Shown piece by piece: positions 1 to 64,000 of a DNA stretch of 64,000 nucleotides (positions within the stretch are counted from its first letter, which is position 1; every line of letters begins with the position of its first letter). The translations under genes were made by a program, and so were the position numbers. The DNA lies in NCBI RefSeq assembly GCF_003688415.1, contig NZ_REFJ01000002.1, positions 62,001 through 126,000 of the forward strand, written 5' to 3'. The DNA is from Umboniibacter marinipuniceus (GTDB lineage: Bacteria > Pseudomonadota > Gammaproteobacteria > Pseudomonadales > DSM-25080). The notes under the pieces were generated by a model. It was not told where the DNA came from and ran no database searches. It saw only the letters and a program-made list of their open reading frames with translations.

Positions 1-38
1 TTTGCGCTAAGATCTGGCCATAAAAAATAGGTGAAAAT

Positions 39-803
39 ATGATGTTCAAACAGGCGATAGTTCGTAAACCGTCACGTTCGATCAGCGAAGGCTTGACCGG
101 CGCTGATCTAGGCACCCCAGATTACCAGCAGTCGTTACTGCAACACCAAAGTTATACCAATATGCTCACAGCCCTAGGTTTGACGGTAACACAGTTGCCA
201 GCACTCGATGACTTAGCCGATGCAACGTTCGTGGAGGATGTTGCCTTGCTCGTTGATGACGTAGCAGTATTAACTCGTCCTGGCGCTAAGAGTCGCGAGC
301 CTGAAGTTTCCTTCATGGCGGAAACCATCAGGGAGTTCTTTACTGAGGTTCACACTATTACTCACCCTGGCACGCTGGAAGCTGGTGATATTATGCGCGT
401 TGAAAATAAGCTCTATGTTGGCTTGTCGGATCGCACCAACGAAGCAGGTGTGGCGCAATTGGCGAGTATCTTCGCGCCGCATGGTGTAGATGTCATTCGA
501 GTGAAGATGTCGGAGATGCTTCACCTGAAAACTGGCGTAAACTATCTCAGTAATAAACAAATGCTAGTCTGTGGCGAATTTGTAGGTCATCCTGCCTTCG
601 CTGATTACGAGTGTTTTGAAATTCCGGAGGGTGAAGAGTACGCCGCTAACTCTCTGTGGATTAATGGTTCTGTTATTGTGCCAACCGGCTTCGATAAAAC
701 GGCAAGTTTGATTGAAGAGCTCGGTTATCCAGTGGTTCGTGTTGATACTACTGAGTTTAGAAAAATTGATGGTGGTTTGAGCTGCCTGAGCTTGCGATTT
801 TAG
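39..803 (+). CDS. N(G),N(G)-dimethylarginine dimethylaminohydrolase (DDAH)
   Basis: A 254-residue member of the amidinotransferase/DDAH superfamily. The family hydrolyses methylated arginines to citrulline and a methylamine, in the cytoplasm. The signature segments are visible: FVED at residues 64-67, EAGD at 114-117, the catalytic histidine in LHLKTGVNYL (His162) and the nucleophilic cysteine close to the C-terminus in GGLSCLSLRF (Cys249). Length is normal for bacterial DDAH. Two ATG codons stand in tandem at the start, and AGGTG lies just upstream. It is followed after 8 bases by a small orphan gene and then a sodium symporter, so a link between methylarginine or amine breakdown and uptake is possible but inferred. 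Arginine deiminase is less likely because the protein is short. Confidence 0.9.
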   Translation: MMFKQAIVRKPSRSISEGLTGADLGTPDYQQSLLQHQSYTNMLTALGLTVTQLPALDDLADATFVEDVALLVDDVAVLTRPGAKSREPEVSFMAETIREFFTEVHTITHPGTLEAGDIMRVENKLYVGLSDRTNEAGVAQLASIFAPHGVDVIRVKMSEMLHLKTGVNYLSNKQMLVCGEFVGHPAFADYECFEIPEGEEYAANSLWINGSVIVPTGFDKTASLIEELGYPVVRVDTTEFRKIDGGLSCLSLRF

Positions 804-811
804 GAGTTACT

Positions 812-1039
812 ATGGGATTTAATACTAAGCCAGACTATGAGGGTACCGTAACCTGGAGTCCGCTACGCAGTGAGGGTGGTCCACACGGTCTTTCTCGTAC
901 CGCCGTCCCGGGTGGGTGGTTAGTTGCGTTTAATCCTAACCCATCTAGTGCGGGGGGCTTAACATTTATGCCAGACCCAACGCATTCGTGGGATGGAAAT
1001 TCACTTGTGCTCGATGAGCCCACACCGTCGGAAGACTAA
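812..1039 (+). CDS. Small hypothetical protein (75 aa)
   Basis: A 75-residue protein I do not recognise. It has no signal peptide or membrane segment. It is rich in Gly, Pro, Ser and Trp, with segments WSPLRSEGGPHG, PGGWLVAFNPNP and DPTHSWDGNSLV, and an acidic tail (PTPSED). It starts 8 bases after the DDAH stop with AGGAGT just before the ATG, so it is very probably translated from the same message. Next downstream, after 88 bases, is the sodium symporter. Function unknown; the position suggests an accessory role for one of these neighbours. Not an obvious fragment of a larger gene. Confidence 0.7.
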   Translation: MGFNTKPDYEGTVTWSPLRSEGGPHGLSRTAVPGGWLVAFNPNPSSAGGLTFMPDPTHSWDGNSLVLDEPTPSED

Positions 1040-1127
1040 TCGAAAACTGCTACTACAACGCAACGGAGCGGCATGTTAAAGTTTTCGTTCAGCATGTTGC
1101 AATTACAATTATAAGAAAGGTTTTTAC

Positions 1128-2534
1128 ATGACAGTTTCTCGAGAACACTTCGGTTCGCGCCTAGGATTTGTCCTAGCGGCGGCAGGTTCAGCCGTTGGTA
1201 TTGGCAATTTAGTTGGTTTTCCAGTGGCTGCAGCCAAGAACGGCGGTGGCGCATTTCTTCTAGTTTACGCGCTCTTTGTCGCGTTCATATGTCTGCCTAT
1301 TATGATGGCCGAGCTAACCATGGGTAGGGCTAGCCAAAAGGATCCAAGTAAGGCCTATTCCGCTCTGGGTGGTCGCGGTCCTATCTGGGGATTCGCAGGC
1401 ATTATTGGCGTGCTAACCCCCTTCATGATTGCTGTCTTCTACTCAGTGATCACGGTTTGGATCTTAGGTTATTTCACCGCCATTATTAGTGGTGATTTGG
1501 TTGATCTAGCTGATCCAAGTTATTTTGGTTCGTTTATTTCAAGTGATGCGGTCTTTGGCTATTTAGCTGCCGTGGGTGTTATTGTATTTGCTATTCTTGC
1601 CGGTGGGGTGAAGGACGGTATTGAGCGCGCTGCTAAACTCCTGATGCCAACGTTGTTCGTGATGTTAATAGCCATGGTGATTTATACACTCACCTTACCT
1701 AATGCAATGGCCGGTGTGAGTTATTACTTGATACCTGATGTAAGTAAAATTACACCATCAGTGATCAATGGCGCCCTGAGTCAGGCTTTCTTCTCGTTGA
1801 GCCTTGGTATGGGGATTTTAATTACCTACGGCTCGTATATGGATCGCAACACGGATATCAAACAAAGTGCCAAATTAGTGGCACTCACTGATACCTTAGT
1901 AGCGTTTAGCGCCGGCTTACTCATCCTCCCAGCTATCTTTTCATTTGACCCACAGATCAATACCTCGGAACTTTCTGAGTCTTCAGTCTCACTGATGTTT
2001 AGTTTTCTACCGAAGATATTTGTGGCGCTCCAGGCTGATGTTGGGGTGTTCTGGGCTAGTACCATTGCCTGTGTCTTTTTCTTACTTGTTCTCGTTGCAG
2101 CAATAACCAGCTTGGTTTCAATTGTTGAAGTACCGCTTTCGGCGATGAGTGAGCGTCGCACAATGAACCGTAAGCGTTCAATCGGCTTCATGGTGCTATT
2201 GCTAGGTGCCTTTGGTGCGGCGGCTTCGATGTCTTTCGGACTAAGTGACTTCTTCAGTCAGTTTGTGGTCTATTCCGGTGCTGATAAGTCGTTGTTTGAT
2301 GTGATCTACGATATCTTCTACGACACTATTCTCCCGTTGAACGGCTTATTGGTGTGTCTGTTTGTAATGTATAAGTGGAAAAAGGCAAATTTCCAAAAAG
2401 CATTACATGAAGGCGCGGCGGACCGAAGTATGTCTTGGTATGATCGTTACATGAATTTCGCACTAAGTGGCTTTATTCCATTGGTACTGGCGGTCATCTT
2501 TATTAATACTGTCATGACTAAGTTCTTCTCTTAA
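1128..2534 (+). CDS. Sodium-dependent transporter, neurotransmitter:sodium symporter (SNF) family
   Basis: A 468-residue integral inner-membrane protein of the NSS/SNF family, which imports amino acids or amines with sodium. The diagnostic unwound first helix is present as GSAVGIGNLVGFP (residues 20-32), followed by a glycine-rich turn and an ELTMGR loop. About eleven hydrophobic helices can be counted. AGAAAGG lies before the ATG. It is 88 bases after the small orphan gene and 2 bases before the CWC protein gene, giving a probable DDAH-orphan-transporter-CWC transcript. The substrate cannot be read from sequence; the DDAH neighbour makes an arginine derivative or amine plausible. Sodium coupling fits a marine host. 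Confidence 0.9.
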   Translation: MTVSREHFGSRLGFVLAAAGSAVGIGNLVGFPVAAAKNGGGAFLLVYALFVAFICLPIMMAELTMGRASQKDPSKAYSALGGRGPIWGFAGIIGVLTPFMIAVFYSVITVWILGYFTAIISGDLVDLADPSYFGSFISSDAVFGYLAAVGVIVFAILAGGVKDGIERAAKLLMPTLFVMLIAMVIYTLTLPNAMAGVSYYLIPDVSKITPSVINGALSQAFFSLSLGMGILITYGSYMDRNTDIKQSAKLVALTDTLVAFSAGLLILPAIFSFDPQINTSELSESSVSLMFSFLPKIFVALQADVGVFWASTIACVFFLLVLVAAITSLVSIVEVPLSAMSERRTMNRKRSIGFMVLLLGAFGAAASMSFGLSDFFSQFVVYSGADKSLFDVIYDIFYDTILPLNGLLVCLFVMYKWKKANFQKALHEGAADRSMSWYDRYMNFALSGFIPLVLAVIFINTVMTKFFS

Positions 2535-2536
2535 GT

Positions 2537-2767
2537 ATGTCAGTAGTTAACCCTGCAGAATGTCCTTTGTGCCAACGCGCGAATGCCTGTGGGGTTGATC
2601 AATCACGTTGCTGGTGTATGAACTACCAAGTTGATCATCTGAAGCTGGAAGAGGCATTATCTGGCGGCGTTGAGCCAATAGTTACACAGAGTTGTGTCTG
2701 TGAGTCCTGCTTGGCGCGCATTGCTGATTTGGTAAAACAGCCGTGCTCGGTTCAACGCGAAGAGTAG
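2537..2767 (+). CDS. Cysteine-rich CWC family protein
   Basis: A 76-residue cytosolic protein with the cysteine pattern of the CWC family (named for its Cys-Trp-Cys motif): C9-x2-C12, C18, then CWC at residues 25-27, and a second cluster SCVCESC near residues 55-61. The cysteines probably hold a zinc or iron-sulfur centre, but the function of the family is not known. It begins 2 bases after the transporter stop and so is likely cotranscribed and translationally coupled with it. It ends 3 bases before the stop codon of the convergent LuxR-type gene; no terminator is visible between them. Confidence 0.85.
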   Translation: MSVVNPAECPLCQRANACGVDQSRCWCMNYQVDHLKLEEALSGGVEPIVTQSCVCESCLARIADLVKQPCSVQREE

Positions 2768-2770
2768 CTA

Positions 2771-3517
2771 TTAGGGGCGGATAATTCCTAACTTTAAAGC
2801 CTTAGCGACGGCCTGAGTGCGATTCTTAGCGGTGAGTTTTCGCGCCGCGTTGCGAAGGTGGAATTTGATGGTATCCGCTGAACGTGCGAGTCTTCCGGCC
2901 ATCTCCTTTTCGGTGAGTCCCTGAGCAGCTAGGTGCAAGCATTCCCATTCCTTTTGTGACAGTCCGCAAAGCTTAATTTTGTCGTCGTCAAGCTGGCTTA
3001 ATTCAATGATTTTTTCCAAGAAACAGTGGCTAATAATGGAGAGCTCTGAACGGTGTTGTTCGATAAAGGGCTCCAAATCTAGACAGCGCGTTGTAAAGAG
3101 CACTACGTAGCCCAGTGAATTCAGCGGTTGGTGTAGCGGCACCACAATGCCTTGTCTTATGCTATAGCGTCTAAATATGGCTCGGATGAGGTCGAAGTCG
3201 CGCCGTTTATGCCAATAAGCTTGAATGCTTTCAACCGTGAAAGCGAAAGGGCCACGGCTATTTGAGAGCTGTTGAATTAGATCTGCCTGTTGGTCAAAGC
3301 CAAAGCGATTCCACTGTTGGGTATCAAATTCATGCCAGCCGAAATGGTTCATCAGCATTTGGTAGGTAGGGCGTAGCGGGCTGAGATTACCAATTTGGGG
3401 TTGAAGAAGACAATGTTCAAAACCCTGTGCTAAGCAATAGTCTTGAAATATGACGGCAGCCTGTTGCACCGAAACACACTTAGATAGGCGATGCTGGAAA
3501 TAAGAAAGTTGAACCAT
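2771..3517 (-). CDS. LuxR family transcriptional regulator with autoinducer-binding-like domain
   Basis: About 248 residues from the start chosen here. The N-terminal ~160 residues align in character with the autoinducer-binding domain of LuxR/TraR proteins; the C-terminus has a clear LuxR HTH (LSQKEWECLHLAAQGLTEKE, then a recognition helix around RSADTIKFHLRNAARKL). I place the start at the ATG at 3517, preceded by GCGAGAG. An upstream ATG (3550) and a start at 3625 are in frame; the latter would run into the DAHP synthase gene. The ligand pocket looks divergent: the usual Asp-Pro pair is not evident and the Trp/Tyr region reads QQWNRFGF. No luxI gene is in the window, so this is a LuxR solo. 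It lies downstream of, and in the same direction as, the class II DAHP synthase gene. Confidence 0.85.
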   Translation of the reverse strand: MVQLSYFQHRLSKCVSVQQAAVIFQDYCLAQGFEHCLLQPQIGNLSPLRPTYQMLMNHFGWHEFDTQQWNRFGFDQQADLIQQLSNSRGPFAFTVESIQAYWHKRRDFDLIRAIFRRYSIRQGIVVPLHQPLNSLGYVVLFTTRCLDLEPFIEQHRSELSIISHCFLEKIIELSQLDDDKIKLCGLSQKEWECLHLAAQGLTEKEMAGRLARSADTIKFHLRNAARKLTAKNRTQAVAKALKLGIIRP

Positions 3518-3608
3518 AGTATGCGCTCTCGCTAAAAATTGAGTGCGCATATTAGGTAGTTGGGATATCTCACCGCAACCACCTAAAAGAGTAGCCTTGA
3601 CTAGTGGC

Positions 3609-4946
3609 TTATGCGTTGAGCTCATCGGCCAAGATGAAGGCCATTTCTAGTACTTGATCAGCATTCAGGCGCGGGTCACAGGCCGTTTGATAGCGGTGCG
3701 GAAGGTCTTCATCACGAAGATCTGACAAGCCTCCGATACACTCAGTGACGTGTTGCCCCGTCATTTCTAAATGAACCCCGCCAGCGTGAGTACCTTCCGC
3801 TTTATGGATGGCCAAGAACTGCCTTACTTCCGATAGGATACGGTCGAATGAGCGGGTCTTTAAGCCTGTGGAAGAGCTGTGAGTGTTGCCGTGCATGGGA
3901 TCAGAGCTCCACACTACCTTGGCGCCTGCTTGAGTGACTCGCTGGACCAGCGGTGGGAGTATCTGGGCAATTTTGTCGGCACCCATTCGGGTAATTAGGG
4001 TTAACTTACCCGCTTCATTGTGCGGATTAAGCTTCTCGATAAGCTGGATGAGTTCGTCCGGCTCCATGGAAGGGCCCACTTTGAGACCAATAGGATTATC
4101 AACGCCAGAGAGCATTTCAACGTGTGCACCATCTAGCTGTCGAGTGCGATCACCAATCCATAGCATATGTCCGCTACTAATAAAGTGGCGGTCATGATGT
4201 TGACGCATAAGCGCGTTTTCGTATTCAAGGTGCAGCGCTTCGTGTGAGGTGAAGAAATCGATTCTGCTAAGCGCCGAATCATTCTGGTTCCGAATTCCGC
4301 ACGCCGCCATGAAGTCTAAGCTGGCTTTAACCTGAGCAGCAATCACGCTGTATTGAGCCGCCAAGGCTGATCGCTCAATAAATCCCTCGTTCCAAGCCTG
4401 AACGTGATCCAAAGAAGCGGTGCCGCTAGACGCCTGGCTGCGCAACAGATTGAGTGTAGCGGCTGACTGGAAATAGCACTGAGTTAGGCGAGTTGGGTCA
4501 GGCTCTCTACTTTTAGCATCGAAGGCGAGACCATTGATCATGTCACCTCGAAAGGAAGGCAGCGAAATGCCATTGATGGTTTCAGTATCGCTAGATCGTG
4601 GTTTGGCGAATTGGCCAGCGATACGACCCACTTTTACTACTGGTTTGCCAGCGCCTTGGGTAAGGACGATGGCCATCTGCAGGAGTATCTTAAAGGTAGA
4701 AAGGATGCTTTGCTGTGAAAAAGCGTCAAAGGTTTCAGCGCAATCGCCGCCCTGAAGTAGGAATGCTTCGCCGTTGCAGGCTTTGGCTAGCTGGGCTTTT
4801 AATAGCTGGCACTCCTCATAGCTAACTAGCGCAGGCGCGGCGGCCAGGTTGGCCGCTGTTTCTGCCAAGGCGCTGGGGTTTGGGTAGTTAGCCTGCTGTT
4901 GAGCAGGGTATTGGCGCCAGCTATTGGCACTCCAAGAATTAGCCAC
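3609..4946 (-). CDS. 3-deoxy-7-phosphoheptulonate synthase, class II
   Basis: A 445-residue class II (plant/Mycobacterium-type) DAHP synthase. It condenses phosphoenolpyruvate and erythrose-4-phosphate, the first step of the shikimate pathway. Family landmarks: LQGGDCAETF with the metal-binding Cys69, PSFRGDMING, IGDRTRQLDGAHVE, GLKVGPSM, and DPMHGNTHSS. Length is typical. The genome also has a class I enzyme at 55064-56140 in this window, so this copy may be differently regulated or serve secondary metabolism; class II enzymes are known in phenazine operons (PhzC), but no phz gene is present here. A LuxR-type regulator gene follows on the same strand about 90 bases downstream. Confidence 0.95.
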   Translation of the reverse strand: MANSWSANSWRQYPAQQQANYPNPSALAETAANLAAAPALVSYEECQLLKAQLAKACNGEAFLLQGGDCAETFDAFSQQSILSTFKILLQMAIVLTQGAGKPVVKVGRIAGQFAKPRSSDTETINGISLPSFRGDMINGLAFDAKSREPDPTRLTQCYFQSAATLNLLRSQASSGTASLDHVQAWNEGFIERSALAAQYSVIAAQVKASLDFMAACGIRNQNDSALSRIDFFTSHEALHLEYENALMRQHHDRHFISSGHMLWIGDRTRQLDGAHVEMLSGVDNPIGLKVGPSMEPDELIQLIEKLNPHNEAGKLTLITRMGADKIAQILPPLVQRVTQAGAKVVWSSDPMHGNTHSSSTGLKTRSFDRILSEVRQFLAIHKAEGTHAGGVHLEMTGQHVTECIGGLSDLRDEDLPHRYQTACDPRLNADQVLEMAFILADELNA

Positions 4947-5046
4947 GTTGATTCCTACACTTAAGTTCTAATGATGGCTATTATGCACGAGCGTCGGAGA
5001 TTTTTCATAGCGGATTTCAGCAAATAGTAACAGAGAGAGTTTTAGA

Positions 5047-5979
5047 GTGATTGCTTCACTGCGCCCAAGCTTACCAGCTGTTTGGCACCCAGATTACAGT
5101 TTTGATTTTTCACCCAGCCATCGCTTCCCGATGAGTAAATTCGAGTTATTATACCGTTATCTCAAGGAATCAGGAGCACTTGAACAATTGCAGTTACATC
5201 AGCCTGATCGCGTTACCATGACTGATCTTCTCAGAGCCCATGACGGGCACTATGTGGATGCATTCATCCATAATCGCCTTGATAAACAAGCGATGCGTAG
5301 ATTGGGTATTCCCTGGAGCGAGGGTTTGCTCAATCGGACCCTGCTATCGCCAGCTGGGACCATCAAAACCATTGAGCTGGCGCTGGAGCATGGGCTAGCC
5401 TGCCATCTGGCAGGGGGTACGCACCATGCCCATCGTGACTTCGCCTCGGGCTTTTGCATCTTTAATGATATGGCTATTGCAGCGCTCAAAGCGGTAGAGG
5501 AGTGGGGGCTTCAATCGGTACTCATTTTCGATCTCGACGTTCATCAAGGCGATGGCACTGCAGCGATACTGGCTGATCACCCCCATATCCACACCGTAAG
5601 TGTTCATTGCGAGAAGAACTTTCCAGTGAGGAAACAGTCGTCATCAATTGATATTGGTTTGCCGGTGGGGTTGGGTGACGATGAGTACCTGCGGATGGTG
5701 GATAGTACTCTGCAAATGGCTATGAATTCTTTCCAACCTGACTTAGTCATTTATGACGCGGGCGTTGATGTGTTTGAGGGTGATCCGCTAGGTAGGCTAA
5801 ATATTTCGGCCGCTGGGCTCCGCCAACGAGAACGGCAGGTATTATCGGCACTATATGGAGAAGTGCCTGTTGCAACGGTAATAGGTGGTGGTTACGACGA
5901 CGATAGGGAAGCGCTGAGCCACCGTCATGCAATGGTTATCGAAGCCGCGCTTGTGCTAACGCGCGGCGAAGCGGGCTAG
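5047..5979 (+). CDS. Histone deacetylase family protein (AcuC/HDAC-like)
   Basis: A 310-residue zinc-dependent deacetylase of the arginase/HDAC fold. Bacterial members deacetylate acetyl-lysine, polyamine or acetoin-related substrates in the cytoplasm. Visible landmarks: AGGTHHAHRDFASGFC with the paired histidines 126-127, FDLDVHQGDGT with zinc-ligand residues Asp164 and His166, and DAGVDVFEGDPLG with the third metal aspartate; a GGGY(D/E) turn lies near the end (IGGGYDDD). The start is GTG at 5047 with AGAGAG upstream. It is divergent from the DAHP synthase gene and convergent with the peroxidase gene. The substrate is unknown. Confidence 0.9.
   Translation: MIASLRPSLPAVWHPDYSFDFSPSHRFPMSKFELLYRYLKESGALEQLQLHQPDRVTMTDLLRAHDGHYVDAFIHNRLDKQAMRRLGIPWSEGLLNRTLLSPAGTIKTIELALEHGLACHLAGGTHHAHRDFASGFCIFNDMAIAALKAVEEWGLQSVLIFDLDVHQGDGTAAILADHPHIHTVSVHCEKNFPVRKQSSSIDIGLPVGLGDDEYLRMVDSTLQMAMNSFQPDLVIYDAGVDVFEGDPLGRLNISAAGLRQRERQVLSALYGEVPVATVIGGGYDDDREALSHRHAMVIEAALVLTRGEAG
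5149..5167 (+). repeat. 19-bp direct repeat, copy 1 (inside HDAC-like gene)
   Basis: The string TTATACCGTTATCTCAAGG encodes part of L-L-Y-R-Y-L-K in the HDAC-like gene. The identical 19 bases occur again at 7369-7387 in an intergenic gap. Similarity ends sharply on both sides. Confidence 0.8.
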
Positions 5980-6016
5980 CGTCTGTGACGGGAAAAGCGG
6001 GTTTGCTTCGGGTTGG

Positions 6017-6625
6017 CTACTCAGTGGGTGCTTCAGCAGCTTCTTCTTGAGCGCGCTGGTCTTCTTCAATCAGGCGAAGTATTTCGTCAATTTTGGCGCG
6101 AAAACGGGTGTTCTCGGGACGCGCGATACTGGTGAAACGTTTTATGATCACGCCATTGGCGTCAACGAGATATTTATAGAAGTTCCAGCGGGGGGCGCCA
6201 ACTTCTGCCGCCAGTGCAGCATAGAGAGGTGAAGGATTAGCGCCGGTTACTTCGGTCTTCTCGAACATTGGAAAGCTAACGTTGAAGTTTGTGTTGCAGA
6301 AACTGCGAATTTCGTCCTCATCCGCTGGCTCTTGATTTAAAAAGTCATTGGACGGAAAGCCAAAAATCATGAGCCCTCGGCTTGCATAGTCTTGATAAAG
6401 TGATTCAAGTTCCTCGTACTGTGGGGTAAACGCACACTCCGACGCCGTATTAACGATAAGATAGAGTTTTGCTGGATAATCATGGCAGAGATTGCGGACG
6501 TCATCCGATGCGAGTAAGCGAACATTTTGATCCAAGATTCCGCAACTACGTTCAGCATGCACCGAAGTGCTCTGGACCACGCAGATAATCATTAACCAAA
6601 ACTTGAGAAACTTTAGGCTACTCAC
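6017..6625 (-). CDS. Exported glutathione peroxidase
   Basis: A 202-residue thiol peroxidase of the GPx family with an N-terminal signal peptide (residues 1-24, ending SVHA), so a periplasmic enzyme that reduces hydroperoxides. The catalytic cysteine is Cys64 in NTASECAFT, in place of selenocysteine. The WNF motif (Trp147-Asn148) of the catalytic tetrad is kept. The segment usually written FPCNQF reads FPSNDF, so the tetrad glutamine is replaced by Asp94. A likely second redox cysteine is Cys110 (RSFCNTNF). The tail is Glu/Ala-rich. It is monocistronic, convergent with the HDAC-like gene. Electron donor (glutathione or thioredoxin) cannot be told; bacterial GPx proteins often use thioredoxin. 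Confidence 0.88.
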   Translation of the reverse strand: MSSLKFLKFWLMIICVVQSTSVHAERSCGILDQNVRLLASDDVRNLCHDYPAKLYLIVNTASECAFTPQYEELESLYQDYASRGLMIFGFPSNDFLNQEPADEDEIRSFCNTNFNVSFPMFEKTEVTGANPSPLYAALAAEVGAPRWNFYKYLVDANGVIIKRFTSIARPENTRFRAKIDEILRLIEEDQRAQEEAAEAPTE

Positions 6626-6765
6626 AGGGCCACCAAATAGAAAATTTTATCCGCTAATGTTATAGCGCTCTTCTTCGCTTTACCCTTGCGGATTATCCCT
6701 AAACTAGGGGGGCCAAGGAATGCGGTGTAGAATGAGGTTGACGACGGCGTTAAAACACCGCCTCT

Positions 6766-7365
6766 TCAGCGTCTTACTTTGATAAATGTGGCAGGATTTC
6801 CAGCAACGACGGTATAGGCCTCAACGTTACGGGTGACCACGCTGTGCATGGCAACAACGGCACCGTCGCCAATGGTTACGCCGTCTACAATGCCAACCTG
6901 TGCGCCAATCCAAACGTCGCGGCCAATAGTTATACCTTTTGAGGAGACGGGCTGTTCACGGATAAGTTGATTGGCTTGAGTCCCGTGATTGAAGGCATAG
7001 ATAGAGCAGTTATTGGCAATGCGTGTATTGTTGCCAATTTGGATACCGCCAGCGCCGCCATCCAATGAACAGCCATGATTAATACCCACATTGGAGCCAA
7101 TGTTAATGGGGCCGTGAAGGAAGCAATCGGCACCGATGTGACTTTGCTCGGCAATGGTTATATCGCGCCCTGGTTCGGCGAATAACTTTGCGGTCTCGGC
7201 AACAAAGCAATGTTTGCCGAAGTGGACGGTTTCCACCTCAGCAAGCGCTGCTTGAAGCGTCTCCTGCCAGGGCTTAGCCCAGACAAGATGCTTAGGCTTT
7301 AGTTTGAAGTAAAGCCACGGCATGTGATTTAGGCGCGCTTTATGCTGAGTAATATAGTCAGGCAT
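6766..7365 (-). CDS. Left-handed beta-helix (hexapeptide repeat) acyltransferase
   Basis: A 199-residue protein with the hexapeptide-repeat pattern of LbH acetyltransferases: repeated I/V-G-x-x-x-x units such as IGSNVGINHGCSL, IGNNTRIANNCSI, IGRDVWIGAQVGIVDGVTIGDGAVV, and the conserved end VVAGNPATFIKVRR typical of maltose/galactoside-type O-acetyltransferases. It transfers an acyl group from acyl-CoA to a sugar or other hydroxyl acceptor; the acceptor is not deducible. The N-terminal ~60 residues (PWLYFKLKPKHLVWAKPW) are not part of the helix. Its upstream region holds copy 2 of the 19-bp repeat directly before the start codon. It follows pepQ on the same strand, 44 bases away. Confidence 0.85.
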   Translation of the reverse strand: MPDYITQHKARLNHMPWLYFKLKPKHLVWAKPWQETLQAALAEVETVHFGKHCFVAETAKLFAEPGRDITIAEQSHIGADCFLHGPINIGSNVGINHGCSLDGGAGGIQIGNNTRIANNCSIYAFNHGTQANQLIREQPVSSKGITIGRDVWIGAQVGIVDGVTIGDGAVVAMHSVVTRNVEAYTVVAGNPATFIKVRR

Positions 7366-7368
7366 TTT

Positions 7369-7387
7369 TTATACCGTTATCTCAAGG
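7369..7387 (+). repeat. 19-bp direct repeat, copy 2 (intergenic)
   Basis: Exact second copy of TTATACCGTTATCTCAAGG, found also at 5149-5167. This copy is in the 44-base gap between pepQ and the acyltransferase gene and, read on the minus strand, occupies the ribosome-binding region of the acyltransferase, ending 3 bases before its ATG. Confidence 0.8.
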
Positions 7388-7409
7388 CGACTTTTACGCA
7401 AGTTCAGGC

Positions 7410-8714
7410 TTAGCTATGCTGGTTAAAGCCCGGAAGTGTGATGTTTACGGGCTTGTGGTCTTTCATGACCACCGTGTCTTCAATTCGGACGCCACCGTAC
7501 GGACGGAGCCAGTCGACTCGTGCTTGGTTGATTCGTCCGGTGCCAGTGTGTTCGGCAAGGAGTTGGTCAATGACGTAGCAACCTGGCTCAATGGTAAAGG
7601 CCATGCCCTCGGTTATTTCCCTACGAAGTCGAAGGAAAGGGTGGCCGTCAGAGGTGTTTGCTTCGGTACCCTGATGATCCAGCTGATGACCCGCCACATC
7701 GTGGGTTTGTAGGCCAATTAAGTGTCCTAGGCCGTGTGGAAAAAATGCCTTAGTCACATTAGTTGCAAGGGCTTCGTCTGCGGAGCAATTAATCAGTTTG
7801 AAGTCGCTAAGAACATCGGCGAGGCGGGTGTGCATGTCGTAATGATAACTAGCGTAGTTGCTACCAACCTTGAGGGTTTCGATCAGCGCTAACTGTTCAG
7901 CCGTTATGCGGTCAATAAACTGCTGAAATTCGCTGTGCTCTGGCGTGGTCCAAGTGCGGGTTATATCGGCAACATAGCCGTGATGTCGTGCGCCGGCATC
8001 GATAAGGAAAGCAATGGACTGATCTGGCGCAGTGGTTTCGTAACGGTCATAGTGCAAAACGGCGCCGTGGTTATTCAGTGCTACGATGCTGCTATAGGGG
8101 AGCGCTGACTCTGGCGCGCTCATGGCTAATAGGTAGTGATTGTGAATATCAATTTCCGATGCACCGGCTAGGAACGCGTCGCGGGCTGCTAGGTGAGACC
8201 GTGCAGCCATGTTGTTAGCCGTGGTCAGAAGTTCTATCTCCCAATCGGTCTTCTGCGCGCGTTCATAGTGCAAAAAGGCCAATAGATCTTCGGGGTTAGT
8301 TGTCTCAAAGCCCCACTGGGTGGGCATGTGTGGGGTATCACCCAGCCACGCACACTGTTTATAGTCAGCGAGTAGCTGCTCAGCTTGCGTGAGGGTGGGT
8401 ACCGACTTGGTATCAAAAAGTTCCAGCCACGGGCCTTGATTGAGCTGAGGTTGGGTATGCCAAAAGTCGTTGGCTTGGAGCACAATCAGTAATGGCTTTT
8501 GTCCAGGTTTAAATGCAATAAAACTATCTGGGCAGTCAGTCATGGGTACCCAGTACGCAAAGTGAGGATTGACTTTGTAGGGGTAGCTTTGATCGTCCAG
8601 ATATATTTTCTGCGGCGAACCTGAGTGAATCACCACTCCCTCGTTATGGGTAGCCGTTAGCGCGTTACTAAAGCGCTGAGTGATGGTTTCGAAATGATCG
8701 TTGTATAAATTCAT
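7410..8714 (-). CDS. pepQ: Xaa-Pro dipeptidase
   Basis: A 434-residue M24B metallopeptidase (prolidase) that cleaves dipeptides with C-terminal proline in the cytoplasm; the E. coli enzyme is 443 residues. All five metal ligands are recognisable: Asp239 (LIDAG), Asp250 (GYVADITRTW), His331 (HGLGHLIGL), Glu376 (FTIEPG) and Glu412 (GVRIEDTVV). The N-terminal creatinase-like domain covers roughly residues 1-155. It is followed by the acyltransferase gene on the same strand and preceded by a small secreted-protein gene 20 bases upstream, suggesting a three-gene transcript. Confidence 0.95.
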   Translation of the reverse strand: MNLYNDHFETITQRFSNALTATHNEGVVIHSGSPQKIYLDDQSYPYKVNPHFAYWVPMTDCPDSFIAFKPGQKPLLIVLQANDFWHTQPQLNQGPWLELFDTKSVPTLTQAEQLLADYKQCAWLGDTPHMPTQWGFETTNPEDLLAFLHYERAQKTDWEIELLTTANNMAARSHLAARDAFLAGASEIDIHNHYLLAMSAPESALPYSSIVALNNHGAVLHYDRYETTAPDQSIAFLIDAGARHHGYVADITRTWTTPEHSEFQQFIDRITAEQLALIETLKVGSNYASYHYDMHTRLADVLSDFKLINCSADEALATNVTKAFFPHGLGHLIGLQTHDVAGHQLDHQGTEANTSDGHPFLRLRREITEGMAFTIEPGCYVIDQLLAEHTGTGRINQARVDWLRPYGGVRIEDTVVMKDHKPVNITLPGFNQHS

Positions 8715-8734
8715 ATTGACCTTCTAGGGCAAAG

Positions 8735-9220
8735 TTAGCGGATGGGAACCTGTTGAAGTTGTTCGAGGGTCCGCTGATAGATTTCGTAGAAATTAACGTT
8801 AGCGCCGCCTTCGGCTCGACGAGAGATTAGTGTTGAGGGGAATACACAGGGGGTCTGCTCTCGCAGACACAGCGCGCGACTCTTTCCTTTGTCATCCTCG
8901 TAGGACGCCCAACGAAAGTTGTTGTAGGTTGCTTCCTGAAGTAAGTCTCCCATATATATGCCGATAGCCTGCATTAATCGACGATCGGTTCGATCAATTC
9001 GATTGTCATCGAACAGCCGTTGAAAGGTTTTTAAATCATACTCGTTGCCATTTAGCCAAGTTCCAGCTGCGGAAATCTCGGCTTTTAAGTAATCGCGTTG
9101 CGCAGCTAAATATTGCAGCATGATGGTAGACGGCGAGTTTATTTCAACGTCTTCGTCAGCGGCGAAGCTCTGGCTTGCTAATGGCAGTGTTAACAAGAGT
9201 AGTAATGTTATTGTCCGCAA
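8735..9220 (-). CDS. Hypothetical exported protein (161 aa)
   Basis: A 161-residue protein with a clear signal peptide (MRTITLLLLLTLPLASQSFA, cleavage after residue 20). The mature part is mostly helical and charged, with two cysteines close together (ALCLREQTPCVF) that could form a periplasmic disulfide. I do not recognise the family. It lies 20 bases upstream of pepQ on the same strand and could be the first gene of that transcript. Confidence 0.7.
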   Translation of the reverse strand: MRTITLLLLLTLPLASQSFAADEDVEINSPSTIMLQYLAAQRDYLKAEISAAGTWLNGNEYDLKTFQRLFDDNRIDRTDRRLMQAIGIYMGDLLQEATYNNFRWASYEDDKGKSRALCLREQTPCVFPSTLISRRAEGGANVNFYEIYQRTLEQLQQVPIR

Positions 9221-9380
9221 GATTGAATCTCCTAGCTAAATTTAGTTGCTTTTGATAACCATTCTAACGCAGAAATCTGGGTTGAGTAGCATTAATTGGG
9301 TGATCGCCATGAGTTGTTTTGCCGTACTATTGCGCTATAGTGTTGGCACAATAATTAGCTAGTTCGATTTAAGGAACAAT

Positions 9381-10031
9381 ATGAATCTTCGCGTAGTAGT
9401 GATTCCAGTCACACTCTACCAGCAGAACTGTAGTTTGCTTATCTGCAATGAGACTAACAAAGCGGCACTGGTAGACCCTGGCGGTGACGTAGAAAAGCTC
9501 TATAGTGCAGTTACTAAAGAAGGTGTGCAGATAGAGAAAATTTTGCTTACCCACGGTCATCTCGATCACTGTTCAGCCGCTCGCGTGGTGGCTGATCACT
9601 ATCAAGTTAGTATTGAGGGACCGCACAAGGCGGATCAATTTTGGATAGATCAACTGCCCTTGCAGTGTGCACAAGCTGGGTTTCCCGCTGTCACCGTTTT
9701 TCAGCCAGATCGCTATCTAGAGGATCGTGACACAGTAACGGTAGGAAATGTATCGCTAGATGTATATCACTGTCCTGGGCACACCCCTGGCCATTTGGTA
9801 TTTCATGACTCGAAGAACCAATTGGCTTGGGTAGGAGATGTCATCTTTAAGGGATCAATTGGTCGTACTGATTTTCCGCAAAGTAACCACCAGGCGTTAA
9901 TCGACAGCATTCGAGAAAAGCTCTTTAAGCTTGATGATGCAACACAGTTTATACCTGGACATGGACCTACTTCTACGTTTGGCGCTGAGCGCGCTACTAA
10001 CCCATTTGTAGCTGATGCTCGCTACCGTTAA
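9381..10031 (+). CDS. MBL-fold metallo-hydrolase, glyoxalase II-like (YcbL type)
   Basis: A 216-residue metallo-beta-lactamase-fold hydrolase. The HxHxDH metal motif is THGHLDH (His58, His60, Asp62, His63), followed by CPGHTPGHLVF and, near the C-terminus, IPGHGPTSTFGAE. The length and the lack of the glyoxalase II C-terminal substrate domain resemble YcbL, which has weak thioesterase activity on S-lactoylglutathione. The full-length GloB is elsewhere in the window (40511-41284). The gene starts a two-gene unit with the amidohydrolase fusion 15 bases downstream. Confidence 0.88.
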   Translation: MNLRVVVIPVTLYQQNCSLLICNETNKAALVDPGGDVEKLYSAVTKEGVQIEKILLTHGHLDHCSAARVVADHYQVSIEGPHKADQFWIDQLPLQCAQAGFPAVTVFQPDRYLEDRDTVTVGNVSLDVYHCPGHTPGHLVFHDSKNQLAWVGDVIFKGSIGRTDFPQSNHQALIDSIREKLFKLDDATQFIPGHGPTSTFGAERATNPFVADARYR

Positions 10032-10046
10032 ATTGAGGACGTACTG

Positions 10047-13000
10047 ATGAATAAGTTAAGTCATGTATTGATCGCCCTTCTCGCTGCACTGTCTAGCTTT
10101 TCCTTCGCCGAGGATGCTAGTGACGAGTCCTGGGATATCGAAGGTGCCAATGGGGGAGAGCTAAGTCGTATTCAGTTCACCACTGATGAGGGAACTTGGA
10201 TGAACGTTGATGTTTCTCCTCGGGGTGACTTAGTCGTTTTCGATCTCTTAGGTGACATTTACACCATGCCTCTTAGTGGGGGCAAGGCAACCGCCTTAAC
10301 TCAGGGTCGAGCACTTGATATTCAACCTCGTTTCTCGCCTGATGGTGATTGGATTAGTTTTACGTCTGATCGTAATGGGGCCGATAACATTTGGGTGATG
10401 AAAGTGGATGGTAGTGAAGCTCGCGCCATCTCTAACGAAGACTTTCGTCTGCTCAATAACGCTTGGTGGCATCCAAATGGCGACTATTTAGTTGCGCGTA
10501 AGCACTTCACCGGAACACGTTCCTTGGGAGCGGGTGAAATGTGGCTCTATCATGTAAATGGTGGTGACGGTATTCAGCTTACCGAGCGCAGAAATGAGCA
10601 GCAGGATTCCGGTGAGCCCGCATTTTCACCAGACGGTCGCTACGTTTATTTTTCTGAAGACACTACTCGTGGACCTTTCTTTCAGTACAACAAAGATGCG
10701 AATGGTGAGATTTATCAAATTCAGCAATTGGATATGGAAACGGGTGAGTTAGCCACCTTAATTAGTGGTTATGGCGGCTCAGCTCGACCGAGCCCTTCGC
10801 CTGATGGCAAGTACATTGCTTTCGTTCGTAGGCACCGTGGTGATACTCAGCTCTGGCTATACGAGCGTGAATCCGGACGACAGTTCGAGGTATACGGCGA
10901 CTTAGAGCATGATCAGCAGGAGGCTTGGGCAATCTTTGGCGTTTACCCGAATATCAGCTGGACTCCGGATGCTGAATCCCTGTTATTTTGGTCGCAGGGT
11001 AAGATCAAGCGTCTCGATGTCTCGTCGGGTGACGTGGCCGAGGTCCCCTTTTCAGTTGATGTAGACATGCCGGTAGTCAGTGCCGTTGAGCATGATTTTA
11101 CCATTCCCGAAGGGCAGTTCAATGCGCAGATGATCCGCGACGTTACCACTTCACCTGACGGCTCGAAGGTGGTCTTCCACGCGGCAGGATTCCTGTGGAT
11201 CAGCGACACCAACAATGGCGAGGCAAAGCGCCTAACGCGCTCTAGCGACTTCGAATATCAGCCGAGCTTCTCGCCGGACGGTCGCCGAATTATCTATGTT
11301 GCGTGGAACGATGAAGACTTAGCCCAAGTTCGTAGTGTGAACCTGCGCGGTCGCTCGATGAAAAAGTTAACAGATAGACCTGGTTATTACGCGAATCCTA
11401 CCTACTCCTTGGATGGCGATTCCATTGCCTACGAGCGGACTTCTGGGAACGATCTCCTAGGCTATGTTTACGGTGTTGATACAGGTATTTTTGTTGCCGA
11501 AGACGATGGTGATGAAGCGCGTAAGGTCAGTTCTCACGGGCGCAGGCCACAGTTCGATGCGAACGGCAGCGGACTTTACTTCCTTGATGGCTATGGACTC
11601 GAAAAACAGTTTATGTGGGTTGGCCTTTCAGGTGGCGAAGCACGAAATATCTTTGATCTGAAGTACGTGAATGATATCAAGCTAAGTCCCGCTCGTGATT
11701 TTGTTGCCTTCACTGAGTTGTTCACGGCTTATGTTGCACCGATGCCAGCGATTGGTAAAGCTATAGAGTTAAGCCGAAACACAACGGCTATTCCCGTTGA
11801 TAAAGTTGCTGAGAATAGTGGCAGCTCACTTCACTGGAGTCGCTCTGGCGAGCAGCTCCATTGGATGACAGGTAATGCTTACCACAGCACTGCGCTCACT
11901 GCGCTTTTGGGCGATGCTGAGGCTGAGCACAAGCAACTTACGTTGGTGGCAACGCTGAATGTGGCAGCACCGTCAAATCAGTATGCGCTGGTTGGCGCAC
12001 GAGTCATTACTGGGCGCCCTGGTGAAGTGTTGGAGCAGGCGACGGTATTGATCGACGGAAGTAAGATCGCTGGCGTTGTTGCGGAAGCGGATATCCCTGA
12101 AGCTTATCAGCGCATTGATGTTTCAGGTAAGACGATAATTCCTGGACTCGTTGATGCGCATGCCCATGCCGAGCATTTCTACGGTGGCGTTTCTCCTCAG
12201 TCGAACTGGGCCTATTTGGCCAATCTCGCCTATGGTGTTACCACTATTCAAGATCCGTCGGCCAGTACTGAATTTGTTTTTGGTCAAGCTGAAATGGTAC
12301 GAAGCGGTGCGATGTTGGGTCCTCGTGTGTATTCAACGGGGTCAATCTTGTACGGCGCAGATGGCGATTTTAAGGCGGAAATCAATTCGCTTGACGATGC
12401 CAGAACTCATTTGTCACGTTTGAAAGCGGTTGGAGCGACATCCGTGAAGAGCTATAACCAGCCCCGTCGCGATCAGCGTCAGCAGGTTAACCAGGCTGCT
12501 CGAGAACTGGGTTTGTTGGTGGTAATGGAAGGTGGCTCTACTTTCTATCATAACCTCTCGATGATTCTTGATGGGTCTACAGGTATTGAACACAACATTC
12601 CGGTAGCGCCGCTGTACCGAGACATGGAGATGCTCTGGCAGAATACAAATGTGGGTTATACCCCAACGCTTGTGGTGAGCTACGGTGGCATGAGTGGTGA
12701 ATATTATTGGTACCAACATGACGACGTATTCAACGCTGAGCCATTGCGTCAGTTTGTACCTAATGACTGGTTAGATTCTCGTTCACTTCGTCGTCAGAAG
12801 ACCCCTGAGTTTGATTACTATCATATTCAGGTCTCTGAGGCAGTAAACCGCGTTAAAGCAATGGGCGTGGGGGTTCAAGTTGGCGGTCATGGACAAATGC
12901 AGGGCCTAGCAATGCATTGGGAAATGTGGAATTTAGGTCTTGGTGGTATGACCCCACTGGATATCATTCACAGCGCTACCTTGTCAGGGGCCGAGTACCT

Positions 13001-13247
13001 AGGCTTAGACGCGCATATCGGAAGTATTGAGACGGGTAAGTTGGCGGACATGGTTATTCTTGAAGATAACCCGCTAGAAGATATTCGTCATTCCGATTCA
13101 ATGACCATGGTGGTGATTAATGGTGAGCTTCGCCGGGTGAACGATCTTGCTAATCTGTTGCAAGATGGTGAAGGAGCCCCGTCCGTATGGCATCGAGTAG
13201 AAGGAGCGGTAGCTTCGCCAACCAATACGCGAGCTCATTCGCACTAA
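10047..13247 (+). CDS. Exported TolB-like beta-propeller/amidohydrolase fusion protein
   Basis: A 1066-residue protein. A signal peptide (about residues 1-21, ending FSFA) is followed by repeated PD40/WD40-like units, seen as recurring F-S-P-D-G segments (RFSPDGDWISF, AFSPDGRYVYF, SFSPDGRRIIY), that fill roughly residues 40-620 as propellers. The C-terminal ~400 residues are an amidohydrolase (imidazolonepropionase/prolidase-like): metal motif VDAHAHAEHF, later GIEHNIPV and GGHGQMQG, and the closing GSIETGKLADMVILEDNPLEDI. It probably hydrolyses a peptide-like or cyclic amide substrate in the periplasm; the substrate is unknown. A good ribosome site (GAGGA) precedes the ATG. Confidence 0.88.
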   Translation: MNKLSHVLIALLAALSSFSFAEDASDESWDIEGANGGELSRIQFTTDEGTWMNVDVSPRGDLVVFDLLGDIYTMPLSGGKATALTQGRALDIQPRFSPDGDWISFTSDRNGADNIWVMKVDGSEARAISNEDFRLLNNAWWHPNGDYLVARKHFTGTRSLGAGEMWLYHVNGGDGIQLTERRNEQQDSGEPAFSPDGRYVYFSEDTTRGPFFQYNKDANGEIYQIQQLDMETGELATLISGYGGSARPSPSPDGKYIAFVRRHRGDTQLWLYERESGRQFEVYGDLEHDQQEAWAIFGVYPNISWTPDAESLLFWSQGKIKRLDVSSGDVAEVPFSVDVDMPVVSAVEHDFTIPEGQFNAQMIRDVTTSPDGSKVVFHAAGFLWISDTNNGEAKRLTRSSDFEYQPSFSPDGRRIIYVAWNDEDLAQVRSVNLRGRSMKKLTDRPGYYANPTYSLDGDSIAYERTSGNDLLGYVYGVDTGIFVAEDDGDEARKVSSHGRRPQFDANGSGLYFLDGYGLEKQFMWVGLSGGEARNIFDLKYVNDIKLSPARDFVAFTELFTAYVAPMPAIGKAIELSRNTTAIPVDKVAENSGSSLHWSRSGEQLHWMTGNAYHSTALTALLGDAEAEHKQLTLVATLNVAAPSNQYALVGARVITGRPGEVLEQATVLIDGSKIAGVVAEADIPEAYQRIDVSGKTIIPGLVDAHAHAEHFYGGVSPQSNWAYLANLAYGVTTIQDPSASTEFVFGQAEMVRSGAMLGPRVYSTGSILYGADGDFKAEINSLDDARTHLSRLKAVGATSVKSYNQPRRDQRQQVNQAARELGLLVVMEGGSTFYHNLSMILDGSTGIEHNIPVAPLYRDMEMLWQNTNVGYTPTLVVSYGGMSGEYYWYQHDDVFNAEPLRQFVPNDWLDSRSLRRQKTPEFDYYHIQVSEAVNRVKAMGVGVQVGGHGQMQGLAMHWEMWNLGLGGMTPLDIIHSATLSGAEYLGLDAHIGSIETGKLADMVILEDNPLEDIRHSDSMTMVVINGELRRVNDLANLLQDGEGAPSVWHRVEGAVASPTNTRAHSH

Positions 13248-13266
13248 CTCCAAAATAAAAAAACTG

Positions 13267-13294
13267 CGCCAACTGCATCCGTTTGTAGTTGGCG
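13267..13294 (+). terminator. Stem-loop after the amidohydrolase gene
   Basis: Arms CGCCAACT and AGTTGGCG enclose a 12-base loop. The downstream side has only TCTATTT, so as a plus-strand terminator it is weak; an A-run lies on its left side. It sits between the amidohydrolase gene and the GIN-domain gene. Confidence 0.5.
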
Positions 13295-13343
13295 TGCGTC
13301 TATTTAAGGGAATAGAACATTAATCTTTAAGGGAAATAATATT

Positions 13344-14105
13344 ATGCGTAAGTTAGCTTCTGCTCTTACACTTTTTGCGTCAACTATCACCTTTGCTGGC
13401 GTTACTGATCGTCATGTCGATCTTGATGATTTTGACGTAATTAATCTCAAGGGCAATATTGATGTCAGTGTGACACAGTCTGATCAATTCTCAGTAATCG
13501 TAGAAACGGAAGAAGAATGGCAGCAATGGGTAATGGTTGAGCGTGATGGTGATACCTTGACCTTACGTATGGATCCGCGCAGGCCGACGGGTTTCTTCGG
13601 CGATGATTTCGATGTAGATGTGTATGTCCAAATGCCACAAATTGAAGAGATCTTTATCCAAGGCTCTGGTGAGATCTTTGCTGAGACAATTGAAGCTGAT
13701 GATCTCGAACTTAGAATTGACGGAAGCGGAGACATTGTCGTGTCGGCTGTTGTCGCCACCAACCTAGACATAGCTGTAAATGGTTCTGGTGATATCAAGC
13801 TCGCTAACGTTGGTGCCGAGGATGTACGAATCAAAGTATCCGGATCTGGTGATGTTAAGGTCGCCGAAATCAATGCGCTCACAATCGATAGCGTCATTCG
13901 TGGCTCTGGCGACATTAAAGTTGCGGGCTCAGTTGATGGTACTGTAGTGGAAATCTATGGCTCGGGTGACTTCGACGGTCGCTACCTAGAAGTGGGCGAC
14001 ACGGAAGTTACTATTTTCGGCTCCGGCGATGTGTGGTTAAATGCTAACTCCATTGCTCGTCAATCTATTCGCGGTAGTGGGGATGTCCATTTAACTCGCC
14101 ACTAA
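13344..14105 (+). CDS. Exported head-GIN domain protein (DUF2807) with GSGD repeats
   Basis: A 253-residue exported protein with a signal peptide of about 18 residues (ending TFAG). The mature protein is a DUF2807/head-GIN beta-helix. Eight units of roughly 20 residues each carry G-S-G followed by D or E (IQGSGEIF, IDGSGDIV, VNGSGDIK, VSGSGDVK, IRGSGDIK, IYGSGDFD, IFGSGDVW, IRGSGDVH), evenly spaced from about residue 107 to the C-terminus. Such repeats make a parallel beta-solenoid with an aspartate ladder. No catalytic residues are evident; adhesion or ligand binding in the periplasm or at the cell surface is possible. It follows a stem-loop and so is probably a separate unit from the gene before it. 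Confidence 0.85.
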   Translation: MRKLASALTLFASTITFAGVTDRHVDLDDFDVINLKGNIDVSVTQSDQFSVIVETEEEWQQWVMVERDGDTLTLRMDPRRPTGFFGDDFDVDVYVQMPQIEEIFIQGSGEIFAETIEADDLELRIDGSGDIVVSAVVATNLDIAVNGSGDIKLANVGAEDVRIKVSGSGDVKVAEINALTIDSVIRGSGDIKVAGSVDGTVVEIYGSGDFDGRYLEVGDTEVTIFGSGDVWLNANSIARQSIRGSGDVHLTRH

Positions 14106-14126
14106 CATCGTATGGGAGTTTAGCTA

Positions 14127-14492
14127 GTGCTAACTGATAATAGTCACGATAATTTCGAAATCTTTCTTCAGCAAATCGTTTCAACTGGATCGGTTTGGAC
14201 GCTTAAAAATGATGACGGCTTTGCTGTTGTGGGCTCCGAGCGTTTCCCCGATGGTGAGGTGATACCGTTTTGGAGTGAAAAAGCGTTTGTTGAGGCAGTG
14301 CTCACTGATGATTGGGCATCTTTTGAGGTTGTCGAGATTGCCCTAGAGGGCTTCGTTGAAGAATGGTTAGAAGGTATGCACGAAGACGAGTTCTTGGTAG
14401 GGGTTAATTGGACTGAAGCGCTGGAAGGCGTTGAGATTGAACCAATGGACCTAGCAGACCAAATTGATAGCCTGCTAGACGACATTGAGTAA
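14127..14492 (+). CDS. DUF2750 domain-containing protein
   Basis: A 121-residue acidic cytosolic protein of the DUF2750 type. It has the pattern of that family: an N-terminal helix (FEIFLQQIVSTGSVWTL), a W-containing strand with LPFWS-like segment (here VIPFWSEKAFVEAV), and a LEGFVEEWLEGM helix. No function is established for the family. The start is GTG at 14127 with GGGAG about 8 bases upstream. It is convergent with queD; the stop codons are adjacent with no gap. Confidence 0.8.
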   Translation: MLTDNSHDNFEIFLQQIVSTGSVWTLKNDDGFAVVGSERFPDGEVIPFWSEKAFVEAVLTDDWASFEVVEIALEGFVEEWLEGMHEDEFLVGVNWTEALEGVEIEPMDLADQIDSLLDDIE

Positions 14493-14858
14493 TTACTTGG
14501 CCTTCGGGCCCAGATAACTGCATCCTGACGTACAAGTTTCCCTAATTTCAACACGACTAAGCAACGGTAGGGTGGGTTGAAGCTTTTCCCAGATCCACTC
14601 TGCTAACACCTCACTGGTTGGGTTCTCCAGCCCAGGTATATCATTCAAGTAATAGTGATCTAGTTGATCATAAATGGGTTTGAATGCTTTCTTAATGTCA
14701 CCAAAGTCTATAACCCAGCCCATAACCGGATCTACAGGCCCTTCCACCGCAATTCGAACCATGAACGAATGACCGTGGAGGCGCGCACATTTGTGCCCTT
14801 CAGGCACGTTTGGAAGGCGGTGAGCCGCTTCGAAAGTGAATTCTTTAAATAGTTCCAT
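14493..14858 (-). CDS. queD: 6-carboxytetrahydropterin synthase (QueD)
   Basis: A 121-residue enzyme of queuosine biosynthesis that converts dihydroneopterin triphosphate to 6-carboxy-tetrahydropterin. Zinc histidines are His13 (EAAHRLP) and His28/His30 (RLHGHSF); the catalytic cysteine is Cys24 in [10 protein letters not shown], and a [10 protein letters not shown] segment follows. I take the ATG at 14858, preceded by GGAGACA, because the enzyme family begins [10 protein letters not shown]; the longer reading to 14945 adds 29 residues without a family match. No other queuosine gene is nearby. Confidence 0.92.
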
Positions 14859-15045
14859 GGGTGTCTCCGTGTATATATCTGCGCATCCTAATCTTTTGTT
14901 GCTTGAAAATAAAGCAATTGACCGCTTAGAACCCAATTTGTCCACTGGTCATAAACCTGTGCTCTAAATGTGATTTGTGTCACATTCATGGTCTTCACTT
15001 CTTAGTAGTTAAGTTAAAAGTGACTATTTTTCAGTTGTTGATTAT

Positions 15046-15084
15046 TAGGACGCTTATCAAGACGCTAGGACGCTTAATCAAGAC
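15046..15084 (+). repeat. Tandem 20-bp direct repeat upstream of orphan membrane protein gene
   Basis: TAGGACGCTTATCAAGAC and, 20 bases later, TAGGACGCTTAATCAAGAC (one inserted A). The pair lies 130-170 bases upstream of the next gene and may be a paired regulator-binding site or a small local duplication. Confidence 0.6.
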
Positions 15085-15214
15085 AGGATTGGCTTTAGCG
15101 AAGCCGTTTTCGAACTAACCTGGGATTGGTTGGACCTATCTGAATATCAAGTAAGGACTGCTTAAAGGCATTCTTATCCATTGGTTTAAGCTTTGTTTAG
15201 TAAGGACGCGTGCG

Positions 15215-15817
15215 ATGGAAAGGGACTGGGTTTCAAGATTAAGTTGCCAGATTGGCGAGCATCAGCTGGTTGTTAAATGGCATCGCGGCCTGGGTTCAAT
15301 GTCGCTCTCCATGGATGGAGATATTTTATCGAGGATTCGCATTTCAGATATCGCGCTTAAACCGCTGTTTCATAATTTAGAAATTACAGGCCATCAAGTA
15401 GCTGTAGAGATTGGTGCAGTTATTCATGCGGGAACACTGCTAGTTAGAATCTATGTTGAAGGCGAGAAGAAGATTGAACAGTCGATCTCAGCTCAAGAGG
15501 CTTACAACGTGCGCTTGAATAACCTGGGAGAGCTCCAGCCATATAGTCCTTCAATGTCAGAAACCATTCAGTACGGACTGATCTTTTTCATCACGCTCTT
15601 TATCTCTGCGCTCATTATGACCTTCTTTTTTAAGCTTGCCGGCATGTTGGATTTCGACAATCCATTCGAGCCGATTCTCTTCGCCAGTATACTAAGTCTT
15701 ATCACCTTGGTCGCCATTCCTCGACTACCAATGTTAAGGCGAATCTATGACCCTAATAGAATGGCTAGATTGAACCAGATAAGTAGGTTGTCAAATCGAA
15801 TTCAATCTAGTGAATAG
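15215..15817 (+). CDS. Hypothetical two-TM membrane protein (200 aa)
   Basis: A 200-residue protein I do not recognise. The first ~115 residues are soluble and beta-rich (HQLVVKWHRGLGSMSLSMDG at 16-35), with no signal peptide. Two strongly hydrophobic helices follow at about 122-142 and 151-170, and the C-terminus is short and basic (RRIYDPNRMARLNQISRLSNRI). This is the layout of a protein with a cytosolic sensor or binding domain anchored by a helical hairpin. Start ATG at 15215. It is isolated: about 270 bases without a gene upstream, and a LuxR-type HTH gene convergent downstream. Confidence 0.7.
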   Translation: MERDWVSRLSCQIGEHQLVVKWHRGLGSMSLSMDGDILSRIRISDIALKPLFHNLEITGHQVAVEIGAVIHAGTLLVRIYVEGEKKIEQSISAQEAYNVRLNNLGELQPYSPSMSETIQYGLIFFITLFISALIMTFFFKLAGMLDFDNPFEPILFASILSLITLVAIPRLPMLRRIYDPNRMARLNQISRLSNRIQSSE

Positions 15818-15828
15818 TAGCGCTTCAG

Positions 15829-15860
15829 AAAGCCAGTTTTAATAGGCTAGGTTGGCTTTT
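15829..15860 (+). terminator. Possible terminator of the orphan membrane protein gene
   Basis: Arms AAAGCCA (15829-15835) and TGGCTTT (15853-15859) around a 17-base loop, ending in a short T-run, 12 bases after the stop codon. Confidence 0.5.
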
Positions 15861-16137
15861 GGCTGAATACCTTCCGAGGGGCGTCGTGGCATAGTGAAGG
15901 TAGCAGGGGGGCTAATTGAAACTGAACGCCATGGAAACACCCCCTAAAGATCTAGGAGATGCCCTGAACGTGTCTACGCCGCGCTTAGGTGCATTGATAG
16001 CCCTAGGGTGCGAATGACAACCTATTAATCAACCTTCAATTCTACCCTAGAAGCGTTTAAACGCCGTGAACCGAGATGCGTGATCTTCGCTCTGTTTAAG
16101 CTGCTAACTTAGTTTTTAAATTTCTCAACGCCCTGCG
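15861..16137. other. Intergenic stretch with no convincing gene
   Basis: Non-coding gap between the orphan membrane protein gene and the convergent LuxR-type HTH gene. It holds a 28-codon reading frame (15931-16017) without a good ribosome site, and no clear terminator for the minus-strand gene. I see nothing else that can be supported. Confidence 0.5.
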
Positions 16138-16527
16138 TTAATAACGAAATTTCTCGATACACTCTACCTGCGAGTTCACATTAAGTTTGCGGTATATAGC
16201 TGAGAGATGTCTTCGAACCGTATTGAGGGCAACCTGAAGCTGATTAGCTATAAGTGCCGGGCGATCTCCCCTAAGTAAGCATTCTAGTACCTCTACCTCT
16301 CGCTGAGTGAGGCCGGCAATAGAGGTAACATTGGAGTGCTTGTGGCTATCGGTCTTGTCTGATTGTGCAGTGATTTCACGGATGGTTTCGATAGATTGCT
16401 CCAGTACCTGGCGAAGTTGGATATCGTCGTAGAGCCGTTGGCGAAGAATCTTCAAATTGACTGAGACTTGAGCAAGCGAAGCGAGTTGTTCTGTTGGAAG
16501 TGGCTTGTCGGTAGCAAGGGCGCGCAT
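16138..16527 (-). CDS. Small LuxR-type HTH transcriptional regulator
   Basis: A 129-residue protein with an N-terminal helical part (about residues 1-55, likely dimerising) and a C-terminal GerE/LuxR HTH: LTQREVEVLECLLRGDRPAL, then IANQLQVALNTVRRHLSAIYRKL. There is no receiver, PAS or autoinducer domain, so it is a minimal regulator controlled by expression or by a partner protein. The start ATG at 16527 has AGGAAAT upstream. A perfect inverted repeat lies 54-71 bases upstream and could be an autoregulatory operator. It is divergent from avtA across a 456-base gap. Confidence 0.82.
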   Translation of the reverse strand: MRALATDKPLPTEQLASLAQVSVNLKILRQRLYDDIQLRQVLEQSIETIREITAQSDKTDSHKHSNVTSIAGLTQREVEVLECLLRGDRPALIANQLQVALNTVRRHLSAIYRKLNVNSQVECIEKFRY

Positions 16528-16580
16528 GATGATTTCCTATTGATTTAGTGAACGTCCGGAAGAACCACGGACTGAACATG

Positions 16581-16598
16581 ATTTGTATCCATACAAAT
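16581..16598. promoter_or_regulatory. Perfect inverted repeat, possible operator for the LuxR-type gene
   Basis: ATTTGTAT-CC-ATACAAAT: 8-base arms, 2-base centre, no mismatch, 54 bases upstream of the start codon of the minus-strand regulator. The size and symmetry suit a dimeric HTH protein. No second copy was noticed in the window. Confidence 0.55.
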
Positions 16599-16983
16599 AC
16601 TTTATTATGAAGCGAATCTGTGCCGAGGTGTAATGAGCATACTAATGGTTTTAGTGTTACCTGGCGCTGCTGCTATCTCGAGAGTTAAGCGGGGAGGGAA
16701 TCCTATTACCAACGTAGAACTGCCAATTGATTCACATTTTTGATGTTTATTTGATCACGCTTTTTTAACTCGAGAGTCCCGTTAGGGAGAGTAACTATTT
16801 CATAGAATGAAATGTATTGGCATACGATAATTGTTGTAGTGTTGGTAAATTGGTCTTAACCACTACATCTTGCGCTAAACCACATTAATCTACCAATTTT
16901 TGGTATTTTTTCAAAATTAAGTCCTTTTGCGTTACACTTCGGCGAAATAAGTTTTTTCTCACGATTCTAAGAGCATAGATTGA
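16599..16983. other. Long divergent intergenic region before avtA
   Basis: A gene-free stretch, AT-rich near avtA. It contains an inverted repeat TGTAGTG (16835-16841) with CACTACA (16861-16867) about 115 bases before the avtA start, and an imperfect hairpin around TCCCGTTAGGGA near 16785. CTCGAGAGT occurs twice (near 16677 and 16770). No tRNA, small RNA or ORF could be supported. Confidence 0.45.
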
Positions 16984-18237
16984 ATGAAATTGTCGCGTTT
17001 TGGCGCTCGTATCACAGGGCAATCGGGTATCAGTGATTTGATGGATGACCTAGGTGATGCCCTAGCGAATAAACCTGAAATGATAATGATGGGAGGTGGC
17101 AATCCGGGTCACATTCCCGAGGTTAGCAAGTGCTTCCAACGCCTACTTCAAGATCTGGCAAATGATGCCGAATTAGCTCACTCCACGGTGGGTGTTTATG
17201 ACCAGCCGGCGGGTGATCAATCGTTTCGACAAAAGCTTGCCGCCTATCTATCGGGACAGCTTGATCAAGAGATTGACGCCAGCCAGATAGTGGTCACAAA
17301 TGGAACCCAGACCTCGCTCTTTATGCTGTTCAATTTATTTGCTGGTCCTGGAGAGGATAATGTTAATCGTAAGATTCTCTTACCCATGCTACCTGAGTAC
17401 ATTGGCTACGCGGATACAGGAATTGATCCGGCACTCTTCCATTCTCTCGCTCCGAAGGTAGAACCCACCTCAGCCCACCGTTTTCGTTATCGTCCCGACT
17501 TCGAAGAACTCTCGACGCTCGATGATATTGGTGCAGTTTGTGTGTCGCGGCCGGGGAATCCCACAGGTAATATTATCTCTACGCCTGATTTGGAAGAGCT
17601 CGATGAATTTGCCAAGTCTTGGGGCGTGCCGCTGATTATTGATGGCGCTTACGGGCTTCCGTTTCCGAACTTAATTTACCGCGATAGCAAGGTGTATTTT
17701 AGCGATAACACCATTCTAACGCTGAGTTTATCGAAATTAGGACTCCCTGCGGTGCGAACCGGTATTGTGGTGGCGCCGAAGGCGATTGCGAAACGACTTG
17801 CCACAATGAATGCGATTATGAGTTTGGCTCCGGCTAGTTTGGGGCAAGCGTTGATGTCGCCGCTGTTAGAAGGTGGTAAGCTTGATGCGCTGTGCGCGCA
17901 ACACGTGCGTCCTCACTACCTCGCCAAGCGCGATGCTCTGCTTGAGGCGGCGGATAGACATTTCCAAGCGCACGGCGTTGACTACGAAATTCACGAACCA
18001 GACGGCGCGATGTTTCTTTGGATACACTTTCCATCGCTGAGGATTAGCTCTCAGGCGCTCTACGAGATGCTCCGTGAGCGGGAAGTGCTGGTTGTCAGCG
18101 GACATTATTTTTTCTTCGGAACTAGTGAACCGGGGCTGCATTCTGATCGTTGTATCCGTGTGACTTATTCGCAAAATAGCGATAAGGTACTAGCTGGAAT
18201 TGAAATCATTGCTAAAACGGTAGCTGAGTTTGCTTGA
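16984..18237 (+). CDS. avtA: Valine--pyruvate transaminase
   Basis: A 417-residue fold-type I PLP aminotransferase, the same length as E. coli AvtA, which converts pyruvate and valine to alanine and 2-ketoisovalerate. The N-terminus (LSRFGARITGQSGISDLMDD) is characteristic of AvtA. PLP-site features: VSRPGNPTGNI, DGAYGLPFP and the Schiff-base lysine in SLSKLGLPAVRTG (Lys251). It stands alone, with a long leader upstream and the peptide transporter gene 83 bases downstream on the same strand. Confidence 0.92.
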   Translation: MKLSRFGARITGQSGISDLMDDLGDALANKPEMIMMGGGNPGHIPEVSKCFQRLLQDLANDAELAHSTVGVYDQPAGDQSFRQKLAAYLSGQLDQEIDASQIVVTNGTQTSLFMLFNLFAGPGEDNVNRKILLPMLPEYIGYADTGIDPALFHSLAPKVEPTSAHRFRYRPDFEELSTLDDIGAVCVSRPGNPTGNIISTPDLEELDEFAKSWGVPLIIDGAYGLPFPNLIYRDSKVYFSDNTILTLSLSKLGLPAVRTGIVVAPKAIAKRLATMNAIMSLAPASLGQALMSPLLEGGKLDALCAQHVRPHYLAKRDALLEAADRHFQAHGVDYEIHEPDGAMFLWIHFPSLRISSQALYEMLREREVLVVSGHYFFFGTSEPGLHSDRCIRVTYSQNSDKVLAGIEIIAKTVAEFA

Positions 18238-18320
18238 TCAGCCGTTCACTACCTCAATAAAAACCATAATAAGGGCACTGCCCAATCCAAATATTTTGGA
18301 ACTGACTTAACGGAGTCTTC

Positions 18321-19811
18321 ATGAATTCAACAGATTCGTCTAATGACGCTTTCTTTGGCCATCCCAAGGGGCTGAAAACACTGTTCTTCACAGAAATGTG
18401 GGAGCGTATGAGTTATTACGGCATGCGTGCCTTATTGGTACTGTTTATGACGCTCTCTCTGCAGGAGGGTGGTCTTGGCATTACCGTTGCGATGGCTACC
18501 GCCATCTACGGCCTCTACACCGGCTTTGTCTATTTGGCAGGTCTGCCTGGCGGGTGGATTGCCGATCGTTTAATTGGCGGACAGAATGCTATTTGGTATG
18601 GCGGCATTATCATTATGTTCGGCCACATCAGTTTAGCAATTCCTGGTGATGTCACCTTCTACTTTGGTCTCATTTTGGTGGTATTGGGTACCGGTTTGTT
18701 GAAACCGAATATCACCGCCGCTGTTGGCCAGCTATATAAGGGGAATGACCCCCGTATGGAGAGTGGCTATGCACTCTACTACATGGGTATTAACTTGGGT
18801 TCCATTGGTGGCTATCTGATCTGCGGCTGGTTGTACGATGCTGATTCGTTTGGCCCACATTGGGCGTTTGGCGCTGCAGCAGTGGGCATGGCAATTGGAC
18901 TTCTCCAGTTTAAGCTCACTCGGGCCGCGCTTGGCGAAGTTGGTTTAACTCCAATTGCTCCGCTATCGGAGAAAGGTCGTAAAACGGCTTGGACGGTTAT
19001 CGGTTTAATTGTTCTCACCATAGTACTGGTTGCGGTGCTAGCTCTAGCGGGTACCATTACGCTAGATCCCGTTCCATTAGCTCAAGCTTCAGCAGTGATT
19101 TTCACGCTCCTATTCATTGGTTTCTTCGGGAAAGTATTCTTTTTCGGTAAGCTCAATGCGCTTGAAAAGAAAAGCATGCTTGCACTACTACTAGTTTGTG
19201 TGGCTTCCGCATGTTTTTGGTCTGGTTTTGAGCAAGCTGGCTCATCACTCAATCTCTTTGCTCAGCAGATTGTGGATCGCCAGTTAGGTTCATTTGAAAT
19301 CCCCACCGCGTGGTTTCAGTTTGTTAACCCATTTTTCATCATTATTCTAAGTCCATTCTTTGCGGCGCTTTGGATTAACCTGGGTAAGCGCATGACAACC
19401 CCTGGCTTTGGTCTAAAGACTGGTGCGGGTATCCTAATCATGGCGTCAGGCTTTATTGTTATGTACTTTGCCGCTCAGCTGGCTGCGGCGGAATTACGTG
19501 TCGCACCATATTGGCTGGTTGCAACCTACTTCCTGCATACTGTTGGCGAGCTTTGCCTAAGCCCAATCGCGCTTGCCGCGGTGTCTCGTTTGTCGCCTAA
19601 GCGCTTCGCCGGTCAGATGATGGGTGTGTTTGTTCTGACCTATTCAATTGGTAACATCATTGCTGGTTTGTTGGCCGGTGGATTCGATCCGGAGAACGTC
19701 CAAGAGCTACCGGCTCTGTTTATGAACGTTGCGCAGATCAGCCTCGTCTTTGGTGTGGTAATTCTGCTAATTGGCTATAAGACTCGTAAATGGGAAGTTA
19801 ATAACGACTAA
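18321..19811 (+). CDS. POT/PTR family proton-dependent oligopeptide transporter
   Basis: A 496-residue inner-membrane transporter of the POT (PTR2) family, which imports di- and tripeptides with protons. The proton-coupling motif is FFTEMWERMSYYGMRALL (ExxER-type, about residues 26-43). The family signature GTGLLKPNITAAVGQLY and the FALYYMGINLGS-type motif (ALYYMGINLGSIGG) are present. Twelve to fourteen hydrophobic helices. It is followed by a strong terminator. Uptake of peptides fits the prolidase gene earlier in the window, though the genes are not linked. Confidence 0.93.
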   Translation: MNSTDSSNDAFFGHPKGLKTLFFTEMWERMSYYGMRALLVLFMTLSLQEGGLGITVAMATAIYGLYTGFVYLAGLPGGWIADRLIGGQNAIWYGGIIIMFGHISLAIPGDVTFYFGLILVVLGTGLLKPNITAAVGQLYKGNDPRMESGYALYYMGINLGSIGGYLICGWLYDADSFGPHWAFGAAAVGMAIGLLQFKLTRAALGEVGLTPIAPLSEKGRKTAWTVIGLIVLTIVLVAVLALAGTITLDPVPLAQASAVIFTLLFIGFFGKVFFFGKLNALEKKSMLALLLVCVASACFWSGFEQAGSSLNLFAQQIVDRQLGSFEIPTAWFQFVNPFFIIILSPFFAALWINLGKRMTTPGFGLKTGAGILIMASGFIVMYFAAQLAAAELRVAPYWLVATYFLHTVGELCLSPIALAAVSRLSPKRFAGQMMGVFVLTYSIGNIIAGLLAGGFDPENVQELPALFMNVAQISLVFGVVILLIGYKTRKWEVNND

Positions 19812-19838
19812 ACTTTCTTAAGCTTTAGTTTCGGAAGA

Positions 19839-19869
19839 GGGCATCTAAGTATTTAGGTGCCCTTTTTTT
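19839..19869 (+). terminator. Rho-independent terminator after POT transporter gene
   Basis: A ten-pair stem from GGGCATCTAA to TTAGGTGCCC with a GTAT loop (one G-U pair), directly followed by seven T. Confidence 0.9.
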
Positions 19870-19976
19870 GTCTAGGTAGGACACGTCATTGTTGTGAATA
19901 GGTGATTCGGACTAAACTAAGCTAACGATAATAAACATTGAGCTTTAGCTTACTTAGGCAAAAACTGGGGTAGGGA

Positions 19977-20744
19977 ATGACAACTCATATTAGTACTGAA
20001 CTTGAAGATGGCGTACTAGCGATTAGCTTTAATCGCGCCGACAAAAAGAATGCGATTACTGCTGAAATGTATCGCGCCATGTCAGCGGCCATGCATCGTG
20101 CCGAAGATGATCCCGAAGTGCGTGTCATTCTTTGGTGTTCATCCAGCGATAACTTTAGCTCCGGTAATGATTTGGCTGATTTCATGGCCAATCCTAATAT
20201 GGATGAAAGTTCGCCAGTAAGTGTCTTTATTCGCTCTCTGGCCGAGGGTACGGTACCTATGGTTAGTGCTGTTCCAGGGCTGGCGGTAGGAATTGGTGCA
20301 ACGCTGCTTCTTCACTGTGACTTTAATGTGCTTGGAGAGAACGCGCGTTTAAAGATGCCGTTCACCGATCTGGGATTAGTTCCTGAGGCAGGCTCTTCAC
20401 TGCTCTTACCTATGATTGTTGGTCACCAGCGTGCGGCAAAAATTGCACTGCTAGGAGACAGCATTGATGCCCAGCAGGCGTTGGATTATGGTTTAGCTTA
20501 TGAGGTAGTTGATGAGGCTAACCTGCGTAGCGAGGCTATGAAGCTTGCCCAGCGCTTGGCGGACAAACCCAAGACTGCGCTAAGGGCGTCAAGAAAATTA
20601 CTACGTCCAAGCCCAGAGGCTTTAGTCGCTGTTATGGCCGAAGAAGTTGAGCATTTTTCTGCAGGGTTGAACTCCGTTGCTGCTAAAGAAGCATTCACCG
20701 CTTTTTTTGAACGACGCGCGCCCAACTTTAGAGCTTGTGACTAG
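19977..20744 (+). CDS. Enoyl-CoA hydratase/isomerase family protein
   Basis: A 255-residue crotonase-fold enzyme. The oxyanion-hole segments are SSGNDLADF and PGLAVGIGATLLLHCDF; a catalytic-type glutamate is present in LGLVPEAGSSLLLP. The lower part has the usual LGDSIDAQQALDYGLAYEVV segment. It acts on an acyl-CoA; the exact substrate (fatty acid, amino-acid or aromatic derived) is not clear. The gene has its own gap upstream behind a terminator and is convergent with the GlxA-type regulator. Confidence 0.9.
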   Translation: MTTHISTELEDGVLAISFNRADKKNAITAEMYRAMSAAMHRAEDDPEVRVILWCSSSDNFSSGNDLADFMANPNMDESSPVSVFIRSLAEGTVPMVSAVPGLAVGIGATLLLHCDFNVLGENARLKMPFTDLGLVPEAGSSLLLPMIVGHQRAAKIALLGDSIDAQQALDYGLAYEVVDEANLRSEAMKLAQRLADKPKTALRASRKLLRPSPEALVAVMAEEVEHFSAGLNSVAAKEAFTAFFERRAPNFRACD

Positions 20745-20752
20745 TTGCGCGC

Positions 20753-21727
20753 CTAGCGCGCGATAAAGAGCTTAGCCCTTACGGTACGCCGGTACTCGCT
20801 TGGGGATAGTCCTAGCTGTCTTCGAAATAGCTGTGCAAAGAAGCTAACATCCTGATATCCCACGTTAAATGATACGTCACCAATTGCTAAGTTGGAGTGC
20901 CGGAGCAATTGCTTTGCTTGCTCGATACGGCACTTTTGCACAAATTGATTAGGTGTCATTTGCACCGCGTTACGGAAGCGGCGTGAAAACGTGCGTGGGT
21001 TCATGTCCAAGCGCTGCACAATGGCATTCAGAATTTCTGGATGTTGTAAGTTTTCGCGAATCCAATGTTGGGCCAGGGCGATTTCTTCGTCTTTGTGGGC
21101 GGAATCACCTTGGATGTATGCGATTTCCTTAAATGGACGGCGAATTTCATGGCTGAAATTTCGCTGTACCCAGTGTGCGGTTTCATGATTATAAAGTTCG
21201 GAAATCAAGTGGACGGTTAAATCTGCCAGCGAGTTCACTGAGCCGGCGCAGTAGCTTTGCTTGGCAACCGTCACGAAATAATCTCGCTTAAGCTCTACAT
21301 GAGGATAGCGGCTGGCAAAATGATCAAAGTAATGCCAGTGAGTGGTTGCAGGTTGATGATCCAGCAAACCAAACTCGGCGAGTAGGTATGACCCGGTTGA
21401 CACTGAGCAAAACCGAGTACCCTCTAAATACCATTGGGTGATACGGTCTCGCAATGGCGCAAGCTCCTTTAACATGGGAAGAGGGCTGCGCCAAGTTGAA
21501 GGAATATACACTAGCTGTGGTCGCGCTAATGTTTCTAGCGCCGGACCGCTTACCGAAAAGCCTGCTTGGGTGGTTACCGCCTTGCCAGATGCGGTTGCCG
21601 TGACAACGCTTAGCTGAGGGTTACCATGTGCTTTGGCGAAGTCATTCGCGGCCGTCAGCATCTCGCTGGGGAGGCTGATGGAAGAGCTTAGGGCATTATG
21701 ACTGGCTAATAGGATGATATCGCTCAT
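20753..21727 (-). CDS. GlxA family AraC-type transcriptional regulator
   Basis: A 324-residue regulator with an N-terminal DJ-1/PfpI-like (class I amidotransferase-type) domain (about residues 1-165) and a C-terminal AraC HTH pair (about 215-315: RLDMNPRTFSRRFRNAVQMT, then VGYQDVSFFAQLFRRQLGLSPSEYRR). GlxA proteins commonly control quaternary-amine, arginine or glycine-betaine catabolism, but the target here is unknown. It is divergent from the FabY-like gene across an AT-rich 107-base gap, making that gene one candidate target. Confidence 0.9.
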   Translation of the reverse strand: MSDIILLASHNALSSSISLPSEMLTAANDFAKAHGNPQLSVVTATASGKAVTTQAGFSVSGPALETLARPQLVYIPSTWRSPLPMLKELAPLRDRITQWYLEGTRFCSVSTGSYLLAEFGLLDHQPATTHWHYFDHFASRYPHVELKRDYFVTVAKQSYCAGSVNSLADLTVHLISELYNHETAHWVQRNFSHEIRRPFKEIAYIQGDSAHKDEEIALAQHWIRENLQHPEILNAIVQRLDMNPRTFSRRFRNAVQMTPNQFVQKCRIEQAKQLLRHSNLAIGDVSFNVGYQDVSFFAQLFRRQLGLSPSEYRRTVRAKLFIAR

Positions 21728-21834
21728 TTTGTCTTTTTTGCCTTTCTTTGTGGCTATTATGCCATATTATTGTATCGTAATTCTTTCTAAACTAGCAGCA
21801 TATAATTTATGACTGATTAGTTCTGGAGAGAAAT

Positions 21835-23679
21835 ATGAAAGCGATGCCAGTAGTAGTGGGGTTTGGTGGTGTTAACGCCGCAGGCAGATCGACTTTTCAT
21901 TTGGGATATCGCCGATTGGTTGAAGAAGCGCTACCCAGCGAAAAACGTAATGAGATGATCACCGCGTTGGCGGCGCTGAGTGGCATGTCTGCCGAAGACT
22001 ACTCCACCGCTGAGGCGTTTGAGTCTGCAGTACTTGAGAATTCTTTGATTCGAAAGATTGGCGCCGAACATTTTGATGTTGATCATGCGCCAGGAATGAA
22101 GCGGGTAGAGTTGTGTACCGCTAAGCAAGCAATTGAATTCACGATGAAAAAGCGAGACCTGCCGGCTCAGCTTCCCGATAGCTGGACCATAATTGGTGAG
22201 GATAAAGCGGGTATTCGTCTTAGTGCGAGTGACCTCAATGCGCTCTTGCCAACTTCGCGAAAGATGGCAGTTTCAACTGCTGGCACTGTACCTTCTGGCT
22301 TTGACCCGGCGGCGAGATATAGCTCTCGCCATCACCCTCGTGGCTTGCAACTTAATATGTTCGCAGCATCCGATGCCTTGCAGTCAATGGGTATCGCTTG
22401 GTCAGAGGTTATGGCACATATCAACCCTGATCAAGTCTCGGTGTATTCAGGATCGGCCATGGCTCAGTTAGATGACGCTGGTAATGGTGGTCTGCTCAGG
22501 GCTCGTTGGCAGGGTGATAGGGCTTCGTCTAAGCAATGCCCGCTAGGTTTGGTAGAAATGCCTGCCGACTTCGTTAATGCCTACCTGTTGGGTTCAGTGG
22601 GCTCAACTGGCGCGGCGGTAGGGGCGTGCGCAAGCTTCCTTTATAACCTAAATCTGGCCATTGAAGATATCAAAGAAGGTAGAGCGCTAGTTGCCTTCGT
22701 GGGGAATGCTGAGGCTCCAGTGAATCCGGAAGTTATAGAGGGTTACGCTGCGATGAGCGCGTTGGCGACCGACGACAACTTATGCAAACTAGATGGCTCT
22801 GAGCAAGCTGACCATCGAAGAGCTTCCAGGCCTTTTGCCGACAATTGTGGGTTTACCATTGCTGAGGGGGCTCAGTACGCCGTGATCATGGCGGATACCC
22901 TAGCGCTTGAGCTCGGTGCGAACATTCATGCGTCAACGCCGGCAGTGTACGTGAATGCGGATGGCTTTAAGAAGTCGATTTCTGCGCCGGGAATTGGTAA
23001 CTACCTGACCTTGGCGAAATCAGTGGCGTTTGCGCGTTCACTATTAGGTCGTGAATCCGTTGAGCAACGCTCTTTTGTTCAAGCGCATGGCTCCAGTACG
23101 CCGGCGAATAGAGTAACAGAATCAATCATTTTTGAACGTGTGGCGAAGGCTTTTGGTATTGAGAATTGGCCCATTACGGCCATGAAATCTTACTTAGGTC
23201 ACTCGCTTGGAGTGGCCTCTGGCGATCAGCTGATGGCGACTTTGGGGGTTTGGGCCGATGGTATTATACCGCGCATTAATAATGTTACGGAGATAGCGGA
23301 CGACGTCTATCAAGAGAAGCTTGACTATGTAACGGCCCACCGCAATGTTGGGGTAGATGGTATTGATGTCGCGTTCCTGAACGCCAAAGGCTTTGGTGGT
23401 AATAACGCAAGTGGTGTGGTGGTTTCACCAGCTAAAACAATGTCGCTCCTAGCGGCGCGTCATGGCGAAGCGAAGCTAGCTCAGTGGCAAGAGCGAAATA
23501 AAAGTGTTGCTGCGCAAAGTGAAGCCTATAAGCAACAGATATTAGCTGGCGAAGACGTTACGCAATATTCCTTCGGGGAGCATGTGGTCATGGATGAAGC
23601 GGTTGAAATATCTGAATTTAGCCTATCAATTGAGTCTTATGCTCGTGATGTTTCGCTAGATATTGAGAACCCATACTAG
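21835..23679 (+). CDS. Beta-ketoacyl-ACP synthase, FabY-like
   Basis: A 614-residue thiolase-fold condensing enzyme, much longer than FabB or FabF (~410). Its start (MPVVVGFGGVNAAGRSTFH) and length resemble FabY of P. aeruginosa (about 634 residues), which initiates fatty-acid synthesis from acetyl-CoA and malonyl-ACP. Catalytic triad: Cys265 in AAVGACASFLYN, His in VQAHGSSTPANR, and His in SYLGHSLGVASGDQ. GGAGAG precedes the ATG. A strong stem-loop follows the gene. Alternatives are an uncharacterised long KAS; the FabY call is from recognised motifs only. Confidence 0.85.
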   Translation: MKAMPVVVGFGGVNAAGRSTFHLGYRRLVEEALPSEKRNEMITALAALSGMSAEDYSTAEAFESAVLENSLIRKIGAEHFDVDHAPGMKRVELCTAKQAIEFTMKKRDLPAQLPDSWTIIGEDKAGIRLSASDLNALLPTSRKMAVSTAGTVPSGFDPAARYSSRHHPRGLQLNMFAASDALQSMGIAWSEVMAHINPDQVSVYSGSAMAQLDDAGNGGLLRARWQGDRASSKQCPLGLVEMPADFVNAYLLGSVGSTGAAVGACASFLYNLNLAIEDIKEGRALVAFVGNAEAPVNPEVIEGYAAMSALATDDNLCKLDGSEQADHRRASRPFADNCGFTIAEGAQYAVIMADTLALELGANIHASTPAVYVNADGFKKSISAPGIGNYLTLAKSVAFARSLLGRESVEQRSFVQAHGSSTPANRVTESIIFERVAKAFGIENWPITAMKSYLGHSLGVASGDQLMATLGVWADGIIPRINNVTEIADDVYQEKLDYVTAHRNVGVDGIDVAFLNAKGFGGNNASGVVVSPAKTMSLLAARHGEAKLAQWQERNKSVAAQSEAYKQQILAGEDVTQYSFGEHVVMDEAVEISEFSLSIESYARDVSLDIENPY

Positions 23680-23706
23680 CTATCTTCTTACTAAGTATTT
23701 ACTGCA

Positions 23707-23735
23707 AAGTCAGCTAGATTTGTGCTAGCTGACTT
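23707..23735 (+). terminator. Eleven-pair stem-loop after FabY-like gene
   Basis: AAGTCAGCTAG and CTAGCTGACTT pair perfectly around a 7-base loop, 27 bases after the stop codon. The downstream T-content is poor (GCCGATTTATC), so it may protect or process the 3' end rather than be a classical terminator. Confidence 0.6.
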
Positions 23736-23835
23736 GCCGATTTATCCCTCGTTGTTCTTGTTTCGCCGCCAATTCAAAATAAACACTGTAAAAAATATCG
23801 AACACTTGTTAGATTATTGTTTCATAACATAATCC

Positions 23836-24396
23836 ATGGAGTGTGAAGTGTCTGAAGAAGTTGGTAAACGATTACGAGTAATTCGTCAGCAGCGAGGTTG
23901 GTCTCAACGAGAACTCGCGAAACGAGCAGAAGTAACGAACAGTACCATCTCTTTAATCGAGCAAGGGCGAGTTAGCCCATCAATCGCGTCACTAAAAAAG
24001 GTCTTGGATGGACTGCCAATGTCTTTGGCTGAGTTCTTTTCGGTTGAGGCGAACGACGGCGAAAAAGTGTTCTTCACTGCCGAGGAAATGACCGAGGTTG
24101 GCTCTGGTGAGATTAGCTACCGACTCCTAGGAGCGTCCATTGAAGGGCGTTCAATGCAGGTTATGTTTGAAACCTATCCCCCTGAATCCGATACTGGAGA
24201 TGAAATGATCTCACACAACGGAGAAGAGGGCGGTATTGTGGTTGAAGGCGAGATTGAACTCACCGTAGATGGTGCTACGCGCACCTTGAAATCTGGAGAT
24301 GGCTACTACTTCGATAGTCGGCTGCCGCACCGCTTCCGAAATGCGAGCGGTAAGCCATGTAAAGTAGTTTCTGCCAATAATCCACCTAGCTTTTAA
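23836..24396 (+). CDS. XRE family regulator with cupin domain (PuuR-like)
   Basis: A 186-residue regulator. Residues 5-65 form an XRE HTH (GKRLRVIRQQRGWSQRELAK, then EVTNSTISLIEQGRVSPSI); residues 110-180 form a cupin domain (SHNGEEGGIVVEGEIELTVD, then DGYYFDSRLPHRFRN) that would bind a small molecule. This is the architecture of PuuR, repressor of putrescine utilisation. It is convergent with the PuuA-like glutamine synthetase gene, which supports a role in polyamine or amine metabolism. Start ATG at 23836; a GTG 12 bases later is possible. Confidence 0.9.
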   Translation: MECEVSEEVGKRLRVIRQQRGWSQRELAKRAEVTNSTISLIEQGRVSPSIASLKKVLDGLPMSLAEFFSVEANDGEKVFFTAEEMTEVGSGEISYRLLGASIEGRSMQVMFETYPPESDTGDEMISHNGEEGGIVVEGEIELTVDGATRTLKSGDGYYFDSRLPHRFRNASGKPCKVVSANNPPSF

Positions 24397-24462
24397 CTGA
24401 TATTTATCGGCAATTGCTAAATGGTTCGTTAGCCGCTGTGTTTATGTAGTGATAACAACTTG

Positions 24463-24499
24463 AAAAAAAGGCCAATCGATTAGTCGATTGGCCTTTTTT
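24463..24499. terminator. Bidirectional terminator
   Basis: GGCCAATCGA / TCGATTGGCC stem with TTAG loop, flanked by seven A on the left and six T on the right. It can terminate both the PuuR-like gene and the convergent glutamine synthetase gene. Confidence 0.92.
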
Positions 24500-24521
24500 G
24501 TAACCGATAAATTGGCGCTAT

Positions 24522-25883
24522 TTAGGCGTGACGAAGATACCAGTCGTACTCTTGCATAGTGATGAACTCGTGGAACTTCTGGCGTTCCGCGAGTTTAATC
24601 TGTAAGAAGACATGACAGAATTCGCTACCGAGTACCTGGGGCAATAACTTCGCTTCTTCGAAACTTTGTATTGCTGCGTCCCACGTTAGTGGTAACGTTG
24701 GCTCGAATTCCTTATAGGCGTTGACTTGGGTTACGGGACCTGGCTCAAGTTGTTGCGTGATGCCCAGATAAATACCCGACAATAAACTTGCAAGGTAAAT
24801 GTAAGGGTTGGCGTCAGCACCTGCAACACGGCACTCTACGCGCTTTGCTGCATCAGGACCGGCCGGAATTCTCATTGCTACCGTGCGGTTGTTGAATCCC
24901 CAACTTGGATGCAGAGGTGTGTAGCATTCCGGGCTAAACCTACGGTAGCTATTGGCGCCGGGAGCTGCGAGTAACATGCCTTCTTCCATCGTGGCTGAGA
25001 GACCGCCAATGGCATGGCGAAGGGTGTCGTTACCTAAGTCTTCTCCGTTAGCAAACACATTGTTGCCGGCCTCGTCATAGAGGCTGATGTGCATGTGGAA
25101 ACCGTTGCCAGACAGGTCCGCAAAAGGCTTCGGCATGAAGGTTGCATCGAAGTCATGCTGAAGCGCTACGGCTTTAATGAGTCGTTTTAGTTCTATCGCG
25201 TGATTACAGGCCTGAATCAAGTCATCACTGTGATGCAAGTTGATCTCAAACTGGCCAGGCGCGTATTCCGCAATAGCGGTATCGGCAGGAATGTTTTGCG
25301 CGACCGCGGCGGCTTTTACGTCGCGCAGGAACGCCGCATAATCATCAAGTTCAGCGATACCGTAAACTTGCGTGTTCTTATCACGCGCGCCAGTAACTGG
25401 TGAAATAGGTGGTAACGGGCGCCCGTCTTCATCACGTTGGCGATCAAGTAAGAAGAACTCTAGCTCCGGCGCGATAATAGGCTTCAGTTTTAATTCTTTA
25501 AACTTATCAATCACGTTCTGCAGTACGCCATGCGAAGTATAGCGGAGGGCTTCTCCGTCTTCGTCAACCATGTACGCAAGCACTTGAGCCGAAGGTTCAT
25601 GCGCCCAAGGGACAATCTTTAGCGAGTTAGCGACGGGTAGGCAAGGGCAGTCAATGTCACCCGTGCGAATACCTAAACCGGTGCCATCAGTGGTGTCACC
25701 TTCAATGTCGCTCGCAAACGTAGAGCGGGGCATCAGGATGCCGGACTTATATAATTTGGTGATGGCATTACGATCCAGACGTTTGCCACGGAGAATGCCG
25801 TTAAGATCAACTAGAATGACATCAAACTGATTAACGTCAGGGTTCGCCTCAAGAAAGGCATTTAATTCAGGTAACAATTGCAT
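24522..25883 (-). CDS. Glutamine synthetase family protein, PuuA-like (gamma-glutamylputrescine synthetase type)
   Basis: A 453-residue ATP-dependent ligase of the GlnA superfamily. Visible parts: N-terminal FDVILVDLNGILRGKRL, PELEFFLLDR (metal glutamates), GNGFHMHISLYD, and the phosphate-binding FNNRTVAMRIPAGPDAAKRV-type segment with RVECRVAGADANPY. The length and motifs suit PuuA, which glutamylates putrescine, rather than GlnA. The PuuR-like regulator gene is convergent next to it. No aldehyde dehydrogenase, oxidase or hydrolase of the Puu pathway is in the window. Confidence 0.88.
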   Translation of the reverse strand: MQLLPELNAFLEANPDVNQFDVILVDLNGILRGKRLDRNAITKLYKSGILMPRSTFASDIEGDTTDGTGLGIRTGDIDCPCLPVANSLKIVPWAHEPSAQVLAYMVDEDGEALRYTSHGVLQNVIDKFKELKLKPIIAPELEFFLLDRQRDEDGRPLPPISPVTGARDKNTQVYGIAELDDYAAFLRDVKAAAVAQNIPADTAIAEYAPGQFEINLHHSDDLIQACNHAIELKRLIKAVALQHDFDATFMPKPFADLSGNGFHMHISLYDEAGNNVFANGEDLGNDTLRHAIGGLSATMEEGMLLAAPGANSYRRFSPECYTPLHPSWGFNNRTVAMRIPAGPDAAKRVECRVAGADANPYIYLASLLSGIYLGITQQLEPGPVTQVNAYKEFEPTLPLTWDAAIQSFEEAKLLPQVLGSEFCHVFLQIKLAERQKFHEFITMQEYDWYLRHA

Positions 25884-26068
25884 GATGAGCTATCGCCTAC
25901 TAAGTTTCATTATTTTATGGTCAGTACATTAACTGAGATGATCAGACTGTTCAATATTTAAAACACTGTTTGTGTGATACGCAACATCAATTTATGTTTT
26001 TGTACTAAATAAAATTCGCTTAGCTGGACGATGAGGTGACCGTGAAGTCACAAAAAATCGTACAAAGT

Positions 26069-26090
26069 AATTCAAACGGTCGTTTGAATT
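26069..26090. promoter_or_regulatory. Perfect 22-bp palindrome upstream of fadBA, PsrA-like operator
   Basis: Arms AATTCAAACG and CGTTTGAATT around GT, with no mismatch, 72 bases before the fadB start. The core CAAAC-N4-GTTTG agrees with the (G/C)AAAC-N2-4-GTTT(G/C) pattern known for PsrA, the TetR-type repressor of fadBA in Pseudomonas. Confidence 0.75.
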
Positions 26091-26161
26091 ATATAGACTG
26101 ATGCGACAATCACCGCTGAGAAGTAGTTTTCTATGGCGATAATAATGAGGGATAAGTAGGT

Positions 26162-28303
26162 ATGTATAAAGGTAATACGCTAACCGTAAGCGCTATTGAA
26201 CCGGGCCTCTACGAGCTTTGTTTCGATAATCAATCCGACTCCGTCAACAAGTTCGACGCTGCAACGATTAAGGAATTAGCCGAGGCAGGTGCGCTGCTTA
26301 AAGACTCCGATGCGAAAGGCCTACTGGTAACCAGTGGGAAGCCGGTCTTCGTGGTTGGTGCAGACATCACCGAATTTAAGGGCAATTTTGCACTTGATGA
26401 TGAGGCCTTCACTGCCAATCTTAATGGCGCTAATGCCTGCTTCAATCAAATTGAAGATCTACCTATGCCAACCGTTTGTGCGATCAACGGTTTCGCACTG
26501 GGTGGTGGTTTAGAAATTACGCTAGCCTGTGACTTCCGAGTCATGAGTACAGCCGCGAAGGTCGGCTTGCCGGAGACCAAGCTAGGGATCTTCCCAGGAT
26601 TTGGTGGTACCGTGCGTATGCCGCGTCTTGTTGGTGCGGATAATGCCATTGAGTGGATTGCTGGCGGCAAGGAATATCGCGCTGATGTCGCACTGGCTAC
26701 CGGTGTGGTTGATGCCGCCGTTGCGCCAGATGATCTACGCGAAGCAAGTTTGAATCTGTTGAAGCAGGCTGTTTCGGGCGACATCGCTTACCAGGGGCGT
26801 CGCGAGCAGAAGAAGGCGCCGTTGCAGCTAAACGATATTGAAATGCTTATGTCTTTCTTTACCTGCAAGGCAATGGTTCAGCAGCAAGCTGGTCGAAATT
26901 ACCCATCGCCGGTGGCGGCGATCGAGGCTATGGAGCAGAGTGCTAAGCTTGGTCGTGATGATGCGCTTAAGCTGGAAACTCAGCACTTTATTCGCATGGC
27001 TCGTACCTTCCAGTCTAAAGCCCTCATTGGTATTTTCCTCAACGACCAGTTGGTAAGTAAGAAGGCGAAGACCATCGCCAAAGGCGCGGCCGATGTCAAG
27101 AAGGCCGCCGTTTTAGGAGCTGGTATCATGGGTGGCGGCATTGCGTATCAGTCGGCCTTAAAGGGTACGCCTATCGTGATGAAGGATATTAACCAAGCTG
27201 GCATTGACCTCGGCCTTGCCGAAGCAAGCAAGCTGCTTTCGAAGCGCGTGAAGCGCGGTAGAATGACGGCTGATAAGATGGCTGAAGTTCTCAGTCGTAT
27301 CAATCCTGCGCTGAGCTATGAAGAGCTGAGTGACGTGGATATGATCGTTGAGGCTGTGGTTGAAAACCCGAAGGTTAAGCACGCTGTTCTCAAGGAAGTT
27401 GAGTCGAAAGTGGCTGCCGATACCATTATTACCTCCAATACTTCAACGATTTCCATTGACTACTTGGCGGAAGCGCTTGAGCGCCCAGAAAACTTCTGTG
27501 GCATGCACTTCTTTAACCCAGTGCCACTCATGCCGTTAGTTGAAGTTATTCGTGGTACGAAGACTTCCGATACCGCGGTGGCGAAGACCGTGGCCTACGC
27601 CAATGCATTAGGCAAGAAGGCGATTGTTGTTAACGATTGCCCTGGGTTCTTTGTGAATCGCGTGTTGTTCCCTTACTTCGGTGGCTTTGCGCTGCTTCTC
27701 CGTGACGGTGCTGATTTCGCAGCCGTTGATAAAGTCATGGAGCGCTGGGGGTGGCCAATGGGTCCAGCCTACTTGAGTGATGTAGTTGGGTTGGATACGG
27801 CTGCGCACGCAGCTGACGTGCTTGAGGCGGGATTCCCTGATCGTATGGCTCAGTTTGAGGGTTTGGCGACTAACGTGCTATTTAAAGCGGGTCGTTACGG
27901 ACAGAAGAATGGTAAAGGCTTCTACAACTACGAGGCGGATAAGCGCGGCAAAGTTCAAAAAGTTGCGACGAGCGAAAGCTATGAGTTGATTGCACCACAC
28001 TGTGCCGACCGAACCGAGTTTGAAGCGGACGATGTGGTAGCCCGTATGATGGTACCAATGGTAATCGAAGTTCAGCGTTGCTTGGAAGAAGGTATTATCG
28101 CCTCAGCAGCTGAAGCAGATTTAGCGCTGGTTTACGGTGTTGGTTTCCCTCCTTTCCGCGGCGGTGTTTTCCGTTACGTTGATGAGATGGGTATGGCTAA
28201 CTTTGTGGCAATGGCGGACTCGCTGAAGCACCTTGGTGCATCGTACGAAGTTACAGACAAAATGCGCGAAATGGCCGCCAATGGCGAGTCGTACTACGGA
28301 TAA
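26162..28303 (+). CDS. fadB: Fatty acid oxidation complex subunit alpha
   Basis: A 713-residue multifunctional enzyme of fatty-acid beta-oxidation. The N-terminal ~190 residues are enoyl-CoA hydratase (INGFALGGGLEITLACDFRV, LPETKLGIFPGFGG with both catalytic glutamates). From about residue 315 is 3-hydroxyacyl-CoA dehydrogenase with NAD site VLGAGIMGGGIAYQSA and catalytic GMHFFNPVPLMPLVEVI. Length agrees with proteobacterial FadB (715-730). It is the first gene of fadBA, 15 bases before fadA. A PsrA-like palindrome upstream suggests induction by long-chain acyl-CoA. Confidence 0.97.
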   Translation: MYKGNTLTVSAIEPGLYELCFDNQSDSVNKFDAATIKELAEAGALLKDSDAKGLLVTSGKPVFVVGADITEFKGNFALDDEAFTANLNGANACFNQIEDLPMPTVCAINGFALGGGLEITLACDFRVMSTAAKVGLPETKLGIFPGFGGTVRMPRLVGADNAIEWIAGGKEYRADVALATGVVDAAVAPDDLREASLNLLKQAVSGDIAYQGRREQKKAPLQLNDIEMLMSFFTCKAMVQQQAGRNYPSPVAAIEAMEQSAKLGRDDALKLETQHFIRMARTFQSKALIGIFLNDQLVSKKAKTIAKGAADVKKAAVLGAGIMGGGIAYQSALKGTPIVMKDINQAGIDLGLAEASKLLSKRVKRGRMTADKMAEVLSRINPALSYEELSDVDMIVEAVVENPKVKHAVLKEVESKVAADTIITSNTSTISIDYLAEALERPENFCGMHFFNPVPLMPLVEVIRGTKTSDTAVAKTVAYANALGKKAIVVNDCPGFFVNRVLFPYFGGFALLLRDGADFAAVDKVMERWGWPMGPAYLSDVVGLDTAAHAADVLEAGFPDRMAQFEGLATNVLFKAGRYGQKNGKGFYNYEADKRGKVQKVATSESYELIAPHCADRTEFEADDVVARMMVPMVIEVQRCLEEGIIASAAEADLALVYGVGFPPFRGGVFRYVDEMGMANFVAMADSLKHLGASYEVTDKMREMAANGESYYG

Positions 28304-29494
<1,191 letters not shown>

Positions 29495-29520
29495 TACCAA
29501 ACTAGTTTTTATGCTGCTTT

Positions 29521-29547
29521 ACCGGGACTTTGTCCCGGTTTTTTTTT
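29521..29547 (+). terminator. Rho-independent terminator of fadBA
   Basis: ACCGGGAC-TTT-GTCCCGGT, eight perfect pairs, followed by a run of T. Confidence 0.93.
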
Positions 29548-29605
29548 ATTAACTGGTTGAAAAGACGCCAATTGGACAAGTCTTTGAAAATAATGAAAAA
29601 ATTGC

Positions 29606-29633
29606 TTGGCAAAAGCAAATTAATCCTTATAAT
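29606..29633 (+). promoter_or_regulatory. Sigma-70 promoter of the tRNA-Leu pair
   Basis: TTGGCA, 16 bases, TATAAT, then a GC-rich discriminator (TCCGCC) typical of stable-RNA promoters. The first tRNA begins 43 bases after the -10 box. Confidence 0.8.
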
Positions 29634-29676
29634 TCCGCCTCGTTAACATCGAAAGCGTTACGAAACACTTTGCGCT

Positions 29677-29761
29677 GGGGATGTGGTGAAATTGGTATAC
29701 ACGCCAGATTTAGGTTCTGGTGCCGCGAGGCGTGAGAGTTCGAGTCTCTCCATCCCCACCA
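29677..29761 (+). tRNA. tRNA-Leu (anticodon UAG), copy 1
   Basis: An 85-base gene with encoded CCA. The acceptor arms GGGGATG and CATCCCC pair; the anticodon stem CCAGA/TCTGG encloses TTTAGGT with anticodon TAG at 29711-29713; a long variable arm of class II type is present (GCCGCGAGGCGT region). It reads CUA-family leucine codons. Confidence 0.97.
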
Positions 29762-29802
29762 TATTTCGATGTTAATTAGAGCAGTCGCTCGGCCCTTTAG
29801 AT

Positions 29803-29887
29803 GGGGATGTGGTGAAATTGGTATACACGCCAGATTTAGGTTCTGGTGCCGCGAGGCGTGAGAGTTCGAGTCTCTCCATCCCCACCA
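29803..29887 (+). tRNA. tRNA-Leu (anticodon UAG), copy 2
   Basis: Identical in all 85 bases to copy 1, 41 bases downstream; anticodon at 29837-29839. The flanking sequences differ from those of copy 1, so only the tRNA itself is conserved. Probably cotranscribed with copy 1. Confidence 0.97.
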
Positions 29888-29997
29888 TCTACTTTCCAAA
29901 TTCCTTACTTGTTTTTATTGTTGTGTTGATTGAGTGAATAATCAGTTTTCTGCTGTCGCCATTCACCGATTATTTTCACCGCTGGGCACTCGTTTTC

Positions 29998-30025
29998 TTG
30001 ACCTTAACAGGCAATTCCATATAAT
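29998..30025 (+). promoter_or_regulatory. Sigma-70 promoter of tig
   Basis: TTGACC, 16 bases, TATAAT. The start codon of tig is 117 bases downstream of the -10 box, giving a leader of about 110 bases. Confidence 0.75.
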
Positions 30026-30047
30026 GCGTCGATTCGATTTAGCAGTC

Positions 30048-30080
30048 GTAGGTGTGTGTAATATTGTTTACTACGCCTAC
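30048..30080 (+). other. Stem-loop in the tig leader
   Basis: GTAGGTGTG (30048-30056) can pair with TACGCCTAC (30072-30080), nine pairs with two G-U, around a 15-base loop. It lies within the predicted 5' untranslated region of tig. Role unknown. Confidence 0.4.
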
Positions 30081-30142
30081 TTATAACCAGCGATGTCTAT
30101 TTTAATCATCGCAAACGTATTATTTTTGAGGAAAAGCGATCC

Positions 30143-31459
30143 ATGCAGGTATCTCTTGAAACGACTAACGGCCTTGAGCGTCGTATGACTGTCACAGTTC
30201 CATCAGCGAGCGTTGATGCTCAGGTGGAAGAGCGTATTAAACAGGCTTCAAAAACTGTCAAAATCAACGGTTTCCGTAACGGTAAAGTTCCTCTGAAAGT
30301 TGTTAAGCAGCGTTTCGGTGGCGGTATCCGTCAAGAAGTTTTAGGTGATGCAATCAACCGCGCTTTCTACGAAGCGGTTCAGGCTGAAAAAGTTCGCCCA
30401 GCTGGTGCGCCAAATATCGAGCCTAAGAACTTAGAAGAAGGTTCAGACATTGAGTTTGTTGCGACTTTCGAGGTTTACCCTGAGATTGAGCTTGCTGACA
30501 TGTCGGCTGTTGAAGTGACTAAGCCCGTTGCAGAAGTTAACGAAGACGACATCAATAACATGATCGAGATTCTTCGCAAGCAGCAAGGTGAATTCGTTGA
30601 AGTTGATCGCGCTGCGGCGGAAGGCGACAAAGTTAACATTAACTACGTTGGCACCAAAGACGGTGAAGAATTTGAAGGCGGTAAAGCTGAAGGTTCTGAC
30701 TTGACACTAGGCTCTAAGCAAATGATTCCTGGTTTCGAAGACGGCATCGCAGGCATGAAAGCCGGTGAAGAGCGTACTATTGACGTAACCTTCCCAGAAG
30801 AATATCACTCGGAAGAGCTTAAAGGTGCAGCGGTTCAGTTTGCTATCACCGTTAACAAGGTTGAAGCACAGCAACTACCAGAGCTAGACGACGCATTCTT
30901 TGAGAAGTACGGCGTGAGCGAAGGTGGCGAAGAGAAGTTCCGTGAAGAAGTTGCCGCGAATATGGCTCGTGAACTAAAGAACGCTGTAACCAACAAAGTT
31001 AAGACACAGGTTATGGATGCGCTAGTTGAAAAGCACGAGTTTGACGTACCGGCCGCGCTACTTACTAACGAAATCGCACAGCTTCGTCAGCAAATGATGC
31101 AGCAGTTTGGTGGCGGTCAGAATATCGACCCGTCAATCCTTCCTGATGATCTCTTCAAGGATCAAGCTGAGCGCCGTGTTAAGTTAGGTCTCGTTATGGG
31201 TGAAGTGATTTCTGCGAAGAAATTAACGGTTGCTCAAGACCTAGTGGATGCAAAGCTTGCTGAAGTTGCCTCAACTTACCAAGATCCACAGGAAGTGATT
31301 GACTACTACAAGGGTAACCAAGAGTTGTTGTCTGGTATCCAGAACGTTGTGCTAGAAGATCAAGCGGTTGAAGCGATCATTGCCGACGTTAAAGTTGTTG
31401 AAACTGAAGTAAGCTACGACGAGGCAATCAAGCCTGCTGATCAAGCTGCAAACGCTTAA
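30143..31459 (+). CDS. tig: Trigger factor
   Basis: A 438-residue ribosome-associated chaperone and peptidyl-prolyl isomerase. The N-terminal ribosome-binding tail has the signature GFRNGKVPLKVVKQRFG (about residues 44-60, matching the GFRxGKxP motif). The FKBP-type domain lies at about 155-240 (GDKVNINYVGTKDGEEFEGG). The C-terminal chaperone arms fill the rest. Length is usual (430-440). GAGGAAAAG precedes the ATG. It heads the tig, clpP, clpX, lon, hupB, ppiD series, but its own terminator separates it from clpP. Confidence 0.98.
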   Translation: MQVSLETTNGLERRMTVTVPSASVDAQVEERIKQASKTVKINGFRNGKVPLKVVKQRFGGGIRQEVLGDAINRAFYEAVQAEKVRPAGAPNIEPKNLEEGSDIEFVATFEVYPEIELADMSAVEVTKPVAEVNEDDINNMIEILRKQQGEFVEVDRAAAEGDKVNINYVGTKDGEEFEGGKAEGSDLTLGSKQMIPGFEDGIAGMKAGEERTIDVTFPEEYHSEELKGAAVQFAITVNKVEAQQLPELDDAFFEKYGVSEGGEEKFREEVAANMARELKNAVTNKVKTQVMDALVEKHEFDVPAALLTNEIAQLRQQMMQQFGGGQNIDPSILPDDLFKDQAERRVKLGLVMGEVISAKKLTVAQDLVDAKLAEVASTYQDPQEVIDYYKGNQELLSGIQNVVLEDQAVEAIIADVKVVETEVSYDEAIKPADQAANA

Positions 31460-31477
31460 GATCTCGTAGTCTTCAAG

Positions 31478-31513
31478 AAAACCGCGGCAGCTTAACAGTG
31501 TCGCGGTTTTTTT
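31478..31513 (+). terminator. Rho-independent terminator of tig
   Basis: AAAACCGCG and CGCGGTTTT pair around the loop, with additional inner pairs, ending in seven T. Confidence 0.88.
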
Positions 31514-31617
31514 ATGCATTTTCCGCAGTAATTGGCACTGTACAAGCAGTGGTGCTTCCGTCTAAGCTCTACTGTACATATCCAAATTAATTAATGTCGA
31601 TAAGGGTTCCCTTACAT

Positions 31618-32250
31618 ATGCAGAATTTTGACCACAACAAAACAAGTATCGACCCGCAAGCGCTAGGCCTTATTCCAATGGTGGTAGAGCAGTCTTCACG
31701 TGGAGAGCGCTCCTATGATATCTACTCGCGATTACTCAAAGAGCGCGTCATTTTTGTGGTAGGCCCTGTGGAAGATCACATGGCTAATCTTATTGTTGCT
31801 CAGCTTTTGTTCCTCGAGTCGGAAAATCCTGATAAGGACATTCACCTTTATATCAACTCACCGGGTGGTTCCGTTACTGCGGGTATGTCAATCTACGACA
31901 CGATGCAGTTTATCAAGCCTGATGTGAGCACCATTTGTTTGGGGCAAGCCTGTAGTATGGGTGCTTTCCTGCTGAATGCCGGTACCCCTGGTAAGCGCTT
32001 TTGTCTGCCGAATTCTCGTGTGATGATTCACCAGCCATCGGGTGGTGCACAGGGTCAGGCTTCGGATATTCATATTCAAGCGCAAGAGATCCTCAAGATT
32101 CGTGAACGCTTGAATCAGCTCATGGCAGAGCACAGCGGCCAGTCACTGGAGCGTATTGAGTTGGATACGGAGCGTGATAATTTTATGAGTGCTGATGAGG
32201 CAAAGGCCTACGGCTTGGTGGACGAGGTTCTACTTAAGCGTCCTGTTTAG
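31618..32250 (+). CDS. clpP: ATP-dependent Clp protease proteolytic subunit
   Basis: About 210 residues, a serine protease that forms the double heptamer used by ClpX. Active-site serine in [11 protein letters not shown], histidine in [11 protein letters not shown], and aspartate in ERDNFMS-like segment near the end. I prefer the ATG at 31618, which has AAGGG 11 bases upstream; the ATG at 31594 lies in frame with no ribosome site. The family usually shows GQAASMGA; here the residue before the serine is Cys instead of Ala. clpX follows 64 bases downstream, probably in the same transcript. Confidence 0.97.
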
Positions 32251-32314
32251 GGTTGAAATTTACAGCATGAAGCCTCATCTTAGAGATAGATGAGGTAATA
32301 ATCGGAGTAGTTAA

Positions 32315-33601
32315 ATGTCTGATACAAACACTGGAAACGGCGGCGAGAGCGGCAAACTTCTGTACTGTAGCTTTTGTGGTAAAAGCCAGCATGAAGTTAA
32401 GAAGCTTATCGCAGGGCCTTCCGTATTTATTTGTGACGAGTGCGTCGACCTCTGTATCGACATTATCGATGAAGAAATAAAGGGCGCCCCAGCCGAAACT
32501 ACCGAGAGCAGCCTGCCGGTCCCTCATGAGTTGAAGAAGGCGCTTGATGATTATGTTATCGGTCAAGACTTTGCTAAGCGAGTGCTAGCGGTAGCAGTTT
32601 ATAATCATTACAAACGTCTTCGGAAGGATGTTAAAACCAGTCAAGAGGGCGTAGAGCTAGGAAAGTCTAATATTCTGCTCGTGGGTCCAACGGGTTGTGG
32701 TAAGACGCTATTAGCACAAACACTAGCTCGTACGCTTGATGTACCCTTCACCATGGCTGATGCCACAACGCTAACGGAAGCGGGTTATGTTGGTGAGGAT
32801 GTCGAAAACATCATTCAGAAGCTTTTACAGAGCTGTGACTATGATGTTGAAAAGGCGGAGCGCGGGATCGTTTATATCGATGAGATCGATAAAATCACTC
32901 GCAAAGCTGAAAACCCATCCATCACCCGAGATGTATCAGGTGAAGGCGTTCAGCAAGCACTGCTTAAGTTAATCGAAGGGACCGTTGCCTCGGTGCCGCC
33001 TCAGGGCGGACGTAAGCACCCACAGCAAGAGTTCTTGCAGGTTGATACTCGTAATATCTTGTTTATCTGTGGCGGCGCGTTTGCGGGCCTAGACGGCGTG
33101 ATTAGAGACCGTACTGAGAAAGGCGGTATCGGCTTCGGAGCCGAGGTGAGCTCTAAGAGTGAAGGTCAGTTATTCGGTGATGCCATTAAAGGTTTGGAAC
33201 CGGAAGATTTAGTGAAGTTTGGCCTGATTCCAGAGTTTGTTGGGCGTCTACCAGTTATTGCTACACTCGAAGAGCTTGACGTTGATGCCTTGGTACAGAT
33301 TTTGAGTGAACCAAAGAACGCACTGACCAAGCAGTATCAACATCTTTTCGAGATGGAAGACTGTCAGTTGGAGTTCCGCAGTGAGGCACTCCAAGCCGTA
33401 GCGGAGAAGGCGCTTGAGCGTCACACCGGTGCGCGTGGCTTACGCTCTATCCTCGAAGGTGCGTTGTTGGAGACAATGTACGAACTACCTTCACTTAACG
33501 ATGTCATCAAAGTGGTTGTTGATGAATCGAGCATTCGAGGCGATAGCAAGCCATTGATGGTATACAAGCAAGACGAGCAAAAGTCTGCTCCAAGTGCTTA
33601 A
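32315..33601 (+). CDS. clpX: ATP-dependent Clp protease ATP-binding subunit
   Basis: A 428-residue AAA+ unfoldase. The N-terminal zinc-binding domain shows C-x2-C and C-x2-C ([18 protein letters not shown]). Walker A is GPTGCGKT, Walker [10 protein letters not shown], and the pore loop is AGYVGEDVE. The length is that of E. coli ClpX (424). It partners with the ClpP encoded just upstream. A strong terminator closes the pair. Confidence 0.98.
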
Positions 33602-33623
33602 TGCCTCGAAAAGGCGATATGAG

Positions 33624-33651
33624 AAGGCGAGCTTAATAGCTCGCCTTTTTT
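33624..33651 (+). terminator. Rho-independent terminator of clpPX
   Basis: AAGGCGAGC-TTAATA-GCTCGCCTT, nine perfect pairs, ending in six T. It implies that lon has its own promoter. Confidence 0.92.
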
Positions 33652-33785
33652 GTCTGTGGTTTTTGCTAAGTCAAAAAGATTGGGCGGCTAGGCTTGTTTT
33701 TTTACGAGTCGCCCTCAAATAAGTATATAGAAGCTATCATAATACGTGGATGCCCGATGAGTTGGTGTCGCGGTCAGGAGAAGAG

Positions 33786-36185
33786 ATGTCAGAGTTTATT
33801 AAGTACAGCTTACTACCACTGCGCGATGTAGTGGTGTATCCCCACATGGTTACTACCTTATTTGTTGGTCGCGAGAAATCCATAGCCGCGCTTGAAGAGG
33901 CTAATGAGAATGACAAGCGTTTACTCCTGTCAGCCCAGAAGAACGCGGCCGATGATGAGCCAAGTGTAGAGACTATCTACACCACCGGAACGATTGCGCA
34001 GATCTTGCAAATGCTTCGCTTACCAGACGGAACCGTAAAGGTGTTAGTCGAAGGCGTATCACGTGCCGAGCTGAAAGATATTGAAGAAGACGGGCGTAGC
34101 TTTTATGCGGTGGGCCGAGCAGTTGAGCTGCCTGAGGAAGATGTCAGCCACAATGCACGGATTATTAGCGCGTTGAAAGAGCAGTTCGAGCAATATGTAG
34201 GTCTTTCTAAGAAGGTGCCTGCTGAAGTGCTAACGTCGCTAAGCGGAATAGAGGATCATTCACGCTTGGTAGATACCATGGCTGCCCATATGTCATTAGA
34301 TCTTGCGCAGAAGCAAGAGATGCTTGAGGTTATCAGTGTGCCTGAGCGCGCAGCCTTTCTCATGGGTGTTATTGATACCGAGGTTGATCTTTTTCAAGTG
34401 GAAAAGCGCGTTCGCGGGCGTGTAAAAAAGCAAATGGAACGCAGCCAGCGCGAATACTATCTCAATGAGCAGATGAAGGCGATTCAAAAGGAATTGGGCG
34501 GCATGGATGATGTCCCTAATGAATTTGAGCAGCTTGAAGAGCGTATTCAGGAAGCAGGAATGACGACTGAAGCCTTTGATAAGACCAATGCAGAGCTATC
34601 TAAGCTTAAGATGATGTCGCCAATGTCGGCTGAGGCCTCTGTGGTGCGTGGATATATTGATTGGATGGTCGGCGTGCCGTGGAAGAAGCGCTCCAAGGTC
34701 CGTCATGATCTGGAGAAGGCACAAAAGACACTGGAAGCTGATCATTATGGTCTTGAGGAAGTTAAAGATCGTATTCTTGAGTACTTGGCAGTGCAATCAC
34801 GTGTTCGCAAGTTAAAGGGACCGGTGTTGTGCTTGGTTGGGCCGCCAGGAGTGGGGAAGACATCACTCGGTGAGTCCATTGCGCGGGCGACAAATCGTAA
34901 GTTTGTCCGTATGGCGCTTGGCGGAGTCAGAGACGAAGCTGAAATTCGAGGTCATCGCCGGACTTATATTGGTTCAATGCCAGGTAAGCTCATTCAGAAG
35001 CTATCTAAGGTGGCGGTCAAAAACCCGCTATTCCTGCTCGACGAAATTGACAAGATGGGTATGGATAATCGCGGGGACCCTGCATCGGCACTGCTCGAAG
35101 TACTAGATCCTGAGCAAAACAGCACCTTCAATGATCATTATCTTGAGGTGGATTACGATCTTTCGGATGTCATGTTCATCTGTACCTCAAATAGTATGAA
35201 TATTCCGGGTCCGCTTTTGGATCGCATGGAGATTATTCGAATTCCTGGCTATACGGAAGATGAGAAGCTAGCGATTGCAGAACGCTATTTGCTGCCGAAG
35301 CAAATCAAGGCTAACGGGCTGAAGGATGGTGAAATTGAGGTGGATTCAAGCGCTATCCTAGGGTTGATTCGCTATTACACCCGAGAGGCGGGTGTTCGTG
35401 CTCTGGAACGTTCTATCGCGAAGCTATGCCGAAAGGTGGTAACGGCTAAAGTACGTGGCGGAGAGAAGTCGCTGCTGACCATCAATGGCGATAACCTTGA
35501 AGAGTTTGTGGGTGTTCGCAAGCACTCGTATGGTATTGCTGAGGCAGAGAATCGCATCGGTATGGTGACGGGCTTGGCGTGGACCTCCGTGGGTGGCGAA
35601 TTATTGACAATCGAGTCAGCGGTTATGCGTGGTAAGGGCCAGATTGTTAAAACCGGTTCTCTCGGAGATGTCATGCAGGAATCTATCGCAGCCGCTACCA
35701 CTGTTGTTCGTACTCGCGCGCAAAGTTTAGGGTTGCTCGGTGACTTTAATCAGTCAGTTGACCTTCATATTCACGTCCCAGAAGGCGCTACACCGAAAGA
35801 CGGGCCAAGTGCTGGTATCGCCATGGTGACCGCAATGACGTCAGTTTTGACAAATATTCCTGTACGGGCGGATGTTGCGATGACTGGCGAAATTACGCTT
35901 CGCGGTGAGGTCCTGCCTATTGGTGGATTGAAGGAAAAACTACTTGCAGCACGTCGAGGTGGCATTAAGGTTGTACTTATTCCTCATGAAAATACGCGTG
36001 ATTTAAAGGAAGTTCCCGACAATATTAAGGAAAATCTCGACATTAGGCCGGTTAAGAATATTGATGAGGTTCTTTCAATTGCGCTGGAATCGAAGCCTGT
36101 CGCGTTGAGCGATGAGGAGTTTAATCGCGTACAAAAAACGAGCGAATCCGAAAATAAAGGTGAGAGCAATGTGAATAGGCATTGA
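33786..36185 (+). CDS. lon: ATP-dependent protease La (Lon)
   Basis: A 799-residue AAA+ serine protease. The N-terminal substrate domain begins [12 protein letters not shown]; Walker A is GPPGVGKTS, Walker [11 protein letters not shown]; the proteolytic Ser-Lys dyad is in [11 protein letters not shown] and, further on, [13 protein letters not shown] set the start at the ATG at 33786, preceded by AGGAGA; the ATG at 33750 would add 12 residues with no family match. It is the main quality-control protease beside ClpXP. No terminator is visible before hupB. Confidence 0.97.
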
Positions 36186-36192
36186 AACATGC

Positions 36193-36221
36193 TTGACCCG
36201 TGGGATTACACTTGTTATAAA
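36193..36221 (+). promoter_or_regulatory. Sigma-70 promoter of hupB
   Basis: TTGACC, 17 bases, TATAAA, in the gap after lon and about 104 bases before the hupB start codon. Confidence 0.75.
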
Positions 36222-36324
36222 TTCTCACAGTGACTAGTTACAACAACGGTTGTGGCTGTAGTTACGAAAACAAAAACTAACTTAAAATTAACTACAAACC
36301 ACACGAATCTAAGAGGGGTGTAGA

Positions 36325-36597
36325 GTGAATAAATCTGAGCTAATCGATGCTATTGCTGAATCAGCGGATCTTCCAAAAGCGGCTGCTGGTCGCGCGTTGG
36401 ATGCTACTCTTGAAGCTATTACGGGTACTTTGAAGGGCGGCGATTCTGTTGTTCTTGTAGGTTTTGGTACATTTACTGTTAAAGATCGCGCTGCACGTAC
36501 TGGCCGCAATCCACAAACAGGTGCAGAGATTCAAATCGCTGCAGCGAAGGTACCTTCTTTCAAAGCTGGTAAGGCACTGAAAGACGCGGTTAACTGA
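36325..36597 (+). CDS. hupB: DNA-binding protein HU-beta
   Basis: A 90-residue nucleoid protein of the HU/IHF family. It has the typical start [12 protein letters not shown], the family motif [21 protein letters not shown] in the DNA-binding arm (split across residues 46-66) and ends [14 protein letters not shown] binds and bends DNA without strong sequence preference. The start is GTG with AGAGGGG upstream. It follows lon, as in other gammaproteobacteria, with its own promoter and a terminator. Confidence 0.97.
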
Positions 36598-36636
36598 TTG
36601 AAATAACCTTTACGGTTTTTTTTCAGGCAGTCATAG

Positions 36637-36671
36637 AAAAGGCGCAGCCGTTAGAGACTGCGCTTTTTTTT
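36637..36671 (+). terminator. Rho-independent terminator of hupB
   Basis: GCGCAG and CTGCGC pair, extended outward by a G-U and A-T pairs, followed by eight T. It ends just 19 bases before the ppiD start codon. Confidence 0.88.
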
Positions 36672-36690
36672 ATTTATGTGTGAGTAACAA

Positions 36691-38553
36691 ATGCTTCAGA
36701 AAATTCGAAACAACACCCAAGGTATCGCAGCGTATTTCGTTGCCGGTATTCTAGTAATCGCAATGGCAGCATTCGGTGTAGGCCCTTTGATTGACTCAAT
36801 TGGCGGACCTCCAAATGCAGCTGAGGTCAATGGGACTGAAATTGCAGAGCCTACCGTAGCGGTAGAAGTTCAACGTCAGAAGCAGCAGCTTTACCAAAGT
36901 GGCGTGTCGGATATCAGCGATGATGTGCTTCGCGAACAGGTACTGGATCGACTCATCGGTGCAGAGCTCCTTACTCAGGCAGCAGAAGAATTGAATCTAG
37001 CGGTGTCGAAAGCCGTTATCGATCAGCAAATCGTTACCAACCCAGCATTTGCGGGTATAGATGGTTACGATCCCAACACATTTAGCATGCGTATCGCCCA
37101 GCTCGGCTACACGCCGCAGGAATTTGTTGACGCATTAAGTCGTGATTATAAGGTCCAACAGTACTTTTCAGGTTTGACCAACACGGCGTTCTTGGGAAAT
37201 GAGCAAATTGCTGCGTTGGTAGCAATTATCGAACAGCGCCGCAGCTTCGAATACGGTGTCATTGATGCTAGTGATACCGCGGGTATTACTATTGACGAAG
37301 CATCCCTTGAAGCTCGCTATAACGAAAATTTAGAGCGCTTTTTGACTGAAGCGCAAATGACGGCCCAATATGTAAAGCTTGAGCGAAGTACGCTAGCAGC
37401 TTCCGTTGAGGTGACTGAGGAAGATCTTCAGCGCGAATACGAAGTAACGCAGGCAAACGTGTCAGCACAAACGCTTAAGCTGGTTGCACACATTTTGGTG
37501 ACTCCGAAGGATGATGGGTCTGAAGCAGCGACTATTGCGGACATTGAGGCAGCGCTAGCGCGCGGCGACGACTTCTCCGAGTTAGCGCTGAACTATTCCG
37601 ATGACTTCGCTAGTGCTGAGATTGGTGGCGAAATTGGCCAAACGGATGGCACTGCCTTTGACCCGGCCTTTGAAGACGCTTTGGACGAATTGGCTGTTGG
37701 TGAAGTGTCAGGACCGGTCGAGACGGATTTTGGTACCCACTTTATCAAACTACTGGAAATTGATTCAGCAGAGCAAGTTGCCTTCGAAGATGTGAAGGAT
37801 GAGCTTGAAACGCGCATTCGTAACATGGAAGTCGACCGGATCTATGCCGTTGAATTAGAGGCTCTTCGCGATGCTGCGTACCAGTATGGTGATTTGGAGT
37901 CGCTAGCTGAGGCGCTTGGACTAACCGTCTACGAAACATCGACATTCACCTTGGATGCCGGTGAGGGAATGATGGCTAATGCTGAGCTTCGCGCTACCGC
38001 TTTTGCAAGTGATGTCCGAGAAGAGGGTCTCATTTCAGAGGTAGTTGAGGCAGAAGAGGGCGTTGCAGTAGTGGTTGCGATGCAGCAGTTCGATCCTGCT
38101 CGTGTTATGGGCTTGGACGAGGTTCGTGAAGAGCTGGTAGCAGAGCTCACGGCCGAAGCTGCTTCATTACGTGCGAAGGAATTAGCAGACGGTTTAGTGG
38201 AGCGTGCTAAATCTGGCACATCATTAGAAACCTTGTTTGCTGAACAAGAGATCGAGTGGCTGGTTGCGCGCGATCTCACGCGAAGCATGGTAACTGTAGA
38301 GCCAGAGATTAATCAGGCAGCGTTTAAGTTACCTTTAAACGTCTCAGGTGAGCGTGAATACAGCGCGGTAACCTTAGCGTCTGGAAGAGTAGTTGTGTTT
38401 GGTTTAATTGGTGTTGCCGACGGTTCGTTCAATGCTGACGACGCCGCTCAACTCGATATGATGATGCAATTCTTCGACAACATGTATGCGGCAGCGGAAG
38501 CGGAAGCACTGCAGCAGGCATTGTATGAAGGCGCAGCCATCGAGCGTCGCTAG
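36691..38553 (+). CDS. ppiD: SurA N-terminal domain/parvulin peptidylprolyl isomerase PpiD
   Basis: A 620-residue periplasmic folding factor anchored by one N-terminal helix (residues 12-33, GIAAYFVAGILVIAMAAFGV). A SurA-N-like chaperone region follows (to about 190). A parvulin (PpiC) domain lies at about 265-360, with AHILVT and the sequence ending GPVETDFGTHFIKLLE. PpiD works near the Sec translocon on newly exported proteins. The start codon is only 19 bases after the hupB terminator, so it must use readthrough or a promoter inside hupB. Closed by a strong terminator. Confidence 0.93.
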   Translation: MLQKIRNNTQGIAAYFVAGILVIAMAAFGVGPLIDSIGGPPNAAEVNGTEIAEPTVAVEVQRQKQQLYQSGVSDISDDVLREQVLDRLIGAELLTQAAEELNLAVSKAVIDQQIVTNPAFAGIDGYDPNTFSMRIAQLGYTPQEFVDALSRDYKVQQYFSGLTNTAFLGNEQIAALVAIIEQRRSFEYGVIDASDTAGITIDEASLEARYNENLERFLTEAQMTAQYVKLERSTLAASVEVTEEDLQREYEVTQANVSAQTLKLVAHILVTPKDDGSEAATIADIEAALARGDDFSELALNYSDDFASAEIGGEIGQTDGTAFDPAFEDALDELAVGEVSGPVETDFGTHFIKLLEIDSAEQVAFEDVKDELETRIRNMEVDRIYAVELEALRDAAYQYGDLESLAEALGLTVYETSTFTLDAGEGMMANAELRATAFASDVREEGLISEVVEAEEGVAVVVAMQQFDPARVMGLDEVREELVAELTAEAASLRAKELADGLVERAKSGTSLETLFAEQEIEWLVARDLTRSMVTVEPEINQAAFKLPLNVSGEREYSAVTLASGRVVVFGLIGVADGSFNADDAAQLDMMMQFFDNMYAAAEAEALQQALYEGAAIERR

Positions 38554-38602
38554 TCTATTTGTTAAGGATGTTGGGCGGTAAACGTTCCACATCAACTACA
38601 TC

Positions 38603-38638
38603 AAGGCCCGAGTTAGTTCAGCTAGCTCGGGCCTTTTT
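38603..38638 (+). terminator. Rho-independent terminator of ppiD
   Basis: AAGGCCCGAG and CTCGGGCCTT pair perfectly, with three more inner pairs, followed by five T. Confidence 0.93.
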
Positions 38639-38653
38639 GTTTCAGTAAATACA

Positions 38654-38738
38654 GAGGCGTTGTTTAGAGGCGTTGTTTAGAGGCGTTGTTTAGAGGCGTT
38701 GTTTAGGGGCGTTGTTTAGGGGCGTTGTTTAGGGGCGT
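38654..38738 (+). repeat. 13-bp tandem repeat array
   Basis: Four units GAGGCGTTGTTTA followed by two units GGGGCGTTGTTTA and a partial seventh (GGGGCGT), head to tail without spacer, just after the ppiD terminator. The rest of the 38554-38912 gap holds only the two terminators; no gene is visible in it. Confidence 0.95.
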
Positions 38739-38857
38739 ATGTCGGTGAAGTTTGCGAGTGGCAGCTTAGTCTTCGATTTCGAACATAGCTAGACAGGCGT
38801 AAATGCTCGCTCTAAGCGTTTTCATACGCTAGGCATGCTTGGGTGAGGAAAATGAAC

Positions 38858-38881
38858 AACGGGGCTTAAAAGCCCCGTTTT
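38858..38881 (-). terminator. Hairpin terminating mltD
   Basis: AACGGGGC-TTAAAA-GCCCCGTT, eight perfect pairs, 32 bases beyond the mltD stop on the minus strand. The T-run is short, so it may be a moderate terminator in either direction. Confidence 0.7.
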
Positions 38882-38912
38882 AGGTGTTTACGGTGAGGTA
38901 ATGAATAATCCG

Positions 38913-40511
38913 TTAGCTTTGATTATTCGTGTCTACGAAGATCACTAAGCTTTGGCCGGGTTGGATGTACTTTTGCCCGTTGATCGTGGAATTCCAGCGA
39001 CGTAAGTCGGAGACGCTTACTTTGAACTTCTGGGCGATTCGCGCGAGTGAGTCACCTTGACGTACCGCATAGCTTACACGTCGGGTGTTGGCTTGAACGG
39101 GGGTTCGTTGCCATATTACCAATTCTTGCCCCAGTCGGATTGGATCATTGGGCGCCATATTGTTCCATCGGGCGATATCACTCACATTAACGCCGTGCTC
39201 TCGCGCGAGCTCCCAGAGACTATCTCCGCTCTCTACCCGATAGTCAATTCGATAAGCGCCTCCCTGACCGCCTCGCTGCTGAGCTCGAGCGAGTCGCTGC
39301 CAGTCGGAGCTACGATAGTAGTCTAACGGAGCGGCAGGGATGGGAATCAGGAGGTAATCACCTGCGCGAATGGACGAACCGCGTAAGTCGTTATAGGCCC
39401 TAATTGCATCAACTTGAGTATTAAAGCGAGATGCGATTAAGCTGAGCGCGTCTCCTTCGCGAATCTGATAGCGTTCGAATTTAATGCGCTCGTTCTCGGG
39501 TAGCGAACTAACGGATTGAATAAACTGCTCGGCTACTGCTACCGGCACATTCACTCTTTGGTGAGCGCGCGGTGAAGTTGCCCATTTGGTGTAACCCGCA
39601 TTCATAGCCCTAAACTCGCTTTCTTCTAATCCGGCTAGTTCTGCGGCTTTACTGATATCAAGTTGATAGCCTGGATCAACCGATACGAAGTAAGGTTCGT
39701 TCGGAATGGACTGCAGGCTAACGCCGTACTTTTCTGGATTGGAGACAATCTCTGCGAGAGCCAGCAGTTTAGGCACGTAGCCCTCGGTTTCTCGAGGTAA
39801 ATCAAGGGACCAGAAATCCGTTGCTTTGCCTGCCTGCCGGTTACGCCTTACCGCGCTATTAACTCGGCCACCGCCGCCGTTGTATGAGGCCACTGCAAGC
39901 TCCCAATCACCGTCGAAACGACGATTTAGCTGCGCAAGATAGGTCAGTGCCGCGTCGGTAGCTGCAATAGGATCTCTTCTGCCGTCATACCACCAGTTCT
40001 GCGCAAGGCCAAAGTATGTGCCGGTGCTGGGGATGAACTGCCAAAGCCCACTGGCACGCCCATGTGAATAGGCAAACGGGTCGAACGCACTCTCTACAAT
40101 AGGCAGTAGTGCTAATTCAGTGGGTAAGTCTCGCTCTTCAAGTTCGCGCACAATGTGGTACATAAAGGGCGTAGCCCTAGTTGCGACGCGATTGAGGTAG
40201 GACTGATGTTGCGAATAAAAGGCGATTTGCTGCTCTACGGCGCGTCTATCAACGTGCGTATCAAGCGTTAAGCCGGCGCGAATTACTTCCCAGACATCTT
40301 CGGGCGGAAGGTCAAGCTCCGCCTCAGCGATAACTATGTCATCTTCCTGCGCGGCTGATTCCCGCTCGGGTGCATCGGCGCCAAGTGCGGAGTCAGCGGT
40401 CTCAACGGGTGATGGCGATGGCGAATGGCTAAGTTGCGTGAACTGGGAGCAGCCACCGAGTGTTCCCATGACGATCAGTGCGAGCGGCTTTAGTGGTAAT
40501 TTATTAGTCAT
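38913..40511 (-). CDS. mltD: Membrane-bound lytic murein transglycosylase D, LysM-containing
   Basis: A 532-residue lipoprotein that cleaves peptidoglycan glycan strands. From the ATG at 40511 the signal peptide ends in a lipobox (GTLGGC), which decides the start over the longer reading to 40541. The SLT domain (about residues 95-230) has the catalytic glutamate in LPIVESAFDP and ASGLWQFIPSTG. Three LysM peptidoglycan-binding domains follow at the C-terminus (each starting Y-x-I/V-R-x-G-D-S/A-L). The stop codon of gloB overlaps the start codon (TAATG), so the two are translationally coupled. Confidence 0.94.
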   Translation of the reverse strand: MTNKLPLKPLALIVMGTLGGCSQFTQLSHSPSPSPVETADSALGADAPERESAAQEDDIVIAEAELDLPPEDVWEVIRAGLTLDTHVDRRAVEQQIAFYSQHQSYLNRVATRATPFMYHIVRELEERDLPTELALLPIVESAFDPFAYSHGRASGLWQFIPSTGTYFGLAQNWWYDGRRDPIAATDAALTYLAQLNRRFDGDWELAVASYNGGGGRVNSAVRRNRQAGKATDFWSLDLPRETEGYVPKLLALAEIVSNPEKYGVSLQSIPNEPYFVSVDPGYQLDISKAAELAGLEESEFRAMNAGYTKWATSPRAHQRVNVPVAVAEQFIQSVSSLPENERIKFERYQIREGDALSLIASRFNTQVDAIRAYNDLRGSSIRAGDYLLIPIPAAPLDYYRSSDWQRLARAQQRGGQGGAYRIDYRVESGDSLWELAREHGVNVSDIARWNNMAPNDPIRLGQELVIWQRTPVQANTRRVSYAVRQGDSLARIAQKFKVSVSDLRRWNSTINGQKYIQPGQSLVIFVDTNNQS

Positions 40512-41284
40512 TAAAAGGTGTCCTTCCACGCGCGCAAACACGCGATTACAGCTACTTCATTATTATTTTTAACGGGATCCTTTGCGAGGGTTGCCGCTTT
40601 TACGGCTTCCACTGAGGTGCGCAGGAATGGATTAATCTTTAGCTCCATACTCATGGAGCTTGGCAGCGTAGGTTGATTGTTTTCACGCTGCTGGTAGCAC
40701 CATTCGAGATGTTGACGAATGGCATCATTGTTAGGTTCGACAGCAAGCGCAAACAAAAGGTTCGAAATTGTGTATTCATGGGCACAACAAATAAGGGAAT
40801 CGAGACTTAGTTCATCTTTGTAAGTGCTCATCACTTGGAGTAATTGCTCAGGTGTTCCTTCAAAAAGGCGACCGCAACCACCACTAAATAAACTATCACC
40901 ACAGAAGAGCGCCTCTGAGCCATCCGCTAATGTGGCGACATAAGCGATATGATCAAGCGTATGTGCAGGGACATCTAATACTCGAATATCAGGGAACTGT
41001 TGCGAAAAAAGCTGGCTTTTGGGGTGGTCCGTTGCGTCTTCAAAGGTCTGAGGTTGGGCAATAACGCGAATATCCGAGTACACGGCCTGGAGATCCTTAA
41101 TGCCACCAATATGGTCCGGGTGATGATGAGTCACCAGGACACCGAATGGAGTGCATTGGCGCGCAGTGAAAAAATCGATGACTGGCTTCGCCTCACCCGG
41201 ATCTACAATCCACCATCGATCGTCTTGATCCTGCCAGCACCAAATATAGTTATCGGTAAAGGCGGGCACTGGATGTAAAGCCAT
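40511..41284 (-). CDS. gloB: Hydroxyacylglutathione hydrolase (glyoxalase II)
   Basis: A 257-residue metallo-beta-lactamase-fold enzyme that hydrolyses S-lactoylglutathione to lactate and glutathione. Metal motif THHHPDHIGG, further ligand regions PAHTLDHIAY, CGDSLFSGGCGRLFEG, and the glutathione-binding CAHEYTISNLLFA (usual form CxHEYT). Length matches E. coli GloB (251). It is the first gene of a coupled pair with mltD and divergent from the methyltransferase gene. Confidence 0.95.
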   Translation of the reverse strand: MALHPVPAFTDNYIWCWQDQDDRWWIVDPGEAKPVIDFFTARQCTPFGVLVTHHHPDHIGGIKDLQAVYSDIRVIAQPQTFEDATDHPKSQLFSQQFPDIRVLDVPAHTLDHIAYVATLADGSEALFCGDSLFSGGCGRLFEGTPEQLLQVMSTYKDELSLDSLICCAHEYTISNLLFALAVEPNNDAIRQHLEWCYQQRENNQPTLPSSMSMELKINPFLRTSVEAVKAATLAKDPVKNNNEVAVIACLRAWKDTF

Positions 41285-41366
41285 GATTCCCTCGCAACTG
41301 CTACGCTAAATCGTTATATTAACAGTTAACTTTGTTGAATGGCATAGCGCCGTTGAGATTCGAGAA

Positions 41367-42092
41367 ATGCCCCCTAAATTTCAGGCAACATTAGACAGCT
41401 ATTTTACCGAGGTAGGCGGACCAGCACTTTTGGCTCATGAACGCGCGGTTTGCCAAAAACTTATTGACCCAGTGTTTGGCTACTGTGCGGTAGAGTCGAG
41501 TGTTGTGGATGGCGGTTTACAGCTGAGTGCAAGTACCGGTAATTATTGGTGGGCATCAAATTCGGTAGAGGTTGACGCCAGTAGTCTTTATTGCTCGCCG
41601 GCTGCCTGGCCGTTCATGAATGAAGATGTCGATCTGGCAATTCTACATCACTTGCTGGACTTTTCACGTGAGCCTCATGAGGTGTTTAGTGACACAGCTC
41701 GAATTGTTAAAGCCGGCGGATATATGTTGATTGTTGGCTTTAACCCCTACAGCTTGCTGTCGTTAAAACAAGCTGTGAAGCGCTGGAATAATCCTGCCTG
41801 GCATTATTCATCGCTGGCAGAATATCGGCTGAGAGATTGGCTGAAATTGTTCGGTTTTAGTGTCATCGCTTGTCAGTATACGCAGGTTATACCTACGCCG
41901 GCGGGAAGCGCGTTTAAGCGTATTAACGAGCTGCTGACGCCATTGACTTGGCGGATGGGCTCCAGCTATGTGATGTTAGCGAAAAAACAGAAATACAGTG
42001 GTTTGATGCGACGTTCAAGAGCGGAAAAATTAATGAAACAGTTTTCCGGTGGGGTAGTAAATCCCGCCGCGTCGAAGGAAGTTAGTTCGTGA
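41367..42092 (+). CDS. SAM-dependent class I methyltransferase
   Basis: A 241-residue methyltransferase of the class I fold, related to the protein encoded between gloB and rnhA in many gammaproteobacteria. The central part shows [20 protein letters not shown] (the post-motif acidic/aromatic region) and [17 protein letters not shown]. The SAM-binding glycine motif I is degenerate. The substrate is unknown. It overlaps rnhA by 4 bases (GTGA), so the pair is translationally coupled. Confidence 0.82.
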
Positions 42093-42529
42093 AGAAGATA
42101 ATAATGTTTAGTGACGGCGCTTGCCGAGGAAATCCCGGCCCTGGTGGGTGGGGCGCTGTGTTACGTTTTGGTAAACATGAAAAGAAGTTGCACGGGGGTG
42201 AGCGGGAGACAACGAATAACCGCATGGAACTTACCGCAGCCATTGAGGGTTTAAACGCGCTAAGTGAGGCGTGCGATGTTCAGCTTTATACGGATTCTCA
42301 ATATGTTCGAAAGGGCGTTTTAGAGTGGCTTGAAGGCTGGAAAAAGCGCGGCTGGAAGACAGCTTCAAAACAGCCGGTAAAAAATAAAGACCTCTGGCAG
42401 CAACTTGACGAGGCTATTCAGCGCCATCAAATTGAATGGCACTGGGTGAAAGGGCATTCGGGTAACGAAGGTAATGAGTTAGCCGATGAACTGGCTAATC
42501 TCGGCACCGATGAAGTAATGGGGAGTTAA
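42089..42529 (+). CDS. rnhA: Ribonuclease HI
   Basis: A 146-residue RNase HI that removes RNA from RNA-DNA hybrids. The catalytic acidic residues are visible: [16 protein letters not shown] (Asp9), ELTAAIEG (Glu), LYTDSQYV (Asp) and the C-terminal [10 protein letters not shown] (Asp); the basic handle is GWKKRGWKT. Start GTG at 42089 overlaps the preceding stop. dnaQ follows after 4 bases, as in most gammaproteobacteria (where the two genes are usually divergent in enterics, here tandem). Confidence 0.97.
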
Positions 42530-42533
42530 TAAC

Positions 42534-43256
42534 GTGCGGCAGATAATACTCGATACCGAAACTACCGGCTTTGATCCGAAACAGGGTGATCGTCTGGTAG
42601 AGATTGGCTGTGTGGAGATGATAGATCGAAAGATTACCGGCAATACTTATCATCAGTACATCAACCCACAGCGAGATGTCCCCGAAGACGCCATTGCGAT
42701 TCATGGTCTTACCAATGAATTTCTCGACGATAAACCAATATTTTCGCAAGTTGCGGATGAATTCTTCAATTTTGTGAAAGGCGCGGAGCTAATTATTCAT
42801 AATGCCCCGTTCGATTTGGGGTTCTTAGATTTTGAGCTCAATGAACTGAATCGAGGTTACCCGAATCTCGCGAGTGTCTGCTCAATCATTGACACCCTAG
42901 TGATGGCGCGTGAGATGCGGCCAGGCCAGCGAAATACATTGGATGCCTTGGCTAAAGAGTATCCAACCTATTCGGTGAACCGTGATCTCCACGGAGCCCT
43001 TTTAGATTCTGAGATTTTGGCGTACGTTTATCTCGCGATGACCGGCGGACAAAAGTCGTTAGAACTTGCCGCGAGTGATGGATCATCCTCCGACTCACTG
43101 ATGCCAGTAACACCCATTGATCGTTCTCAAATGCAGTTAGCGCTGCCTGTGTATCGTCTTAGCCCAAGCGAACGTCAATCCCACTATGACCGACTGGAGA
43201 CGATTAAAAAGTCTTCTGGTGGGGTGGTGATCTTTGAGGATCTGGATACCGCTTGA
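42534..43256 (+). CDS. dnaQ: DNA polymerase III epsilon subunit (proofreading exonuclease)
   Basis: A 240-residue 3'-5' exonuclease of the DEDDh type. Motif ExoI is ILDTETTGFDPKQGDRLVEI, ExoII is HNAPFDLGFLDFEL, and ExoIII is HGALLDSEILAYVY. The C-terminal part contacts the polymerase alpha subunit. Start GTG at 42534. It is the last gene of the methyltransferase-rnhA-dnaQ unit and is followed by a bidirectional terminator. Confidence 0.97.
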   Translation: MRQIILDTETTGFDPKQGDRLVEIGCVEMIDRKITGNTYHQYINPQRDVPEDAIAIHGLTNEFLDDKPIFSQVADEFFNFVKGAELIIHNAPFDLGFLDFELNELNRGYPNLASVCSIIDTLVMAREMRPGQRNTLDALAKEYPTYSVNRDLHGALLDSEILAYVYLAMTGGQKSLELAASDGSSSDSLMPVTPIDRSQMQLALPVYRLSPSERQSHYDRLETIKKSSGGVVIFEDLDTA

Positions 43257-43336
43257 TCTTCATTATATTTGCGTTGACGCGAGTGAATTCAGATTTTCAA
43301 CGGGCTTAAATCGCACCAGAATATATACTCGAAAAT

Positions 43337-43368
43337 AAAAAAAGCGGACTAAATGGTCCGCTTTTTTT
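43337..43368. terminator. Bidirectional terminator between dnaQ and nhaB
   Basis: GCGGAC-TAAATG-GTCCGC flanked by seven A on the left and seven T on the right. The genes are convergent, so it can serve both. Confidence 0.92.
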
Positions 43369-43386
43369 GGTGTGAGAAAGCTGAAC

Positions 43387-44865
43387 CTATATGAGTAGGA
43401 AGCCTGATACACCAAGCACGATGGTGTAAGGCAATGCCATATAGACCATGCGGCCGTAGCTAAGTCGGATTAGCGGTGCGAGCGCAGACGTAAGAAGGAA
43501 TAGGAACGCAGCCTGGCCATTCGGCGTGGCAACACTCGGCAAGTTGGTACCGGTGTTAATAGCAATGGCTAGGTGTTCGAAATGCTCGCGGCTTATTAAA
43601 CCTTCGTTATAGGCCGAAGCGACTTCGTCAATGTAGACCGTGGCCACAAAGACGTTGTCCGAGATCATGGATAAAACGCCATTAGCAATGAAGAACATCG
43701 GTGCTTGGTCTTCTTGCGGTAAGGCCAATACGGCGTCGATGACTGGAGTAAAAAGATGCTGTTGATGAATGACCGCTACGATGGCGAAGAATACGACTAA
43801 CAGCGCGGTAAATGGTAACGCTTCTTCGAATGCATGACCGATACGATGCTCCTCGGTGATGCCGTTAAATGCAGTAAGTAGGATAATTACGAGCAAGCCA
43901 ATCAGGCCAACTTCAGCAACGTGAAAGGCAAGTGACAGCACTAGGACAATAGCAACAATGGCTTGAACTAAGATTTCGGCCTTTTCTCGTGTTGTACGGT
44001 TGGCAGTCTGCTCCATTTCATGCGCTTTCAACACCTGAAGAACGTCGCCTGGAATCTCGGCACCGTAGCCAAACCATTTTAGCTTTTCAAGCGCTAAGCA
44101 GGTTAGCAGCCCTAAACCGAGTACTGGCATAGTGATATGTGCCATATTTAGGTAGAACTCGACGAAGTTCCAATCGAGACGCTCACCAATTAGGAGATTC
44201 TGTGGTTCACCAACAATGGTACTCACGCCACCTAGGGCAGTACCAACCGCCCCGTGCATAATGATGCTACGAAGGAAGCGCCGGAACTGCGCCAGACTCT
44301 TTTTGTGAAAACGTTTCTCATCCTCAGTGATGCCGAATTCTTGAACTAACCCAGAGTAGACGGTGTTATAAACGTTGTAGAAACCGATTGCTACGGTAAT
44401 CAAGACCGCGGTAACAGTTAGTGCATCGAGGAAGGCAGAAAGGACCGCCGCGCTAAAGCAAAAGAGAAAGGAGAGTAATAGCTTGTTACGAATCCCCACC
44501 AGAATTTTAGTGAAAATAAACAGCAACATAGATTGCATGAAGTAGATGCCTGCAACCATGAAGACCAACAGCAAGATCACTTCAATATTGTTTACCGTCT
44601 CGGTGAACACCGCATCTGCGGTGGTCAAACCTAGAAGGACTGCTTGAGCAGCCAGTAAGCCCCCTGGCTGAAGCGGATAGCACTTTAATGCCATAGAGAG
44701 GGTAAAGATAAACTCCAAAATAAGTATCCAGCCAGCGACGACAGGGCCGAGAGCAGTAAGAATGATGGGGTTAATGATCAGGAAACCGATAATCGTCAGC
44801 TTGTACCAACTCGGTGAATTACCGAGAAAATTCTTTGATAGCGCTGTTGCTAGATTTGATACCAT
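43387..44865 (-). CDS. nhaB: Sodium/proton antiporter NhaB
   Basis: A 492-residue inner-membrane Na+/H+ antiporter. The N-terminus [20 protein letters not shown] is characteristic of NhaB. Twelve or so hydrophobic helices; motif [11 protein letters not shown] and [20 protein letters not shown] are strongly conserved in the family. I use the ATG at 44865 (AGAGG upstream); the longer frame to 44910 adds a non-family tail. It lies next to fimL and nudC, as remembered for P. aeruginosa. Confidence 0.95.
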
Positions 44866-45109
44866 TTTGGCCTCTACTTGGATGAGTACGATGGTGAGTG
44901 GAGCAAACATCCACTTAGTTAATTATTATGGACTACTAAAGCCTCTTACCTTTGCTTGATTTTGTCCTGTTTTCAAGTGAAATTTCTTTATTCGTAATAT
45001 TCAGACAAGAATCATATTTTTTAAGTATACCCTCGATGCTGTGCTCGCGCCGACTGAGTTTTGTGTTATAAATATAGAACAATAAGAGAACTGCTTTGCG
45101 GAGGGCAAT

Positions 45110-46741
45110 GTGCCTCAGAATTTCCAAATCGCTTCACTCGTGCTAGTCAAGGAACAAATGCTCGCTACGTTGCATGGAGCAGCGAACCATTTAGATGAGT
45201 GGATTGAAGATGACAGTTTGAGCGAATCGCTAGAGCAGGCGATGAATGACCTGTCTCAGTTAGCCGGAACGGCTAAAATTCTGTCACTGGATGGTTTAGC
45301 TACTTTTTACGGCGTTGCCCACACTGCCTTGGCTAATGGCTCCATTTCGGCAGCAACGGAAATCAAGAAGGCAGACTACGCCACGCTTATTCTTAAAACA
45401 GAGCGCTACCTCGACTTTCTTGAAGAGGGTGGGCTTGCGGCAGCTGAGGTTCTGCATGCCGATATCGTCAAGCTTGAGCGTCTTGCTAAAGAAAAACCGA
45501 GCGACATTTTTCAGTGGCGGGATGACCTGCTTAATGCGGTTGAACTAAAGGACTACCGCTATGACGACGCTGCGCTTCGGCGTTTTCGAACCATGTTTCA
45601 GACGGGGTTACTAGCACTGCTGAGCGATGAGCCAGGTCGTGCCGTGCTGCTGATGGACAGAGCGGCCCAACGCTTGCGCAAGGGTGCTATTGATGCCGAT
45701 GAGCTCCTTTGGCAGTTGGCGTCACAGCTTATCTCAACTTACGATACAGCAACGGTTCCGATGGACGCGAAGCGCCAGTTAAGCTACCTAGATCGTTATC
45801 TGGCTGCACGAATCAAAGGGAATGGTGAGCTGAATGCTTATAACCGCGCGCTGGGGGCTGTGTGTTGGTCGTCGTCGGTACAACGGGCTTCCGGGGTTAG
45901 CCTGGAAAGCTATCCCTACAGTGCCGTGGCCGAATTTAGCTGGGCTGAATTGACGACCGCACGCAGCAAGCTAGACGGTATTGCGGCCGACACGCTCTCT
46001 TCGGTAGCGGAACTGGTCAAAGAAGATCTACGCCAATCGCGGGAGCTCCTAGAGCTAATGTCGAGTGATAATCAATCAAGAGACAACGCGCGTATTGATC
46101 AATTAGTTGGGCAGTTCAAAAGCGTTGCTAATACGCTTGAAGTTATCTCGCTTGGTTCATTAGCGGTATTGCTACGTAATCAGGCGCATAGCTTGGTTGA
46201 GGCAAGCGCTAATACTTCGCTAACTGATAAATTACTTGAAGATACTGCTGATTGTCTCCTCTACGTGGAGTCATGTTTGCAGACAATCAATAGTGCTGAT
46301 GCCGAATCCCTAGATGTGTTTAATGACGAACGTCGCAAAAGTATTATTGCAGATAATTTGTTTCAGAGCGCGCGGGAGCTTGCGCTCAACGAAGCCAAAG
46401 TCATGGTGGGTGCGTTAAAAATTTCACTGAACGAGTTCGTAGAAAGTGGCTTTGACGTTAGTGTAGTGAATGAAGCCGCGTCGCAGTTAAACTGTATCGC
46501 GGGAATAATGAACGCGCTTAACTTAGCTCGTCCGCTTTCAGTGGTTCAATCAGCACAATCTTTTGTCAGTGAGAAGGTGCTGAGTGATCACCTCGATGGA
46601 GCCATTGAGCCCATGTTGGAAACGTTTGCTGATGCGCTGATTGGTCTGGAGTATTATTTGGATCGTGTTTCATTTGATGAAAATACGGACGAAGGCATTT
46701 TGGATATGGCGTCAGAAAGCCTAAAGGCTGTGGGCTATTAA
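45110..46741 (+). CDS. fimL: FimL-like protein (ChpA N-terminal-like regulator of twitching/cAMP)
   Basis: A 543-residue, largely helical protein without membrane segments. The N-terminal region (SLVLVKEQMLATLHGAANHLDEWIE) and repeated Hpt-like helical bundles resemble FimL and the N-terminus of ChpA/PilL. FimL lacks phosphorylatable histidines, acts on adenylate cyclase CyaB, and affects type IV pilus function in Pseudomonas. Length is close to P. aeruginosa FimL (about 557). Start GTG at 45110 with GGAGGG upstream. nudC follows 1 base after its stop, and nhaB is divergent: the same local order as recalled for PA1820-PA1823. The call is by context and character, not by a catalytic motif. Confidence 0.78.
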   Translation: MPQNFQIASLVLVKEQMLATLHGAANHLDEWIEDDSLSESLEQAMNDLSQLAGTAKILSLDGLATFYGVAHTALANGSISAATEIKKADYATLILKTERYLDFLEEGGLAAAEVLHADIVKLERLAKEKPSDIFQWRDDLLNAVELKDYRYDDAALRRFRTMFQTGLLALLSDEPGRAVLLMDRAAQRLRKGAIDADELLWQLASQLISTYDTATVPMDAKRQLSYLDRYLAARIKGNGELNAYNRALGAVCWSSSVQRASGVSLESYPYSAVAEFSWAELTTARSKLDGIAADTLSSVAELVKEDLRQSRELLELMSSDNQSRDNARIDQLVGQFKSVANTLEVISLGSLAVLLRNQAHSLVEASANTSLTDKLLEDTADCLLYVESCLQTINSADAESLDVFNDERRKSIIADNLFQSARELALNEAKVMVGALKISLNEFVESGFDVSVVNEAASQLNCIAGIMNALNLARPLSVVQSAQSFVSEKVLSDHLDGAIEPMLETFADALIGLEYYLDRVSFDENTDEGILDMASESLKAVGY

Positions 46742-46742
46742 C

Positions 46743-47486
46743 GTGAAAACTAATCGTTGGATCGTTACGGACGGAAGTCACGTTTTCACCCAAACCAACC
46801 TGTTTTATACCGCTAAGCCACCCATGATTGTTGGCGACGAGATTTTGATTCGCGAGGATCACGGCGTTAATTGGTATGTATTGGTGCCGCATGAGCCTAT
46901 CAATGGTGAAAATCTTCGAGACTTACTGTTAAGCTATTCCCTCGAGGATCAACAATACCTGAGTGCCGCGGCAGAAGTCGCTAACTGGTATAAAGATCAT
47001 CGGTACTGTCCGCGCTGCGGCTACCGCACTCGTAGGCTCAGTAATGAGCTAGCCATGGCCTGTGATAAATGTCGATATCGTAGCTATCCCCGACTTTCAC
47101 CCTGTGTGCTTGCGTTAGTTGAAGACGGCGACAGAATTCTTTTAGCTCATCACCATCGTAGTAATGAGCCCGTCTATACAGTGTTAGCGGGATTTATTGA
47201 GGTGGGGGAATCTGCCGAGCAGGCAGTGCTCCGTGAAGTGAAGGAAGAGGCGGGCGTTCATGTGAGTAACATTCGCTATTTGGGCAGCCAGTCGTGGCCT
47301 TTCCCGGGGCAAATGATGTTGGCCTACATAGCGAGTTATGAGTCCGGTGAGCTAAGTCGTGATAAAAACGAGTTGAGCGATTTACGTTGGTTCAAAAAGG
47401 ACGAGTTAGCCCTGTTGCCTCCGTTAGGCACTATATCGGAAGCAATGATCTCTCAGTGGTTAGCCTCGCAGCAATCGGCTGAATAG
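46743..47486 (+). CDS. nudC: NADH pyrophosphatase / RNA decapping hydrolase
   Basis: A 247-residue Nudix hydrolase. The four zinc cysteines are in CPRCGYRTRRL and CDKCRYRSYPRLSPC. The Nudix box is GFIEVGESAEQAVLREVKEE (about residues 154-173). SQSWPFPGQMML follows, the NudC-specific SQPWPFPxSxM motif in slightly changed form. It cleaves NADH and removes NAD caps from RNA. Start GTG at 46743, directly after the fimL stop. Confidence 0.95.
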   Translation: MKTNRWIVTDGSHVFTQTNLFYTAKPPMIVGDEILIREDHGVNWYVLVPHEPINGENLRDLLLSYSLEDQQYLSAAAEVANWYKDHRYCPRCGYRTRRLSNELAMACDKCRYRSYPRLSPCVLALVEDGDRILLAHHHRSNEPVYTVLAGFIEVGESAEQAVLREVKEEAGVHVSNIRYLGSQSWPFPGQMMLAYIASYESGELSRDKNELSDLRWFKKDELALLPPLGTISEAMISQWLASQQSAE

Positions 47487-47543
47487 CCATGCCAGCTATT
47501 GTGGCCTCCCGGCCAAAGCGAAACAAACTCTTAAATTAAATAT

Positions 47544-47562
47544 GGATGCCATGTTGGCATCC
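47544..47562. terminator. Hairpin between nudC and SDR genes
   Basis: GGATGCCA-TGT-TGGCATCC, eight perfect pairs. The left side is AT-rich (better T-content for the minus-strand gene), the right side is not T-rich. It lies between convergent genes. Confidence 0.55.
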
Positions 47563-47577
47563 AAACTCCAAGCGCAT

Positions 47578-48327
47578 TTAGATAAGCAGTCCACCGTCAA
47601 CATTTAGCGCTAAGCCAGTGGTATAGCTTGATGCATCTGACGCCAAATAGAGCAGTGCAGGCGCCATTTCTTCGGGCTGTGCTGCGCGACCCATAGGAAT
47701 ATTTTTTAGTGAGTCAGGGTGCTCAGTCAACGCGCCGGCAAATTTTGTGGCAGTTAGGCCAGGTAATAAGGCATTCACGCGAACTTTGTCCTTCACGCAC
47801 TCCTTGGCAAACGCTTCGGTCATATTGACGACGCCAGCCTTAGTGATTGAATACACACCTTGCCAATGGCCTGGTGACTTAGCGTTGATGCTAGCGACAT
47901 TAACAATACTCCCGCCACCGTTGGCAGACATCAACTTCACGGCTTTAGCCGTCATGTAGAAGTAGCCCTTCAAATTCACTTCAACAATTTTATCAAAGGC
48001 CGACTCGGGGGTATCTTCAATGGCTCCGAAGTATGGGTTGGTGGCGGCATTATTAATCAAGATATCTAAACGACCATATTGGGCAGCTAGCCACTCGAAG
48101 GTGCTGCTAATGTCATCCATTTTACCAACATGCAGCTCTCGCGCTTCAGCGCTGCCCCCAGCCGCAACAATACTAGCGACGACTTTCTCACAATCGGCCA
48201 CTTTTCGACTGCTGACGATGACATGAGCACCATGCTGCGCGAATAGCTTTGCTGTTGCTTCGCCAATGCCGCGACTGGCGCCTGTTACCAGCGCAATTTT
48301 TCCCGAAAGATCAAAGGTGGTGGTCAT
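47578..48327 (-). CDS. Short-chain dehydrogenase/reductase (SDR) family protein
   Basis: A 249-residue classical SDR. Cofactor motif TGASRGIGEA (residues 15-24), NNAATN (normally NNAG/NNAA), catalytic Ser in VNVASINAKS and Tyr/Lys in YSITKAG, and C-terminal YTTGLALNVDGG. The residue after the first beta strand suggests NADP preference is possible (SSRK). Substrate unknown. It is a single gene, convergent with nudC and divergent from sohB. Confidence 0.9.
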   Translation of the reverse strand: MTTTFDLSGKIALVTGASRGIGEATAKLFAQHGAHVIVSSRKVADCEKVVASIVAAGGSAEARELHVGKMDDISSTFEWLAAQYGRLDILINNAATNPYFGAIEDTPESAFDKIVEVNLKGYFYMTAKAVKLMSANGGGSIVNVASINAKSPGHWQGVYSITKAGVVNMTEAFAKECVKDKVRVNALLPGLTATKFAGALTEHPDSLKNIPMGRAAQPEEMAPALLYLASDASSYTTGLALNVDGGLLI

Positions 48328-48479
48328 AACGATGTTAACTCCTAGTTAATTATTATCAGTAAGATGATTCAGTCTACTGCAGCAAGCGCCGCTTGGCGAA
48401 GGGGGAAAACCGTAATCGAATTGCTAGTCGAAGCGTTAGTCGTGAGGCATAATATGCCTACATATCGGAGGATTAATAC

Positions 48480-49571
48480 TTGGAATTCTTAGCAGAGTAC
48501 GGATTATTTTTAGCTGAATCGATCACGGTAGTTATAGCTATTGCGGTAGTGATTGGTCTGATCGCCAATAGTGGTGCACGAAAGAGTGCCAAAAAGGGTG
48601 AGGTATCAGTAACGGATCTAAATGGTCATTTCGAAGAGCTGGAGGAGGCCATGTTTGTAGCCACGGCGAGTGATGACCAGATCAAACGCCGCGAGAAAGC
48701 GCTTAAAAAGACGAAGAATTCAGAGAAAAAGGCGGCTAAGAAGGCCGCGAAAGCTTCTGCCAAGACTTCGTCAAAGGCCGATGAGCAAAAGGAAGATGCC
48801 TCGGCGTCGGATAAAAGAAAACCGATTCGCTATGTCATCAATTTTGATGGCGATGTTAAAGCTTCCGCCGTAGAGAACCTGCGAGAGGAAGTGTCTGCGA
48901 TATTGATCGCAGCGGAACCCTGCGACGAAGTGGTTGTTCGACTAGAAAGTCCCGGCGGTATGGTGCATGCCTATGGCCTGGCTGCTGCTCAGCTCGAACG
49001 AATCAAGGCGAAGAAAATTCCATTGACTATCTGCGTTGATCAGGTGGCTGCGAGTGGTGGCTATATGATGGCCTGTTTGGCTGATCGTATTATTGCTTCA
49101 CCGTTTGCATTACTTGGCTCCATTGGTGTGGTGGCGCAGATGCCGAATATTCATCGCCTGTTAAAGAAGAATCATGTGGATGTTGAGTTACATACTGCAG
49201 GGAAATTCAAGCGAACCTTAACCATGCTCGGTGAGAACACCGATGAGGGGCGAGAGAAGTTCCAAGAGGAGCTGGAAGAGGTTCACCGCCTGTTCCGCGA
49301 CATGGTTGCCGAAGCTCGACCTAAGCTTGATATCGATGCTGTAGCTACCGGCGAAGCCTGGTATGGAAAGCAAGCCTTAGCGCTAGATTTGGTTGATGAG
49401 TTGCAGACCTCAGACGAGTATTTATTCAGTGGTCGCAAGACCTTTGATCAGTACCTTGTGCAGTGGTCGCGGAAGAAGTCCGTTGCAGATAAAGTTGGCT
49501 TGGCAGCTCAAACCGCGCTAACCGCCACGTATGACAAACTACTGGGTCTTACGCATCGCCGCGATTTTTAA
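48480..49571 (+). CDS. sohB: Inner membrane peptidase SohB (S49 family)
   Basis: A 363-residue serine peptidase of the SppA/SohB family. One N-terminal membrane helix (about 12-30), then a Lys/Ala-rich linker (residues 85-115, KKAAKKAAKASAKTSSKA), then the S49 protease: RLESPGGMVHAYGLAAAQ, the catalytic serine in ASGGYMMACLAD and the lysine in the segment around HTAGKFKRTLTMLGEN. Start TTG at 48480, chosen because GGAGGA lies 8 bases upstream. It degrades membrane or exported proteins. Confidence 0.92.
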   Translation: MEFLAEYGLFLAESITVVIAIAVVIGLIANSGARKSAKKGEVSVTDLNGHFEELEEAMFVATASDDQIKRREKALKKTKNSEKKAAKKAAKASAKTSSKADEQKEDASASDKRKPIRYVINFDGDVKASAVENLREEVSAILIAAEPCDEVVVRLESPGGMVHAYGLAAAQLERIKAKKIPLTICVDQVAASGGYMMACLADRIIASPFALLGSIGVVAQMPNIHRLLKKNHVDVELHTAGKFKRTLTMLGENTDEGREKFQEELEEVHRLFRDMVAEARPKLDIDAVATGEAWYGKQALALDLVDELQTSDEYLFSGRKTFDQYLVQWSRKKSVADKVGLAAQTALTATYDKLLGLTHRRDF

Positions 49572-49676
49572 GATACAGCGTGGCGACTTCTCTCGTACCT
49601 TGGCGAAACTTCTAGTCTACAGTGATGTGACTGTTCGTGGAGAGTGCTGAAAGTTTTACCGAAGGGTAGGGCGCTG

Positions 49677-49730
49677 TTTAGCAGTAACAAAAAAAGGAGT
49701 CAATTGGCTCCTTTTTTTGTTACTGCTAAA
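49677..49730. terminator. 54-bp near-perfect palindrome, bidirectional terminator
   Basis: Two 27-base arms without a loop and with one mismatch (a G-U in RNA). Within it, AGGAG and CTCCT are flanked by A7 and T7, so it works as a terminator in both directions. Outer parts TTTAGCAGTAAC and GTTACTGCTAAA extend it far beyond a normal terminator. Confidence 0.92.
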
Positions 49731-49804
49731 TGCTTGCCAAGCGTGACAATACGAATTAGTGCAGGGCTCAGCGTTGCGCTAGGTCCAATGCGAATTATAT
49801 GCGT

Positions 49805-50968
49805 TTAGTCCCGTCGTAACGAATCTTTTGGTGACAAAGGGTTACTCAAATTAAAAATCACGAGGTAACTGGAAACTAGGAAGGTCAAGATCGCAGCACT
49901 TTGTACTGTAATTGATGCCGCTTCAGAGAGAAGTCCGGCATTTATCGCGACGAAAACAACGAGCAGAGAGAACTCACTAATTTGGCCGAGACGTATTCCT
50001 AGATCCCACGCTAATCGGTTTGATTCAGACTGCTTTCGAAGTAACGTTCTAAAGGTCAGTGGTTTGATCACTAGAATACTGATCGCGAGCAAGCTGCTCA
50101 CTAGCCAGACCTCTTCTAACAGGGCAAAGTTATAACCCGCTCCTAGGGCAAAGAAGAAAGTCACTAAGAAAAAGTCTCGGAGCGGTTTAAGACTTAATGC
50201 GATATATTGAGAAATAGGTGAGCTCGCGAGGCTTACTCCGGCAAAAAAGGCACCGATTTCACGTGATAAGCCAATTAGTTCGCTAACTTCGGCCACACCT
50301 AGACACCAACCAATACTCAGCAAGAAGATGTACTCCTGAAAGCGATCAAACTTAGCGAGCAATGGGAGCAGTATAAACCGCACCGCAATTAGCGATCCGC
50401 CGGCAACTAACGGAATCATCGCGAGTATATAGAGCGCTGAGGCGAAGGCGTTATCAACACTATCAGTGCCTTGCAATAAGCTAATTAGAATGATCGCGAT
50501 GATATCCTGAACCAGCAAAATTCCAACCAGTAGCTCACCAATGTGGCGATGGTGTAGTGCTGTAGTGGGGAGCAGCTTGATGCCGATAATGGTAGAGGAG
50601 AACATACAGCACGCCCCGATAATCAGCGCGTCAGTGGTGGAAAATGAGAAACTAAATGCCAGTATGGCGCCTAACCCCGCAAAGACCAGTGAGCTTAATA
50701 GGACAACAACGGTGGACTTTCGCAAGGTGGACAAGAGAGCGCTGGGCTGCATATCCAGACCGAGTAGGAATAAGAGGAAAATAATACCAATACCACTGAT
50801 TTGTCGAAGCAGTTCTAAGTCCGAAACGAAGCCGAAACCGAACGGACCAAGCAACATTCCGACTAAGATATAGGCAACAATCAGTGGCTGCTTACCCCAA
50901 AGGGCTAGCGTAGCCACTACGGCGGCACTTGAAAAAATAATAAAAAAACTTTGGAAAATATCGGTCAC
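49805..50968 (-). CDS. CPA2-type cation/proton antiporter (KefB/YbaL-like, no TrkA domain)
   Basis: A 387-residue monovalent cation:proton antiporter-2 membrane protein. About twelve hydrophobic helices. It starts with YILVGMLLGPFG and FLLFLLGLDM (the family's GMLLG and LFxxGLE/D-type motifs), and contains FFAGVSLASSP with REIGAFFAG. It ends after the membrane domain, without the RCK/TrkA-N domain that KefB and KefC carry at the C-terminus, so it is probably not a glutathione-gated potassium efflux protein. Cation unknown. With NhaB it gives two antiporters in the window. Confidence 0.87.
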   Translation of the reverse strand: MTDIFQSFFIIFSSAAVVATLALWGKQPLIVAYILVGMLLGPFGFGFVSDLELLRQISGIGIIFLLFLLGLDMQPSALLSTLRKSTVVVLLSSLVFAGLGAILAFSFSFSTTDALIIGACCMFSSTIIGIKLLPTTALHHRHIGELLVGILLVQDIIAIILISLLQGTDSVDNAFASALYILAMIPLVAGGSLIAVRFILLPLLAKFDRFQEYIFLLSIGWCLGVAEVSELIGLSREIGAFFAGVSLASSPISQYIALSLKPLRDFFLVTFFFALGAGYNFALLEEVWLVSSLLAISILVIKPLTFRTLLRKQSESNRLAWDLGIRLGQISEFSLLVVFVAINAGLLSEAASITVQSAAILTFLVSSYLVIFNLSNPLSPKDSLRRD

Positions 50969-51071
50969 GTCAATCTCCTAATAGCCTCCAAATAGTGGCG
51001 GAGTCCTGAGGATTACGCAAGCGAGTAATCTTGAAAGTGCCCCCCAAGTGCAACCAACATAGGGGGAAGGA

Positions 51072-51431
51072 TTAATGCTTCGCGACTTCTTGAAAGTGAT
51101 AGCTATCAATTCGACGTTCAAGTAGTCGTTCCACTTCTGCACGAGCGGAATCATTGCTCACCATGAATACCGTTACACCGCACTGAGAGAGGTAGCCAAC
51201 TTGATCAGTGATAAAGTTACCTGAGACGATAATGTGACCGGTGAAACCCAGCGCTCGAAGCTGTTTACTAATACTGAAGACCTTGCCATCGGTGAAAACT
51301 GGGACCTCGATAATTATCGCATCGTCCTTGCCCGCGACAAGTGCATGCAAGTCGGTGCTTTCATTAATAGTTGGGCTGTTCGGATACACAGTTTCGATGT
51401 CTTCGGCCAATAAAACTGACAGCTCAGGCAT
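51072..51431 (-). CDS. DUF934 domain-containing protein, sulfite reductase partner
   Basis: A 119-residue protein of the DUF934 family, which is nearly always encoded next to CysI-type sulfite reductase. Recognised pattern: VPVFTDGKVFSISKQLRALGFTG (usual F-x-D-G-R-x-x-S-x-A) and then DQVGYLSQCGVTVFMV. The start is the ATG at 51431; it overlaps the cysI stop by 8 bases, so the two are coupled. Frames extending to 51500 would lie inside cysI. The exact role is unknown, thought to be linked to assimilatory sulfite reduction. Confidence 0.9.
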   Translation of the reverse strand: MPELSVLLAEDIETVYPNSPTINESTDLHALVAGKDDAIIIEVPVFTDGKVFSISKQLRALGFTGHIIVSGNFITDQVGYLSQCGVTVFMVSNDSARAEVERLLERRIDSYHFQEVAKH

Positions 51432-53124
51432 TAGTGACAGCCTCCGTAGTTGTGTTTGCTGTGGTTGCATAGGCGGCTGTTTTGAACGGCGCGTGGCCAA
51501 TGCGATGGTAGGTATGAGCGAATCGCTCGCCTTCTAGGCGGTGCTCCAGGAAGACATTAAGGAGCTTCTGCAAGACGCTGGTAATTTCCTCTTGGGCAAA
51601 TGATGGCCCCAGTATTTTGCCAATAGTTGCTGCTTCGTAGCCCGCATTGCCACCTAAAGAAATTTGATAGAACTCCTTACCTTTCTTGTCGACGCCTAAA
51701 ATACCAATGTCGCCAATGTGGTGATGGCCACAGGCGTTCATGCAACCGGAAATATTGAGATCAAGATCGCCCAAGTCATAAAGATAATCATAATTATCAA
51801 AGGTCGCTTGAATATCATGTGCGACCGGAATCGACTTGGCGTTAGCTAAGGCACAAAAGTCTCCGCCAGGACAGCAAATGATATCAGTCATGGTGTTGAT
51901 GTTTGGCGTAGCGAAACCGGCCGTTAAGAGTGCTTGGTAAAGTGCATAAAGACCATTGGCCGGCACATCAGCGAGAACGATATTCTGCTCGTGCGTCATT
52001 CGGGCTTCGCCGAAACTATATTGCTCAGCAAGATCGGCTACCAAGTTAAGTTGGTCAGCGGATAGATCACCTGGTGGCGTGCCGGGCTTCTTGAGCGAGA
52101 GTGTTACCGCGCGATATCCATCGATACGATGCTGACTTACGTTTCTACCAAGCCAAAGCGCAAAATTATTATCGAGCTTTTGCTGCTCAAACAGTTTTGC
52201 TTGCGTTTCAAGTTCATCAAGACCGCGTTCATAATTGGGCTCGCTAAAATAGCCGCCGAGCTCGCTCAGCTTGTTAGCGACGTGCCGCTCCTCGTAGCTG
52301 CCAACTATTGGTAGTTGCTTTAACACGGCCTCTCTGAATGCTTCGACGCCCATTGCCTTCACCAAAATTTTGATGCGGGCTTTGTATTTGTTGTCGCGTC
52401 GGCCATTCAGGTTATAGACCGTTAAAATGGCCTCGAGGTAATTAAGTAGCTGACTAAGTGGAACCCAATCAAAAACCGACTGCCCGACAATTGGCGTGCG
52501 TCCCAAACCACCGCCCACGAAAATTTCAACGCCTAGTTCACCCGAGCTGTTGTGGGCTAACTGCAGGCCGATATCATGGAAGCGGATGGCGGCACGATCT
52601 GACTCAGTGCCCGATACGGCGATCTTAAATTTACGAGGTAAGAACGCATACTCAGGGTGCAGCGTACTCCACTGCCTGATTAGTTCACACAGCGGACGAG
52701 GGTCGGCGACTTCATCTCTTGCTACGCCTGCGAAAGCATCCGTAGTGGTATTTCGAATGCAGTTGCCAGACGTTTGTATGGCGTGCATTTCAACCTGAGC
52801 TAGCTCAGCTAGAATATCGGGAACGTCTTCGAGCTGCGGCCAATTGAGCTGAATGTTCTGGCGAGTCGTTACGTGGACATATGAGCGATCATAGCGTCGA
52901 CTAACGTCGGCAAGCCTGCGCAGTTGCTGGCTATTAATCATCCCGTAGGGAATAGCCACTCGGAGCATGGGCGCATGACGTTGAATGTAAAGACCGTTCT
53001 GAAGACGTAGCGGCAGATAGGCTTCTTCAGATAATTCTCCGGCTAGGTATCTAGCCGTTTGATCACGGAATTGACTAACTCGTTGGTCAACCACAGATTG
53101 GTCGAAGGCTTTATATACGTACAT
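51424..53124 (-). CDS. cysI: Nitrite/sulfite reductase hemoprotein (CysI-type)
   Basis: A 566-residue siroheme- and [4Fe-4S]-containing reductase of the assimilatory sulfite reductase family, which reduces sulfite to sulfide. Cluster cysteines: CPGGDFC (near residue 415) and GCMNACGHHHIGDIGILG (near 460). N-terminal HVTTRQNIQLNWPQLEDV and SGNCIRNTTTDAFAG are typical of this single-subunit type found with DUF934 (PA1838 in Pseudomonas, from memory). The electron donor is likely ferredoxin or NADPH via a separate protein. It is divergent from a 37-residue membrane peptide gene. Confidence 0.92.
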   Translation of the reverse strand: MYVYKAFDQSVVDQRVSQFRDQTARYLAGELSEEAYLPLRLQNGLYIQRHAPMLRVAIPYGMINSQQLRRLADVSRRYDRSYVHVTTRQNIQLNWPQLEDVPDILAELAQVEMHAIQTSGNCIRNTTTDAFAGVARDEVADPRPLCELIRQWSTLHPEYAFLPRKFKIAVSGTESDRAAIRFHDIGLQLAHNSSGELGVEIFVGGGLGRTPIVGQSVFDWVPLSQLLNYLEAILTVYNLNGRRDNKYKARIKILVKAMGVEAFREAVLKQLPIVGSYEERHVANKLSELGGYFSEPNYERGLDELETQAKLFEQQKLDNNFALWLGRNVSQHRIDGYRAVTLSLKKPGTPPGDLSADQLNLVADLAEQYSFGEARMTHEQNIVLADVPANGLYALYQALLTAGFATPNINTMTDIICCPGGDFCALANAKSIPVAHDIQATFDNYDYLYDLGDLDLNISGCMNACGHHHIGDIGILGVDKKGKEFYQISLGGNAGYEAATIGKILGPSFAQEEITSVLQKLLNVFLEHRLEGERFAHTYHRIGHAPFKTAAYATTANTTTEAVTNA

Positions 53125-53371
53125 GTTCAGTCAATCCCTGAATTACTTTACTAGGGCGCTAACTTAGCAGCTTTCTATTATTCTAAAAAGAACAGTAATT
53201 TTATACTCTTATTACCTATTGTTATATAAGTTGAATGCGCTGCGCTAGGCCAGCCAGAGTGGGGGTTTCCACGGGTTGTCGGTGGTAATAGGTAGTGGTT
53301 ATACTGTAAATAGCCGAGGCTGTTATGGATCGGTCAATCTAATTGAGTTTCATAACAAAGGGGTGTTTAAG

Positions 53372-53485
53372 GTGACAGAATCAACAAATAGTTCAAATGA
53401 TACAAAAGTAGATGCTGCTGCAGCGGTAATTTTAATTGCGATTTTCGTAACTGCGGCTATCGTTTGGTTACAAGGTTTAGCTTAA
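53372..53485 (+). CDS. Small membrane peptide (37 aa)
   Basis: A 37-residue peptide: a polar N-terminal half (TESTNSSNDTKVDA) and a single C-terminal membrane helix (AAAAVILIAIFVTAAIVWLQ). The likely start is the GTG at 53372, with AAAGGGG about 8 bases upstream; the longer reading to 53276 lacks a ribosome site. It lies between divergent cysI and the marR-type gene, 67 bases before the latter. I do not recognise a family. Single-helix peptides of this size often tune membrane enzymes. Confidence 0.55.
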   Translation: MTESTNSSNDTKVDAAAAVILIAIFVTAAIVWLQGLA

Positions 53486-53552
53486 TTGCTAACAGGGTTC
53501 GCGTTGGCGTGACCCTTAACTTCTCGAAAGGTTTGCTTTAGGTGCTTATTTT

Positions 53553-54014
53553 ATGAGTTCAGAGTCGTCAAATATGGAATTACACAGCAGTTCAATTTAT
53601 TGGCTCGGCCGTTTGGCCACACAAATGCAAGAAGCCTTCAATGGAGCCGTAGCGCAGTACGGTGTGAGTTGGGCTCAATGGATGGTGTTGAATGCGGTTT
53701 ACTACGAACGCGCGAAAACGCCGGCACAGATTGCTCAGCATATTGGTGTTGATCGCTCTGCTATCACGCGTTTGGTTGATCGTTTGGAGGCTAAAGGTTT
53801 AGTTGAGCGCAGTCGCGAGAATGCAGATCGCCGTTCAATTAACATCGAGCTAACAACGAAAGGAAAGAACTTAATTCCTTCGCTGTTAGAATCGGCTAAG
53901 TCGCACGAGAAGCAATTCATCGAATTGTTAGATGAGCGTGAAAAATCAAACTTTTTCCGTGGTCTAAGCGTACTGCTTGCGGCAACCGGAAATGACGACA
54001 CGCCATTCCATTAA
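53553..54014 (+). CDS. MarR family transcriptional regulator
   Basis: A 153-residue winged-helix regulator. The HTH and wing are at about 58-105: TPAQIAQHIGVDRSAITRLVDRLEAKGLVER, then SRENADRRSINIELTTKG (the conserved D-x-R in the wing is DRR). MarR proteins repress efflux, stress or catabolic genes and respond to small phenolics or oxidants. Target unknown; the 37-residue peptide gene is immediately upstream. A hairpin (54036-54057) overlaps the end of the convergent DUF2970 gene. Confidence 0.9.
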   Translation: MSSESSNMELHSSSIYWLGRLATQMQEAFNGAVAQYGVSWAQWMVLNAVYYERAKTPAQIAQHIGVDRSAITRLVDRLEAKGLVERSRENADRRSINIELTTKGKNLIPSLLESAKSHEKQFIELLDEREKSNFFRGLSVLLAATGNDDTPFH

Positions 54015-54041
54015 GTTCTCAGCGAAGCCGCTGTTCATCGT

Positions 54042-54251
54042 TTAGTTTAAAACGATGTTAACAATGACGACTAGCGAAACAACGAATGCAACCGTAAGCA
54101 AAAGGCCCATTATGATAAAAGGTAATGGGCTACTTCCTTGAAAATCTTCTTCGAGTACCTTGCTTGACTGAACGCCAAGAAATGCAGCCCCGGTACTTTT
54201 GGCTATTCTCAGCCATTTTCTCCATCCCTTAGTGGCGGCGTTACCGTTCAT
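54042..54251 (-). CDS. DUF2970 domain-containing small membrane protein
   Basis: A 69-residue protein with a basic N-terminus (RKWLRIAKSTGAAFLGVQSS), a DF-x-G linker, and one C-terminal membrane helix (PFIIMGLLLTVAFVVSLVVI). The W-x-V/S-x-x-S-x-x-A-A-F-x-G-V-Q-x-x-x-x-x-x-x-D-F pattern is that of DUF2970, a family of small gammaproteobacterial membrane proteins of unknown role. It is divergent from nfuA and convergent with marR. Confidence 0.85.
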   Translation of the reverse strand: MNGNAATKGWRKWLRIAKSTGAAFLGVQSSKVLEEDFQGSSPLPFIIMGLLLTVAFVVSLVVIVNIVLN

Positions 54252-54330
54252 AATAACCCTTAAAGATTTGTTGTTTTTATCGTCTCAGCTTTAACGTAGA
54301 ATACGGCCAAATTGCTGGAGAAAATCAACC

Positions 54331-54918
54331 ATGTCAAATGTAACCGTTACCCCATCAGCTCACGACTATCTCGCAGATTTACTAAGTAAGCAAGATGTTG
54401 AGGGTGTAGGCGTGCGCATGTTTGTTCAATCACCTGGTACGCCCTCTGCGGAAACCTGTATTGCCTACTGTCGCCCAGGTGAAGAGCAAGAGGGTGATGT
54501 GGAGATGCCATTGGAACGCTTTAGTATGTGGTTTGATCAGCGCTCATTGCCATTCCTAGAGGATGCAATGGTTGATTTCGCCGAAGATAGAATGGGCGGT
54601 CAGTTAACCATTAAAGCCCCCAATGCCAAAATGCCGCGGGTGAGTGATGATAGCCCCATTGAAGATCGTATTAACTATGTTCTTTACAATGAAGTGAATC
54701 CTGGTTTAGCGGCTCACGGCGGACAAGTTTCGCTGTTAGAAGTAGATAAAGATGGTTTTGCGGTATTGCAGTTTGGTGGTGGTTGCCAGGGCTGTGGCAT
54801 GGTTGACGTAACGCTTCAGCAGGGTGTAGAGAAAACGCTTAAAGAGCACATTCCCGAATTGGCCGGAGTTAAGGATTCTACTGACCACTCAGATACGTCT
54901 AACGCCTATTTTAAGTAA
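54331..54918 (+). CDS. nfuA: Fe-S cluster biogenesis/repair protein NfuA
   Basis: A 195-residue cluster carrier. The N-terminal half is an A-type-like degenerate domain (residues 1-95, [20 protein letters not shown]); the C-terminal half is a Nfu domain with the cluster cysteines in [11 protein letters not shown] (near residue 151). NfuA delivers [4Fe-4S] clusters to target enzymes, especially under iron or oxidative stress; the sulfite reductase encoded nearby is a possible client. Length matches E. coli NfuA (191). Confidence 0.96.
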
Positions 54919-54973
54919 GCGCGTTACACGTATTGCGCAGCTAACTAAGCCATCACTAAGTTTTGCTGTAAAG

Positions 54974-55008
54974 AAAAAGGCCCAATATCTTCATATTGGG
55001 CCTTTTTT
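54974..55008. terminator. Bidirectional terminator between nfuA and DAHP synthase gene
   Basis: GGCCCAATAT-CTTC-ATATTGGGCC, flanked by five A and six T, giving a fifteen-pair stem in RNA. Confidence 0.94.
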
Positions 55009-55063
55009 ATTAGCTGCTAAAAATGGGGCGCCGCAACTGCGAAGTCTCAAAGGTAGCTGTTTA

Positions 55064-56140
55064 CTAAGAGCGGGTCCGCAGTGGCAGAACATCACGCAGT
55101 TTATCTGCCATTTCGCGTAGGCTCGCTTCCGTAGTTTCCCAGTTGATGCAGGCATCAGTGATGGAAACGCCGTATTCAAGCTGAGAGCGATCCGCATTGA
55201 TCTTCTGGTTGCCGCTATGAAGGTGTGATTCGATCATCATTCCCATGATAGATTGATTTCCCTCAATAATCTGATTGCAGACATTATCAAGTACGAGCGG
55301 CTGAAGATTATGATCTTTACTCGAATTCGCGTGGCTACAGTCCACCATTAGATTTGGGGTTATACCTGCCGCCGTTAGCTCCTGTTCGCAGACCTGCACT
55401 GATACAGAATCATAGTTTGGCTTCCCGTTACCTCCGCGGAGTACGATGTGTGCGTAGGCATTACCTCTAGTTCGAATAATGGCTACTTGGCCTGATTTGT
55501 TGATACCCAGGAAGCGGTGAGGATTCGCCGATGACTGCAGCGCGTTAATGGCAACTTCGAGACCGCCATCGGTACCATTTTTGAAACCAACAGGCGAAGA
55601 CAAACCACTCGCCATTTCACGGTGTGTTTGCGATTCAGTGGTTCGGGCGCCAATGGCTGACCATGCGATGAGGTCCTGAAGATACTGTGGTGAAATTGGA
55701 TCAAGCGCTTCAGTCGCGGTGCCAATACCGAGCTCGAGCACATCCATTAATAGTTTTCGGCCAGTGTGTAAACCTTCCTCAATGGCGAAGGAGTCATCCA
55801 GGTGAGGATCGTTGATCAGGCCTTTCCAGCCAACGGTGGTTCTAGGCTTCTCAAAGTAAACCCGCATAACAATAAACAATGTGTCGCTGAGTTCGTCAGC
55901 TAAAGCCTTTAGACGCTTGGCATAGTCCATAGCGGCGTCGGTATCATGAATTGAACAGGGTCCAACTACCAGCAATACGCGATGATCCTTGCCATCTAGG
56001 ATGTTGCGAATAGTATTTCGCGCGTCGGTTACTACCTTCTCAGCACGCTCAGAGAGCGGAAGTTCTGCAATTAGCTTTGCTGGAGATATCAGTACGTCTT
56101 GGCTTTCAACGTTGATATTGTCAATTGTTGCTACACTCAT
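55064..56140 (-). CDS. 3-deoxy-7-phosphoheptulonate synthase, class I (AroF/G/H type)
   Basis: A 358-residue class I DAHP synthase, size and motifs of the E. coli AroF/AroG/AroH enzymes. Visible: LLVVGPCSIHD, MRVYFEKPRTTVGWKGLINDP, AIGARTTESQTHREMASGLS, GFKNGTDG, and VDCSHANSSKDH (metal-binding residues). It is the second DAHP synthase of the window; class I enzymes are normally feedback-inhibited by an aromatic amino acid. Which amino acid cannot be read here. It is followed by the bidirectional terminator shared with nfuA; murI is upstream on the same strand, 124 bases away. Confidence 0.95.
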   Translation of the reverse strand: MSVATIDNINVESQDVLISPAKLIAELPLSERAEKVVTDARNTIRNILDGKDHRVLLVVGPCSIHDTDAAMDYAKRLKALADELSDTLFIVMRVYFEKPRTTVGWKGLINDPHLDDSFAIEEGLHTGRKLLMDVLELGIGTATEALDPISPQYLQDLIAWSAIGARTTESQTHREMASGLSSPVGFKNGTDGGLEVAINALQSSANPHRFLGINKSGQVAIIRTRGNAYAHIVLRGGNGKPNYDSVSVQVCEQELTAAGITPNLMVDCSHANSSKDHNLQPLVLDNVCNQIIEGNQSIMGMMIESHLHSGNQKINADRSQLEYGVSITDACINWETTEASLREMADKLRDVLPLRTRS

Positions 56141-56264
56141 TTTCGCTTACCACACAGTTCGATTAATCGTTATTAGTTTAAGCATAATAGCCACGGAGCC
56201 TCCACGCTTAAAGGGAAACTTACTTTTATCTTGGATAACCAAAGTTTATAGATGGTCACTGGCC

Positions 56265-57026
56265 CTAGAGGGCGGTGATGCGCGCGAATGATTCCGCTTG
56301 AAGTAGTCTTACCGTTGCTTGGTTCAATGTGCCCGTGGTGAAGAATTCTGCCGGTTGAGGGTGGCTCTGCAGCGAGGCCAACGTACTCACGCGCCGGGCA
56401 ATAGCATTGCCCGAGTCAATCAGTTCGATGTGGTCAGGAAGTACGGACAATAGTTCCGTCTTGAGCAGCGGGAAATGGGTGCAGGCAAGGACAAGGGTAT
56501 CTACAGAGCTTGGAAACAGCGAGCGGGGAAGAATCTTGCGGAGTTCCGAAGTATCGACGGCGTTACCGGATAGTTTAGACTCCGCGAGTTCAACGAGTTG
56601 ATTGGCGCCGATACGAGTAACTTGGCAGTTGGCGGCGTAGCTTTGGATCAGTTCATCAAGGTACTGGGATGTGATTGTTCGCTCCGTTGCGAGCACCGCA
56701 ATGCTCTTGGTGGCGGACTGAATGGCTGCGGGCTTGATTGCCGGGACAACACCTACCACCGGAATGTTCAAGGTTGCTCGGAGTTGGGGAAGCGTATGAG
56801 TACTGGCGGTATTACACGCCACAACAAGCAGTGAGGCATTTACACGATCAACCATCTCAGGAATTAGCGTAAGCATTCTGCTGCGGATATCTTCAGCGCG
56901 CTTTGCTCCGTAGGGCAGCCACGCGTGATCAGCAAATTGATGAATGCTGAGATCGGGGCGTAGCAGTTGAATTTCTCGTCGGATACTTAACCCACCGAGA
57001 CCTGAATCAAAAATTAGTACAGACAC
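56265..57026 (-). CDS. murI: Glutamate racemase
   Basis: A 253-residue racemase that supplies D-glutamate for peptidoglycan. The two catalytic cysteines are in VVACNTAST (about Cys70) and LACTHFPLL (about Cys182), with neighbours DSGLGGLS and DSGNAIA as in the family. Start GTG at 57026 with GGAAAC upstream. It is divergent from the histidine kinase gene. Confidence 0.94.
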   Translation of the reverse strand: MSVLIFDSGLGGLSIRREIQLLRPDLSIHQFADHAWLPYGAKRAEDIRSRMLTLIPEMVDRVNASLLVVACNTASTHTLPQLRATLNIPVVGVVPAIKPAAIQSATKSIAVLATERTITSQYLDELIQSYAANCQVTRIGANQLVELAESKLSGNAVDTSELRKILPRSLFPSSVDTLVLACTHFPLLKTELLSVLPDHIELIDSGNAIARRVSTLASLQSHPQPAEFFTTGTLNQATVRLLQAESFARITAL

Positions 57027-57092
57027 ACTTTGTTTCCATGCTTAATCTAGCTTATTGTTATCTTAGAAAGGCTATAACACAAGGACTTGAAC

Positions 57093-58829
57093 GTGAAAAT
57101 TCGTAAGAGCTATCGGGGTCGAATTTTCGGTCTAATCATCGTACTCATCACCGTGAGTGTCATGGTGATGTTGTTCACGCTTTTTACACTTTTTCGAAGT
57201 GTCGCCTACCAAAATCAATATATCTTATCTAGTTATGTTGATAACCAAGCCCTATTGTTTGAACGGATGTTACTGGAACAGCCTGACTGGCAGGTTGAAG
57301 ACCGGCTGACCGTGATGCGAAGAGTGTATTCGCAATTTGACCGGCAAACGCTCCCAATCAACGAGACAACGGGAGTCTTTGAGGTCATCGTGCAAACCAA
57401 CGATGAGATGCATTGGCTAATGGGCGGCGATACGATCGTCTCCAGTGCTGCTTATCTCATGGAAGATAAGGTGATTCTTGCTGCCTTAAACGGCGCTCAA
57501 GGTGTAGTCATGCTTGATGATGGTTTCACTGAACCGCAGGTGAAAGCATTCTCTGGTTTGCCCGAATGGGGCGTTGCCTTTGTGTTGACCGTATCAATCA
57601 ATGAACTGCGCGAACCCTTCGTAAATGCGGCGATTAAAGCGGTGTTAGCCGCGGTAATTCTTACCTCAATAGGCGGTTGGTTCTTCTATCGGATTAGTAG
57701 GCCAATTATTGTTGATTTGGAAGAGAATGAACTGAAGTATCGCACCTTGTTCGATAACGCCAACGAGGGGGTGTTGCTGCTAGCACCAGAAATAGTGGAC
57801 TGTAATGATCGTGCCGCAATGATTTTTGGTATGACTAAGTGGGAGCTTCTTGGTCGTGACCTCGATAGCTTTTCGGTGAAAAATCAGGCGTATCAGCAGC
57901 CTCGTGACTTCATATCTCGAGCAGAAAATGGCGAGGCTCAGTACTTCTTGTGGCTCGTCCGCGATAGCGGGGGTTCCGAGCATGAACTTGAAGTGATGAT
58001 GCGAAAAGTGGAGCTCGATGAGCAGGATAGACTTTTGGTCACACTGGTAGACATCACTGATCGTCGAAGAGCGGAGAAGGATCTGCGTGTGGCGGAAAAG
58101 GCTATTCGTGACGGCCGTGATCATCTTGCTCACGTCGCACGCCTCAATACCATGGGTGAAATGGCGGCGGGGATTGCTCATGAGATTAATCAACCACTCT
58201 CTGCAATTACCACCTATGCCCAGGCGAGTGAAAAGCTACTTCAGCGCCCTGAATTAGATAGAGAGATGATGGAGGAGGCATTCAATCAGATTGCCAAGCA
58301 AGCGCGGCGTGCAGGCGAGGTTATCCGACGCCTGCGAGACTTTGTCAATAAGAGTGGCACTAATCTTCAACTCTGGGCTCCTGAAGATATTGTGGCTGAA
58401 TCTGTGGCGCTTGGCATGGTCGACGCGCGAAAGTATGACATCCCAGTAGTCACTGATCTTCAAGTTGGCATCGCGCCCATCCAAGTTGATGCGGTGCAAA
58501 TACAGCAAGTATTGATCAATTTGATTCGTAACGCTCTTGAGGCCGTTGCGGCATTCCGACAGTCCGACGGCCAAGTAGATGTGATACTGTTTGCCGAGGA
58601 TAGGGGTGTCATTATTCAGATTGGCGATAATGGACCTGGGCTTAGTGAGGAAGCGCTTCAGCGTGTATTTCATCCATTCTTCACCACCAAAGCATCGGGG
58701 ATGGGGATTGGACTATCCATTAGTCACTCCATTGTCCAAGCTCACAAAGGTACTATGAGAGTATTTAATAAAAACGAAGGCGGGGCGGTTTTCGAAGTTT
58801 GCCTGCCCTATGCGAAAGCATCGGCGTAG
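57093..58829 (+). CDS. PAS sensor histidine kinase (FixL/TtrS-like)
   Basis: A 578-residue membrane-bound sensor kinase. Two membrane helices (about 8-32 and 181-200) enclose a ~150-residue periplasmic sensor domain. A PAS domain follows (about 215-325), then HisKA with phospho-accepting histidine in AGIAHEINQPLSAI (about residue 363) and HATPase (NLIRNALEAV, GDNGPGLS, TKASGMGIGLSISHSIV). I prefer GTG at 57093, because AAGGA lies 7 bases before it; a TTG at 57087 is too close to that site. The HPK4/FixL-type H box and the FixJ-type regulator 67 bases downstream form a two-component pair. The signal is unknown. Confidence 0.92.
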   Translation: MKIRKSYRGRIFGLIIVLITVSVMVMLFTLFTLFRSVAYQNQYILSSYVDNQALLFERMLLEQPDWQVEDRLTVMRRVYSQFDRQTLPINETTGVFEVIVQTNDEMHWLMGGDTIVSSAAYLMEDKVILAALNGAQGVVMLDDGFTEPQVKAFSGLPEWGVAFVLTVSINELREPFVNAAIKAVLAAVILTSIGGWFFYRISRPIIVDLEENELKYRTLFDNANEGVLLLAPEIVDCNDRAAMIFGMTKWELLGRDLDSFSVKNQAYQQPRDFISRAENGEAQYFLWLVRDSGGSEHELEVMMRKVELDEQDRLLVTLVDITDRRRAEKDLRVAEKAIRDGRDHLAHVARLNTMGEMAAGIAHEINQPLSAITTYAQASEKLLQRPELDREMMEEAFNQIAKQARRAGEVIRRLRDFVNKSGTNLQLWAPEDIVAESVALGMVDARKYDIPVVTDLQVGIAPIQVDAVQIQQVLINLIRNALEAVAAFRQSDGQVDVILFAEDRGVIIQIGDNGPGLSEEALQRVFHPFFTTKASGMGIGLSISHSIVQAHKGTMRVFNKNEGGAVFEVCLPYAKASA

Positions 58830-58896
58830 TCGCGCTAAGCTTTGTGTTACAGCATAAATATTCATTTAAAAGTTTGACCAAAAAGGGAAATAAGGC

Positions 58897-59520
58897 ATGA
58901 GCGAACAAGCACTAGATGTTGTAATTTACGTTGTTGATGACGACGAAGCAGTACGTGGTTCAATTAGTTTTCTAATGAAGGCCAACGGTTATCGTTGTCA
59001 GACATTTGTGGATGCACAAGATTTCTTAGCCAATGCCACGTTAACGAAGCCTGCGGTCGGAATATTCGACATTCGTATGCCCGGAATGAGTGGCCTTGAA
59101 CTGTTCGACGAACTGAAGGCTCGCGATCAGTTGTTACCTGTTGTCTTCGTCACAGGGCATGGTGACGTCCCAATGGCGGTTGAAGCCATTAAAAACGGCG
59201 CGTTAGATTTCATTCTTAAACCTTTCGATGACCAGGAACTACTTTCACATATTGAAGATGCAGTTGAGAGTATGACTGCAAGCCGAGAGCGTCAAGTATT
59301 GAAGGAGACGGCCTTAGAGCGGCTTTCTAAGCTGACTGATAGAGAATCTCAGGTGATGGAGATGGTGGTGGCAGGTAACGCGAACAAGGTGATTGCATAT
59401 GACCTTGAGGTTAGCCAACGCACCGTTGAGATTCATCGCGCAAATGTGATGCAAAAGATGGGTTGTCGTTCACTGGCGCAGCTGGTAAGAATGGTCATGA
59501 TTGCGCGTAGCGAAATCTAA
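58897..59520 (+). CDS. FixJ-family response regulator
   Basis: A 207-residue response regulator. The receiver domain (1-120) has acidic residues Asp14-Asp16, phosphoacceptor Asp58 in GIFDIRMPGMSG, and Lys108 in ILKPFDD. A LuxR/GerE HTH follows (about 143-200): LTDRESQVMEMVVAGNANKV, then EVSQRTVEIHRANVMQKM. It should be phosphorylated by the kinase encoded just upstream. A clean ribosome site is GGGAAATAAGG. Target genes are not identifiable; none of the neighbours looks like a typical FixJ/TtrR target. Confidence 0.93.
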   Translation: MSEQALDVVIYVVDDDEAVRGSISFLMKANGYRCQTFVDAQDFLANATLTKPAVGIFDIRMPGMSGLELFDELKARDQLLPVVFVTGHGDVPMAVEAIKNGALDFILKPFDDQELLSHIEDAVESMTASRERQVLKETALERLSKLTDRESQVMEMVVAGNANKVIAYDLEVSQRTVEIHRANVMQKMGCRSLAQLVRMVMIARSEI

Positions 59521-59522
59521 GG

Positions 59523-59954
59523 TCAGTCTTTATTTGCTGGCGGCTGAAGCGCTGCCAGCAAATATTTCGGTGCCTCGCTTTCAAAAAGCTGCCTACCGCC
59601 TTTCTTGTAGGCAAAGGCAAGCGTCTGATGAGCTTTATCGGCATCGCCTTGTTCAAGCAACGCCTGCCCCAAACGAAGTAAAACAAAGGGGTTGTAGTTG
59701 ATGCCTGGACAGTGAAGCGCCGAATTTAGCGCTTCTTTTGCAGGCCGAAACCTCCCAGCTTTGAAGTAGGTATCCCCCAAAGCGGTAAGTACCCAACCTG
59801 ATTCACGGTAATTAGTCTGAGGCTTTGGCAGCTTGTTCCAGGCGCGATAGAAAACACGCAACGCACGTTCCCACTGCTTTTGATCGTAAAGGTCATAACC
59901 TTCCGAACAAAGTGATTTAATCGATTCCGTTAATTCCTTGCTTAGTTCGTCCAT
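59523..59954 (-). CDS. Tetratricopeptide repeat protein
   Basis: A 143-residue all-helical cytosolic protein with TPR units: residues 17-50 (GYDLYDQKQWERALRVFYRAWN), 55-88 (WVLTALGDTYFKAGRFRPAKEALNSAL) and 93-127 (FVLLRLGQALLEQGDADKAHQTLAFAY). Such proteins mediate protein contacts. No function is assigned. Its stop is 2 bases from the convergent response regulator stop, and it is divergent from the DUF2489 gene. Confidence 0.82.
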   Translation of the reverse strand: MDELSKELTESIKSLCSEGYDLYDQKQWERALRVFYRAWNKLPKPQTNYRESGWVLTALGDTYFKAGRFRPAKEALNSALHCPGINYNPFVLLRLGQALLEQGDADKAHQTLAFAYKKGGRQLFESEAPKYLLAALQPPANKD

Positions 59955-60005
59955 GGTGCCCTTTTTAAGCGTATAATCGGTACATTGATTAGAATTGGAG
60001 TTTTT

Positions 60006-60497
60006 ATGCTGACCGCGACTATCTTAATCGGTTTTATCCTAGCAATAAGTATTATTGTAGTGCTAGCAATTTATGCACTCAAGCTAACAAAACAGGTTAA
60101 GCAGGTTCAGGCTGACCAAGCACTGAAGTTAAAAGATATCGAAGTACGTGCCGAAGCGGCGATGGATGAGGTTGCTTTGGGTATTACCGTATTAGCGAGA
60201 GCTCACCTTCAGGGAGAGCTTTCGTCTACCGAAGCTTGTTTGAGAATTTGTCATTCAATGGATCAACTCCAGTTGAGCTCGTTATATCGCGGCATTTATC
60301 CTGCCATCTTTGAAGTGTCTGATCGGGCTCAGGATTTCCCTATTATGGCCGCATATAAAGCGTTATCTCCGAAGGAGCAATTCAAGCTAGACCGACAGCG
60401 AGACGAACTAGAGCAGGAGTTTGAAGAGTCAGTGAAGCGCTCTATGACCGGGCTATCAACCTTTGAACGCCCGAAATTTGACGATGCCGCTGCTTAG
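60006..60497 (+). CDS. DUF2489 domain-containing membrane-anchored protein
   Basis: About 163 residues with one N-terminal membrane helix (LIGFILAISIIVVLAIYALKL) and a cytosolic domain matching the DUF2489 pattern: ARAHLQGELSSTEACLRICH, FPIMAAYKALSPKEQFKLDRQRD. The function of the family is not known. I place the start at the ATG at 60006, which has TTGGAG upstream; a TTG at 59985 is in frame but poor. It is followed by a small hairpin and the convergent trmA. Confidence 0.82.
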   Translation: MLTATILIGFILAISIIVVLAIYALKLTKQVKQVQADQALKLKDIEVRAEAAMDEVALGITVLARAHLQGELSSTEACLRICHSMDQLQLSSLYRGIYPAIFEVSDRAQDFPIMAAYKALSPKEQFKLDRQRDELEQEFEESVKRSMTGLSTFERPKFDDAAA

Positions 60498-60511
60498 CGT
60501 CTACTTACTCT

Positions 60512-60529
60512 AAGACGGCGCTCGTCTTT
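60512..60529. terminator. Small hairpin between DUF2489 and trmA genes
   Basis: AAGACG-GCGCT-CGTCTT followed by T and A. Short stem; a weak terminator for either convergent gene. Confidence 0.4.
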
Positions 60530-60550
60530 ACCGTTTAAGCCTTAATGGTG

Positions 60551-61636
60551 CTAGCGGCGTTCAAGTATTACCCCGGCCTCCATATGGTCGGTGTAGGGGA
60601 ATTGGTCAAAAAGGGCTGCGCGTTTAACTTCGTGAGTTTCTGTTAGCTGCTGGAGGTTCTCAACTAAGGTTGCTGGATTGCAGCTGATGTAGATAATCCG
60701 TTCAAACCGTTGGCACAGGGTAGTTGTGTCAGGATCCATACCTGCGCGGGGTGGATCTACAAAAATTGTCGATACATCGTAATCATCTAGGTCAATGCCT
60801 TTGAGACGGTTAAACTCGCGCTCTCTATTCCACGCTTGAGTAAATTCTTCAGCCGAGAGGCGAGCCACGCTAAGATTCTCTACTTCATTAGACGCTGCAT
60901 TCAGTTGCGCTGCGCGGATTGAAGTCTTGGCCATCTCGGTAGCTAGGACCTTGCGATAATGAGGTGCTAGGGCCACAGAAAAGTTACCATTACCACAGTA
61001 GAGTTCTAAGAGGTCTTTAGGGTTTTGCTGGGCTGACTGGGCGATAGCCCATTCCAGCATTTTCTCACAGACCGCAGCATTGGGTTGGCTAAATCCTCCC
61101 TCATTTTGTCGGTAGTGCAGGGTGTTGCCGTTGACAGTTAGCACCTCATCTACCCAGTCGCGACTTATGGCTACTTTTTGCTTACGAGAGCGACCAATGA
61201 TGGCAATGTCGTAACGCTGCTCAAGAAGCTTCGCCAGAGCTATCCATTCATCGCTAAGCGGGCGATGATAAATAAAAGTCACCAGCATATCACCTGACAG
61301 GGTGGCCAAGAATTCAATATGAAAGAGGCGTTTAGCGAGGAGTTCACTGTTGTTCACTTCCGCTAACAGCTTTGGCATCAGCGCGTTGATTTCCTTAGAG
61401 GCAACGGGGAACTGATCGATAAATATCGGAGTTTTGTTATCTCCGGGCTGAAACATCGCGTAGTGAGCGCCGTCATCCGTATGCCACACCCTAAATTCTG
61501 CTCTCATTCGATAGAACTCAGGCGCAGACTCGTAAGTGTCTAGTTCGCCCTGATAAAAGGGAGATAGCATGGCTTTGATGCGTTGAGTTTTCTCTGCGAA
61601 GAGTGCTTGGTAGTTTTCAGGTTGGGTGAATTTCAC
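60551..61636 (-). CDS. trmA: tRNA (uracil-5-)-methyltransferase
   Basis: A 361-residue SAM-dependent enzyme that makes ribothymidine at position 54 of tRNA. Motifs: LELYCGNGNFSVALAPHYR (SAM site), FVDPPRAGMD, and the catalytic cysteine in IYISCNPATL (about residue 320), with catalytic base in the C-terminal HMEAGVILERR. Length matches E. coli TrmA (366). It stands alone; not linked to the tus genes, although both act on tRNA. Confidence 0.95.
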   Translation of the reverse strand: MKFTQPENYQALFAEKTQRIKAMLSPFYQGELDTYESAPEFYRMRAEFRVWHTDDGAHYAMFQPGDNKTPIFIDQFPVASKEINALMPKLLAEVNNSELLAKRLFHIEFLATLSGDMLVTFIYHRPLSDEWIALAKLLEQRYDIAIIGRSRKQKVAISRDWVDEVLTVNGNTLHYRQNEGGFSQPNAAVCEKMLEWAIAQSAQQNPKDLLELYCGNGNFSVALAPHYRKVLATEMAKTSIRAAQLNAASNEVENLSVARLSAEEFTQAWNREREFNRLKGIDLDDYDVSTIFVDPPRAGMDPDTTTLCQRFERIIYISCNPATLVENLQQLTETHEVKRAALFDQFPYTDHMEAGVILERR

Positions 61637-61681
61637 GCGGTTACCTAGATGCTGAGTTGATTGCGCGAATTATAGTTGATC

Positions 61682-62677
61682 TTATGGTTGGATATCGAGC
61701 CGATTTTTATCGCGATCATGCCAAAGGGCAAGACTTTCCTCGTGGGCGCTTTGGTAATCGGTATGGTGGTAGGCCATCAGCACAGCGGTCATCGTCTCGA
61801 TAATGGCGATTTCTCCGCTCGTTGTATGGTCGTGGCTACTCGTCCCTTGGCGCCAAAGCGCTTTCAGCGCATTAACCGATGGTTGATAAGGCGGAACTTT
61901 CGTCGCAAATTTTCGGCGCAAAGTCAGGTCATAACCCATAGCCGCATGAGTCATAAACAAAGCAGTGTTCGCATTTGGTCGAATCTCGGCTTCGCCGCCG
62001 GCTCCTTTAAATACCAAACTTCTGTCACGGCCAAGGCGTATTGCGGCGTGTTGGTGGAGCGGCGCGTATCGGGGGTGAAAGACGGACATAATCTGCAAGC
62101 GCGCTGGGACCGGTGAACAGAGTCGAAGGACGCTATTTAACGGCGATCTCAGGCCGAGTTCGAAGCGCAGGGAGATTAGCTCCTCAAGCTTAGGAGCCCA
62201 GTTTCGCAGCGCTAAGTAGGCTGGGGAATTCAGCTTAGGTGTGGGGGTCTGAATTAGGTCTAGGTGTTCATAGACAGATTCAGTGTAATGTCTTCCTGGT
62301 GTATGGCCAGGACCGCCGTGAACGAGAATGCGATAGGACTGACTTAGTGCAAGCTGCGCTAAAACATACCAATTGCTTTCGTCACGCTTACCCGAATAAC
62401 TGGACCAACTAATGTCGGTCTGTATGTCAGGTTGAGGGTATGAAGGGCAATAAAATGTTTCTATCGCTTTAACAAAGCCAATAAGCTCTTCTTCACATTC
62501 TTCCTTCACTCGCATCAGCATTAGGAATGCGCCAATCTGAGTAGCTGATGCTTCATTACTTAGTATGGCGGTCATAGCTGTGAAAGCTTGCTGTTCAGTA
62601 AGGTCTCGGCGGCCCTTTTGGCCCTTGCCTATTTGACGAATAAATTCAGCAAACGGGTGTTCGGTTGCGACACTCAT
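61682..62677 (-). CDS. ybiB: YbiB-like glycosyl transferase/anthranilate phosphoribosyltransferase family protein
   Basis: A 331-residue protein of the TrpD2/YbiB family: an N-terminal helical domain (GQKGRRDLTEQQAFTAMTAILS) and a nucleoside-phosphorylase-type core (LAQLALSQSYRILVHGGPGH). It resembles anthranilate phosphoribosyltransferase but YbiB is reported to bind nucleic acids instead. The start is the ATG at 62677; it overlaps the tusE stop (ATGA), so it is coupled to the tus operon. The link to tRNA thiolation is contextual. Confidence 0.85.
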   Translation of the reverse strand: MSVATEHPFAEFIRQIGKGQKGRRDLTEQQAFTAMTAILSNEASATQIGAFLMLMRVKEECEEELIGFVKAIETFYCPSYPQPDIQTDISWSSYSGKRDESNWYVLAQLALSQSYRILVHGGPGHTPGRHYTESVYEHLDLIQTPTPKLNSPAYLALRNWAPKLEELISLRFELGLRSPLNSVLRLCSPVPARLQIMSVFHPRYAPLHQHAAIRLGRDRSLVFKGAGGEAEIRPNANTALFMTHAAMGYDLTLRRKFATKVPPYQPSVNALKALWRQGTSSHDHTTSGEIAIIETMTAVLMAYHHTDYQSAHEESLALWHDRDKNRLDIQP

Positions 62678-62994
62678 AGGCAATTTTCTGGTTTAGGTAG
62701 ACCAGCAATCTTACTAATGTATTTCGGGGGGCTACCGGGGAAAAGCTTAAGTAGTGCGATGCTAGAGGCAATCTCATCATGCCCTTCGCGCTTTAGAAAC
62801 TTAATGAACGCTCGCATGGATGGGGACGTTTCGAACTGTTGATGGAAGGCTCGCGCAGCCTCAATAGCAACTTCATGGTTTTTGCTCAGTTCGATATTTT
62901 CTTCCCGTGCCAGTTCTCGGGCAAGCTCTGGCGTCCACTGATTAAGGTCAGTCAAAAAACCTTCGGAATCCCGTGAAACATCGCTTAGGGCCAT
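62674..62994 (-). CDS. tusE: TusE/DsrC-family sulfur relay protein
   Basis: A 106-residue protein of the DsrC/TusE family. It passes sulfur from the TusBCD complex to MnmA for 2-thiouridine at tRNA wobble position 34. The essential penultimate cysteine is kept (PKPENCL, Cys105). The second conserved DsrC cysteine, ten residues before, is absent, as in TusE rather than dissimilatory DsrC. It overlaps tusB by 10 bases and ybiB by 4. Confidence 0.93.
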   Translation of the reverse strand: MALSDVSRDSEGFLTDLNQWTPELARELAREENIELSKNHEVAIEAARAFHQQFETSPSMRAFIKFLKREGHDEIASSIALLKLFPGSPPKYISKIAGLPKPENCL

Positions 62995-63236
62995 GTGATT
63001 ACTCGCTTGTGATCAGCACTTAGTTGGACTAACCCATTGGTATCAATGAGTTCGCAATGAGGACTGAGCATTCGCGCCTTACACGCACCTTCGTGAGCCA
63101 GTAATTGGCAGCCTGGAGTATAACCTGACGCTAGCAGCACCGCCTGACTCATTAATACAATCGTATCCTTCTCGCCAGCCGCCGCTTCGGCGAGTGAAGC
63201 ACTGGCACTGGAGTAAAGTAGATGAAGGCTAGACAT
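62985..63236 (-). CDS. tusB: Sulfurtransferase complex subunit TusB
   Basis: An 83-residue small subunit of the TusBCD complex, similar to DsrH. The typical start SLHLLYSS and the mid-protein IVLMSQAVLLASG are present. The start is the ATG at 63236, which overlaps the tusC stop (TAATG); an upstream GTG (63248) would add four residues. Part of the coupled tusD-tusC-tusB-tusE-ybiB operon. Confidence 0.88.
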   Translation of the reverse strand: MSSLHLLYSSASASLAEAAAGEKDTIVLMSQAVLLASGYTPGCQLLAHEGACKARMLSPHCELIDTNGLVQLSADHKRVITWP

Positions 63237-63568
63237 TAGAGTATCCACACATTTTTGAACTCATCCATAAGCGCTTTAAGCTCGCTCTTGGGCAATTCTT
63301 TTACAGGTACCACAGTTTGCTTGGGTAAAGATGAACTACAGACAAATATATCTTCGAGATCAAACAGTTCGAGAAGTTGCAATTTGGCAGCCGCGGATTT
63401 CGCAAAGCTAGGGCTCTGAACCGTATTCAGTGCCAGTGCACTGGGACCCAGCAGTAATAGGGCGGCATCGCGATCGAAGTTAAGCGCTGCAATTAAGAGG
63501 TCAATACGCTCCTGTGCTACGGGTGTAGCATAGGGATCTGAAGTGAAGCAGATAAGTAGATCTCGCAT
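63236..63568 (-). CDS. tusC: Sulfurtransferase complex subunit TusC
   Basis: A 110-residue subunit (DsrF-like) of the hexameric TusBCD sulfur-relay complex. Family features: LLICFTSDPYATPVAQERIDLL at the start (split motif: small hydrophobic strand then helix with ALNFDRDAALLLLG). It overlaps the tusD stop codon by one base (TAATG). Confidence 0.9.
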   Translation of the reverse strand: MRDLLICFTSDPYATPVAQERIDLLIAALNFDRDAALLLLGPSALALNTVQSPSFAKSAAAKLQLLELFDLEDIFVCSSSLPKQTVVPVKELPKSELKALMDEFKNVWIL

Positions 63569-63954
63569 TAAAATCTCACCACTCGGTCAGCGCTAAGTTC
63601 AGCCTCGATTAATGCGCCAAGCCCGACAATATTGAAGCCCGACGCAACGGTAGCGTCTGGGAGGTCGTGGCGTTTGGCTTCGGACTTGTTGAGTATTCCT
63701 CTACGGGTAGCCGAGGCAATGCAGACGTTAAGATCTGTACCGCCAAGGGCAGCAATGTCGCGCCAAAGTGTTGCAGCGTCATGTTCATCGCGAGGGGAGA
63801 CTGAAGTTTTAAGCGCCGTTGAAGTGCCTTCACCCCAAAAGAACACACTTTCTAAGGTATGACCCGAATCCAATACAGCTTGAGCAAACGAGAGTGCATT
63901 ATGGTGCATCTCACTCAATTGAGGTGCGCAGCTTATAAGGAGAGAGAATTTCAT
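63568..63954 (-). CDS. tusD: Sulfurtransferase complex subunit TusD
   Basis: A 128-residue DsrE-like subunit. It carries the active cysteine of the complex, Cys78 (LNVCIASATRRG), at the same position as in E. coli TusD. It accepts persulfide from TusA and passes it to TusE. First gene of the operon; the promoter should lie near or beyond the right end of the window. Confidence 0.93.
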   Translation of the reverse strand: MKFSLLISCAPQLSEMHHNALSFAQAVLDSGHTLESVFFWGEGTSTALKTSVSPRDEHDAATLWRDIAALGGTDLNVCIASATRRGILNKSEAKRHDLPDATVASGFNIVGLGALIEAELSADRVVRF

Positions 63955-63960
63955 GGCTTG

Positions 63961-63982
63961 AAAAAAGGCGGCTTGCGCCGCC
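63961..63982 (-). terminator. Terminator of a minus-strand gene beyond the window
   Basis: GGCGGC-TTGC-GCCGCC with six A on the left side; read on the minus strand, a GC-rich stem followed by six T. It lies just upstream of tusD and so should end a transcript coming from the right. Confidence 0.85.
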
Positions 63983-64000
63983 TAATTCTGTTTAGTCGTC

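Follow-up and report, generated by a model that had tools for sequence, protein, structure and literature searches.

A predicted PsrA operator upstream of fadBA and a candidate three-operon PsrA regulon in Umboniibacter marinipuniceus

This study addressed the question of which regulator, if any, acts on the long palindrome that lies upstream of the fadBA genes of Umboniibacter marinipuniceus. An earlier note on this DNA had read the palindrome as a PsrA-type operator and had predicted a PsrA orthologue in the genome. The window, that is, the whole stretch of 64,000 nucleotides that was analysed, and the contig that carries it contain the following features:

24522-25883, minus strand: gene with a glutamine-synthetase catalytic domain (domain match), on the other side of the operator
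26069..26090, no strand assigned: candidate PsrA-type operator, AATTCAAACG-GT-CGTTTGAATT, with the core CAAAC-N4-GTTTG at 26073-26086
26090..26099, plus strand: possible -10 region of fadB, TATATAGACT; weak, touching the operator and conserved in the congener G002
26162..28303, plus strand: fadB, fatty acid oxidation complex alpha subunit, 713 aa (NCBIfam FadB model TIGR02437, 1108.6 bits, cut-off 933.55)
28319..29494, plus strand: fadA, acetyl-CoA C-acyltransferase (NCBIfam TIGR02445, 668.2 bits, cut-off 591)
C2:202200-202829: psrA, a TetR gene, about 114 kb from fadB

The palindrome and its surroundings

The sequence at 26069-26090 is AATTCAAACGGTCGTTTGAATT. Its arms of 10 bases each, AATTCAAACG and CGTTTGAATT, match perfectly as an inverted repeat around a central GT that does not pair; when the outer pair T 26068/A 26091 is counted, the arms extend to 11 bp. 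The palindrome, which the earlier note had described as perfect over 22 bp, is thus real, with 20 of 22 self-complementary positions. Its core is CAAAC-GGTC-GTTTG, at the claimed place before fadB (26073-26086), and fits the palindrome criterion C/GAAAC-N2-4-GTTTG/C. The operator is located upstream of fadB as stated, at a distance of 71 bases from its end to the ATG at 26162 rather than 72. The identification of the downstream genes as fadBA was borne out by the scores of both proteins, which exceed the NCBIfam cut-offs, and fadA starts 15 bases past the end of fadB.

The promoter of fadB is less clear than those of psrA and of the acyl-CoA dehydrogenase gene described below. The element TATATAGACT, which adjoins the operator at 26090-26099, is a possible but weak candidate for the -10 region, and it was not reported by the sigma-70 consensus scan; any exact placement of the fadB promoter is tentative.

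With regard to the frequency of the motif, the exact core CAAACN4GTTTG occurs once in the window, against 0.08 expected in shuffles (it appeared in 8 of 100), and 11 times in the whole genome (2,689,440 bases in 16 contigs, 99.42% complete), where the reversed pattern, used as a control, has 2. With (C/G)AAACN4GTTT(C/G), the looser form in the literature, the genome shows no enrichment (18 sites vs 18 for the control), and this form was for that reason rejected as sole evidence. The long form, TTCAAACN4GTTTGAA, occurs exactly three times in the genome, against 0.012 expected from the base composition of the window, and the three sites precede fadB, psrA and an acyl-CoA dehydrogenase gene. When up to three mismatches are allowed, the long form gives 171 sites vs 137 for the control. 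The short core alone is not convincing, whereas the long arms together with the gene context are. Six of the remaining eight core sites fall within open reading frames, a seventh is situated between the 3' ends of two genes that converge, and the eighth is just 5' of a gene that, from the look of its sequence, we take to be pilin-like. Exact long arms are missing from all eight, and they were dropped as regulon members.

Several further repeats are present in the window. A second inverted repeat before fadB, GTGACC-N4-AGTCAC at 26036-26051, has the counterpart GTGACC-N4-GGTCAC in G002, with the arms kept and the spacer altered, and GTGAC-N6-GTCAC was found only in these two genomes among 30 fadB upstream regions. 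It is possibly the site of a second regulator. Its membership in the regulon is unsupported (6 sites in the genome vs 4 for the control, at up to one mismatch), and CRP was set aside as its binder on the basis of half-site spacing, the half-sites being, as we assume, two bases wider apart than in the CRP consensus. A sequence AAAC-N3-GTTTG at about 25960-25974, also conserved in G002, is intergenic, lies nearer the divergent glutamine-synthetase-like gene and falls inside the published N2-4 spacing range. Longer inverted repeats, with arms of 13 to at least 15 bases, are found at 24464-24499, 43337-43368, 49685-49722 and 54974-55007, and are perhaps terminators.

The regulator and its predicted targets

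The PsrA orthologue predicted in the earlier note was found. The protein encoded at C2:202200-202829 matches TetR_N with 55.7 bits (cut-off 24) and TetR_C_30 with 51.7 bits (cut-off 26.3), and it is the genome's only match to TetR_C_30, which we take to be the PsrA-type C-terminal domain; a search for a PsrA-type TetR gene thus yields a homologue. Its best match in the PDB is 2fbq (3.3e-38, 134.7 bits; the runner-up reached 40.5 bits), whose record is titled 'probable transcriptional regulator' and which presumably represents PsrA (PA3006) of P. aeruginosa. Next to it, on the opposite strand, is a divergent lexA (LexA 236.7 bits, cut-off 110.95), the two having one intergenic region in common, and an hpt-like gene (Pribosyltran) comes after psrA. 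The nearest named PsrA matches point to the Gammaproteobacteria as the group of the organism. Between psrA and lexA lies the site AATTCAAACGTATGTTTGAATT, whose 18-base motif stops 19 bases short of the psrA ATG.

The protein scored 184.3 bits against the NCBIfam PsrA model NF053516, under its equivalog cut-off of 300. The name of this model points to Vibrio. Among six named psrA loci used as a control, those of Vibrio (330.8) and Shewanella (307.6) passed, whereas those of P. chlororaphis (216.9), Microbulbifer (207.9), Vreelandella (237.2) and Aliikangiella (288.3) did not. Because four of six named psrA loci also fail, we judged the cut-off too narrow; it is taken to be narrower than the PsrA group as used in the literature and was not treated as defining.

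The occurrence of the same motif near other lipid genes, a check proposed in the earlier note, gave psrA itself and the acyl-CoA dehydrogenase gene. The latter encodes 600 aa, as assigned by Pfam domains, and has the exact long site 63 bases upstream. It is followed by a second, related gene, with 45-46% identity between the two types; neither gene passed any NCBIfam cut-off. Before the acyl-CoA dehydrogenase gene, two PsrA-type palindromes overlap, 13 bases apart, and a TTGACA box precedes TATGTT by 17 bases (L031:4826-4870, G000:C1). Similar layouts were seen before acyl-CoA dehydrogenase homologues in G001, G002, G004 (L121) and G007 (L127).

A wider regulon including fadD and fadL was rejected. 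The best upstream score was 10/14 for six AMP-binding and two FadL-type (PF03349) matches, with start codons guessed by script, and the gene whose best NCBIfam match, over a partial stretch, is a long-chain acyl-CoA ligase likewise had an upstream site of at most 10/14. By the criterion of an exact long motif, the predicted regulon comprises three operons: fadBA, psrA and the acyl-CoA dehydrogenase gene. Weaker sites outside this criterion may have been missed.

The sites are conserved within the genus. All three are present in the congener G002, in which the fadB site, AATTCAAACAGGTGTTTGAATT, has identical arms and a different spacer near much-changed stretches. Two of them, those of psrA and the acyl-CoA dehydrogenase gene, are also present in the congener G001, whose fadB was matched only in its 3' part, at a contig end. 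Among 56 genomes, PsrA was called at more than 100 bits in 25, including that of U. marinipuniceus, and the best-scoring fadB loci were taken from 30. A fadB site, scored as at least 12/14 within 350 bases upstream, was found in 14 of 18 PsrA-bearing genomes vs 1 of 12 others (Fisher P = 2.4e-4, with shared ancestry ignored), and shuffles predict 0.06 such sites over all 30 loci. The exceptions are G013 (81% complete), which has a 12/14 fadB site and in which PsrA was not detected, and the four PsrA-bearing genomes without a good fadB site (G027, G030, G036 and G044).

A site upstream of psrA was observed for 19 of 25 orthologues, the other six scoring below 12, vs none of five more distant TetR genes, again ignoring shared ancestry. 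AAACN4GTTT lies upstream of psrA in 20 of the 25, and a lexA match was found inside the fetched psrA flanks in 14 of the 25. In the 25 PsrA-bearing genomes, TTYRAACN4GTTYRAA occurs 56 times vs 7 for the control (kinship ignored); in the 31 genomes without detected PsrA, 17 times vs 11. Beyond these relatives, we considered named psrA loci (the best 80 of 583, with Pseudomonas well represented among them): AAACN4GTTT is located within 300 bases upstream in 78 of these best 80, and lexA is divergent in 61 of them.

The site itself, the orthologous regulator, the second site at psrA, a third target, the conservation in the genus and the co-occurrence of site and regulator are all read directly from the sequences. 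All traits of a PsrA operator that are open to sequence analysis here are present in the site. On these grounds, the palindrome is very probably the operator of a PsrA orthologue that would repress fadBA, its own gene and the acyl-CoA dehydrogenase gene, and that would be released by a long-chain fatty acid or the corresponding CoA ester. PsrA binding, repression and a long-chain ligand at fadBA are assigned by analogy with Pseudomonas; the release by ligand is based on P. aeruginosa, in which fadBA5 is repressed by PsrA according to PMC5722320. A PsrA dimer would sit on the two CAAAC half-sites before fadBA and shut RNA polymerase out of the promoter, keeping beta-oxidation low, until such a ligand frees the operator. 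The motif would likewise allow PsrA to repress psrA and the acyl-CoA dehydrogenase gene.

It is improbable that the palindrome belongs instead to a different TetR-type regulator with a similar motif. The genome has nine TetR_N matches above the cut-off, and the domain search does not say which of these proteins binds the operator. Nevertheless, the same long motif precedes the PsrA-type gene itself, the fadB site tracks the PsrA gene across relatives, and no other TetR gene has an exact TTCAAACN4GTTTGAA, because all three exact sites are accounted for. At G000:C4:251586-252380, two TetR_N matches lie within one open frame of 418 aa, an apparent double TetR protein.

Probable overlap of operator and promoter

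At the psrA and acyl-CoA dehydrogenase genes of U. marinipuniceus, TTGACG or TTGACA is located 17 bases before TATGTT, which lies inside AAACGTATGTTT. The arrangement was scanned in 110 upstream regions, comprising those of the named psrA loci (best 80 of 583) and of 30 TetR loci of relatives. AAAC(A/G)TA(T/A)GTTT was present in 55 of the 110, and in 52 of them a -35 box with at least 5/6 matches lies at 17 or 18 bases, vs 2% of random positions. A third half-site 13 bases away was found in 47 of the 80 named psrA loci (best 80 of 583) and at the acyl-CoA dehydrogenase gene; only this third half-site count was used, because the +13 offset of second sites is partly motif self-similarity. The acyl-CoA dehydrogenase operator also holds a 26-mer common to 23 of the named loci (best 80 of 583).

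The conserved spacer of the psrA-type sites is best read as part of a -10 box that would be covered by the bound dimer. At the psrA and acyl-CoA dehydrogenase promoters, this overlap suggests repression by blocking RNA polymerase. Operator and promoter probably form one element, in which the spacer GTAT overlaps a -10 box, TATGTT, set 17-18 bases downstream of TTGACA. A third half-site, at a distance of 13 bases, would create two overlapping palindromes with room for two dimers; this 26-base module would be common to psrA of many Pseudomonas and to the acyl-CoA dehydrogenase gene studied here. In P. putida, the PsrA site lies within the -18 to +20 interval of the psrA promoter (PMC13104628), consistent with the overlap, which is thus partly published. 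For Smlt2053 of S. maltophilia, termed a PsrA orthologue, PMC10304680 describes two such promoter repeats and a second gel-shift complex.

At the psrA and acyl-CoA dehydrogenase genes, the position of the site over an apparent -10 box is that of a repressor, and PsrA represses fadBA5 in P. aeruginosa (PMC5722320). Both observations make it very unlikely that PsrA acts at the fadBA site as an activator and not as a repressor, even though it is described as an activator of rpoS in PMC13104628, which also treats A. vinelandii. A chance or structural repeat with no regulatory role, for which the chance-level frequency of the short published motif and a few other inverted repeats in the window with arms of at least 10 bases might be quoted, can hardly be entertained against three exact long sites (0.012 expected) before three fitting genes and the conservation of the arms in G002 while the spacer changed.

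Relation to known systems

Repression by PsrA is the preferred reading. From one palindrome, a regulator at a distance of about 114 kb was predicted, together with its probable autoregulation and one further target, and the overlap with the -10 box offers a reason for spacer conservation at the psrA and acyl-CoA dehydrogenase promoters. FadR was rejected as the regulator, as the genome has no FadR_C match, whereas the E. coli control genome gives one. Kazakov et al. 2009, cited in PMC5343134, is reportedly a study of fatty-acid regulons.

FadR of E. coli, a member of the GntR family, likewise controls fatty-acid degradation genes, according to PMC5343134. For P. aeruginosa, the control of fadBA by PsrA has already been published, and fatty-acid degradation has been predicted to be under PsrA in many Gammaproteobacteria. 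According to PMC5722320 and PMC13104628, the PsrA/fadBA5 system of P. aeruginosa resembles the present one in its TetR-family regulator beside a divergent lexA, in its operator (C/GAAAC-N4-GTTTG/C) and in its targets, which include psrA, fadBA and acyl-CoA dehydrogenase. The half-sites found here are CAAAC with longer arms (AATTCAAAC), whereas the psrA site of P. aeruginosa is GAAACN4GTTTC according to PMC13104628. The system predicted here also differs in the hpt-like gene after psrA.

As in the present genome, fatty-acid degradation is placed under PsrA in the gammaproteobacterial regulons described in PMC5343134 and, for Shewanella, PMC3223726. The predicted regulons of the former cover 76 genomes in 12 taxa with 673 sites, and autoregulation is their usual core feature. 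They average 11.1 genes per genome, against three operons here, without fadD or fadL. To these predictions, the 2.7 Mb genome of U. marinipuniceus adds one small candidate PsrA regulon, comprising fadBA, psrA and the acyl-CoA dehydrogenase gene.
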